Positions 1 to 40,288 of a stretch of 40,288 nucleotides of DNA are shown here, piece after piece. The DNA comes from Acidobacteriota bacterium (lineage in GTDB: Bacteria; Acidobacteriota; UBA6911). Made by a program: the position numbers and the translations under genes. The DNA lies in the NCBI GenBank assembly GCA_016934555.1, contig JAFGSS010000185.1, positions 1-40,288 of the forward strand, given 5' to 3'. The notes beneath the pieces were generated by a model that ran no database searches, was not told where the DNA came from, and saw only the letters and a program-made list of their open reading frames with translations. Position 1 is the stretch's first letter. Each line of letters begins with the position of its first letter.

Positions 1-548
1 AGCGCCCCGCCCAGGTACCGGAGTTCCTTCTCCATCAGGAAACCCGCGGCGGCCCGATCGACAAATCGGGTGATGGCCGTAACCGAGGCGTGGGCCCGGT
101 GGGCGCACCCGAAGGCGTCGTTGACGTACAGGGGGGTGCGGGCCGCGAGTTCCCGGGCGAAATCGGGGTCGCCCGCCTCCTCCCCCGGGTGGAACCTGAG
201 GTTTTCCAGCAGGACCACGTCCCCGGGGCGGGACGCCTCCACCGCCTGCGCCGCCTCCGGGCCCACGCAATCCCCGGCGAACCGCACGCTCCGGCCCAGA
301 AGCTCCTCGAGCCTCCGGGCGACCGGGGCCAGGGAAAATTCGGGGCGGACCTTTCCCTTCGGCCGCCCCAGGTGCGAGCCCAGGACGACGAGGGCCCCTT
401 GTTCGATGCAATGCCGGATGGTCGGGAGCGCCTCCCGGATCCGCAGGTCGTCGGTGATCTTCGATTCCTTGATCGGGACGTTGAAGTCGACCCGCACGAA
501 GACGCGCTTCCCCTCCAGCTCCAGTTCCTCGAGCGTCAGCTTTGCCAC
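1..548 (-). CDS. pgk: Phosphoglycerate kinase, N-terminal part (cut by window edge)
   Basis: This is the N-terminal 182 codons of phosphoglycerate kinase, the glycolytic enzyme that makes ATP from 1,3-bisphosphoglycerate in the cytoplasm. The rest lies beyond the left edge. Reading from a GTG at 548 it gives [20 protein letters not shown] and then DFNVP, the substrate-binding signature near residue 20. GSHLGRPKG and [12 protein letters not shown] follow, all typical of the family's N-domain. The GTG start is supported by a GGAGGGGG ribosome site about 10 bases upstream. It lies 58 bases downstream of gap on the same strand, and gap-pgk is a common glycolytic operon, so co-transcription is likely. 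No frameshift is seen in the visible part. Confidence 0.96.
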
Positions 549-606
549 AACCGCACCCCCTCCCCGGCGGAAGGACCGGTCCCTCCCCGGCCCCGGCGGA
601 TCGCGC

Positions 607-1602
607 CTATTGGACGATGAGTTTCACGAGGTCCCGCAGCCGGCAGGAATAACCCCATTCGTTGTCGTACCAGGCCAGCGTCTTGACCATCCGGCCCATG
701 ACCTTGGTTTCCAGGGAGTCCACCGTGCCCGAACAGGAGTTCTGCATGTAATCGGTGGAGACCAGGGGTTCTTCGGAATAGCCCAGGATCCCTTTCAGGG
801 CGCCGCCGGCCGCCTCCCGCAGCGCCCGGTTCACCTCCTCCCGGGTCGTCTGGGCGCGGACGGTGACCACGAGGTCCACGAGGGAGACGTTGGGGGTCGG
901 CACCCGGATGGAGAGGCCGTCCAGTTTCCCTTCGAGCCCGGGCAGGACCAGGCCGATCGCCTTGGCGGCGCCGGTGGTGCTGGGAACCAGGTTCACGGCC
1001 GCGGCGCGGGCGCGCCGGAGATCCTTGTGCTGCAGGTCCAGCAGGTTCTGATCGTTCGTGTAGCTGTGGATCGTGGTCATGAGCCCCGATTCGATCCCGA
1101 ACCCCTCGTCGAGCACCTTGGCCAGGGGGGCCAGGCAGTTGGTGGTGCAGGAAGCGTTGGAGACGATGTGATGCCGGGCCGGGTCGTAGATGTCGGTGTT
1201 GACGCCGACGCAGAAGGTTCCATCGACGTTTTTCCCCGGCGCCGAGATGACCACCTTCTTGACCGTCCCCCGCAGGTGGGCCTTCGCCTTTTCCGCGTCC
1301 CGGAACAGCCCGGTGGACTCGACGACAACCTGGGCGCCGACCGCACTCCAGTCGATGGCGCCCGGGTCCCGTTCGCTGAACATCCGGATCGGCTTGCCGT
1401 TGATGAGGAGGTGATTCCCGTCCAGCTCCACTTTCTCGTCGAAGCGGCCCAGGACCGAGTCGTACTTGAGGAGGTGGGTCATGACCTCGGCGTTGGTGAT
1501 GTCGTTGATCCCTACGATTTCCACCCGGGGATCGTGGATGCAGCAGCGGACCAGGTTCCTGCCGATGCGGCCGAATCCGTTGATAGCGACTTTGATTGAC
1601 AT
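607..1602 (-). CDS. gap: Type I glyceraldehyde-3-phosphate dehydrogenase
   Basis: The product is a 331-residue NAD-dependent GAPDH of normal length. It oxidises glyceraldehyde-3-phosphate to 1,3-bisphosphoglycerate, which the downstream pgk product uses. The N-terminal Rossmann motif is [10 protein letters not shown] (residues 7-16). Asp34 in GIND fits NAD rather than NADP preference. The catalytic Cys152 sits in SNASCTTNC and the assisting His179 in [10 protein letters not shown]. The C-terminal WYDNEWGYS motif is present. The ATG at 1602 has GGAGGAACCGCC just upstream. It is the first gene of a probable gap-pgk operon, divergent from the kinase-like gene at 1779, with the promoter probably in the 176-base gap between them. 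No unusual features are seen. Confidence 0.98.
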
Positions 1603-1703
1603 GGCGGTTCCTCCGAGTTAAGTTTCGCCCGCCCACGGCGTGAACGCATCGGGCGGCCGGCTGGATGTTGCCGAACCAGGAGCTGTGGTTCGAAGGATTT
1701 TAA

Positions 1704-1732
1704 AGTATACGCCATATTGCGGAGCGAGGGAA
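1704..1732 (-). promoter_or_regulatory. Candidate sigma-70-type promoter for gap-pgk
   Basis: On the minus strand, TATACT (1709-1704, five of six consensus matches) is preceded by TTCCCT (1732-1727) with a 17-base spacer. It would start transcription near 1697, leaving a leader of about 95 bases before gap. The -10 is good but the -35 is weak. It is placed by eye only. Confidence 0.35.
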
Positions 1733-1778
1733 TAGCCGGGCCCGAAACGGTCCCTTTGATGATAGACTGGGTCGCGTT

Positions 1779-3074
1779 ATGACCGAACCTTCCCGTTTTC
1801 CGTCGGATCCGGGCGTCGGCACGTCCGGGTCCCGCGCACCCGGACGCATCCACGAGATCGCCTCCCGCTTCGCCCTCCCCCGCCCCCTGGAGGTGTTCGA
1901 GTTCTCCGGGAAGGGGAACATCAACCAGCACTCCTACCGGGTCCTGTCCGGTCCCCCGGGAAATCCCTCCCATCATCTTCTTCAGCTGCTGAACCCCGGG
2001 GTCTTCCACCACCCGGCGAAGGTGATCGAAGCCATGACCCTCTGTCTGGAATCGCAGCAACGGGCCCTCGACCGCCTCGGGGATCCCGATCTCCGGGAAT
2101 GGGAGGTCTTGAAGCTGGTCCCGACCGTGCAGGGGCGCCCCTTCCTGGAAATTCCGGGGGAGGACGGCCCGCACTGCTGGCGCATGATGGGCTACATCCG
2201 GGACGCGCTCTGCTGGCGCAGCCTCGGTGAAATCCCCGACCGGGAGACACGGCTGCGGGTGGCCGAGGAGGCGGGGCGGGGGCTCGCGCTGTTCGGCCGG
2301 CTGACGGCGGACCTCGACCCGGACCTGTTGCGGGCGCCGCTGCCCGGTTACCGGGATACGGCCCTGTACTATGCCCAGCTGCACTCCGTCCTGACCGGAA
2401 ACCGGACCGCGGCCGAGGCCGCCCCCTTCCTTCCGGAAGACGCGGATCTGGCCGCGGACACGCAGCACGATTTCATCGTCCACCTCCCGCCCGGAGAATT
2501 CGAGCGCCGCCGCGCCGACGCCGGCATCCGGCGGCTCTCGGCGCTCGCCGTCAGACACCAGGCGTTCGCGCTCACCCTCGGCCGGGGACTGGCCGCCGGG
2601 CGCCTGAAACGGACAGCCGTCCACGGGGACACCAAGCTCGAGAACTTCCTCTTCAGCGCAGCCACGGGAAGGGTCCGCGCGCTGGTCGACCTCGACACCA
2701 TCATGCCCCACACCTGGCTCAGCGACTGGGGGGACATGGTGCGCTCCCTGGTCAACGTCGCGGGGGAGAGGGAAACCGATCCCGAAAGGATCCGCATCGA
2801 CACCGGGGTGTTCCGGGCGGCCGCGCGCGGCTTCAGTCTGCAGGCGGAGCCCCGGGCCGCCGGGGAGACGGCGCTGATGGCGGCCGCCCCCGCGATCATG
2901 GCGCTGGAACTGGGGGTGCGCTTCCTCGCCGATTACGTGCGGGGGGACCGCTACTTCCGCCTCCGGCCTGGAGACCCCCCCGATCTCAACCGGTCGCGCG
3001 CCCTGGTGCAGTTCCGCGTCTTCGAGGAGCTCCGCGGCAACGCCGGGCTCCTGGAAGCGGATACCGGGGCGTGA
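1779..3074 (+). CDS. APH-family phosphotransferase, N-acetylhexosamine kinase-like
   Basis: This 431-residue protein has the aminoglycoside/choline kinase-like (APH) fold. GKGNINQHSYRV (44-55) matches the glycine-rich loop. VHGDTKLENFLF (281-292) is the catalytic loop with Asp284, and LVDLDTIMP (302-310) carries the metal-binding Asp304/Asp306. The HGDTK plus VDLDT combination resembles N-acetylhexosamine 1-kinases (NahK type), which phosphorylate GlcNAc or GalNAc at C1, more than antibiotic kinases. The sugar substrate is an inference. The first 24 residues look unstructured, and the start is the only in-frame ATG with no strong ribosome site. It diverges from gap and converges on proA with an 8-base gap. 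No sugar-nucleotide partner gene is adjacent. Confidence 0.8.
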   Translation: MTEPSRFPSDPGVGTSGSRAPGRIHEIASRFALPRPLEVFEFSGKGNINQHSYRVLSGPPGNPSHHLLQLLNPGVFHHPAKVIEAMTLCLESQQRALDRLGDPDLREWEVLKLVPTVQGRPFLEIPGEDGPHCWRMMGYIRDALCWRSLGEIPDRETRLRVAEEAGRGLALFGRLTADLDPDLLRAPLPGYRDTALYYAQLHSVLTGNRTAAEAAPFLPEDADLAADTQHDFIVHLPPGEFERRRADAGIRRLSALAVRHQAFALTLGRGLAAGRLKRTAVHGDTKLENFLFSAATGRVRALVDLDTIMPHTWLSDWGDMVRSLVNVAGERETDPERIRIDTGVFRAAARGFSLQAEPRAAGETALMAAAPAIMALELGVRFLADYVRGDRYFRLRPGDPPDLNRSRALVQFRVFEELRGNAGLLEADTGA

Positions 3075-3082
3075 GCCCGCGC

Positions 3083-4333
3083 CTACGACCGCGTGTGGTA
3101 GTCCCCCTCGCCCACCCACTTGTAGGTCGTCAGCTCGCGCAGCCCCATCGGGCCGCGGGCGTGCAGGCGCTGGGTGGAGATGGCGACCTCGGCCCCGAGG
3201 CCGAACTGCCCCCCGTCGGTGAAGCGGGTGGAGGCGTTGACGTACACCGCGGCCGAGTCCACCTCCCGGATCCAGCGTTCGGCACTGGCCGGATCCCCCG
3301 TCAGGATCGAGTCGGAATGCCCCATGCTGTGGGCGTTGGTGTGCGCGATCGCCTCGTCGATGTTCCCGACCACCTTCAGCCCCAGCACCAGCGACATCCA
3401 CTCGGTGTCGAAGTCCTCGGGACCGGCGGCCCGGACCGCCCCGTGACCGGCAAGGCACTCGAACGCCCCGGGGTCGGCGCGGAAGACGACCCCGGCCGGG
3501 GCCAGGGCCTCCACGATGCGGGGGAGCGCATCGGCCGCCACGCTGCGGTGCACCAGCACCGTGTCCAGGGCGTTGCAGACCGAGGGGCGCTGGGTCTTCG
3601 CGTTGTGGATGACGCCTATGGCCCTTTCGATATCGGCCGATGCGTCGACGTAGATGTGACAGATGCCGATCCCCCCCGTGATGACGGGAATCCGGCTGTG
3701 CTCCCGGCAGAAGCGGTGGAGGTTCGCCCCCCCCCTGGGGATGATGACGTCGACCAGGTCGCCGAGGTCGAGCAGTTCCAGGACGCGCGCGCGGTCGGGG
3801 TCCCCGACAAACTGCACCGCGTCCTGGGGCAGGCCTTTCCGTCCGAGGGCCTCCCGCACCAAGGCCACGAGCGCCCGGTTCGAATGCAGCGTCTCCTTCC
3901 CGCCGCGCAGGATCACGCTGTTGCCCGTTTTGATCGACAGGGCGGAGACGTCGATCGTCACGTTGGGCCGCGATTCGTAGATGACGGCGAGCACCCCCAG
4001 GGGGACGCGCTGGCGGCAGAGCCGGAGCCCGTTGGGGAGGACCGTCCGGTCGAACCGCTCCCCTACCGGGTCGGGCAGCCGCTCGAGCGCGCGCACGTCG
4101 CGCGCGAGCGCCCCGATGCGGGCCCCGTCGAGCGTCAGGCGGTCGATCAGGGCGTCGTCGAGGCCGGAGGCGCGGGCGAGCGCCACGTCCCGCCCGTTCG
4201 CCTGCTCGATCGCGCCCCGGGACTCCTCGAGGAGCCGGGCCAGGGTGCCGAGCGCCCCGCTGCGGACCTCCGTCGGCAGCGTGGCCATGACCCTCGCCGC
4301 CGCGCGCGCCTTCAGCCCCATTTCCCTCACCAT
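3083..4333 (-). CDS. proA: Gamma-glutamyl phosphate reductase
   Basis: This enzyme carries out the second step of proline synthesis, reducing gamma-glutamyl phosphate to glutamate semialdehyde with NADPH. It has 416 residues, close to the family norm of about 417. The catalytic Cys253 lies in RPSVCNALDT. YESRPNVTIDVSALSIKTGN and the IIPRGG segment are typical of the aldehyde-dehydrogenase-like fold. I chose the ATG at 4333 (MVREMGLKA) because a GGAAGGAG ribosome site sits directly before it. The frame stays open upstream, but only as antisense or out-of-frame reading of proB. It follows proB by 20 bases and is very probably co-transcribed with it. Confidence 0.97.
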   Translation of the reverse strand: MVREMGLKARAAARVMATLPTEVRSGALGTLARLLEESRGAIEQANGRDVALARASGLDDALIDRLTLDGARIGALARDVRALERLPDPVGERFDRTVLPNGLRLCRQRVPLGVLAVIYESRPNVTIDVSALSIKTGNSVILRGGKETLHSNRALVALVREALGRKGLPQDAVQFVGDPDRARVLELLDLGDLVDVIIPRGGANLHRFCREHSRIPVITGGIGICHIYVDASADIERAIGVIHNAKTQRPSVCNALDTVLVHRSVAADALPRIVEALAPAGVVFRADPGAFECLAGHGAVRAAGPEDFDTEWMSLVLGLKVVGNIDEAIAHTNAHSMGHSDSILTGDPASAERWIREVDSAAVYVNASTRFTDGGQFGLGAEVAISTQRLHARGPMGLRELTTYKWVGEGDYHTRS

Positions 4334-4353
4334 AGCGACTCCTTCCGGCCCGT

Positions 4354-5451
4354 TCAGATCAGCACCATGTCGTTGTGATGGATCACCTCGTCCCCGAAGC
4401 GGTACCCCAGGATCGACTCGATCGCATCCGAGGGGGAACGGAGGATGCGGGCGAGATCCCGGCTGTCGTAGCTGACGATCCCGCGCGCGATCTCGCGTCC
4501 TTCGGACAGCGTCACGCGCACCGTGTCCCCGCGTTCGAAGGAACCCTCGACCGCGGTCAGGCCGACGGGCAGCAGGCTTCCCCCGCGGGCGAGCGCCCGC
4601 GCCGCCCCCCCGTCCACCGTCAGTTTTCCCGGGGAATGGCTGCCAGACAGGATATAGCGTTTGCGGCTTTCGACCGCCGAGGCCGAAGGAAGGATCCGCG
4701 TCCCCAGCTTCTCCCCCCGGGCGAGGCGCAGGAGGACATCGGGCTCGGCCCCCGCGGCGATGATGCAGCCCGTACCCGAACGCCGGGCCAGGTCGGCCGC
4801 CCGGAGCTTCGTCGCCATGCCCCCGGTGCCCAGCCCGCACCCGCTCCCCCCGGCGGCCTTCCAGAGTTCCGGCCCGATTTCGGGACCGGAGACCTCCTCC
4901 ACCAGCCGCGCCCCCGGATCGGTCCGCGGGTCCGCCGTGTACAGCCCCGCCTGGTCCGTCAGCAGCACCAGCCGGTCGGCGTCGACCAGGTTGGCTACCA
5001 GGGCGGAGAGGTTGTCGTTGTCCCCCACCCGGATCTCCTCGGTCGCCACGGTGTCGTTCTCGTTGATGATCGGAAGGGCCCCACGGCCGAGCAGGGCCAG
5101 CAGGGCGTTACGCGCGTTCAGGTAGCCCCGCCGGCTCGAGAGGTCGCGGCGCGTCAGCAGGACCTGCGCCACCGTCACCCCGTACAGGCCGAAGACCTGC
5201 TCGTAAAACGCCATGAGACGCGGCTGCCCCACGGCGGCCAGCATCTGCTTGACCGGGATGTCCCTGGGCAGGTCGGGAAAACCCAGCCGTTCCCTCCCCG
5301 CGGCGATGGCGCCCGAGGAGACCAGGAGGATCTGCTCCCCCTCCCCCTCGAGCCGGGCGATCTGCCGGGCCAGATCGATGACGAGGGGGGGGGACAGGCA
5401 GGGGGTCCCCCGGGTGAGAGTGGAAGTGCCCAACTTGACGACGGTGCGCAT
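4354..5451 (-). CDS. proB: Glutamate 5-kinase with C-terminal PUA domain
   Basis: This enzyme carries out the first, feedback-controlled step of proline synthesis, phosphorylating glutamate with ATP. The 365-residue product has the amino-acid kinase domain (about 1-255): VVKLGTSTLT at the N-terminus, LLVSSGAIAAGRE, INENDTVATEEIRVGDND in the glutamate-binding region, and GTGGMATKLRAA. A PUA domain follows (about 270-355), as in E. coli ProB. The gene is first in a proBA operon, divergent from lptD over a 90-base gap. A run of nine C (plus-strand G at 5385-5393) lies within codons 20-23; slippage there would truncate the protein. Proline inhibition is known for the family and is not visible here. 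Confidence 0.97.
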   Translation of the reverse strand: MRTVVKLGTSTLTRGTPCLSPPLVIDLARQIARLEGEGEQILLVSSGAIAAGRERLGFPDLPRDIPVKQMLAAVGQPRLMAFYEQVFGLYGVTVAQVLLTRRDLSSRRGYLNARNALLALLGRGALPIINENDTVATEEIRVGDNDNLSALVANLVDADRLVLLTDQAGLYTADPRTDPGARLVEEVSGPEIGPELWKAAGGSGCGLGTGGMATKLRAADLARRSGTGCIIAAGAEPDVLLRLARGEKLGTRILPSASAVESRKRYILSGSHSPGKLTVDGGAARALARGGSLLPVGLTAVEGSFERGDTVRVTLSEGREIARGIVSYDSRDLARILRSPSDAIESILGYRFGDEVIHHNDMVLI

Positions 5452-5541
5452 GCGCCTTCCCCTGGATTATTGAGAAAGGTTTAGGATAGCATAAATCGGC
5501 GCTCGGCGGACGGGCCGGCGCGATTCCAGGGATGAAACGGA

Positions 5542-7779
5542 ATGAGACGAGGGCTCGGGACACTATGCGCCGGCGGGGGGGGTCGGGCCCTCCTGGCGGC
5601 GGTGCTCTGCGCAGCCTTGGTTCCGGCCGCGGCGGGACAGAGCGGGCCGGAGGATCCCGCGGGACGGGTGCGGACCGAAATCCGCTACCGCGACGGCACG
5701 GTGGTCCTCGTCTCCGACACCCAGGAAAAATCGAAATCGCTCCACCGGGCGGCCGGGGGCGTCCGCATCACCTTCCGCGACATCGTCGTGACCGGGGAGG
5801 AGGCGGTCTACGACGAAGCCACCCGCGAGGGTTTCATCTCCGGCGACACCCGTTTCAGCCAGGACGGGGACCGGCAGTGGCTCACCTGCTCGCGCGCCGA
5901 GTTCAATTTTGCGACCCAGACCGGGGCGTTTTACGACGCCACCGGGTTTACCGACCGGGAATTCATGATCTCCGGCCGCAGGATCCTCAAAACCGGGCCG
6001 GACACCTACCGGGTCGAGGAGGGGGGGGCGACCACATGCCTGGAGGAAAACCCCAAGTGGCGCTTCACGGCGGCCCGGACCGACATCCGGGTGGACCAGA
6101 CCGCCCGCATGCGCAGCGCCGTTTTCCGGATCAAGGGGGTCCCGGTACTGTACCTGCCCTACGTCGTGCTCCCCGTCGGGCTGAAGGAACGCTCGAGCGG
6201 CTTCCTCCCCTTTCACACGGGCAACTCGACGTCCAAGGGACGCGTCTTCAGCGAGGGGTATTACCAGACCTTGGGAAGGAGTGCCGACCTGCTGGTTTAC
6301 GGAGATTATTTCAGCCTGCGGGGACTCGCGCTCGGGGCTGAGTTCCGGGCGCGGCCGAACCCGAAAACCAGGCTGGAACTCCGGGGCTACGGCATCCGCG
6401 ACCAGCTGGACCAGGGGGGGGCCCAGCTGGACATCGACGGGGAATCGTGGCTCGGGGAGGACTGGAGGGCCGTCGTCCGGGCCAACATCAGCTCCAGTTT
6501 CACCTTCCGCCAGGCTTTTTCGGAAAACCTGCGCACGGCCACCATCCCGATGGAAAAAGCCCAGGGATTCGTGACCCGCAACCACCAGAGCCTCTCCACC
6601 AACATCGTCTTCAGCCGGGAGGCGGTGACCTTCCCGAGCGAGTCGGTGGTGGTGCGCCGCATCCCTTCGCTGGAGTTTCTGTCGATCGGGACCCCCCTGG
6701 GCCGCTCCCCCTTCATCCTGAGCTTTCGCACCTCGCTCGAGGGGCTGTCCCGGGTGGACCGCCTGATCGAAACCGGCGGCCTCGTCCAGCGCATGGACCT
6801 CTTCCCCCGCATCACGGCCAGAATCCCCTCCTGGAAGGGATTCTCGCTGGCCCCTTCGGTGGGGGTCCGTGAGACCTGGTACAGCGCCCGGATTTCGGCG
6901 GACGCCCCCGGGGGGGTGGAGAACCGGGGGCTGCACCGGCGCTATGTCGACGCGCGGATCGACGTACGCGCCCCGGTGCTCGAGAAGACCTTCGGTTCGA
7001 ACCGGACGGGCGGGATCCGACACGCGGTCGAGCCCTTCTTCACCTGGCGCCGGATCCACGGGGTGAGCCGCCTCGGCGAAACCCTCCGGTTCGACGCCGA
7101 GGATGCCGTCGCCGATACCAACGAAATCGAATACGGGATGACCCACAGGTTCTACCGGGGCGCGCCCTCCGCGCAAGGGGGGAGCACCGAAATCCTCTCC
7201 CTGGCCCTCGTACAGAAATATTATTTCGACCCGACCTTCGGCGGGGCCTTCCGGGAGGGGGAAGCGAACGCCTTCGCCCCGCTCGACACCGCCACCGGGT
7301 TTTACCGGTCGACGGCGACGGCCAACTTCGCCCCCCTCAGCGCCATCCTGCAGTTCACCCCCCGGCAGGGGATCCACAACGACGTCCGTGCCGATTTCGA
7401 CACCGGGCGCGGGCGCTGGAGCAACGTGAGCCTGGCCTCCGAGTGGCGGCAGGGACCGGTGTCCCTCTCCGGGACCTATTTTTACATCAACCCGCGCGGG
7501 GGGGCGTTCCTCTCCGGCAACCATCTCCAGGCGCAGGTCGAGTTCGGCTCGTCCGACCGCGGCTTCAACTCCCGGTTGACCGCCAGCCGCAACCTGCAGT
7601 CCGGGCAGTGGCTCAACAGCAACGTCCGGGTGGGCTACTCCTGGGACTGCTGCGGCCTGGGCCTGGGGTTCAACCAGTACGACCTCGGCATCCGGACCGA
7701 ATCCCGGCTTTCCTTTTCCTTCACCCTCAAGGGGATCGGACACTTCGGCAACATGAGGGAGCCGGAAGGCATCTTCTGA
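5542..7779 (+). CDS. lptD: LPS-assembly outer-membrane protein LptD
   Basis: LptD is the outer-membrane beta-barrel that, with LptE, inserts lipopolysaccharide into the outer leaflet. The 745-residue product has a signal peptide (about 1-32, ending VPAAAG). An OstA/LptA-like jellyroll follows (about 45-165, with VTGEEAVYDEATREGFISG). The large barrel begins near LPYVVLPVGLKERSSGFL. The mature protein has exactly four cysteines: Cys116, Cys166 and an adjacent pair, Cys703-Cys704. This is the arrangement that forms two inter-domain disulfides in E. coli LptD. Two runs of eight G lie at 5575-5582 and 6021-6028. folK follows after 19 bases, so the two are probably co-transcribed. The start could be slightly different because its ribosome site is weak. 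Confidence 0.93.
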   Translation: MRRGLGTLCAGGGGRALLAAVLCAALVPAAAGQSGPEDPAGRVRTEIRYRDGTVVLVSDTQEKSKSLHRAAGGVRITFRDIVVTGEEAVYDEATREGFISGDTRFSQDGDRQWLTCSRAEFNFATQTGAFYDATGFTDREFMISGRRILKTGPDTYRVEEGGATTCLEENPKWRFTAARTDIRVDQTARMRSAVFRIKGVPVLYLPYVVLPVGLKERSSGFLPFHTGNSTSKGRVFSEGYYQTLGRSADLLVYGDYFSLRGLALGAEFRARPNPKTRLELRGYGIRDQLDQGGAQLDIDGESWLGEDWRAVVRANISSSFTFRQAFSENLRTATIPMEKAQGFVTRNHQSLSTNIVFSREAVTFPSESVVVRRIPSLEFLSIGTPLGRSPFILSFRTSLEGLSRVDRLIETGGLVQRMDLFPRITARIPSWKGFSLAPSVGVRETWYSARISADAPGGVENRGLHRRYVDARIDVRAPVLEKTFGSNRTGGIRHAVEPFFTWRRIHGVSRLGETLRFDAEDAVADTNEIEYGMTHRFYRGAPSAQGGSTEILSLALVQKYYFDPTFGGAFREGEANAFAPLDTATGFYRSTATANFAPLSAILQFTPRQGIHNDVRADFDTGRGRWSNVSLASEWRQGPVSLSGTYFYINPRGGAFLSGNHLQAQVEFGSSDRGFNSRLTASRNLQSGQWLNSNVRVGYSWDCCGLGLGFNQYDLGIRTESRLSFSFTLKGIGHFGNMREPEGIF

Positions 7780-7798
7780 GACCGGCAGGGGAGGAAGC

Positions 7799-8287
7799 GT
7801 GAATACGGCATGGATCTCGGCCGGCTCCAACGTCGGAGACCGGTGGGCCCAACTCGGTCGCGCAATCGCGGCGCTCGAAGCCTGCGGGCGCGTCATCGCG
7901 GTCTCCTCCTGCTACGAGACCGAACCGGTCGGTTATGGCGACCAGCCGTGGTTCCTGAACCTGGCCGCCGGGCTCGAAACCCGGCTCACGCCGCACCAAC
8001 TGCTCTCCTTCTGCCAGAGCATCGAACTGGCCCAGGGGAGGGTGCGCCCTTTCCCTAACGCGCCCCGGACGCTCGATCTCGACATCCTGCTCTACGGGGA
8101 CCTCATCCTCGACCTTCCGGACCTCGTCCTCCCCCACCCCCGGCTCGCGGACCGCCGCTTCGTCCTGGAGCCGCTGGCCGAAATCGCCCCCCTGCTCCGG
8201 CACCCCGTGCTGAACCGGTCGGTGCGTCAGCTCCTCGAACTCTGCCCGGACCGCGCCACGGTGCGGAAGGTGGAAACGGCCGGATAA
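7799..8287 (+). CDS. folK: 2-amino-4-hydroxy-6-hydroxymethyldihydropteridine pyrophosphokinase
   Basis: FolK transfers pyrophosphate from ATP to 6-hydroxymethyl-dihydropterin in folate synthesis. The product has 162 residues, normal for the single-domain enzyme. ISAGSNVGDRWAQL at the N-terminus is the family opening motif. ETEPVGYGDQPWFLN binds the pterin. APRTLDLDILLYGD carries the two metal-binding aspartates. It begins with GTG at 7799, with GGGGAGGAAGC immediately upstream. It follows lptD by 19 bases. Other folate-related genes in the window (fhs at 20412 and the cyclo-ligase at 39578) are not adjacent. Confidence 0.96.
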   Translation: MNTAWISAGSNVGDRWAQLGRAIAALEACGRVIAVSSCYETEPVGYGDQPWFLNLAAGLETRLTPHQLLSFCQSIELAQGRVRPFPNAPRTLDLDILLYGDLILDLPDLVLPHPRLADRRFVLEPLAEIAPLLRHPVLNRSVRQLLELCPDRATVRKVETAG

Positions 8288-8324
8288 AAATCGCCGGGAA
8301 GTATGGAACCGGAATTTTCTCCCG

Positions 8325-8333
8325 TGCTATGAT
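8325..8333 (+). promoter_or_regulatory. Candidate extended -10 promoter upstream of dacB
   Basis: TGCTATGAT fits an extended -10 element (TGn plus TATGAT, five of six consensus matches). No clear -35 hexamer is seen. A start near 8340 would give a leader of about 80 bases before dacB. It is placed by eye only. Confidence 0.3.
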
Positions 8334-8422
8334 GCGCCCCGGCATAAAGCGGACACCTCGTCCAGCCGATAAGCAACCGGAGGCCGTCCGTCCCCGAAAA
8401 CCAGGAAGAAAGGGTCCATCGC

Positions 8423-9901
8423 TTGGTACGCCATTTTCTCAGACTGTGTCTCCCCCTCGCGCTGGCCGCCGCGCTCGGCCCCCTTGGCGCCGCCGAAGCC
8501 CGCGCGGACGGGCTGGAAACCCTCCAGACGACGATCGCCCGGTATCTGAAACGGCCCGGCGCCCGCTCCGCGCAATGGGGCATCAGCATCCTGGACCCCT
8601 CCGACAACACGGTCCTCGTCGAGGTCAACCCGGACAAGCCCTTCCTCCCCGCCTCGGTGCTCAAGGTGGTCACCACCGCCGCGGCCGTGGAGAAGATGGG
8701 GCCCGAATTCCTCTACCGCACGGGCGCATACACGAACGGGCCGGTGGATGAGGACGGGTCCCTGGCGGGCGACCTCATCCTGGTGGGGCGGGGGGACCCC
8801 AACCTGATGAATCCCCGGGACGAAGCCGAGCCGAAGAGCGCCTTCGGGGAGCTGGCCGACCGGCTGCAGGAGCTGGGCATCCGGGAAGTCCGCGGGGACG
8901 TGATCGGCGACGACAGCTACTTCTCCCCGCACGACGGCGGAAAGGGGTGGACGGCCAGGGAACTCCAGACCCGCTACGGCGCGCCGGTCAATGCCCTGAG
9001 CATCCAGAACAACGTCGTCTGGGTCACGGCCCGGCCGTCGAAGTACAAGAAGGCCGTCATCGTCGGCGTCGAACCCGCGACCTCCCATTTCCGCATCCGC
9101 AACCGGGCCGTCACCGGGAGCCGGAAAGCGAAACAGACGATCAGGGCGCGCCTCGACGCGGGTTCCAACACGATCGTGATCTCGGGCACCCTCCCCTCCG
9201 CGCGCACCTTCCGGCAGCACCTCGTCCTGGAAAACCCCGCGGAAACCGCCGCCGCCGTATTCAAGGAGGAACTCGAGCGCCGCGGGATTTCGGTGCGCGG
9301 AGAGGTCTTGAGCCTTCACCACGGCGACGGGGAGGCCAAGCGGCGCGCGACCTGGACCCTGCTGGCCGAACACCGGTCCGCCCCGCTGGTGCGCGCCCTC
9401 GAAATCATCAACAAGCGGAGCCAGAACCTCCATGCCGAGATGCTGCTCAGGGCCCTGGGGGCGGAACTCAGGGGGCGCGGAACCAACGAAGCCGGGCTCG
9501 AGGTGGTCAACGAGTTCCTGGTCGAGGCCGGGATCGACAGTGAAAAAATACGGCTTGACGATGGGTGCGGACTGTCGCGGGAGAACCTGCTGACCCCGCG
9601 CTTCCAGACGTCCCTGCTGGGATTTCTGCTCGGTCGCCCCTATTTCGGCCTCTTCTACGACACCCTGGCCGTCAGCGGCACCGACGGGACGCTGAAAAAC
9701 CGCCTTTCCGCCCTGGAGGTCAAGGGTTCGATCCACGCCAAGACCGGGACTCTCCGCGACGTCACCACCCTGAGCGGCTACCTCACCACCCGATCGGGCC
9801 GCAACCTGGTCTTCACCATTTTCGCCAACCGGGTGACCTCCACCGAGCGCGTCAAAAGAACGATTGACGAAATCTGCTCCCTTCTTGTTAAACTGTACTG
9901 A
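8423..9901 (+). CDS. dacB: D-alanyl-D-alanine carboxypeptidase/endopeptidase (PBP4, S13 family)
   Basis: This is a periplasmic penicillin-binding protein that trims peptidoglycan peptides and cuts D-Ala-meso-DAP cross-links. The 492-residue product has a signal peptide ending near AEARA (residue 28). All three active-site motifs are present: SVLK (78-81, nucleophile Ser78), SQN (333-335) and KTG (440-442). The long insert between the first two motifs is typical of the DacB/PBP4 class. The start is the TTG at 8423, with GGAAGAAAGGG upstream; no in-frame ATG lies nearby. Its TGA overlaps the moaD ATG (TGATG), so translation is probably coupled although the functions are unrelated. Confidence 0.95.
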   Translation: MVRHFLRLCLPLALAAALGPLGAAEARADGLETLQTTIARYLKRPGARSAQWGISILDPSDNTVLVEVNPDKPFLPASVLKVVTTAAAVEKMGPEFLYRTGAYTNGPVDEDGSLAGDLILVGRGDPNLMNPRDEAEPKSAFGELADRLQELGIREVRGDVIGDDSYFSPHDGGKGWTARELQTRYGAPVNALSIQNNVVWVTARPSKYKKAVIVGVEPATSHFRIRNRAVTGSRKAKQTIRARLDAGSNTIVISGTLPSARTFRQHLVLENPAETAAAVFKEELERRGISVRGEVLSLHHGDGEAKRRATWTLLAEHRSAPLVRALEIINKRSQNLHAEMLLRALGAELRGRGTNEAGLEVVNEFLVEAGIDSEKIRLDDGCGLSRENLLTPRFQTSLLGFLLGRPYFGLFYDTLAVSGTDGTLKNRLSALEVKGSIHAKTGTLRDVTTLSGYLTTRSGRNLVFTIFANRVTSTERVKRTIDEICSLLVKLY

Positions 9902-10146
9902 TGAGCATAAGGGTCTTGTTTTTCGCCTCACTGGCGGACGCGGCGGGAACCAGGGAAAGGACCGTGGAGGCGGCCGGGATCACCGATGTGATTTCGGTCT
10001 TCGACCGGTGCACCGCGGACGCCCCCGCCCTGGAATCGTACCGGACCTCGGTCCTCCTGGCGCTGAATTCCGAATTCGCCCGCCCCTCCTCCCCGGTCCG
10101 GGACGGGGACGAGGTCGCCTTTTTTCCGCCGGTCAGTGGAGGGTAG
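9901..10146 (+). CDS. moaD: Molybdopterin synthase sulfur-carrier subunit
   Basis: MoaD is a ubiquitin-fold sulfur carrier. Its C-terminal glycine thiocarboxylate donates sulfur to make molybdopterin. The 81-residue product begins MSIRVLFFASLADAAGTRE and ends FFPPVSGG. The terminal Gly-Gly is the essential feature of the family. It overlaps the end of dacB by one base and is followed at once by moaE, its catalytic partner. No moaA, moaC or moeB lies within the window. Confidence 0.94.
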   Translation: MSIRVLFFASLADAAGTRERTVEAAGITDVISVFDRCTADAPALESYRTSVLLALNSEFARPSSPVRDGDEVAFFPPVSGG

Positions 10147-10147
10147 C

Positions 10148-10558
10148 ATGTTCAGTCTCACGCGGGAGCCGATCGATACCGCCCGGATTTCCCGGAGTCT
10201 TCAGCAGCCCGAGGACGGCGCCCTCGTCGTCTTCGAGGGAATCGTGCGCAACCACGCGCGGGACAAGGCGGTCCGCTACCTGGAGTACGAGGCGTACGAA
10301 TCGATGGCACTGAAAAAACTCGAGGAGGTCGGGACCACGGCCAGGAGCCGGTTCGACATCCGCGATATCGCCATCGTTCACCGGCTGGGGCACATGGAGA
10401 TCGGCGAGGCGAGCACCGTTATCGTGGTGGCCTCGGCCCACCGCGGGGCCGCCTTCGAGGCCTGCCGTTTCGCCATCGACACGATCAAGGAGATCGTCCC
10501 CATCTGGAAAAAGGAGTTCTACACCGACGGCGAGGTGTGGATCGAGGGCGCGCGTTGA
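10148..10558 (+). CDS. moaE: Molybdopterin synthase catalytic subunit
   Basis: MoaE, with MoaD, converts precursor Z (cyclic pyranopterin monophosphate) to molybdopterin. The 136-residue product shows the family motifs GALVVFEGIVRNHARDK, LEYEAYESMALKKLEE, IVHRLGHMEIGEASTVIVV, SAHRGAAFEACRFAID and the basic IWKKEFYTDG near the C-terminus, where the active-site lysines lie. I chose the ATG at 10148 over a GTG at 10136 because GGAGG at 10138-10142 is correctly spaced for it. It begins two bases after moaD ends, and converges on recR with a 9-base gap. Confidence 0.96.
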   Translation: MFSLTREPIDTARISRSLQQPEDGALVVFEGIVRNHARDKAVRYLEYEAYESMALKKLEEVGTTARSRFDIRDIAIVHRLGHMEIGEASTVIVVASAHRGAAFEACRFAIDTIKEIVPIWKKEFYTDGEVWIEGAR

Positions 10559-10567
10559 GCCCTCCTG

Positions 10568-11167
10568 TCACAGCTCGTGCCGGTGCTCGAGCGCTTTCGA
10601 CATGGTGACCTCGTCGGCGAACTCCAGGTCGCTCCCGACCGGCAGTCCCAGGGCGATGCGGCTGACCCTGACCCCGATCGGCTTGAGCAGCCGGGCGAGA
10701 TAGATGGCCGTCGCCTCCCCTTCCACGTTGGGATTGGTCGCCAGGATGACCTCCTTCACCTCCCCCTCCCGCAGCCGCTCCAGCAGGTTCCGGATCTGCA
10801 GGTCCTCGGGCCCGACCCCGTTGATGGGGGAAAGCGCGCCGTGCAGCACGTGGTACCTTCCTCGGTACTCCCGGGTCCTTTCCACCGCGATGATGTCGCC
10901 GGGCTCCTCCACGACGCAGATGGTCTCCCCGGAGCGGGACCCGCTGCGGCAGTAGCTGCAGGGATCCAGGTCGGAGAAATTGTTGCAGCGGGAACAGCAG
11001 AGGATCTTGTCCTTCACTTCCAGGATGGCGCGGCTCAACCGCTCGGCATCCCCCCGGGGGCGGCGCAGCACACTGTAGGCCAGCCGCTCGGCGCTCTTCG
11101 GGCCGATTCCCGGGAGCCTGCGGAATTCATCAATCAGTCTTTCGATAGGCTCCGCGTAGTCGCTCAT
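10568..11167 (-). CDS. recR: Recombination mediator protein RecR
   Basis: RecR works with RecO (and RecF) to load RecA on single-stranded DNA gaps. The 199-residue product has normal length. Its parts are an N-terminal helix-hairpin-helix ([15 protein letters not shown], 17-31), a four-cysteine zinc finger (Cys58, Cys61, Cys70, Cys73) and a Toprim domain ([15 protein letters not shown] onward, with [13 protein letters not shown]). The ATG at 11167 overlaps the dnaX stop (ATGA), so translation is probably coupled. The order ffs-dnaX-recR is widely conserved in bacteria, though the small ybaB/ebfC gene often found between dnaX and recR is missing here. Confidence 0.97.
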
Positions 11168-12867
11168 TCGTCGATTTTTTCCGCCTTCACCGGCCCGGGG
11201 AACGTGTCCAGGAAGGAGCGCACCGCCGGTTCGCGCCTGGCCCGATCAAGAAGGTCCCCGGAGGAGGATGCCGTCCCCGCCTGCGGAGACGGGGTTGCGG
11301 GCGCACCCTCATCCCTTTCCGACCCGGCGCGAGAGTCCGCCCCCCCCTCGACCGTGACCCTGACTTTGCGACCCAGGACAACGGCCGCCGCCCCGGCTAT
11401 GGCGTCCAGGTTCCGTGCGACCTGGTGCTGGATGAACTCGCCCGCCCCTCCCGGATCGAGGACCAGCCGATCCCCCTCGGTCCGCGCGCCGGAAAAGGAA
11501 CGCAGCAGGGATTCGAGCGCTTCCCGGCCGAGGGCCGAGGCGATCCGGACGAGCAGGTCCCGCTCCTCCCCCTCCCTGCGCGCGGAGGCGGGAACTTCCG
11601 TCTTTTTTTGAGGCACCGGAGTCGGAGAGGGAGCCCGTTCTGCGGGAGCGCCCGCTGCAGGTACCTTCTCGGGCGACACCCGCGGAAGAGGCCCCCCGCT
11701 TCCGCCGCCCGGGCCCCCGGGCGGCCCGTCATCCGCATAGGTGGAAAACTCGGCTACGAGTTCCTCCAGGGGGCGCAGCCTGGCGATGTGGGCCATTTCG
11801 ACGAGCCCCATCTCCAGTTGGAAGCGCACCTGAGTGGCGTACTTCATCCCGGTCTCGATTTTCTGGAAGGCGTCGAAAAGGCGCAACAGGTCCTCGCGGG
11901 AAAAAAGCTCCGCCTGCACCCGCAGATCGGGCAGGAGGCTTTCAGGGATCCCCAGCAGGGCGGGATCGGAGATCCCGGCCTTCACCACCATGAGATTGCG
12001 GAAGTGGCCCGAAAGGCGGCGGCAGAAATTGTTCAGGTCCTGCCCCGCCTCCACCAGGTCGGCCACCGTCCGGAGCAGGACCGCGAGGTCGTTTCCCGCG
12101 ATCGCCCGTGCCGTCTCCGCGAGGACCCTGGGCTCCACCAGGCCGAGCAGGGTCGAAACGTCCTCGTCCCGGACCTCGCTCCCGCTGAAGGCGATCACCT
12201 GGTCGAGCGCCGACATGGCGTCCCGCATGCTTCCGCCGCTCGAAAAGACCACCTGCTCGAGGGCGCTGTCGCTGATCCGGATCCCCTCCGCCTCGGAAAT
12301 CCTGCGCAGCCGCTCCAGGATGAGGGGGTACTGGATGAGCTTGAAGCTGTATTGCTGGCAGCGGGAGAGGATGGTCGCGGGGATCTTGTGATACTCCGTG
12401 GTGGCCAGGATGAACACCACGTGGGGCGGCGGCTCTTCCAGCGTCTTCAGGAGCGCGTTGAAGGCCTCCGCCGTGAGCATGTGGACTTCGTCGATGATGA
12501 AGATCTTGTACCGGTCCCGCGCCGGGTTGTAGCGCGCCTTCTCCCGCAGTTCCCGGATCTCGTCGATACCCCGGTTGGAGGCCGCGTCGATCTCGAGCAC
12601 ATCCATGCAGCCGCCGGCGGCGATCTCCGTGCAGGCCACGCACCGCCCGCACGGCTCCCCCGGTTTGCCGTCGTGGCAATTGAGCGCCTTGGCCAGAAGG
12701 CGCGCGGTCGAGGTCTTGCCGCTGCCGCGCGGGCCGGAGAAGAGGAAGGCGTGCGCGATCCGTCCGCTCTGGAGCGCGTTGGTCAGGGTGCGGGAGACGT
12801 ACTCCTGCCCGACCAATTCATGAAAACTCTGGGGACGCCATTTGAGAGCCAGAACCTGATATTGCAT
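11164..12867 (-). CDS. dnaX: DNA polymerase III subunit gamma/tau
   Basis: DnaX is the motor of the clamp loader, which places the sliding clamp on DNA and links the replicase to helicase. The 567-residue product starts [12 protein letters not shown]. The Walker A motif is GPRGSGKTS (45-53). A zinc module uses Cys64, Cys73, Cys76 and Cys79. Walker B is IIDEVHM (124-130), and the arginine-finger SRC is at 168-170. A Pro-rich linker (about 385-420) precedes the C-terminal domain. The linker contains CAA-AAA-AAG at codons 420-422, a possible frameshift site (see findings). The ATG at 12867 lies only 13 bases past the SRP RNA 3' end and has no clear ribosome site. dnaX shares ATGA with recR. Confidence 0.97.
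11558..11608 (-). promoter_or_regulatory. Possible programmed -1 frameshift signal in dnaX
   Basis: A run of seven A then G on the coding strand gives the slippery heptamer A-AAA-AAG in the zero frame (11608-11602), the same heptamer as in E. coli dnaX. Eight bases later TCCCGC-CTCC (11593-11584) can pair with GGAG-(GA)-GCGGGA (11569-11558), leaving a 14-base loop. A -1 shift would be read for 97 codons to a TGA at 11311-11309, giving about 519 residues. No upstream Shine-Dalgarno-like stimulator is evident. Confidence 0.4.
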
Positions 12868-12880
12868 AAAATGAGGGGTC

Positions 12881-12981
12881 GGACCCCGGGGATCCCGTTG
12901 CACATGCAGGAGTCCTCTTAATGCTGCTTCCTTCCGGACCTGACATGGTTCGAGGGTTGCATTGCACAGGGCCCGGGGCCC
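12881..12981 (-). ncRNA. ffs: Signal recognition particle 4.5S RNA (short bacterial type)
   Basis: The minus strand carries GTCAGGTCCGGAAGGAAGCA followed by GC, the almost invariant apical domain of SRP RNA that binds Ffh. The ends pair: GGGCCCCGGG at the 5' side (12981-12972) with CCCCGGGGTCC at the 3' side (12891-12881), closing a long hairpin of about 101 bases. There is no Alu domain, so this is the short form usual in Gram-negative bacteria. Exact ends are estimated from pairing. It lies directly upstream of dnaX on the same strand. Confidence 0.93.
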
Positions 12982-13007
12982 GTCATGGCCTTTCGGCCCA
13001 AAGCTGC

Positions 13008-13036
13008 ATCTTACGGCATACCCTGCCGGGAAACAA
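13008..13036 (-). promoter_or_regulatory. Candidate promoter for ffs (and dnaX-recR)
   Basis: On the minus strand TTGTTT (13036-13031) and TAAGAT (13013-13008) are separated by exactly 17 bases. A start near 13000 would leave about 19 bases to be trimmed from the SRP RNA 5' end, including a small GGCC-GAAA-GGCC hairpin. No terminator is seen between ffs and dnaX, so this promoter may also serve dnaX-recR. Confidence 0.42.
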
Positions 13037-13070
13037 GCCGGAAAAACCTCCGCCGGGCGGCGCAAAAACC

Positions 13071-13100
13071 TTAAACAACCGGCCGATCCGTGCGTAATAT
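13071..13100 (+). promoter_or_regulatory. Candidate promoter for the RND efflux operon
   Basis: TTAAAC (13071-13076) and TAATAT (13095-13100) are 18 bases apart. The second lies within a small AT-rich island (TAATATTATGGG) that stands out from its GC-rich surroundings. It lies about 60 bases upstream of the adaptor start. No operator palindrome or adjacent regulator gene is apparent. Confidence 0.28.
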
Positions 13101-13162
13101 TATGGGATGGCGCGGTGGAGAGGTTTGCCGCGACCTGCACTCTTATGGAAAAGACGAGGATC

Positions 13163-14491
13163 ATGAAAAAATCATTCCTTCCCAAGGCGATCCAGCGCCC
13201 GACCTGGTTTTCGATCGGAATCCTTCTGCTCGCGGCGGCCCTGACCGCGGCCTGCGGCGGCTCGGGCGCCCCGGGCGCCTCCGCGCCCGGGCCGGAGGCG
13301 GGCCCGGGCCAAAAAAGCCCGGGTTCCCCCCCCGCCATGGCCGAGGTCTCGGTGCAGACCATCCGGGTCCGGAAGATCTCTCTGCGGAGGGATGTGGAGG
13401 TGTCGGGGTCGCTGGTCGCCTCCGACCAGGCCAGGGTCAGCAGCGAGGTCGCCGGAGTCGTGCGCCAGGTGCTGGTCGAGCTGGGGCAGGAGGTCGCCGC
13501 CGGCCAGGTTGTGGTCCGGCTCGACACCCGGGAACTCGAGCTGGCGCTCGAGCGGGCCCGCAGCCAGCTGAGGCAGACCGAAGCCCAGTTCGGCACCGAC
13601 GGGGTGAAGGTCACGGAGCCCCCCGACAACGAACAGATTTCGTCCGTCCGCCTGGCCATGGCCAACCGCGACGACGCGCTGGCGCAGCTGCGCCGGGCCC
13701 AGCGGCTCCGGGAGCAGAACCTGCTGCCGCAGGCGGATCTCGATGCGGCCGAAACCCGGGTCAAGGTGACGGAGGCCGGTTACCGGACCTCGCTCGAAAG
13801 CGTCCAGAGCCTCAGGGCCACCCTCCAGGAGCGCCGGCACGCGGTCGAGCTGGCGCAGAAGAAACTCAACGACAGCCAGATCCGGACCTCCATTTCGGGG
13901 CAGATTTCCGAACGCCTCGTCAACCAGGGGGAGTTCATCCGCGAAAACACCCCGGTGGTCTCCATCGTGAAAATGAACCCCCTCAAGCTCGAAACCGCCG
14001 TCCAGGAGCGCTACGCCGGAATGATCCGCACGGGGCTGCCGGTGGAATTCTCCGTCGAATCGTCGCCCGGGAAGACCTACTCGGCCCGCGTGGCCCATAT
14101 CAGCCCGTCGGTGGACCCGTCCACCCGCACCTTCGCCATCGAGGTCCTCGTCGACAACAGCCACCGGCAGCTCAAGCCCGGCTTCTTCGCCAAGGGGGTG
14201 ATCTACACCCACCAGGACGAGGACGTGCCGGCCATCCCAGAGTACGCCATCTCGACCCTGGCCGGGATCTCCAACGTCTATGTCATTGAAGAGGGAACGG
14301 TGCGCCAGCAGCCGGTGACCCTGGGCGCCAGGTCGGGAGAACTGGTGGAAGTCGTGGAAGGACTCGCGGGAGATGAAGTGCTGGCGGCCAGCAACCTCAC
14401 CATGCTGGCCACCGGGGTCCCGGTGAAAATTCTCGGGGCCGCCCCGGCCGCCTCCCCCCTCACGGAAAACAGGCAGGAGGAAGGCCGATGA
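13163..14491 (+). CDS. RND efflux periplasmic adaptor lipoprotein (HlyD/AcrA family)
   Basis: This is the membrane-fusion protein that links an inner-membrane RND pump to an outer-membrane channel. The 442-residue product has a lipoprotein signal ending ALTAAC, with Cys31 as the likely lipidated residue. A Pro/Gly-rich linker follows. The biotinyl-lipoyl half-motif ARVSSEVAGVVRQVLVELGQ leads into a coiled-coil hairpin (about 110-230). The second lipoyl half (RTSISGQISERLVNQGEFI) and beta-barrel and membrane-proximal domains follow. I chose the ATG at 13163 over that at 13145 because GAGGA lies just before it. Its stop overlaps the start of the pump gene (ATGA). No outer-membrane TolC-type gene or regulator is adjacent. 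The transported compound is unknown. Confidence 0.93.
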   Translation: MKKSFLPKAIQRPTWFSIGILLLAAALTAACGGSGAPGASAPGPEAGPGQKSPGSPPAMAEVSVQTIRVRKISLRRDVEVSGSLVASDQARVSSEVAGVVRQVLVELGQEVAAGQVVVRLDTRELELALERARSQLRQTEAQFGTDGVKVTEPPDNEQISSVRLAMANRDDALAQLRRAQRLREQNLLPQADLDAAETRVKVTEAGYRTSLESVQSLRATLQERRHAVELAQKKLNDSQIRTSISGQISERLVNQGEFIRENTPVVSIVKMNPLKLETAVQERYAGMIRTGLPVEFSVESSPGKTYSARVAHISPSVDPSTRTFAIEVLVDNSHRQLKPGFFAKGVIYTHQDEDVPAIPEYAISTLAGISNVYVIEEGTVRQQPVTLGARSGELVEVVEGLAGDEVLAASNLTMLATGVPVKILGAAPAASPLTENRQEEGR

Positions 14492-17400
14492 AACTGGCCG
14501 ATGTCAGCATCCGGCGTCCGGTATTCGCCTTCATGATGTCGGCCGCCATCGTGGTCCTCGGAATCGCGTCCTACAGCATGCTCGGGCTCGATCTCATGCC
14601 CAAGACCGACGCCCCGGTGGTCTTCGTGCAGACCAGCCTGCCGGGGGCGAGCGCCGAGGAGGTGGAAACCCAGATCACCAAGCCGATCGAGGAGGTGGTC
14701 AACACCATCGCGGGGATCGACGAACTGCGCTCCAGTTCCCAGCAGGGGGGCTCGCGCGTCATCATCATGTTCGTCCTGGAGCGCGACATCGAGGCCGCCG
14801 TTCAGGACGTGCGGGACAAGGTCGCCTCGATCACCAACCAGTTCCCCCGGGAGACCCTGGCGCCCAGGATCCTGAAAATCGACCCCGACTCGAACCCGAT
14901 CCTCACCATCGCCGTCAGCGGGAACCGGTCACAGAAGGAAATCAGCGAGATCGTCGACAAGCGGATCAAGCAGGTGCTCGAGACGGTCAACAACGTCGGC
15001 GAGGTCACCTTCACCGGGGACCGGCACCGGGAGATCCAGCTGCTGCTCGACAAGGACCGGCTGAACGCCTACAACCTCACCATCGACCAGGTCCGCACCG
15101 CCGTGGCGCGGCAGAACGTGGAGATCCCGGGGGGGAGCTTCATCTCCGGCTCGTCCGAAATCGCCCTGCGCACCATGGGGAGGATCCACAGCGTCGAGGA
15201 TTTCAACAGGATCATCATCACCTACAGCGGCGGGAGGGCCGTCACCTTCCAGGACATCGGCCGCGTGATCGACACCGTGGAGGAGGTCCGCAGCGTCTCG
15301 CGCCTCAACGGGCGGCAGGCGGTCTCTCTCGACATCCGCAAGCAGTCGGGAACCAACACGGTCGAGGTGGTCGACGACGTGATGGCCGAGCTCGAACGCA
15401 TCAAGCCGGACCTGCCGCCTGACATCACCATCCAGACCACGCGCGACCAGTCCACCTTCATCCGCCGCTCCTTCAGCGAAATCCAGCACCACCTGGTCCT
15501 GGGGGGACTGCTCGCCAGCATCGTGGTCCTCCTCTTCATGCGCAATTTCCGCTCCACCGTCATCGCCGCGGTCGCGATCCCCACCTCCATCATCGGCACC
15601 TTCACCCTGATGCGGGCGCTCGGCTTCACCATGAACAACATGACGATGCTGGCGCTGTCCCTGGCCACCGGCATCGTGATCGACGACGCCATCGTGGTGC
15701 TGGAAAACATATTCCGCTACATCGAGGAAAAAAAGGTCAAGCCCCGGGAGGCGGCGTCCCGGGCCACGGGCGAAATCGGGCTGGCCGTCATGGCGACGAC
15801 ACTGTCGCTCGTGGTCATTTTCCTCCCGGTCGCGTTCATGACGGGGCAGGTGGGGCGCTACTTCTACAGCTTCGGCATCGTCTCGGCCGGCGCTTTTCTC
15901 CTCTCCATGTTCGTCTCCTTCACCCTCACCCCCGCGCTTTCCGCGACCTGGCTCAAACCCTCGGACGTCGGGCACAAGGCCTCGAAATCGAGCGGGTTCT
16001 ACAGCTTCATGGACCGCCATTACGGGCGGATGCTCCGCTGGAGCATGGGCCATCGGCGCGTCATCGTCACCATTGCCCTGGCGGTGGTGGCCTCGGCCGC
16101 GTTCCTTTTCCCCCGGGTGGGAAAGGAACTGGTGCCGGACGACGACCAGAGCGAGTTCAGCGTCAACATCAACCTGCCGCAGGGGAACAGTTTCGAGAGC
16201 ACGGACGCTTACGTCAGGCCGATCGAGGAGGAACTGAGGCGCATGCCTCACGTGGAAACGGTCTTCGCCACCGTCAACCCCGCCCGGGCCAATTTCTACG
16301 TCCAGCTCACGCCCCTCGACCGGCGCGACGTCTCCCAGCAGGAACTGATCCGGAACACGCGCGCCCGGCTGCGGCGGTTCCAGGGGGCGCGCATCAGCGT
16401 TTCGGGCGGAACCGACATATCGGGATCCTCCACGGCGGGGACCGGGCGCGGGGGGGGCGCCAACCGCCTGCAGATGTTGATCCAGGGCCCCGACATAGAG
16501 CAGCTGCAGACGTACATCGTCGAACTCATGGACAAGGTCCGGACCATCCCGGGCGTCGTCGACGTGGACACCAACTTCGAGCCCACGGCCCAAGAGCTGC
16601 GGGTCCGGGTCGACCGCGCCCGCGCCGCCGACCTGGGGGTCTCCATCGATTCGCTCGCTTCCAACCTCAGGCTGCTGGTCGGGGGGGACGAAGTCACCAA
16701 GTACAAGGAGGGGGACGACCAGTTCAGCGTCCAGCTCCGGCTCGACGAACAGTTCCGGGACGACCCCTCGAAGATGGGGGAACTGTTGATCGCGGGCGCC
16801 GGCGGCAGGCTGCTGCGGGTGAGCGACGTGGCGAGCCTGTCGCTCGAACCCGGTCCGGCCAGCATCGACCGCTACGACCGGCAACGGCAGATTTCGCTCA
16901 GCGGCAATCTCGACGGCATCCCCATGCAGACGGCGGTCGACGCCGCCCGGCAGAAGCTGGCCGAGATGCAGTTCAAGCCGGGCTACTCGGTCCAGTTCGG
17001 CTTCGGCGCCCGGATGCTGAGCCAGGCCACGGACGATTTCTGGATGGCGCTGGTGCTGGCCCTCATCTTCATCTACATGGTGCTGGCCTCGCAGTTCAAC
17101 AGCCTCGTCCACCCGCTCACCATCATGACCGCCATCCCCCTGAGCCTTCCCTGCGGACTGTTCGCCCTGATGGCGTTCGGCATGACGCTCAACGTCTACA
17201 GCGCCATAGGCCTGATGATGCTGTTCGGGATCGTGAAGAAGAACTCCATTCTGCAGGTCGATTACACCAACACCCTGATCGGGCAGGGGATGGAACGGAA
17301 CGCGGCCATCATCACCGCCAACCACGTGCGGCTGCGCCCCATCCTGATGACGACGATCGCCATCGTCGCCGGGATGCTGCCGATCGCCCTGGGCCGCGGG

Positions 17401-17592
17401 GCCGGTTCCGGGTCGCGCGCTTCGATGGCCGTCACCATCATCGGCGGACAGTTGATCTGCCTGCTGCTGACGCTGCTGGTCACCCCGGTGATCTATTCCC
17501 TCTTCGATGACGCCAAGCTCTTCCTCGGGCGGCTGCGGACCCGCCCGGACCCCGAAGCCGTCGTGGCGGAAGCCGAGGAAAGCGCAGGCTAG
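14488..17592 (+). CDS. RND efflux pump, hydrophobe/amphiphile (HAE1/AcrB-like) permease
   Basis: This is a proton-driven inner-membrane exporter. The 1034-residue product has the AcrB plan: TM1 near residues 10-30, a large periplasmic pore/docking loop, TM2-6 (about 335-500), a second periplasmic loop, and TM8-12 near the C-terminus (about 855-1010). The TM4 proton-relay motif is present in SLATGIVIDDAIVVLENI, with the adjacent aspartates. GGRVIIMF-type strands and the FQDIGRV and LRVSDVASLSL repeats are family typical. The product resembles the shorter MexB/AcrB relatives of diverse bacteria. It is translationally coupled to the adaptor gene upstream by ATGA. Substrates cannot be read from sequence. 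Confidence 0.95.
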   Translation: MKLADVSIRRPVFAFMMSAAIVVLGIASYSMLGLDLMPKTDAPVVFVQTSLPGASAEEVETQITKPIEEVVNTIAGIDELRSSSQQGGSRVIIMFVLERDIEAAVQDVRDKVASITNQFPRETLAPRILKIDPDSNPILTIAVSGNRSQKEISEIVDKRIKQVLETVNNVGEVTFTGDRHREIQLLLDKDRLNAYNLTIDQVRTAVARQNVEIPGGSFISGSSEIALRTMGRIHSVEDFNRIIITYSGGRAVTFQDIGRVIDTVEEVRSVSRLNGRQAVSLDIRKQSGTNTVEVVDDVMAELERIKPDLPPDITIQTTRDQSTFIRRSFSEIQHHLVLGGLLASIVVLLFMRNFRSTVIAAVAIPTSIIGTFTLMRALGFTMNNMTMLALSLATGIVIDDAIVVLENIFRYIEEKKVKPREAASRATGEIGLAVMATTLSLVVIFLPVAFMTGQVGRYFYSFGIVSAGAFLLSMFVSFTLTPALSATWLKPSDVGHKASKSSGFYSFMDRHYGRMLRWSMGHRRVIVTIALAVVASAAFLFPRVGKELVPDDDQSEFSVNINLPQGNSFESTDAYVRPIEEELRRMPHVETVFATVNPARANFYVQLTPLDRRDVSQQELIRNTRARLRRFQGARISVSGGTDISGSSTAGTGRGGGANRLQMLIQGPDIEQLQTYIVELMDKVRTIPGVVDVDTNFEPTAQELRVRVDRARAADLGVSIDSLASNLRLLVGGDEVTKYKEGDDQFSVQLRLDEQFRDDPSKMGELLIAGAGGRLLRVSDVASLSLEPGPASIDRYDRQRQISLSGNLDGIPMQTAVDAARQKLAEMQFKPGYSVQFGFGARMLSQATDDFWMALVLALIFIYMVLASQFNSLVHPLTIMTAIPLSLPCGLFALMAFGMTLNVYSAIGLMMLFGIVKKNSILQVDYTNTLIGQGMERNAAIITANHVRLRPILMTTIAIVAGMLPIALGRGAGSGSRASMAVTIIGGQLICLLLTLLVTPVIYSLFDDAKLFLGRLRTRPDPEAVVAEAEESAG

Positions 17593-17720
17593 ACACCGTC
17601 CGCGGGGGGGCGGCCGCGGCCGCTCCCCTGCGGAGGTCCCGCCCCCGTCCCGGATGTTGTCTTTCCCCCTGACCTGCGGTAGAGTGCATCGTCGCCCGTC
17701 GCCGAGGCGGACGTGAGATC

Positions 17721-18815
17721 ATGGCATTCTCCCCGGGATACGCACATATGACATCCATATTCATCAACCGCCGCCTCCGCCTGACGCTGCTGTCCCTGCT
17801 CGTGCTGGCGGCCGCCTCCGGGTGCGTTTCGGGAAGAACCGATCCGGCCCCCCCGCAGCCGGGACCAGCGCAGGAGGGGCCGGCCGGAGACCCGGTGGTC
17901 GAGAAGCGGGCGGAGGAGCACCGCGCGGTCTCCATCCTTTCCGAAAGCACCCTTTTCACCGTCTACGGAAGGGCCTTCGGCCGTGCGCCCATCCTCGGGA
18001 GGCTGGGGACCTACAGCGGGTTCGAGGACATGGAACAGGACATCCGTCCCTGGGTCGAGGGGATCTCGAGCCGGCACGAAAAAAAGCGCGTCATCCCGGC
18101 GGTCCACCTGATCTACGCCATGGCCACTCCCTGCGAACCCGACGACGACTGCCTCCTCTACCTCGAGGGGATCGAAAAGGATATCGTGGGCACCTACATC
18201 GAACCGGCCGCCCGGCGGGGGTGGATGGTCGTCCTGGACACCCAGATCGGCAAATCGACCCCGGTCGAACAGGTCCGGCGCATCATCGACAAGGGATACC
18301 TGGAGTACGACAACGTGGCCGTGGCGATCGACCCCGAATTCAGCGCGGCCCCCGGTCAGGAAACCCCGCCGGGGCGCCCCATCGGAACGGTGAAGGCCTC
18401 GCAGATCAACAAGGTCCAGCGGATGCTCGACGATTACACGAAAGAGCACCGGCTGCCGACCAGGAAGATCCTGATCGTGCACCAGTTCGGCGACGCGAAC
18501 GTAGGCGACGGCGTCCCCCCCATGATCCAGGACAAGAAGAGCCTCCAGACGTTCGACAACGTGGAACTGGTCTTCGACGCGGACGGCCTGGGCGGGCAGG
18601 CGGTGAAAATGGTCAAATACAACAAGATGACCGACGCCGCCGTGTACCCCTTCACCCGGTTCCGCGGGATCAAGATCTTCTTCCCGAACCGCTGGGAAAA
18701 GCACGGGCACTTCGACACGCCCCCGATGGAGCTGGATCAGATCTTCGGGCTGGAACCGGCCACAGGGGGGAAGGTCCGGATCGAAACCAGGCCCGACGTG
18801 GTCATCATCGCCTGA
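17721..18815 (+). CDS. Unrecognised lipoprotein, possibly TIM-barrel hydrolase-like
   Basis: I do not recognise this family. The 364-residue product has a basic N-terminus, a hydrophobic stretch and an ASGC lipobox (Cys35 from the first ATG, Cys26 from the ATG at 17748), so it should be lipid-anchored. A Pro/Gly-rich linker (about 38-60) precedes the folded part. That part alternates predicted strands ending in polar or acidic residues: IPAVHLIYAM, WMVVLDTQIG, NVAVAIDPEF, KILIVHQFGD, VELVFDADG and GIKIFF. Such alternation suggests a TIM barrel, with the acids at strand ends as in glycoside hydrolases; this is inference only. It follows the RND pump by about 130 bases and converges on rqcH. 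The start is uncertain between 17721 and 17748. Confidence 0.8.
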   Translation: MAFSPGYAHMTSIFINRRLRLTLLSLLVLAAASGCVSGRTDPAPPQPGPAQEGPAGDPVVEKRAEEHRAVSILSESTLFTVYGRAFGRAPILGRLGTYSGFEDMEQDIRPWVEGISSRHEKKRVIPAVHLIYAMATPCEPDDDCLLYLEGIEKDIVGTYIEPAARRGWMVVLDTQIGKSTPVEQVRRIIDKGYLEYDNVAVAIDPEFSAAPGQETPPGRPIGTVKASQINKVQRMLDDYTKEHRLPTRKILIVHQFGDANVGDGVPPMIQDKKSLQTFDNVELVFDADGLGGQAVKMVKYNKMTDAAVYPFTRFRGIKIFFPNRWEKHGHFDTPPMELDQIFGLEPATGGKVRIETRPDVVIIA

Positions 18816-18833
18816 CCCGCCCGGGAACGGGCC

Positions 18834-20327
18834 TCACTCCTCCAGCCTCGAGGCCAGGATCGCCTCCAGCCGCTTCGGGTCCCGCTTCAGGTGGACCGTC
18901 CGGCCGCCCCGGACGTAGACCAGGCCCGGTTTAGCCCCCCTGGGTTTTTTCACGTTTTTGATCGGCGCCATGTGCACGTCCGCCCGGGTGGCGTTCTTCA
19001 TCTTCGAGAAATGAACCGCGAGTTCGCACGCCGCCAGCACCGCCTCCGGCGCCGCCTCGGCCCGCCCCTCGGTGCGCAGCACCACGTGGCTCCCCGGGTA
19101 GAGCTCCAGGTGAAAGAAAAGGTCGTTCCCCCGGGCCAGGCGCGTGGTCAGGACGTCGTTCCCCTCGTCGCTGCGCCCCACCCAGATTTCCATCCCGTCC
19201 CCCGTGCGATACCTCTTGGGCCGCAGCCGGGACGGGAGATCGGGCTTCGGGTCCTTCTTCACCGGGGCCGCGGCCGGCACCGGCTTTTTTGCGGGCGGGA
19301 GGCGGCCGAGCAGCCGCCGGAGCGGGGGGGACGCGGACAGCCGCTCGAGCATCCCGGGATCGGGGGGGTCCAGCCGGGCGATCCGGTCGAGATCGCGCAG
19401 GCAATCTTCCAGCCGCTGCTGCTCCGCTCTGAGTTCCTCGAGCTGGAGCCGGATCCTCCCGGCACCCCGGGTCTCCTTCTGGTAGCGCGCGAAGTAGCTT
19501 TCCAGGTTCCCGGCCGGAGAAAGCTTCGGGTCGAGGGGAATCTCGACGGTCTCCCCCGTCGCATAGTCGGTCGCCGCGACCGTGGACTGCCCGGGCCCGA
19601 CCGCGTGCAGCACCCCTTTGAGCAGTTCCCCGAGGCGGCGGTGACTCTCCGCCTGCATGGCCCGGCCCAGGTCGTCCTCGAGGTTCGCGTGCTTCCGCCC
19701 GAGAAACGCCTGCTCCTTCCTGACCGCCTGTTCGATCCGGCGCACCGCGACTTCCGCCCCGTGCGCCCGCTCCCGCCGCCCGTACTCCTCGGCGACGGCG
19801 TCGAGGAACCGGTCGTCGGGCACCGCCTGCCACCGGTCCTCCCCCGCCGAAGCCAGGGATCCCCGGGGCTCCACCCAGGGAGCCCCGGCTTTCAGTTCGG
19901 GCCGGGTATCCTCGGGCGGACGCAGGGAGTGGAGCAGGACGCCCGCCTCGTCGAGCAGGTACAGGTTGCTCCGGGGGCCCAGGATGGAAAGCAGCAGCCG
20001 GAGAACACCGGTGCGGGATTGAAAGCGGAGGCAGACCTGACGGTCCGAGCTCGCGGCCTCCACCGCCTCGAGGGTGCTCCCGGCCAGGTGCGCCCGCGCG
20101 TATTCCCCGAAGGAGCCGACAGCGGACTCCGGCACGGCCGCGTCGGCGCCCGAGATCCGGGCGTACTGCGGGCTGCAGCAAAGGAGCAAACGGGAGCGCT
20201 CGCGCCCCTGTTCAAGGACCAGGACGAGGGAAAAGGGGCCGGCCTGGAGGACGCGCCGCAGCCGGGCCCCCGACCATGCCCCATGGGCGATGCGCGCCGC
20301 GCGGCGCAGTTCCTCGAGACTCAGCAT
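18834..20327 (-). CDS. rqcH: NFACT-family protein RqcH (Rqc2 homologue)
   Basis: RqcH binds 50S subunits carrying stalled, tRNA-linked peptides and adds C-terminal alanine tails that mark them for degradation. The 497-residue product begins MLSLEELRRAARIAHGAW. It has an NFACT-N domain (about 1-190) with Asp95-Arg96 in SSDRQVCLRF; a DR pair at this point is needed for tRNA recruitment in known RqcH proteins. A coiled-coil middle (about 270-330) and a C-terminal NFACT-R domain (about 370-470, LELYPGSHVVLR and HFSKMKNATRADVHM) follow. It is somewhat shorter than the usual 550-570 residues. The ATG at 20327 has GGGAGG correctly spaced; in-frame ATGs further upstream do not. A fibronectin-binding annotation is historical for this family. 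Confidence 0.9.
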   Translation of the reverse strand: MLSLEELRRAARIAHGAWSGARLRRVLQAGPFSLVLVLEQGRERSRLLLCCSPQYARISGADAAVPESAVGSFGEYARAHLAGSTLEAVEAASSDRQVCLRFQSRTGVLRLLLSILGPRSNLYLLDEAGVLLHSLRPPEDTRPELKAGAPWVEPRGSLASAGEDRWQAVPDDRFLDAVAEEYGRRERAHGAEVAVRRIEQAVRKEQAFLGRKHANLEDDLGRAMQAESHRRLGELLKGVLHAVGPGQSTVAATDYATGETVEIPLDPKLSPAGNLESYFARYQKETRGAGRIRLQLEELRAEQQRLEDCLRDLDRIARLDPPDPGMLERLSASPPLRRLLGRLPPAKKPVPAAAPVKKDPKPDLPSRLRPKRYRTGDGMEIWVGRSDEGNDVLTTRLARGNDLFFHLELYPGSHVVLRTEGRAEAAPEAVLAACELAVHFSKMKNATRADVHMAPIKNVKKPRGAKPGLVYVRGGRTVHLKRDPKRLEAILASRLEE

Positions 20328-20351
20328 CGGGCCTCCCATCCGCCCGCGGGC

Positions 20352-20388
20352 AAAAAAATCCCCCCGGAGCACCGGGCCCCGGGGGGAT
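20352..20388 (-). terminator. Rho-independent terminator after fhs
   Basis: Read on the minus strand, ATCCCCCCGG pairs with CCGGGGGGAT (20388-20358), a ten-base GC-rich stem followed at once by seven T (20358-20352). It lies 24 bases past the fhs stop and 25 bases before the rqcH start, so it should separate the two genes into different transcripts. Confidence 0.88.
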
Positions 20389-20411
20389 GGTGAAAACGGT
20401 CAAGCGCGGGA

Positions 20412-22178
20412 CTAGAACAGCCCCGTAACCCTCCGGGTCTTCACGTCCACGTCGATCCTGCGGTAGGCAGGATCCGACGCCGTTCCCGGCATCAGGCTGA
20501 TGGTGCCGGCGACGGGGACCACGAACCCTGCCCCCTTGTAGGTCAGGATGTCGCGGACCGGCAGCGTCCAGCCCTTCGGGGCGCCCTTGATGTTCGGGTC
20601 GTGCGAAAGGCTGAGGTGGGTCTTCACCATGCAGGTGCCCAGCTTGGCGATTTCGGGATCCTTCTCCATCTTCTTGAGCTTGGTCTGGGCTTCCGGGGTG
20701 TAGCTGACCCCGTCGGCGCCATAGATTTCCCTGGCGATGGTCTCGATCCGCTTGCCGAGAGGCATGTCCAGCTCATAGAGGAACTTGAAATCGTTCGGCT
20801 CGTTGCAGGCGTCGATGACGGCGTCGGTGAACTCGAGCGCGCCGTCCCCCCCCTTGAGCCAGTGCTCCGACACGGCCACCCTGGCCCCGGCCGCCTCGGC
20901 GTTCTTCTTGATGACGGCGATTTCGGCCTTGGTGTCCGTGTAGAAGGAGTTGATGCAGACGACGGGGCTGATCCCCGCCTTCTTGACGTTCTGGATGTGC
21001 TTGATAAGGTTGGCGCACCCCTTGTCCACCAGTTCCACGTTCTCTTCCTTGTAGACGGGGTCGAGCGGCTTGCCCGGAGGCACCGGGGGACCGCCGCCAT
21101 GGCTCTTGAGCGCGCGCACGGTCGCCACGATCACGGCGCAGTTCGGCTTCAGGCCGCTGAAGCGGCATTTCAGGTTCCAGAACTTCTCAAACCCGATGTC
21201 GGCGCCGAACCCGCTCTCCGTGACGTGATAATCGGCCAGCTTCAGCGCCAGCTTGTCGAGCACGATGGAGGACTGCCCGATGGCGATGTTGGCGAACGGC
21301 CCGGCGTGCACGAACACGGGCTGCCCTTCCAGAGACTGCATCAGGTTGGGGTTGATCGTGTTGAGCATCCACGCCGTCATGGCGCCGTCCACTTCCAGGT
21401 CTGCCGTGGTGACCGGCTCGCCCTTCTTGTTGTAGGCGACGACGATCTTGCCGATCCGCTCGCGCATGTCCCCCAGGCTGGTGGCCACGGCCAGGATGGC
21501 CATCAGCTCGCTGCTGACGGCGATGGCGAAGCCCGACTGCGTCATGAAGCCGTCCATCTTGCCGCCCATGCCGATGGTGATGTTCCTGAGGGCCTGGGCG
21601 CAGAAGTCGATGACCCACTTCATCTCCACCGACCGGTGGTCGATGTCGAGCCTTTTCAGCTTCTTGGTCGCCAGCATGGCGTCGTCGTAGTTGTACTCGT
21701 GCTGCATCCGGCTGGTCAGCGCCACCATCGCGAGGTTGTGCGCGTTGATGATGTCGTTGATGTCGCCCGTCAGGCCGAGTGAGAAGGGGGTCAGGGGAAT
21801 GCACTGGGCCAGGCCGCCGCCGGCCGCGCTCCCCTTGATGTTCATGGTCGGGCCGCCCGAGGGCTGCCGGATCCCTCCGGTCACCTTCTTCCCCCGCTTG
21901 CCCAGCCCCTGCACCAGCCCCATGGTGGAGGTGCTCTTCCCTTCTCCGAGCGGAGTCGGGGTAATGGCCGTAACGTCGATGTACTTGCCGTTGGGCCGGT
22001 CCTTCAATCTCTCCAGAACGGCTTCAAAATCCACCTTGCCGTAGTAATGCCCGTGGGGAATCAGTTCCTCTTCCTTGATTCCCAGCTCGTCGGCCAGTTG
22101 CTTGACGGTCTTCATGTCCTTTTCACACGCCTCAGCAATCTGCCAATCCGCCAGTTTTGTTGGATCAAGCTTAGCCAT
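20412..22178 (-). CDS. fhs: Formate-tetrahydrofolate ligase
   Basis: This ATP-dependent enzyme makes 10-formyl-THF from formate and THF, feeding purine, fMet and one-carbon pathways. The 588-residue product has the nucleotide-binding loop [11 protein letters not shown] (73-83), followed by [20 protein letters not shown] and the LTGDINDI segment. The family is usually about 555-560 residues. Here the mid region ([20 protein letters not shown], then [14 protein letters not shown]) differs from the common form, suggesting a separate clade. The ATG at 22178 has an ideal ribosome site, AAGGAGG. A strong terminator follows the gene. It is monocistronic as far as seen. A role in acetogenesis is not implied, since no other Wood-Ljungdahl gene is present. 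Confidence 0.95.
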
Positions 22179-22488
22179 CTAAAATCCTCCTTAATTTTGA
22201 TGATCAACCCTTTATGATGCCGGCAAACGAACCGCCGATAGCCCGGGCCCCCTCATCCTAACTTCAAAGTCAACCACCCTTCAATTTGAATCGCTCAATA
22301 AGATACAAATATTTCCGGGGATTAAAAAGGCCGATTCATCGAAACCCGCATAAAAATGCCCCGCCCCGGATCGGCCGATAATTGTCATGAAGCCGGGTTG
22401 ATGCGACGATATGCAATACGGTATCCTCGCGCCCACGGGTCGCGGCCGGATGCTTCGGTCCCGGCAAACCTCTGGTTTCGGAAGGAAA
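22179..22488. other. Divergent intergenic region, fhs / J-domain gene
   Basis: This 310-base gap is the most AT-rich part of the window (22262-22345). It contains the fhs ribosome site and leader on the minus strand, an 11-base palindrome TTCAATTTGAA (22280-22290) and several TATCTT-like sequences. None forms a convincing -35/-10 pair with correct spacing. It must hold the promoters for both flanking genes, but I cannot place them firmly. I see no folded element resembling a known riboswitch, and no convincing small gene. Confidence 0.6.
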
Positions 22489-23061
22489 ATGGCAGACGAA
22501 CTCGTTTTCAACGACTACTACGACATCCTGCAGGTCAGCCCGGGCGCCGACGGCGACACCATCGGGCGGATCTTCCGCCACCTGGCCAAGAAATACCACC
22601 CGGACGCCACTGGAGGGGGGGACCCCGAACGATTCCGGGAACTGGTCAAGGCGCACGAGATCCTCAGCGACCCGGTCAAACGCGCGGCCTACGACATCCG
22701 CCACCAGCAGTACTGGGAGCGGAAGATGCACCTGCTGCGGGAGGCCGGGAACGGCCCCGTGACCGGCGGCAGCCGGGAGGTCCGGGAGCGGTTGCTGACG
22801 CTGCTGTACGTGCAGCGCCGCACCAATATCCGCCAGCCGGGACTGGGCGAAATCGCGCTGGCCCGCATGCTGCGCACCCCGATCGAGTTCCTGGAATTCG
22901 ACCTCTGGTACCTGCACCGGAAGGGGCTGGTGGACCGCCTCGAATCGGGCCTGCTGGCGATCTCGGTCGACGGGGTCGACCACGTGGAACAGAACGAACT
23001 CCACCTGAGCGCGGACCGCCTGCTCCAGGCCGTCCCCGAGGCCGCCCCGGAATCCGCCTGA
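22489..23061 (+). CDS. J-domain protein with C-terminal winged-helix-like segment
   Basis: The 190-residue product starts with a J-domain (about 8-70): YYDILQVSPGADGDTIGRIF, then AKKYHPDATGGG with the essential HPD tripeptide that stimulates DnaK ATPase, and a third helix ending KRAAYDIRHQQYW. No Gly/Phe-rich or zinc-finger region follows, so it is a type III J-protein and not DnaJ itself. Residues about 103-160 (LLTLLYVQRRTNIRQPGLGE, then IALARML) look like a winged-helix fold, hinting at a nucleic-acid or protein target; this is inference. I chose the ATG at 22489 (MADELVFND) because GGAAGGAAA precedes it. It is followed by the hydrolase gene after 64 bases. Confidence 0.82.
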   Translation: MADELVFNDYYDILQVSPGADGDTIGRIFRHLAKKYHPDATGGGDPERFRELVKAHEILSDPVKRAAYDIRHQQYWERKMHLLREAGNGPVTGGSREVRERLLTLLYVQRRTNIRQPGLGEIALARMLRTPIEFLEFDLWYLHRKGLVDRLESGLLAISVDGVDHVEQNELHLSADRLLQAVPEAAPESA

Positions 23062-23125
23062 CCCCCCCATTCCCCCCCGGGAGCGCTTCTGGTACCATAT
23101 CGGGCGGCGGTGGGAGGGTGGGGCC

Positions 23126-24253
23126 ATGGGCTGGACAGGGAAGAAGATGGTGTGGATCGCGGCAGGGATTCTGATCGCCGGGATCCTCATAGGGAACCCG
23201 GCCCGGCATCTCCTGTTTTCCGTGCGCCTCGCCCTGGACCTGAAGGCCCTCGCCGCCGGGAGCGACGGCCCGGACCCGGCCGTGGCCGAGGGCCGGGTGA
23301 GCGGGCGCGACGGGGACCGCCACTACGAGGCCCTCTGTTACCGGCCGGTCGGAGGGCCGGCCTCCACCGCCGTCGTGCTCTCGGCCGGCATCAGCGAACT
23401 GGGCTGTTATCACCCGCGACTCGTGGCTCTGGCACGCCTCCTGGCGAAGAGGGGGTTGATGGTGATCACGCCCGACATCCGGGAGTTCCGGCAGTTTCAG
23501 ATCACGGCCGCGCCCATTGAGCAGATGCTCTTCTGGCACTCCCGCGCCCGCTCGCTGGAGGGGGGGGAGCGGGTGGGCAAAACAGGCTTTGCGGGGGTCT
23601 CCTACTCCGGGACGCTCGCCCTGATGGCGGCCGCCCGTCCGGCGGTGCGCGACCGCACCGCCTTCGTAGCGGCCGTCGGCCCCTATTACGACCTCAAGCG
23701 CTGCAGCCGGGGGTGGTTCGCCGCCGGGTCGGAGGGGGAATGGCAGGGCTACTACCCCACCCGTTATTACGCGCGCTGGGTGATGATGCTGTCGGCCCTC
23801 GACATGGTCGCGGACGACTCCGACCGCCGGTGGCTGCGCCGGCGGCTGCAGGGCCTGCTCGAGCAGAAGGACCCTCCCGATTCCGCCCCCCTGACCCCGG
23901 AGGGGGAGCGCTGGCACGCCCTGGCGACCATGCGGCCGGGCCGGACCGACGCCCCGCTCGCCGCGGAAATCGAGGAATTTCTCTCCCGGCGGGAGTACAC
24001 GGACCTCGACCCCCGGGAGTCTCTCGATGCGCTCCGCTGCCCCGTCTTTTTGATCCACGGCGCCTACGACGACCTGATCCCCCCGGCGGAGAGCGCCGAT
24101 CTTCACCGGGCCGTCGCCAGCTCCCGGCTCCTCGTCAGCCCGTTTCTGACCCACACGCACCCGGTCGGCACGGAATTGTCCCGCCCGCGGCAGGTGCGGG
24201 CGGCGGTCGAAGCCATCCTTTTCAGCTGCCGGTTTTCCGGCGCCCTCGACTGA
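23126..24253 (+). CDS. Membrane-anchored alpha/beta hydrolase
   Basis: The 375-residue product has an N-terminal hydrophobic segment (about 8-23) that could anchor it in the inner membrane with the catalytic part outside. The alpha/beta hydrolase core shows AVVLSAGISELG (oxyanion region) and a nucleophile elbow GVSYSG with Ser159. HGAYDDLIPP carries Asp315 or Asp316 as acid, and THTHPVG has His343 or His345 as the base. The elbow is G-x-S-x-S, a mild departure from G-x-S-x-G. The insertion between strand 6 and the acid (about 185-290) is a helical lid. The substrate is unknown. It sits between the J-domain gene and manC on the same strand. Confidence 0.8.
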   Translation: MGWTGKKMVWIAAGILIAGILIGNPARHLLFSVRLALDLKALAAGSDGPDPAVAEGRVSGRDGDRHYEALCYRPVGGPASTAVVLSAGISELGCYHPRLVALARLLAKRGLMVITPDIREFRQFQITAAPIEQMLFWHSRARSLEGGERVGKTGFAGVSYSGTLALMAAARPAVRDRTAFVAAVGPYYDLKRCSRGWFAAGSEGEWQGYYPTRYYARWVMMLSALDMVADDSDRRWLRRRLQGLLEQKDPPDSAPLTPEGERWHALATMRPGRTDAPLAAEIEEFLSRREYTDLDPRESLDALRCPVFLIHGAYDDLIPPAESADLHRAVASSRLLVSPFLTHTHPVGTELSRPRQVRAAVEAILFSCRFSGALD

Positions 24254-24261
24254 ACGGCGGG

Positions 24262-24283
24262 GGTTTTTCCCATAGGAAAAACC
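24262..24283. repeat. Perfect inverted repeat upstream of manC
   Basis: GGTTTTTCC (24262-24270) and GGAAAAACC (24275-24283) form a perfect nine-base inverted repeat around CATA. There is no T-run after it, so it is not a standard terminator. It lies 45 bases before the manC start and could be an operator or a leader hairpin. Confidence 0.5.
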
Positions 24284-24327
24284 GGGCGTCTCCATTAAAA
24301 TGCCTTCCCTTGGAGAAACGTTATCCC

Positions 24328-25383
24328 ATGCTCAGGCTCTGGTCCGTCATCATGGCGGGAGGCCGCGGGGAGAGGTTCTGGCCCCTCAGCACCCGCACGC
24401 TGCCCAAGCCCTTCATTCCGCTTCTGGGCCCCACGACCCTGATCCAGGACACGGCGGCCCGGATCGAGCCGCTGACGCCGCCGGAGCGGACCCTCATCTC
24501 CATCGGCGCCGCTCACGTCGACATCGCGCGGCGGCAGCTGCCCCGTGTCCCGGAAGAAAATTTCATCGTGGAGCCGGTGGGCCGCGACACCTCGGCGTGC
24601 CTCGGACTGTGCGCCCTGCACCTGGAGAAGAGGGACCCGGGCGCCGTCATGCTGGCGCTCCCGGCGGACCATTACGTCGGCGACGGCGCCGCCTATCTCC
24701 GGACGATCGAGACCGGGATGGGGGGCCTCGACGCCGCAACCGGGATCGTTTTCGGCATCCGCCCCACCCGGCCCGAAACGGGCTACGGCTATATCCTGGC
24801 CCCCCGGCCACAAGCCGGGGGCTCGATCTGGCCGGTGGCGGCATTCGTCGAAAAGCCCGACGCGGCGACGGCCGCCCGTTACCTGGCCGACGGCGGCTAT
24901 TTCTGGAACAGCGGCATGTTCCTCTGGCCCAACCGCACGCTGCTCGGGCTTTTCCGGAAACACCTGCCGGAGACCTCGGAGGGACTCGACCGGCTGCGCC
25001 CCCTGATCGGCCGCGGCGACGCCGCCGACGAGGTGCGCGCCCTCTTCGAGGCGCTCCCCCGCATCTCGATCGATTTCGGCATCGTGGAGAAAACCGCGGG
25101 GCTCGGGCTCGTCCCGGTCTCCTTCCCCTGGGACGACATCGGCAGTTGGGCCTCGCTCGACCGGGCCCTCGGGGCCGACGCCGCGGGCAACGTCGTGCGG
25201 GGGCGGCATACGGCCGTCGACAGCACCGGCTGCGTCGTCTACGCGCAGTCGGCGACGGTCGCCACCCTGGGAGTTTCGGATTTGGTTGTGGTCGAGGCGT
25301 ACGGTAAAGTTCTGGTGTGTTCAAAAGCAAAGGCTGCGGAGCTGAAAAGGCTGGTGGCAGCGCTCGCCCCCGAAGAGGGCTGA
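24328..25383 (+). CDS. manC: Mannose-1-phosphate guanylyltransferase (single-domain)
   Basis: This enzyme makes GDP-mannose from mannose-1-phosphate and GTP for surface polysaccharides and lipopolysaccharide. The 351-residue product begins [31 protein letters not shown] is the nucleotidyltransferase signature, followed by the lysine of [18 protein letters not shown] binds the sugar, and [10 protein letters not shown] is typical of the family. It lacks the C-terminal phosphomannose isomerase domain of the bifunctional ManC/AlgA type. I chose the ATG at 24328 because homology begins there; the open frame upstream is a shadow of the hydrolase gene. argG starts 15 bases downstream, so the two are probably co-transcribed. 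Confidence 0.93.
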
Positions 25384-25397
25384 CTGGAGATGCGGCA

Positions 25398-26633
25398 ATG
25401 AGTGCAAAAGCGAACAAGGTGGTACTGGCGTACAGCGGCGGACTGGATACATCCATCATCATCCCCTGGCTGAAGGAAAACTACGGGGCGGACGTCATCG
25501 CCTTCGCCGCCGACGTCGGCCAGGGGGCGGAACTGGACGGCCTGGAGGAAAAGGCGATCCGGACCGGCGCCTCGAAATGCATCATCGAGGACCTGCGGGA
25601 GGAATTCGCCAACGAATTCGTCCTCCCCTGCCTGCGCGCCGGGGCCGTTTATGAAAGAAAGTACCTGCTCGGGACCTCCTTCGCCCGCCCGCTGATCGCA
25701 CGCCGGCAGGTGGAGATCGCCGAGGCGGAGGGGGCCGACGCCGTCAGCCACGGTTGCACCGGCAAGGGGAACGACCAGGTGCGGTTCGAACTCGCCTTCA
25801 AGGCGCTGAACCCGAAACTGAAGATCATCGCCCCGTGGCGCGAATGGGACCTCAAGTCGCGGGAAGATGAAATAGAATACGCGCTCGAGCGCAGGATCCC
25901 GATCACGGCGACGAAGGAGAAGATCTACAGCGAGGACCGCAACCTCTGGCACATCAGCCACGAGGGGGGGATTCTCGAGGACCCCTGGGCGGAGCCCGAG
26001 GAAAGCATGTTCGTCCTCTCCGTCTCCCCGGAAAAGGCCCCGGACCACCCCCAGTACGTGGAAATCGAGTTTGACGCCGGCAACCCCGTGGCCGTCGACG
26101 GCCAGCGGCTCGGCCCGGTGGACATCATCTCCCTGCTGAACCGGATCGGGGGCGCCCACGGAGTCGGCCGCACCGACCTGGTGGAGAACCGGCTGGTGGG
26201 GATGAAGTCGCGTGGCGTGTACGAAACCCCGGGCGGCACGCTCCTGCTGGCGGCCCACCGCGAACTGGAAAGCCTCGCGCTGGACAAGGCGACGCTCCAC
26301 TACAAGGACCTGCTGGCGGCCAGATACGCCGAACTGGTCTACAACGGGGAATGGTTCGCCCCCCTCCGCTACGCCATGGACGCCTTCATCGACTCCATCC
26401 AGGCGCGGGTGACGGGAACCGTGCGCCTGAAGCTTTACAAGGGGAACATCGTCATCGCCGGGAGGAAGTCCCCCTGTTCGCTCTACCGGGAGGACCTCGC
26501 CACCTTCGCCGAGGACGCGGTCTACAACCAGAAGGACGCCGAGGGCTTCATCAACCTCTTCGGCCTCCCCTACAGGGTGGAAGCCCTGCTCGACACCAGG
26601 GCCGTCTACCGCGAGCGGCGCGGCCGCCGGTAG
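25398..26633 (+). CDS. argG: Argininosuccinate synthase
   Basis: ArgG joins citrulline and aspartate with ATP, the penultimate step of arginine synthesis. The 411-residue product starts [29 protein letters not shown] is the ATP-pyrophosphatase PP-loop. [15 protein letters not shown] is the citrulline/aspartate-binding region and [15 protein letters not shown] is a family signature. The length is normal. The ATG at 25398 has GGAGA eight bases before it. No other arg gene is nearby, so the neighbours manC and bshC give no pathway context. Confidence 0.97.
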
Positions 26634-26643
26634 GAGCGGTCCG

Positions 26644-26668
26644 GCCGGGGGCGCATCGCGCCCCCGGC
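26644..26668 (+). other. Strong hairpin between argG and bshC
   Basis: GCCGGGGGCGC (26644-26654), loop ATC, GCGCCCCCGGC (26658-26668) is a perfect 11-base stem. It begins 11 bases after the argG stop and ends 12 bases before the bshC ATG. No T-run follows, so simple termination is doubtful. It occupies the place where the bshC ribosome site should be. Confidence 0.7.
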
Positions 26669-26680
26669 TCCCCCAGCGCC

Positions 26681-28303
26681 ATGGCCAACTTCCAGGACAT
26701 CCCCTATCGCCGCATCCCCGGCCATTCCCCCCTGTTTCTGGATTACGTCGATCTTTCCCCCGGCATTTTGCGCTTTTTCGAGACCCCGCCAGTTAAACAG
26801 AAACTTGAGGCTTTTGCACGCAAGCAGTCTTCAAAGAAGTATTTTCCAAGACAGGAAATGGCCATTATCTTGGAGCGCCAGAACGCCCTCTATGGCGCCG
26901 GCGCCTCCCTGGCGGAGCAGATTGCGGAGCTGGCCCGGCCCGACAGCGTCGCCATCGTCACGGGCCAGCAGGTGGGGGTTTTCGGCGGCCCCCTCTACAC
27001 CGTCTACAAGGCCCTGACGGCCGTGGCGCTCGCGCAAGAGTTGCGGGAAAGCGGAATCCGGGCGGTCCCGGTTTTCTGGATGGAAACGGAAGACCACGAT
27101 CTGGCCGAGGCCACCCGTGTGTTCCGCACCGACCCCTCCCCCGGGACGGTGGAGGTGGCAAGGACGCTCTTCGGCAGGCACGCCCTCTCTCCGCGGCCGG
27201 TGGGATCCCTCACCCTTCCGTTGAAGATTCGTGACGTAAACGACGATTACGTTGGATCTATTCCAGAGTCACCCTTCCGTGCAACTGTGCGGGCGCTCCT
27301 CGAAGGAGCCTACGCGCCCGGAGCCTCGATGACTCTGGCATTCGCCCGCCTCCTGCGCTCGATCCTCCCGGGGCTGCTCCTGTTCGATCCCGCGGACCCG
27401 GAGGCCAAACGCCTGGCGGCCCCCGTCTTCCGGAAGGCGCTCGAAAACACGGACAGGATCGGCGCGACCCTCCGGGAAAGGGCCGAGGAGCTCGTCCAAG
27501 CCGGGTATCCTGTCCAGGTGCGCATCCGGGACGATGCCACCCTGCTGTTCATGGTCGAGGGGGAAAGGCGCGCACTGGAGCGGGAGTCCGAACGGTTCCG
27601 GCTGCGGGGCTTTGCGACCTCCTTCACCCCGGAGGATCTGCTGCGCCTGACGGAGGGCGCGCCGGAACGGTTCAGCCCCAACGTGCTGCTGCGCCCGGTA
27701 GTCCAGGATGCGCTCTTCCCCACCGCCGCCTACGTCGCCGGCCCCTCCGAAATCGCCTACTTCGCCCAGCTTGGCCCCCTCTACGCCTTGATGGACCGGC
27801 CCATGCCCGTCATCTGGCCCCGCAACGGCTTCACCCTGCTGAATCCCGAAACGACGGCGGAACTCGAGCGCCTGGGGATCGATCCGGAGGCCTGCCTGGC
27901 GGGAAGAGAGCGGATGTGGAAACAAGCCCCGCCATCATCCCGGGAGCTGGAAAGGCTGGAGGAACTCGAGCGGAGACTCGATCGCGACCTCCGGAAGATC
28001 GGTGCCGAGATCGGTGCCGTCGAGGCGGGACTCGAGCGCGCGGCGGCGAACTCCCGGAGCAAGATTCTGCACAATATGGGCCGGATGCGGGCGCGCACCC
28101 GGAGACTGTTGCCTATGGACAGGGCTGTCGACCGGCTGCTCGCACGCTGCCGCCCCGACGGGAAGCTGCAGGAACGGGGAGCGGGGATCCTCCCCTCCCT
28201 GGCCCGCTATGGGAGTCCGCTCATCGAACGCCTGCGGCGGGAGGCCAGGCCGGAAAATTTCGCCCACCGGGTGCTTCACCTCGAGAATTCGCCCCCGGCC
28301 TGA
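26681..28303 (+). CDS. bshC: Putative cysteine ligase of bacillithiol synthesis (BshC)
   Basis: BshC is thought to add cysteine to glucosaminyl-malate, the last step of the thiol cofactor bacillithiol. The 540-residue product, normal in length, shows the family's Rossmann-like core: AIVTGQQVGVFGGPLYTVYK (residues about 89-108) and VPVFWMETEDHDLAEA (about 126-141). FPTAAYVAGPSEIAYFAQL and a C-terminal coiled coil (about 420-475, rich in Glu/Arg/Leu) follow. The ATG at 26681 is where homology starts; no ribosome site is seen because a hairpin fills the space. bshA and bshB are not in the window. Presence of this gene in a diderm supports an Acidobacteriota-like host. Confidence 0.92.
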   Translation: MANFQDIPYRRIPGHSPLFLDYVDLSPGILRFFETPPVKQKLEAFARKQSSKKYFPRQEMAIILERQNALYGAGASLAEQIAELARPDSVAIVTGQQVGVFGGPLYTVYKALTAVALAQELRESGIRAVPVFWMETEDHDLAEATRVFRTDPSPGTVEVARTLFGRHALSPRPVGSLTLPLKIRDVNDDYVGSIPESPFRATVRALLEGAYAPGASMTLAFARLLRSILPGLLLFDPADPEAKRLAAPVFRKALENTDRIGATLRERAEELVQAGYPVQVRIRDDATLLFMVEGERRALERESERFRLRGFATSFTPEDLLRLTEGAPERFSPNVLLRPVVQDALFPTAAYVAGPSEIAYFAQLGPLYALMDRPMPVIWPRNGFTLLNPETTAELERLGIDPEACLAGRERMWKQAPPSSRELERLEELERRLDRDLRKIGAEIGAVEAGLERAAANSRSKILHNMGRMRARTRRLLPMDRAVDRLLARCRPDGKLQERGAGILPSLARYGSPLIERLRREARPENFAHRVLHLENSPPA

Positions 28304-28308
28304 CCGGG

Positions 28309-29325
28309 CTAATTCGAGGTCCCCGAAAGCAGGATCTCGATCTTGGCGTTCTCGCGCAGCTGCTGGATCAGCTTCGTCAGTTCGGCCTGCTCCTTCTGGC
28401 TGCGGAGCATTTCCGTCAGCTGCGGGGTGGCCTCCTCGAGCGTCGCCACACCCTCGGGCTTCTTGTCCGTAACCTTGATCACGCGGTAGCCGGAAGGGGT
28501 CTCGATCAGCCCGCATTCTCCGATGGCGAGCGCAAAGGCGACATCGGCGTACTTGGGATCCAGGACGTTTTTATTGGCGTACCCCAGGTCCCCCCCCTTA
28601 GCCGCCGATTCGTCGGCCGAATGCTCCCGCGCGAGTCTGGCGAAATCCTCCCCCTTCTTCGCCCGCGCCAGGAGGCCTTCGGCCCGCTGGCGGGCCAGGG
28701 CGTCCTGCTCGGGAGTCGCCCCCCCCCGGATGAGGATTTGGCTGGTCCGGATGATGTCGGGATGGGCGAACTCACTCGGGTGGTCCGTGTAGTACTTGGC
28801 CAGTTCCTCCGGGGTAATGGACACCGATTTGGAGATCGCCGCTTCCATGTATTTGGCGATCGTCAGCGTCTGCCGGAGGTTCTCCCGCAGGAGGTCGCGG
28901 TCGAGCATCTGGCGGGCCAGGTCGTTGTTCATTTCCGCGTCGCTCGCGTAGCCTTTGGCGATCCGGTCCATCTCGGCCTGCACCTCGGCGTCGGTGGCTC
29001 CGATCCCTTCGCCCACCGCCTTCTGATAGAGCAGGCGCGAATTGAGGACCGAGGTGATGGCGGCGACCGTCAGCTGGTTCCGGTAGTCCTCGCGCAAGTC
29101 CTTCCAATCGGGGCTCCCGATCCGGGCGAGTTCCCTGCGGATCAGCACCTCGAGCTCCCGTCCCGGGACCGGCTGGCCGTCGATGGTGGCCACGACGGCC
29201 GGGAAGATGGAGCCGGGAGCCGCCGCCTGCGCGGCGGGGGCCTGCGCGGCGGCGGAAAACGGGAGGCCGAACCCGGCCAGCGCCAGGCTTGAACAGAACA
29301 CTGCTTTTTTGACTAGAGTTTTCAC
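28309..29325 (-). CDS. Periplasmic parvulin-type peptidyl-prolyl isomerase (SurA/PrsA-like)
   Basis: This is an exported folding factor that probably assists outer-membrane or secreted proteins. The 338-residue product has a signal peptide ending SAAAQA (about residue 29). A SurA-N-like helical region (about 45-195) includes ELLIRRELAR-type helices. A single PpiC rotamase domain (about 200-305) shows RTSQILIRGG, GEDFARLAREHSAD, KGGDLGYANKNVLDP and TPSGYRVIKVTDK. It begins with GTG at 29325, with AAGGAGAGG upstream. It converges on bshC with a 5-base gap and diverges from the symporter. It could be called PrsA in some pipelines, but no lipobox is present. Confidence 0.92.
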   Translation of the reverse strand: MKTLVKKAVFCSSLALAGFGLPFSAAAQAPAAQAAAPGSIFPAVVATIDGQPVPGRELEVLIRRELARIGSPDWKDLREDYRNQLTVAAITSVLNSRLLYQKAVGEGIGATDAEVQAEMDRIAKGYASDAEMNNDLARQMLDRDLLRENLRQTLTIAKYMEAAISKSVSITPEELAKYYTDHPSEFAHPDIIRTSQILIRGGATPEQDALARQRAEGLLARAKKGEDFARLAREHSADESAAKGGDLGYANKNVLDPKYADVAFALAIGECGLIETPSGYRVIKVTDKKPEGVATLEEATPQLTEMLRSQKEQAELTKLIQQLRENAKIEILLSGTSN

Positions 29326-29454
29326 GATAAGACACCTCTCCTTGTACCCAAATGTGCTCCTCAGATTACACCATATCCCGCCGCCGACCGAACAAAATCC
29401 ACCCTCCCGCCCCCCCCGCCTCCCCGCCGGACCGGAAAACTGCGGAGTTTACGG

Positions 29455-29483
29455 TTGCACTCCCCGGGCGGCGAAATTACACT
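29455..29483 (+). promoter_or_regulatory. Candidate promoter for the symporter
   Basis: TTGCAC (29455-29460) and TACACT (29478-29483) are 17 bases apart, 24 bases upstream of the symporter ATG. The predicted start near 29490 leaves a short leader that still contains the GGGGGA ribosome site. Confidence 0.35.
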
Positions 29484-29506
29484 AACCCGCATTCCGGGGG
29501 AAAAGC

Positions 29507-30949
29507 ATGGGATTCAACTGGGTGGACGGGTTCATCGTCCTGGCGTACCTGCTGGGGATCACGCTGTTCGGCATCCATTTCCGCAAGAAGCAGCAGTCGA
29601 TGCACACCTATTTTCTTGGCGGGAAGACGGCCCCCGCCTGGGTGCTGGCCCTCTCGATCGTGGGGACCGAGACCAGCACCCTGACCATCATCAGCACCCC
29701 CGGAATCGCCTTCGCCGGGAACCTCAGCTTTCTGCAGCTGATCCTGGGATATCTGGTCGGGAGGGTATTCATCTCCCTCATCCTCATCCCCGCCTATTTC
29801 AAGGGGGAGATGTACACCGCCTACGAGCTGATGCAGCGCCGGTTCGGCCCCCGCGTCAAGCACGCCACCGCGAGCATGTTCCTCATCACCCGCGCCCTGG
29901 CCGAGGGGGTCCGGGTCTTCGCCATCGCGATCGTCGTCGGGATCGTGCTCGGCTCAGGGGATATCTGGTCCATCCTGATCATTTCGGCCCTGACCCTGAT
30001 CTACACCTTCCAGGGGGGGTTCACCGCCGTCATCTGGACCGACGTGGTGCAGCTCGGCATCTACCTCGGGTGCACCGCCATCACCTTCTTCGTCATCCTG
30101 GGCATGATCCCCAACGGCTGGGAGGGGGTGCTGGCCGCCGCGGGACCGAAGTTCGCCGTCTGGGACTTCTCTCCCGACATCCACATCCCCTATACCTTCT
30201 GGGCCGGCATCATCGGGGGCGCCTTCCTCACCACGGCCAGCCACGGGGTGGATCAGCTGATCGTGCAGCGCCTCCTGGCGGCCAAAAACGAGCGGGACAG
30301 CAAGATCGCCCTGCTGTCGAGCGGCGTCATCGTCCTGTTTCAATTCACGCTTTTCCTCGTCATCGGCGTCATGCTCTACAGCTTCTACCACTACCACCCG
30401 GAGCTGGCGGCCCCCGCCGCCGCCGACAGGATCTTTCCCACCTTCATCGTGAGCTATCTCCCGCACGGGGTCCGCGGCATCATGGTCGCGGCCATCCTGG
30501 CCGCCGCTATGTCGAACCTCAGCAGCGCCCTGAACGCGATGGCCTCGACCACCGTCGTCGATTTCGTGCGCCCCTTCTTCCGCAACAACCTGTCATCGGC
30601 AAGCCAGCTGCGGATATCGCGCTGGTTCACCGTTTTCTGGGGCGTCGCCCTGGCGGCTCTGGCCGTGCTCTCGCGCGGGGTCGGGTCGGTCCTGGAGGCG
30701 GGGCTGACGATCGCCTCGATCACCTACGGGAGCATGCTGGGGGTGTTCCTGCTGGGAGTGCTGACCAAACGGGCCAACGAATATGGCGCCATTGCGGGCA
30801 TGGCGGCCGGGCTTGTCTCCATGCTCGGCGTCTGGGTCGCGAGCGACGTCGCCTTCACCTGGTACGTTCTGATCGGGACCGTCATCACCTTCGCCGTCGG
30901 GTACGCGGCGAGCCTCCTGTCCGCCCGGGGTACCGTCGCGAACGCCTAG
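29507..30949 (+). CDS. Sodium:solute symporter (SSS family)
   Basis: This is an inner-membrane transporter using the sodium gradient to take up a small solute. The 480-residue product has about 13 hydrophobic helices. It begins FNWVDGFIVLAYLLGITLFG and continues with the family segments TYFLGGKTAPAWVLALSIVG and TETSTLTIISTPG. YTAYELMQRRFGPRVKHATA is the loop before TM4, and TFQGGFTAVIWTDVVQLGIY is the sugar-symporter-like TM5/6 region. SHGVDQLIVQRLLAAKN is a classic SSS motif. The likely substrate is a sugar or sugar acid, but this cannot be fixed. The gene ends in a CTAG shared with the stop of the convergent L,D-transpeptidase gene. Confidence 0.93.
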   Translation: MGFNWVDGFIVLAYLLGITLFGIHFRKKQQSMHTYFLGGKTAPAWVLALSIVGTETSTLTIISTPGIAFAGNLSFLQLILGYLVGRVFISLILIPAYFKGEMYTAYELMQRRFGPRVKHATASMFLITRALAEGVRVFAIAIVVGIVLGSGDIWSILIISALTLIYTFQGGFTAVIWTDVVQLGIYLGCTAITFFVILGMIPNGWEGVLAAAGPKFAVWDFSPDIHIPYTFWAGIIGGAFLTTASHGVDQLIVQRLLAAKNERDSKIALLSSGVIVLFQFTLFLVIGVMLYSFYHYHPELAAPAAADRIFPTFIVSYLPHGVRGIMVAAILAAAMSNLSSALNAMASTTVVDFVRPFFRNNLSSASQLRISRWFTVFWGVALAALAVLSRGVGSVLEAGLTIASITYGSMLGVFLLGVLTKRANEYGAIAGMAAGLVSMLGVWVASDVAFTWYVLIGTVITFAVGYAASLLSARGTVANA

Positions 30950-31422
30950 CCGATTTCCACGGGGGTCCCGGCCGGCACCCGGTCGAACAGCTCCTGGATG
31001 TCCTCGTTGCGCATCCGGACGCAGCCGTGGGAACGGGGCTCCCCCATCGGCTCCGTGTCCGGCGTCCCGTGGATGTAGATGTAGCGCTGCATGGTGTCCC
31101 GCTCCCCCAGCCGGTTGACCCCCGCTTCGCACCCCGAAAGCCAGAGGATCCGGCTGAGCACCCAGTCTCTTTCGGGGAAGCGTGCGGCCAGCTCGGGGGA
31201 CCAGACCTCCCCCGTGGGGCGCCGGCTGACCAGCACGGCGCCGCGCGGCAGCCCGGCGCCGATTTTGGCCCGCACGACATGGTGGCCGCGCGGCGTCCCC
31301 CCGCTCCCCTTGAGTTCGCCCGCCCCCCGGGCGGCGGTCGACACCGGGTAGCGCGCGAGGGTCTCACCCCTGTCCCCCAGCAGGGTCAGCGTCTGCCGGG
31401 CTATGGAAATCTCGATCTTCAT
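30946..31422 (-). CDS. L,D-transpeptidase (YkuD domain), no signal peptide
   Basis: YkuD enzymes cross-link peptidoglycan or attach proteins to it through a catalytic cysteine. The 158-residue product is nearly all domain. IYIHGTPDTEPMG gives His118, and SHGCVRM (131-137) gives the nucleophile Cys134, so the active site is intact. There is no signal peptide or membrane segment in front of the domain, which is odd for an enzyme acting outside the cell. The ATG at 31422 follows the upstream gene's stop by 9 bases, so an N-terminal extension in this frame would overlap that gene. It is probably co-transcribed with the tannase-like gene. Its stop overlaps that of the symporter by four bases. Confidence 0.92.
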   Translation of the reverse strand: MKIEISIARQTLTLLGDRGETLARYPVSTAARGAGELKGSGGTPRGHHVVRAKIGAGLPRGAVLVSRRPTGEVWSPELAARFPERDWVLSRILWLSGCEAGVNRLGERDTMQRYIYIHGTPDTEPMGEPRSHGCVRMRNEDIQELFDRVPAGTPVEIG

Positions 31423-31431
31423 CCTTACCCG

Positions 31432-32994
31432 TTACGGTTCCACGCAGGTGAAATTGGCGGCGTCGTCGATGTCCCCACTCCCCTTGTAGCGGGCCACCTT
31501 GGGATAGGCGCACACGGGCCGGGTCCGGTAGACATCACCCCCCCCGCCCATGGCGCCGCCCCCGGCCCCCTTGCGGTGGGAGTAAATGATCACCTCGGGC
31601 TCCTTCCCCTTCTCGACCCAGCTCTCGATCGCCGAAAAGGCGTCGAAATCCCCCTCGTTCATCACGAACCCGGGGCATCCGCCGGAACCGGGGACGGAGA
31701 AGAGGCGCACGAAATCCTGCGTCTCGCCGCGCCCGCCCATTGTCCGTTCCACGCTCTTATAATACTCGACGAACTGCCGCGGGGGGAGCGCCAGGCTGTT
31801 CCAGGAAGAGACCATGATCATCTTCCCCCCCGACTGCTTGAACGCCCGGAGATCGGGGCTGTCGTTGTCGACATATTTCGAGGTCCGTTCGATCCCCAGG
31901 CGGGTGTCGCGGTCGACGTCGAAGGTGCGCCAGTCCCAGTCGGGGTCCTGGAAGACCATCCCCTTGAAGTAATTGAGGTTGACCGAGAAGGGCTCCTTTT
32001 CGATCATGAACGCCCAGCCCAGTTCACTCCCCGGTTCGAACCCGCTGTAGATCGGGCTGCCGTCCTTGAACTTCGCCCCGGCGTAGATCTTCCGGGCGGT
32101 GTCGACCTGGCCTGCGGTCAGGCAGGAAGGGGCGTCCGCCCCCCGGCACTGGAGGGTGCCAGGGTCGAATCGGCACCTGGTCGGGTCGCCGATGAGGCCG
32201 TCGACCAGGCCGTCGTCGGCATCGCAGGCATCCAGGGCCGCCTTGTTGATCAGTTCGAGCTTCGAGACCGGGATGTAGCCCGGCCCGTCGACTCCGTCCT
32301 TGAGCGCCACCCAGCTGATGTAGAGTGAACCCGGCTGCAGGCGGGAGATCTGGAAGGCAGGGTCGCCGACGACGATGCCGTCGAAATCGTCCGGGTAGCG
32401 CTGCGCCTCGGAAACCCCCTGGTTCCCCCCGTTGTGGCAGCTGTTCCAGAAGGAATACCGTACCGGTTTGCCGTAGTAGCGCCGTGCCATCTCCTTGGTC
32501 ACCACCGCCATCTCGTGCACCGCCCGGTAGCCCCAGTCGGCCCATTTTTCGGGATGCCCGATGGCCCACTGGAAGTCGGGGTCCACGTGCCCGGTGTCGG
32601 TCCCCCCGGCGACGTACCCCCGCTCCATGATCGCGGCCAGGCCGGAAGGGGAAAGCGAGCCGATGAAGCCGGGGTTGCCGGCCGCCAGGAACTTCCCGTT
32701 CCAGTTCTCCGCCGCGGGAAGCCAGACCTCGATCCCGATGCGGGAATCGGCCGTCGGCGCCGAGTAAGCCTCGACGCGGCAGAAGGGGGCGTTGACCTTC
32801 CGGGGCGGGGCGTTCAGGAAGCCCGACTGTGCCGGCAGCTCGAACCCGGGGCTTCCGGCCCGCGCGGAGGTGATGGTGACGTTGGGGATCCTGACCGACG
32901 CGAGGCTTTCGCACGACTGCTGCGCGCCGCCCGGGCGCGCCAGGAAGATCAATCCGGCCAGCAGGACGGCCGACAGGAAACGGCGGGAACTCAT
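31432..32994 (-). CDS. Secreted tannase/feruloyl esterase-family protein with altered catalytic triad
   Basis: The 520-residue product has a signal peptide (about 1-25, ending GGAQQ) and aligns end to end with tannase/feruloyl-esterase family members. Visible family motifs are NWNGKFLAAGNPGF, EAQRYPDDFDGIVVGDPA, the calcium-site-like CDADDGLVDGLIGDPTRC, and TRPVCAYPKVARYKGSGD near the C-terminus. Active members have the CS-D-HC motif. Here GCSTGG is replaced by SCHNGG (Ser becomes His187), the GWAD-type segment by SWNS (398-400, Asp lost), and HC by GC (His becomes Gly439). The two flanking cysteines, Cys186 and Cys440, remain. It is therefore probably not a classical serine esterase. GAGGAGGAGC precedes the ATG. 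Confidence 0.9.
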   Translation of the reverse strand: MSSRRFLSAVLLAGLIFLARPGGAQQSCESLASVRIPNVTITSARAGSPGFELPAQSGFLNAPPRKVNAPFCRVEAYSAPTADSRIGIEVWLPAAENWNGKFLAAGNPGFIGSLSPSGLAAIMERGYVAGGTDTGHVDPDFQWAIGHPEKWADWGYRAVHEMAVVTKEMARRYYGKPVRYSFWNSCHNGGNQGVSEAQRYPDDFDGIVVGDPAFQISRLQPGSLYISWVALKDGVDGPGYIPVSKLELINKAALDACDADDGLVDGLIGDPTRCRFDPGTLQCRGADAPSCLTAGQVDTARKIYAGAKFKDGSPIYSGFEPGSELGWAFMIEKEPFSVNLNYFKGMVFQDPDWDWRTFDVDRDTRLGIERTSKYVDNDSPDLRAFKQSGGKMIMVSSWNSLALPPRQFVEYYKSVERTMGGRGETQDFVRLFSVPGSGGCPGFVMNEGDFDAFSAIESWVEKGKEPEVIIYSHRKGAGGGAMGGGGDVYRTRPVCAYPKVARYKGSGDIDDAANFTCVEP

Positions 32995-33101
32995 GCGTGC
33001 TCCTCCTCATGCCAGGTCCATCGGGGACAACTTGACGGAATGATTCAGGGTGGCGCCATTATACACCCCCTGCGGGCGACGGCTCACAAAGATATTGCTA
33101 T

Positions 33102-33130
33102 TTCGCACCGGTTATTGTCTCATCCATAAT
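33102..33130 (+). promoter_or_regulatory. Candidate promoter for the MFS gene
   Basis: TTCGCA (33102-33107) and CATAAT (33125-33130, five of six matches) are 17 bases apart in the 182-base gap between two divergent genes. The predicted start near 33137 gives a leader of about 40 bases containing the AAAGGAG ribosome site. Confidence 0.4.
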
Positions 33131-33176
33131 TCAACCCGGCGGCACCCGCCAGCGCTTTGCAATAAAGGAGACATCG

Positions 33177-34751
33177 ATGGCCGAGGAAGCGGCGAAGTAT
33201 TCGAAAAAGCAGGTTCTGTGGGGACTGGTGGCCATCTTCGCCGTCTACGGCACGGTGGCCTACTCGGTGCAGACGCTGACCATTGCCCGGCCGAAGATCA
33301 CGGCCGACCTGGACGGGCTGTCGCTGTACGCCTGGTCGGTGTCGATCCCCGCGCTCGTCATGGCCCTGGTGACCGTCATCTTCGGGAAACTCTCGGATAT
33401 GTACGGGCGGCGCCTCATCCTGATGATCGCCCTGTCGGCCTCGCTCGCCGGGACCGTCCTCTCCGCCCTCAGTCCCACCTTCGTGTTTTTGATCGTGGCG
33501 AGCGCGATCGCGGCCGTGGGCGCCGGGGCGATGATGCCGCTGGTCTTCGCCGTGGTCGGCGACCTATTCCCGCCCACCGAGCGGGCCAAGTGGGTCGGCC
33601 TCCTCAATATCCCGCTCGGGGTGTTCACCCTGACCGGCCCCGCACTGGGCGGCTTCATCGTGGATTCGCTGAACTGGCGCTACCTGTTCTGGCTGGCGGT
33701 CCCCCTGCTTGTCCTCTGCCTCGTCACCGTGCCGATGGGCGTCCCTTCCATGGCCAACCGGGATAAGAGCCGCAAAATCGACCTCAAGGGCTGTTTCTGG
33801 ATGGCGCTCGCGGCCTCGAGCTCCATCCTCGCCTTTTCCTTCGCCGGCACGACCTTCCCCTGGCTCTCCACGCCGATCCTGGGCCTCCTCCTCCTCTCGG
33901 TCGTCTGCTGGGTCGTCTTCGTCCGGGTCGAAACGCGCGCCGGGGAGCCGATCCTCGATCCGATCGTGCTCCGCAACCGCTCCTTCAGCACCGTGGCGCT
34001 GGCCACCTTCTTCTCCTCTTTCGGGACGATGGGGATGATGATGTACTTCCCGATGTTCCTGCAGGGGGTGCAGGGAATCAGCACGCTCCAGAGCGGCTTC
34101 ATCACGACCCCCTACGGGGTGCTGACGGCCTTCATGGGGGTCCCCGCCGGCTACGCCATCGCCCGCACGGGGCGCTTCAAATGGATGTTCGTGGCGGGGT
34201 ACGGCCTGCTGGTGGCCGCCATGTTCGCCCTGATCCTCTTCGGCGCCGGCACCCCGGTCGCGTGGAGCGTGGCGGTGGCCGTGCTGGCGGGGCTGGGCTA
34301 CGGCGTCATCCCGACGATCAACACCGTGGTGGTGCAGAACGCGGTCCCGATGCGGCTGATGGGGGTGGCGATGGGGGCCATCTTCTTCTTCCTCAACATC
34401 GGGTCGGCCATCTCCCCCGCGATCCTGGGCTCGACGATGAACGTCGCCTACGCGCGCGCGCTCGAGCAGTCGCTGCCGCCGGAACTGAAAGTGACGGCGG
34501 ACGCGCGGATCCTGGAGGCCATCGACGATCCCCAGGTGCTGCTGTCGGCCCCCGCCATGGAGGACCTCCGCAAGGTGCTCGACGGGAAGACCTCCGGCGG
34601 CGAACCGCTCTTTGACCGAACCCTCGCCGCCGTGCGCGGGTCGCTCGAGGCGGGAGTGCGCGCCATCTTCTGGATCGGCGCGGCGATGACCCTCCTCTCC
34701 TTCCTCATCGTCGCGACCATTCCCGGAAAAACCCGGGGAGGGGAGGAGTAG
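33177..34751 (+). CDS. MFS drug:H+ antiporter-like transporter (DHA2, 14 helices)
   Basis: This is an inner-membrane major facilitator superfamily exporter. The 524-residue product has about 14 hydrophobic helices. Motif A is clear as FGKLSDMYGRRLILM (about 69-83). A motif C-like GVFTLTGPALGGFI (about 150-163) marks it as an antiporter. The overall plan matches EmrB/QacA-type DHA2 transporters. A periplasmic loop between the last helices (about 425-485) is unusually long. The ribosome site AAAGGAGACATCG precedes the ATG. It is divergent from the tannase-like gene and convergent with the NTF2-like gene, with which it may form a functional group. The substrate is unknown; aromatic compounds are a guess from context. 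Confidence 0.9.
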   Translation: MAEEAAKYSKKQVLWGLVAIFAVYGTVAYSVQTLTIARPKITADLDGLSLYAWSVSIPALVMALVTVIFGKLSDMYGRRLILMIALSASLAGTVLSALSPTFVFLIVASAIAAVGAGAMMPLVFAVVGDLFPPTERAKWVGLLNIPLGVFTLTGPALGGFIVDSLNWRYLFWLAVPLLVLCLVTVPMGVPSMANRDKSRKIDLKGCFWMALAASSSILAFSFAGTTFPWLSTPILGLLLLSVVCWVVFVRVETRAGEPILDPIVLRNRSFSTVALATFFSSFGTMGMMMYFPMFLQGVQGISTLQSGFITTPYGVLTAFMGVPAGYAIARTGRFKWMFVAGYGLLVAAMFALILFGAGTPVAWSVAVAVLAGLGYGVIPTINTVVVQNAVPMRLMGVAMGAIFFFLNIGSAISPAILGSTMNVAYARALEQSLPPELKVTADARILEAIDDPQVLLSAPAMEDLRKVLDGKTSGGEPLFDRTLAAVRGSLEAGVRAIFWIGAAMTLLSFLIVATIPGKTRGGEE

Positions 34752-34758
34752 GCCGGGA

Positions 34759-34798
34759 GGGGGAGCGGACCGGCGAACCCGCCGGCCCGCCCCCCTTT
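34759..34798. terminator. Hairpin terminator between convergent genes
   Basis: GGGGG-A-GCGG-A-CCGGCG pairs with CGCCGG-C-CCGC-CCCCC around an AACC loop (34759-34795), about 15 pairs with two small irregularities, followed by TTT on the plus strand. It lies seven bases after the MFS stop and 10 bases past the NTF2-like gene's stop on the other strand. It is the only clear terminator-like hairpin between convergent genes in the window. Confidence 0.6.
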
Positions 34799-34805
34799 CC
34801 CTCCG

Positions 34806-35780
34806 CTACCGGATGCTCTGCAGCTCCTCGCTCATCCCCTGCTCGTAGGTGCTCCAGCCGGAGTTCATCCCGTAGGGGCAGCGGTGGAAGATGGCCTCGA
34901 TGCGCCGGATCTGTCCCTTTTCCACCTTGAAGATCTCCGCCAGCTGCCAGGTCCAGTTGATGGAAAGGTGATCGAAGAAACCGAAGGCGTAGACGTTGCC
35001 CCGCTCGCGGTCGACGGCGACGAAGCGCCGGTCGCGGATCCGCGATACGATATCCTTGAGCTGTCCCGATTCGAACTGCTTCTTGCACTCCTTGGTCGAG
35101 AGCATGCCGTTTTCGTAGCGCACGCAGTCGTCGGTGAAGGGATAGTAACCCTTGCCGTCGTTGCGCTGCAGGCCGGCGAAGTAGTAATTCCCGACCTCGA
35201 CCAGCTCCTCGCGCGACATCCGCTCCGACTCGGGAATGGTCTGGGTGAAGATCTCGTGCGGCGCCCCCATCTTCTCCACCGCTTCCGCCGTGGGGGGGAA
35301 CTTGGAGGCGGGAGCAGGCCCGGACAGGCTCTGTTCCGGCCGTATGGCCAGCTGCTCGGCCTCGGTGATCAGCCCGTTGACGATTTTCAGGCGGATGGCG
35401 ACGGCGATGGTGGTCGGCTGCGCCGGCTTGGCTCCCGGGTCGGCCTTCGCCCCGCGCGCGGCGCCCCCTTCCCGGGCGGTCCCGAGAAACGCCACCTGCT
35501 GCGTCTCGACGTCGGGGACGTAGAACTTGTAGGATCCCTTCCCCGACATGCTGTACCAGAGTCCCTCGCCGCCGAGCGGCAGTTCCACGCCGTTTTCGGT
35601 GAACCGGCAGTTCTTGTGGAAGAGGTCCGGGCTCACCTTGTGGGCGATCATGGCGTCCATGTACCGGTCCATGTAGTTTTCCAGGCAGGCGCGGTCGCAC
35701 GCCGGCTTGACCACCGGCTGGGCGAGCGCCGCCGGGACGAAGACGAAGAAAAGTGCCGCAACGAACCAACGCATCCGCAT
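34806..35780 (-). CDS. Secreted NTF2/SnoaL-like protein of unknown function
   Basis: The 324-residue product has a signal peptide (about 1-20, ending PAALAQ). CDRACLENYMDRYMDAMIAH, FTENGVELPLGGEGLWYSMS and VAIRLKIVNGLITEAEQLAI read like an NTF2-like (cystatin-alpha/beta) fold. In that fold a helix is followed by a polar pocket. Proteins of this type are often found as secreted pairs with aromatic-ester or sugar enzymes; the function here is unknown. A second, similar half (DDCVRYENGMLSTKECKKQF, then residues WTWQLAEIFKVEKGQIRRIE) suggests an internal duplication of the fold. Cysteines in both halves could form disulfides. The ribosome site AAGGAGGAATCTC precedes the ATG. It converges on the MFS gene. 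Confidence 0.78.
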   Translation of the reverse strand: MRMRWFVAALFFVFVPAALAQPVVKPACDRACLENYMDRYMDAMIAHKVSPDLFHKNCRFTENGVELPLGGEGLWYSMSGKGSYKFYVPDVETQQVAFLGTAREGGAARGAKADPGAKPAQPTTIAVAIRLKIVNGLITEAEQLAIRPEQSLSGPAPASKFPPTAEAVEKMGAPHEIFTQTIPESERMSREELVEVGNYYFAGLQRNDGKGYYPFTDDCVRYENGMLSTKECKKQFESGQLKDIVSRIRDRRFVAVDRERGNVYAFGFFDHLSINWTWQLAEIFKVEKGQIRRIEAIFHRCPYGMNSGWSTYEQGMSEELQSIR

Positions 35781-35934
35781 GAGATTCCTCCTTGTCAGGC
35801 AGTAAGTTGAAAACGGTTTCAGGGCTGTTTCGCGACCATCATACTCGAGATCGGGCCGAAAGCAACGGAAGACAGGGACGGCTCCAGCCTCCCCCGGAAT
35901 CCATAACCGGAGCCGCAGGCGCGAGGTTCCCCTC

Positions 35935-36345
35935 TCATTTCAGATTCAGACAGCTGTCCATCCCGAGAGCGACATCGGGGAAGGCTTCCAAAATGGCCGG
36001 GTCCATCGTCACCAGCGGCACGCCCATCTCCCGCGCCAGAACCACGAATTCGCAATCGCAGGCCGAGCAACGGCTCTGCCGCGCCAGACTCAATACCTGC
36101 CAGGAAGCGACATCGTATTCCTGCCCCTGCATCAGACTCTGGGCTTCCTCCATGATCTGCTGCGCCTCTTCCAGCGTCAAAAGATTTTTGCGCAGATACA
36201 TCGCCAGGACATTGCGCATTTCACTCCGCCACAGGAGCGGAGCGATCCAGTCGGCATCCTTTTCGAGAATCCGTTCCACCCGTTCGGAATATTCGCCGGT
36301 CAGATAGAGGTAGCCGATGATGTTCGTGTCCACCACGATCATCAT
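35935..36345 (-). CDS. vapC: PIN-domain ribonuclease toxin VapC
   Basis: VapC toxins cut specific RNAs (often tRNAs or rRNA) when freed from their antitoxin. The 136-residue product is a complete PIN domain with all four acidic metal ligands: Asp6 in VVDTNI, Glu42 in RSEMRN, Asp97 in CDCEFV and Asp115 in VTMDPA. The start is at 36345 or 36342, both ATG, and overlaps the antitoxin stop (ATGATGA), so the pair is translationally coupled with antitoxin first. The nuclease appears active, and no frameshift is seen. The target RNA cannot be read from sequence. Confidence 0.9.
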   Translation of the reverse strand: MMIVVDTNIIGYLYLTGEYSERVERILEKDADWIAPLLWRSEMRNVLAMYLRKNLLTLEEAQQIMEEAQSLMQGQEYDVASWQVLSLARQSRCSACDCEFVVLAREMGVPLVTMDPAILEAFPDVALGMDSCLNLK

Positions 36346-36581
36346 CGCCCCGCGTTCCTGGCGGCCTTAAATTCACTGGCACGGACAGGGTGTTTCCCGG
36401 TTTTCTGACGCAATTGCCTGGCCCGGGCCAGCGTCACCTCCACTGTGACGCGGCGGTTTCGAAGTACCCGCTCGAGGCAGACGATGACCTCGCTGTTGAT
36501 GCTGCGGCGGTTGATTTCAGCGGCCGCACGCAGCTGCCGGTACAGGTCTTCGGGGATGTTCTTCACGGTTATCGTAGGCAT
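36342..36581 (-). CDS. vapB: Ribbon-helix-helix antitoxin VapB (FitA/Arc-like)
   Basis: The 79-residue product begins MPTITVKNIPEDLYRQLRAA. A single beta strand followed by helix-turn-helix with RRSINSEVIVCLERVL is the FitA/Arc-type ribbon-helix-helix DNA-binding fold. Its basic C-terminal tail (RQLRQKTGKHPVRASEFKAA) would wrap the toxin's PIN active site. I chose the ATG at 36581 because the family starts at this point and GGAG lies 9 bases upstream. Such antitoxins usually repress their own operon by binding palindromes near the start. No clear palindrome stands out in the 36582-36650 gap. Confidence 0.87.
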   Translation of the reverse strand: MPTITVKNIPEDLYRQLRAAAEINRRSINSEVIVCLERVLRNRRVTVEVTLARARQLRQKTGKHPVRASEFKAARNAGR

Positions 36582-36650
36582 GGCGATAACTCCATAATGC
36601 AACCATCATGAAACCACCGGCGCTCAAAGCCAAGGAATTTTCATCCTGCG

Positions 36651-36670
36651 AAAAGGGCCGCTCACGGCCC
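36651..36670 (-). terminator. Orphan terminator-like hairpin upstream of vapBC
   Basis: On the minus strand GGGCCG-TGAG-CGGCCC (36670-36655) is followed by TTTT (36654-36651). No minus-strand gene lies upstream of it within 500 bases, so it would stop readthrough into vapBC or belong to an unseen short transcript. Confidence 0.4.
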
Positions 36671-36694
36671 CTCATACCCGGACTGACCCCATCC

Positions 36695-36723
36695 TTGCTT
36701 TATGTTGCAAACTTCTTTATGCT
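36695..36723 (+). promoter_or_regulatory. Candidate promoter for the small membrane protein gene
   Basis: TTGCTT (36695-36700) and TATGCT (36718-36723) are 17 bases apart, in a locally AT-rich stretch 49 bases upstream of the small gene's ATG. The -10 element matches four of six consensus bases. Confidence 0.33.
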
Positions 36724-36771
36724 TGCCGCCAGATCCTGGTACGGAACTGGATCCCCTGGAAAGGAGCACCT

Positions 36772-36954
36772 ATGAAGTACCCGGTCAGGAACCTGGTCAT
36801 GGCTTCCGGCCTTGCCGTCGTCGGCCTTGCCATCGCCGCCGTCGGCGTCTATGTCGGGGAGACCGACGACGCGCCGGGCGCGGCGCTCATGGGCCTCCTG
36901 CTGCTGATCGTCGCGCTGGTGTTCAGCGTGAAGATCGCGCGGCGCCGGGAATAA
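36772..36954 (+). CDS. Small two-helix membrane protein, unknown function
   Basis: The 60-residue product has two hydrophobic segments (about 8-27 and 38-53) separated by a short acidic loop (GETDDAPG), with a basic C-terminus (KIARRRE). It should be a small inner-membrane hairpin. It is supported as a gene by AAGGAG seven bases before the ATG and by a candidate promoter at 36695. Its codon composition resembles that of its neighbours. I do not recognise the family; it could be a small stress or regulatory membrane protein. It precedes the GH2 gene by about 100 bases. Confidence 0.65.
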   Translation: MKYPVRNLVMASGLAVVGLAIAAVGVYVGETDDAPGAALMGLLLLIVALVFSVKIARRRE

Positions 36955-36984
36955 CTCCCTCAGTCGACGCGCTGCAGGATACCC

Positions 36985-37014
36985 TTGAATAACCCGGCGC
37001 GCTTTGTTTAGAGT
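36985..37014 (+). promoter_or_regulatory. Candidate promoter for the GH2 gene
   Basis: TTGAAT (36985-36990) and TAGAGT (37009-37014) are 18 bases apart, 39 bases upstream of the GH2 start. Matches are four of six for both elements. It is placed by eye, with low certainty. Confidence 0.25.
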
Positions 37015-37053
37015 GGCCCGAAGCGTTCAACCCTTATCGATACCGGAATAGGT

Positions 37054-39462
37054 ATGAAAAAACTGCTCCCACTCCTTTTCCTCGCCTGCCTTTCCTTTTC
37101 GACCGCTCCGGTGCAGGTGCCCGCGAACGTTCAAAACATCAACGACGGCTGGCTCTTTTTCAAAGGGGACCCGCCCGGGGCGGAGGCCCCCGCCTATGAC
37201 GCCTCCGGCTGGCGCCGGGTGGACCTGCCGCACGACTGGAGCGTCGAGGGGCCCTATTCCCCTGCGCTCGCGAGCGCCACGGGCTACCTCCCCGGCGGCA
37301 TCGGCTGGTACCGCAGAACCATCGACATTCCGGTCGGGCGGAAGGGGCAGAAGGTGTTTCTCCATTTCGAGGGGATCTACCGTAACGGTGAAATCTTCGT
37401 CAACGGCTCCTCCCTGGGGATGCGGCCCAGCGGCTACGTGCCGGTGCAGCACGACATCACCCCCTTCGTCACTCCCGGGGGCGTCAACACGGTGGCCGTG
37501 CGCGTCGACCACTCCGAATCGGCCGACTCCCGCTGGTACACCGGCTCCGGCATCTACCGCGATGTCTGGCTTCGCTTCGCCGACCCGGTCCACATCGCCC
37601 CCTGGGGCATCTACACCACCACCCGCGCCTTCGGCGGCGAACGATCGGCCGTCACCGTGGAGACCACTTTGGAAAACTCCACCGGCAGGGCACGGACCGT
37701 TACGGTCATCCAGGAATTGACCCGCCACGACCGGACCGTGGCAGCCCGGCACAGCTCCAGCGTCACCCTGCCCGCCGGGGGGAGCGAACGGCTCGTCCAG
37801 GAACTGTCAATCGCCGGTCCCCGCCTCTGGTCGGTGGAGGACCCCTACCTCTACAGCCTGCAGACCACGGTGAAGGCGGGGGAGCGCGTCGCCGACCGGG
37901 GCGTCACCCGCGTGGGCGTCCGCACCCTGGCCTTCGACCCCGACCGCGGGTTTTCCCTGAACGGGAAGAACATGAAAATCAAGGGGGTGTGCCTCCACCA
38001 CGACGCCGGGACCCTGGGATCGGCCGTCCCCCGCGAAGTATGGGCCCACCGCCTCGAGACCCTGAAAGCGCTCGGGTGCAACGCCATCCGGACCAGCCAC
38101 AATCCCCACGCCCCCCTCCTGTACGACCTGTGCGACGAGATGGGCCTCCTCGTCATGGACGAAGCTTTCGACGAGTGGGAGTTCCCCAAGAAGAAATGGC
38201 TCGAAGGGTGGAACGTGGGCACCCCTGGATTTGAGGGCCCCGCCTCCTTTTTCGACGAGTGGGGGGAGCGGGACCTCGGCGACCTGGTCCTGCGCGACCG
38301 CAACCACCCCTCGGTCTTCATGTGGAGCATCGGAAACGAGGTCGACTATCCCAACGACCCGTACTCCCACCCCATCCTGGACCGGGAAGGGATCGGGCAG
38401 CAGCACGCCCCGGGCTATAAGCCCACGCAGCCCCATGCCGACCGGCTGGGCGCCATCGCCCGGCGCCTGGCCGCCGTGGTGCGGAAATGGGACCCCTCCC
38501 GGCCCGTCACCGCCGGGCTGGCGGGACCGGTGATGTCGAACGCAACGGAATACCCCGCGGCCCTCGACGTGGCCGGCTACAACTACAGCGAAAACCGCTA
38601 CGCCGCGGACCACGCCCGCTATCCCGAGCGCGTGCTCTACGGGAGCGAGACCGGCCACTCCCTCGACGCCTGGAAGGCGGTGCGCGACCAGGCTTTCATC
38701 TTCGGGCAGTTCCTCTGGACCGGGATCGACTGCCTCGGGGAGGCGCACCGCTGGCCCTCGCGCGGCTTCACCTCCGGGCTGCTCGACCTGGCGGGCAACA
38801 AGAAGCCCCGCGCCTTCTTCCGCGAGAGCCTCTGGTCGGACAAACCGATGATCTACTGCGGCACCTTTCCGAAGGCCGCCCGTTTTTCGGCCACCGACGC
38901 CCCACCGGTCTGGAACTACCGGGAGGGGGACGAAGTCACCGTGATCTGCTACACCAACTGCGAGAAGGCCCGCCTCTTCCTCGACGGGCGCGAACTCGGG
39001 CCGGAAAAGGCGCGCGACGACGATAAGGGGTACCTCTCCTGGGACGTCCAGTGGCGTCCCGGGAAACTGGAGTCGGTGGGTTCCAGCGCGGGGCGCGAAA
39101 GGGCGCGCCATACGCTCGAAACCACGGGCCGGCCCCACGCCGTCAGAGCCGTTCCCCTCAACAGTCCCGTTGCGGCCACGCGCGGCACCGCCCTGGTGGA
39201 GATCCGCATCGTCGACGACGGGGGAAGAACCGTTCTGGACGCCGACGGGGAAATCACCTGCGTCCCTTCCGGCCCGGTCCGGCTGCTCGGGCTGGAAGCG
39301 TCCGACCCCACCGACATGGGCGACTACACCGACAACCGGCAAAAGGCGTTCCAGGGGAAGATAACGGCCTGTCTCCAGGCCACGGGGACAAAAGGGACCG
39401 CCGGGGTCCGGTTCACCTCTCCCGGGCTCGAGCCGGTGGAAATCACCCTCGAGCTGAAGTAA
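37054..39462 (+). CDS. Secreted glycoside hydrolase family 2 (beta-galactosidase-like)
   Basis: This is a retaining exo-glycosidase that removes beta-linked sugars from oligosaccharides or glycosides. The 802-residue product has a signal peptide (about 1-22). The sugar-binding jelly roll (about 30-180) includes LPHDWSVEGPYSP and the WYTGSGIYRDVWL segment. An immunoglobulin-like domain (about 185-290) and the TIM barrel (about 295-600) follow. GVCLHHDAG and AIRTSHNPHAP are classic GH2 signatures. The acid/base Glu429 lies in SIGNEVDY and the nucleophile Glu532 in YGSETGH. Further beta domains follow to the end. The exact substrate, galactoside or another, is not certain. Its function could pair with the symporter at 29.5 kb, but they are not adjacent. 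Confidence 0.95.
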   Translation: MKKLLPLLFLACLSFSTAPVQVPANVQNINDGWLFFKGDPPGAEAPAYDASGWRRVDLPHDWSVEGPYSPALASATGYLPGGIGWYRRTIDIPVGRKGQKVFLHFEGIYRNGEIFVNGSSLGMRPSGYVPVQHDITPFVTPGGVNTVAVRVDHSESADSRWYTGSGIYRDVWLRFADPVHIAPWGIYTTTRAFGGERSAVTVETTLENSTGRARTVTVIQELTRHDRTVAARHSSSVTLPAGGSERLVQELSIAGPRLWSVEDPYLYSLQTTVKAGERVADRGVTRVGVRTLAFDPDRGFSLNGKNMKIKGVCLHHDAGTLGSAVPREVWAHRLETLKALGCNAIRTSHNPHAPLLYDLCDEMGLLVMDEAFDEWEFPKKKWLEGWNVGTPGFEGPASFFDEWGERDLGDLVLRDRNHPSVFMWSIGNEVDYPNDPYSHPILDREGIGQQHAPGYKPTQPHADRLGAIARRLAAVVRKWDPSRPVTAGLAGPVMSNATEYPAALDVAGYNYSENRYAADHARYPERVLYGSETGHSLDAWKAVRDQAFIFGQFLWTGIDCLGEAHRWPSRGFTSGLLDLAGNKKPRAFFRESLWSDKPMIYCGTFPKAARFSATDAPPVWNYREGDEVTVICYTNCEKARLFLDGRELGPEKARDDDKGYLSWDVQWRPGKLESVGSSAGRERARHTLETTGRPHAVRAVPLNSPVAATRGTALVEIRIVDDGGRTVLDADGEITCVPSGPVRLLGLEASDPTDMGDYTDNRQKAFQGKITACLQATGTKGTAGVRFTSPGLEPVEITLELK

Positions 39463-39577
39463 GCCCGAAGCTGCAAGGTCCCCGGCTTCGAACCCTCTTC
39501 ACGATAACGCCCGGTCTTGACTCCAACCCCCTTTTGCCCAAAGATTGGGGCGGAGGCGGGCGATAGGAGTCCCGGGC

Positions 39578-40180
39578 ATGGTCATGGTCGAATCGATTCA
39601 GGAGCTAAAACGGGAACTGCGCAAATGCATGCGCGTGCTGCGCGCCGCCGTTCCACCCGGAGAGCGCATGGAGGCCGGCCGCAGGATTATCGAGATCATC
39701 CTGTCGGGCCAGCCCCCCATTCCCGCGCCCGGCCGCGGGTCGGTGATGACAATGTACGTGTCCGACGGCGGGGAGCCGGACTTCATACCCTGCCTTCCCG
39801 AACTGACCCGGGCGGGCATCGTTTGCTGCTTTCCCGCCTTTCGCAGAGACCAGATGGAGTTCTACGAGGCCGCGCAAGCCTCCGATTTTGCGGTCGGCGC
39901 CTATGGCCTGTATGAGCCGGAGCCCACGACTCCTCCGATCCCCGGCAGGAAAATCGATATCATGCTGCTGCCGGGGATGGCGTTCGACCGGAGCGGAGCG
40001 CGCCTGGGGCGCGGCAAAAGCCATTATGACCGCTTCCTGACGCAGATCGATCCCGGACGCCGGCCGCTGGCCGTCGCTACCTGCCACGATTTCCAGGTCC
40101 TCGATCACGTGCCCACGGATGCGGCGGATGTGAAAATGGATTGCCTGGTGACACCGAGCGGCGTTTTAACGTTCATGTAG
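39578..40180 (+). CDS. 5-formyltetrahydrofolate cyclo-ligase family protein
   Basis: This enzyme uses ATP to turn 5-formyl-THF into 5,10-methenyl-THF, clearing a folate by-product. The 200-residue product has the family's ATP-binding end: IDIMLLPGMAFDRSGARLGR followed by GKSHYDRFL, where most members have GKGYYD. The His in place of the second Gly of the loop is a mild departure. The N-terminal Lys/Arg helix (SIQELKRELRKCMRVLRAA) is typical. I chose the ATG at 39578 because AGGAG at 39565-39569 is correctly spaced; an upstream in-frame ATG at 39545 lacks one. It could be read through from the GH2 gene 115 bases upstream. It ends about 40 bases before a converging partial gene. Confidence 0.9.
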   Translation: MVMVESIQELKRELRKCMRVLRAAVPPGERMEAGRRIIEIILSGQPPIPAPGRGSVMTMYVSDGGEPDFIPCLPELTRAGIVCCFPAFRRDQMEFYEAAQASDFAVGAYGLYEPEPTTPPIPGRKIDIMLLPGMAFDRSGARLGRGKSHYDRFLTQIDPGRRPLAVATCHDFQVLDHVPTDAADVKMDCLVTPSGVLTFM

Positions 40181-40220
40181 ATGAGGCCTTCGGGGAACGC
40201 GCTCCCGCGGCCCGAACGCC

Positions 40221-40288
40221 TCAGGGTATCCGTCCCGCTTCCCTGAGCACATGGAGCGCGTCCACCGTGACGAAGGGGTTCCCCTTCC
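40221..40288 (-). CDS. 3' end of an unidentified gene (cut by window edge)
   Basis: The last 68 bases read on the minus strand as an open frame of 21 residues, KGNPFVTVDALHVLREAGRI plus P, ending with TGA at 40223-40221. The codon choice fits the other genes in the window, and it would converge on the cyclo-ligase gene with a 40-base gap. The visible part is too short to name a family. Confidence 0.42.
   Translation of the reverse strand, partial: KGNPFVTVDALHVLREAGRIP

Follow-up and report, generated by a model that had tools for sequence, protein, structure and literature searches.

Can a protein that carries the whole scaffold of a tannase-family esterase, and none of its three catalytic residues, still be functional, and if so, in what capacity? 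The question is raised by a gene in a contig of an Acidobacteriota bacterium (JAFGSS010000185.1, analysed over its full 40 288 nt and referred to below as the window). The tannase family, with its feruloyl esterases, its tannases and the PET-recycling MHETase, has been much studied and its members are normally taken as serine hydrolases. The initial annotation saw in the window protein either a pseudoenzyme or an enzyme with a mechanism based on His187, and the results presented here support that pair of options.

A tannase-family protein with a replaced triad

The gene, its signal peptide and the positions around the former triad are as follows (the clade is the group of 25 genes described in the next section).

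31432..32994, minus strand: secreted tannase-family protein of 520 amino acids, with His-Ser-Gly replacing the Ser-Asp-His triad (PF07519, alignment, model)
32923..32994, minus strand: predicted Sec signal peptide, residues ~1-24, ending ...RPGGA-QQ (by eye from the translation)
32437..32439, minus strand: Cys186, codon TGC, first cysteine of the predicted active-site disulphide (alignment, codon check)
32434..32436, minus strand: His187, codon CAC, at the nucleophile elbow, where canonical members have Ser; unchanged throughout the clade (alignment, codon check)
31795..31797, minus strand: Ser400, codon AGC, in place of the catalytic Asp; the older half of the clade has Glu here, the younger half Ser or Gly (alignment, tree)
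31678..31680, minus strand: Gly439, codon GGA, in place of the catalytic His; the older half of the clade has Met here (alignment, tree)
31675..31677, minus strand: Cys440, codon TGC, second cysteine of the predicted active-site disulphide (alignment, codon check)

The reading frame, annotated from the start as intact and as encoding a signal peptide, is indeed open from 32994 to 31432 on the minus strand, with an ATG start and an AGGAGG-type ribosome site upstream; the signal-peptide pattern was recognized by eye, and the N-termini of the relatives are similarly hydrophobic. Both sequence and fold place the product in the tannase/feruloyl-esterase family PF07519. It matches the Tannase profile with 331.8 bits (cut-off 29.8) over the full length of the profile (positions 3-490 of 490) and aligns to the solved feruloyl esterase 6g21 with E = 1e-61. 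Its AlphaFold2 model (pLDDT 84.5, pTM 0.85; below 50 in pLDDT for the 107-113 loop) contains the alpha/beta-hydrolase domain and the large lid of the family, and has the feruloyl-esterase fold: Foldseek gives TM scores of 0.84-0.86 over ~515 columns to the fungal enzymes AoFaeB, AoFaeB-2 and FoFaeC (3wmt, 6g21 and 6fat), and up to 0.79 to MHETase of Ideonella sakaiensis (PF07519; 6qga, 6qz3).

On 6g21, H187, S400 and G439 align with Ser, Asp and His, and the codons agree with the replacements initially read from the sequence: the elbow has no catalytic Ser, the site after strand beta7 has Ser400 in place of Asp, and the residue before the second cysteine is Gly439 instead of His. The spacings of 213 and 39 residues, noted as typical of the family, are within one residue of those of AoFaeB, whose triad is S203-D417-H457 (PMC6461665). 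Both flanking cysteines are kept, as had been seen, and the pair is retained as a predicted disulphide across the clade (C186 in 25/25 members, C440 in 24/24 where the residue is present). With the three fungal enzymes, to which it is about 27% identical, the window protein shares the whole fold and lid, the cysteine pair, the oxyanion Gly position and the lid segment CDxxDG..DG; it differs from them in the triad and in having Pro instead of Gly before the oxyanion residue. With MHETase it shares the family, the fold and the order of the three positions, but S225, D492 and H528 are all missing, and Gln220 and Pro108 stand at the positions of Gly258 and Ser131. The genome that carries the window also encodes three canonical paralogs (C232, C184 and C48; 25-42% identity to the window protein), all of which keep Ser, Asp and His.

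Ordinary ester hydrolysis is very unlikely for a protein without the Ser nucleophile and the catalytic His, and serine-esterase chemistry, judged from these replacements, should be lost; in MHETase, the S225A substitution abolishes activity (PMC7568301).

A conserved clade of single origin

Relatives were taken from genome contigs, from the genus and class of the window, from the phylum, and from relatives of two Gammaproteobacteria-labelled MAGs. The elbow motif C-H-[N/E]-G-G was found in 25 genes, which are spread over about 13 genomes obtained in different projects. Eighteen of these lie in nine of the ten genomes of the acidobacterial genus of the window (the genus search found no clade gene in G006, which is 97% complete), one in a record labelled Deltaproteobacteria (JAFGFY010000190) and six in three MAGs (G396, G397 and G414) reached via Gammaproteobacteria-labelled records. 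In a tree of 22 clade and 54 canonical rows the clade forms a single group with an SH-aLRT of 100, and the same support is obtained with 25 and 71 rows after removal of the 12 diagnostic columns. The patterns C-H, W-N and G-C therefore mark a conserved clade, the point that the initial annotation had proposed to check by alignment, and its single origin is strongly supported. The lowest identity within it is 44%. His187 is present in 25/25 clade members and in none of 85 canonical rows (a set that includes a few repeats of one gene), where Ser occurs in 85/85, Asp in 84/84 and His in 83/83 of the rows in which the position is present.

The clade is also well delimited. In a profile scan of the phylum and genus each of its genes scored 825 bits or more, against 580 bits for the next Acidobacteriota match, and 26 loci read from the scans (the best matches and some weaker ones) all have Ser-Asp-His. 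A search of viral contigs found no clade match; plasmids gave homologs of less than 60% identity only. An NCBIfam search found no model for the clade, and no report of triad-less tannase-family members was found in the open-access literature.

These genes are under purifying selection, with a constraint no weaker than that in three canonical pairs: dN/dS is 0.104-0.202 in the clade pairs for which it could be computed, versus 0.153-0.218 in the canonical ones. The origin of the data from MAGs is the sole point that could be made for gene decay or for an error of sequencing or assembly, and such an explanation has a negligible probability. It is excluded by the presence of the substitutions throughout the clade (25 genes, about 13 genomes, different projects), including a 93% identical copy in G005, by the absence of stop codons and by the dN/dS values of 0.10-0.20, so that the original view of a selected function rather than decay stands.

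Two-step replacement of the triad and a probably rebuilt pocket

Position 400 is Glu in 12 clade members, Ser in 12 and Gly in one, and position 439 is Met in 11 and Gly in 13. When these states are counted on the tree, two changes in all are needed, which is the minimum possible: Ser-Asp-His became His-Glu-Met once, and this in turn became His-Ser/Gly-Gly once. The window protein carries the derived state, His-Ser-Gly. The initial annotation spoke of a loss of all three residues together; all three are indeed gone here, but the present state was reached by way of the older His-Glu-Met. An obligate heteromer of the two subtypes was considered and ruled out, as G000 and G005 carry one subtype only.

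Further positions of the pocket are listed below.

32671..32673, minus strand: Pro108, beside the oxyanion residue; the same in 25/25 clade members, whereas 82/85 canonical rows have Gly (alignment)
32668..32670, minus strand: Gly109, counterpart of Gly132 in the oxyanion hole of MHETase; always Gly or Ala in the clade (alignment)
32362..32364, minus strand: Asp211, right behind strand 206-210; kept in 24/25 clade members, whereas canonical ones mostly have Ala (alignment, model)
32335..32337, minus strand: Gln220, invariant in the clade; maps to Gly258 of MHETase (mapping inferred by counting along alignments)

Pro108, Trp143, Gln220 and Asp311 are each found in 25/25 clade members, Asp211 in 24 and Asn188 in 23. 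The fixation of further new residues (P108, D211, Q220, W143, D311) points to a site that was rebuilt rather than one that is merely dead, and since a dead site would drift, the constancy of His187 in 25/25 members while positions 400 and 439 shifted argues that this residue is under constraint. The pattern of conservation thus favours a pocket that was rebuilt and not left drifting. Two of the positions concerned can be compared with MHETase: at its position 131, which aligns with Pro108, 91% of the family have Gly (PMC7568301), and at the position of Gln220 the backbone of Gly258 helps to hold the carboxylate-binding Arg411 (PMC6461665, PMC7568301). That Pro108 would have destroyed the oxyanion hole was considered and dropped: the oxyanion Gly maps to position 109, which is Gly in 17 and Ala in 8 clade members (Gly in the window protein), and the oxyanion backbone positions 109 and 188 are retained in the clade.

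The retained hole, together with a His exactly at the nucleophile elbow, invites the idea of an esterase in which His187 itself attacks the ester and forms an acyl-imidazole in that hole; in the older members Glu400 would orient the His. Esterases that use a His as nucleophile have been designed, but we know of no natural alpha/beta-hydrolase with a nucleophilic His at the elbow; moreover, half of the clade has lost Glu400, and the oxyanion loop is altered by Pro108. We regard this possibility as improbable.

Another possibility is that the protein is an ordinary esterase whose triad has been relocated within the same pocket. Asp211 could be invoked here, given that the place after strand beta6 is a known alternative site for the acid in the alpha/beta-hydrolase fold (PMC11878206). 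However, a search for a triad at other pocket positions revealed no new invariant Ser in the clade, the invariant His136 and His160 are family-wide, and the standard Ser is used in all canonical rows, which makes relocation very improbable, even more so than attack by His187. A strict His187-Asp211 dyad is plausible and unproven: Asp211 also occurs in 8/85 canonical rows, and one clade member has Gly instead.

Eight His-Glu-Met members (L031, L049, L050, L051, L053, L054, L055 and L166) have the oxyanion loop N-P-A-F-E-G. Its Glu111 may lie near His187 and Glu400, and a metal or proton-relay cluster would be possible there. A metal site made of His187, Glu111, Glu400 and Met439 could exist in part of the clade only and is unsupported for the window protein.

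Gene neighbourhood and spread

The window gene has the following neighbours.

30946..31422, minus strand: YkuD L,D-transpeptidase, directly downstream of the tannase-like gene (9 bp gap); order kept in G005
33177..34751, plus strand: MFS transporter, divergent to the tannase-like gene; homologs near the clade gene in G005 and G008
34806..35780, minus strand: secreted protein of ~320 amino acids, of a family without Pfam match whose paralogs cluster near tannase-family genes

No conserved operon was found across the clade. At L008/L170 two clade genes lie directly behind a homolog of p-cresol methylhydroxylase/vanillyl-alcohol oxidase (635 bits to 9h40), with an AMP-dependent CoA ligase nearby. 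Elsewhere the neighbours are URO-D-type proteins (L094/L096), FAD_binding_2 (L101), a molybdopterin (MoCo) oxidoreductase (L102) and, by eye only, aldehyde:ferredoxin oxidoreductases. The context is thus varied, with a suggestive leaning to aromatic metabolism. In the stretch of MAG G396 that holds the oxidase homolog and the adjoining clade pair (L170, 11347-16274), the pair consists of one His-Glu-Met and one His-Ser-Gly member.

The secreted protein at 34806-35780 had no match in Pfam, NCBIfam or PDB. Its family has many copies, with matches in 13/13 genomes searched. As a rough count among the matches listed, members lie within 6 kb of 11/33 canonical tannase-family genes versus 1.1 expected under uniform placement, and of 4/24 clade genes versus 0.8 expected; neighbouring pieces may be one gene in these counts, and a single orthologous locus accounts for two of the four clade cases. 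The protein looks NTF2/SnoaL-like by eye; its single-sequence model is poor (pLDDT 39.5). Lignin dimers are the substrates of the NTF2 enzymes LdpA and PcfL (PMC12997858).

Tannase-family genes are numerous in the genus of the window (G000-G009), where a single genome can give as many as 13 matches; this suggests a life style linked to plant phenolics. The sequences of the gammaproteobacterial MAGs (the taxon labels being those of the records) take two or three different positions within the clade in the trees. Their clade genes are on contigs of 218 and 305 kb, the tetranucleotide make-up of which agrees with that of a 1.8-Mb contig of the same MAG. Transfer of clade genes between phyla is therefore likely. 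Clade genes common to the acidobacterial genus and to the MAGs related to the Gammaproteobacteria label are found at L006, L008, L159, L165 and L166, and copies of the secreted family of 34806-35780, at up to 70% identity, are common to the same genus and MAGs.

What the protein may do

The reading that we place first, to which we give an even chance, is that of a catalyst centred on His187 and acting on a phenolic compound. The secreted tannase-family scaffold would have had its active site rebuilt around the elbow His, and would no longer be a serine esterase. The pocket would still accept a phenolic or phenylpropanoid-type ligand; we infer this type of ligand from the conserved residues at pocket positions, from the lid and from the aromatic-catabolism genes beside some clade genes. 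His187 would serve as the functional centre, as general base or acid, partnered by Glu400 in the older members and probably by Asp211, the gap left by the old catalytic His being filled by Met439 or Gly439. The reaction, on a phenol, might be of the lyase, isomerase or dehydratase type. Some observations weigh against this reading: Glu400 is absent from the half of the clade to which the window protein belongs, and Asp211 is shared with a few canonical rows and missing from one clade member, which leaves the acid partner uncertain; the neighbourhoods vary across the clade, so that the aromatic context is no more than suggestive.

There is precedent for such chemistry in HOD, a cofactor-free dioxygenase of the alpha/beta-hydrolase fold in which the substrate is deprotonated by a His-Asp dyad and no Ser is required; the fold can therefore do without a Ser nucleophile and rely on a His as general base (PMC10548524, PMC3961685). 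Unlike the window protein, HOD combines a Ser at the elbow with a His that occupies the standard place and is partnered by an Asp; a dyad of this type, with His at the post-beta8 place, is absent here, position 439 being Gly or Met in the clade. There is no close sequence relation between the two and we do not claim membership. Alpha/beta-hydrolase families without a triad, such as DUF687 and DUF3530, keep the fold and have no assigned function (PMC11878206); they are different families, and an invariant elbow His is not known to be described for them.

The main alternative is a true pseudoenzyme, a secreted protein that binds or carries phenolic esters or aromatic acids; its His187 would contact the ligand without catalysis. 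Secreted binding proteins may also keep one fixed ligand-contacting His. That the three catalytic residues are all gone in this half of the clade, while fold, lid and pocket are kept under selection, is what one would expect of a binder, and an MFS transporter gene is close by in three genomes. However, an absolutely conserved ionisable residue at the elbow, along with other fixed residues at pocket positions, exceeds the needs of a binder; the small oxyanion residue is kept, the ancestral stage still had the acid Glu400, and a transporter or receptor partner is not conserved across the clade. We consider a pseudoenzyme a serious contender, somewhat short of an even chance.

If catalysis centred on His187 is nevertheless the function, the clade could represent a natural enzyme class with a catalytic His (nucleophile or general base) at the elbow, in a retained oxyanion hole, derived from a feruloyl esterase via His-Glu-Met and acting on phenolic or lignin-type compounds. 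This broader proposal, drawn from sequence comparison, is a tentative one and we think it rather unlikely as a whole.

The tannase family contains a conserved clade in which all three catalytic residues have been replaced and the scaffold has been kept. The automatic annotation of its members as 'tannase/feruloyl esterase' is probably wrong. Both steps of the replacement are represented by extant sequences, and the clade offers a clear, testable case of a hydrolase becoming something else.
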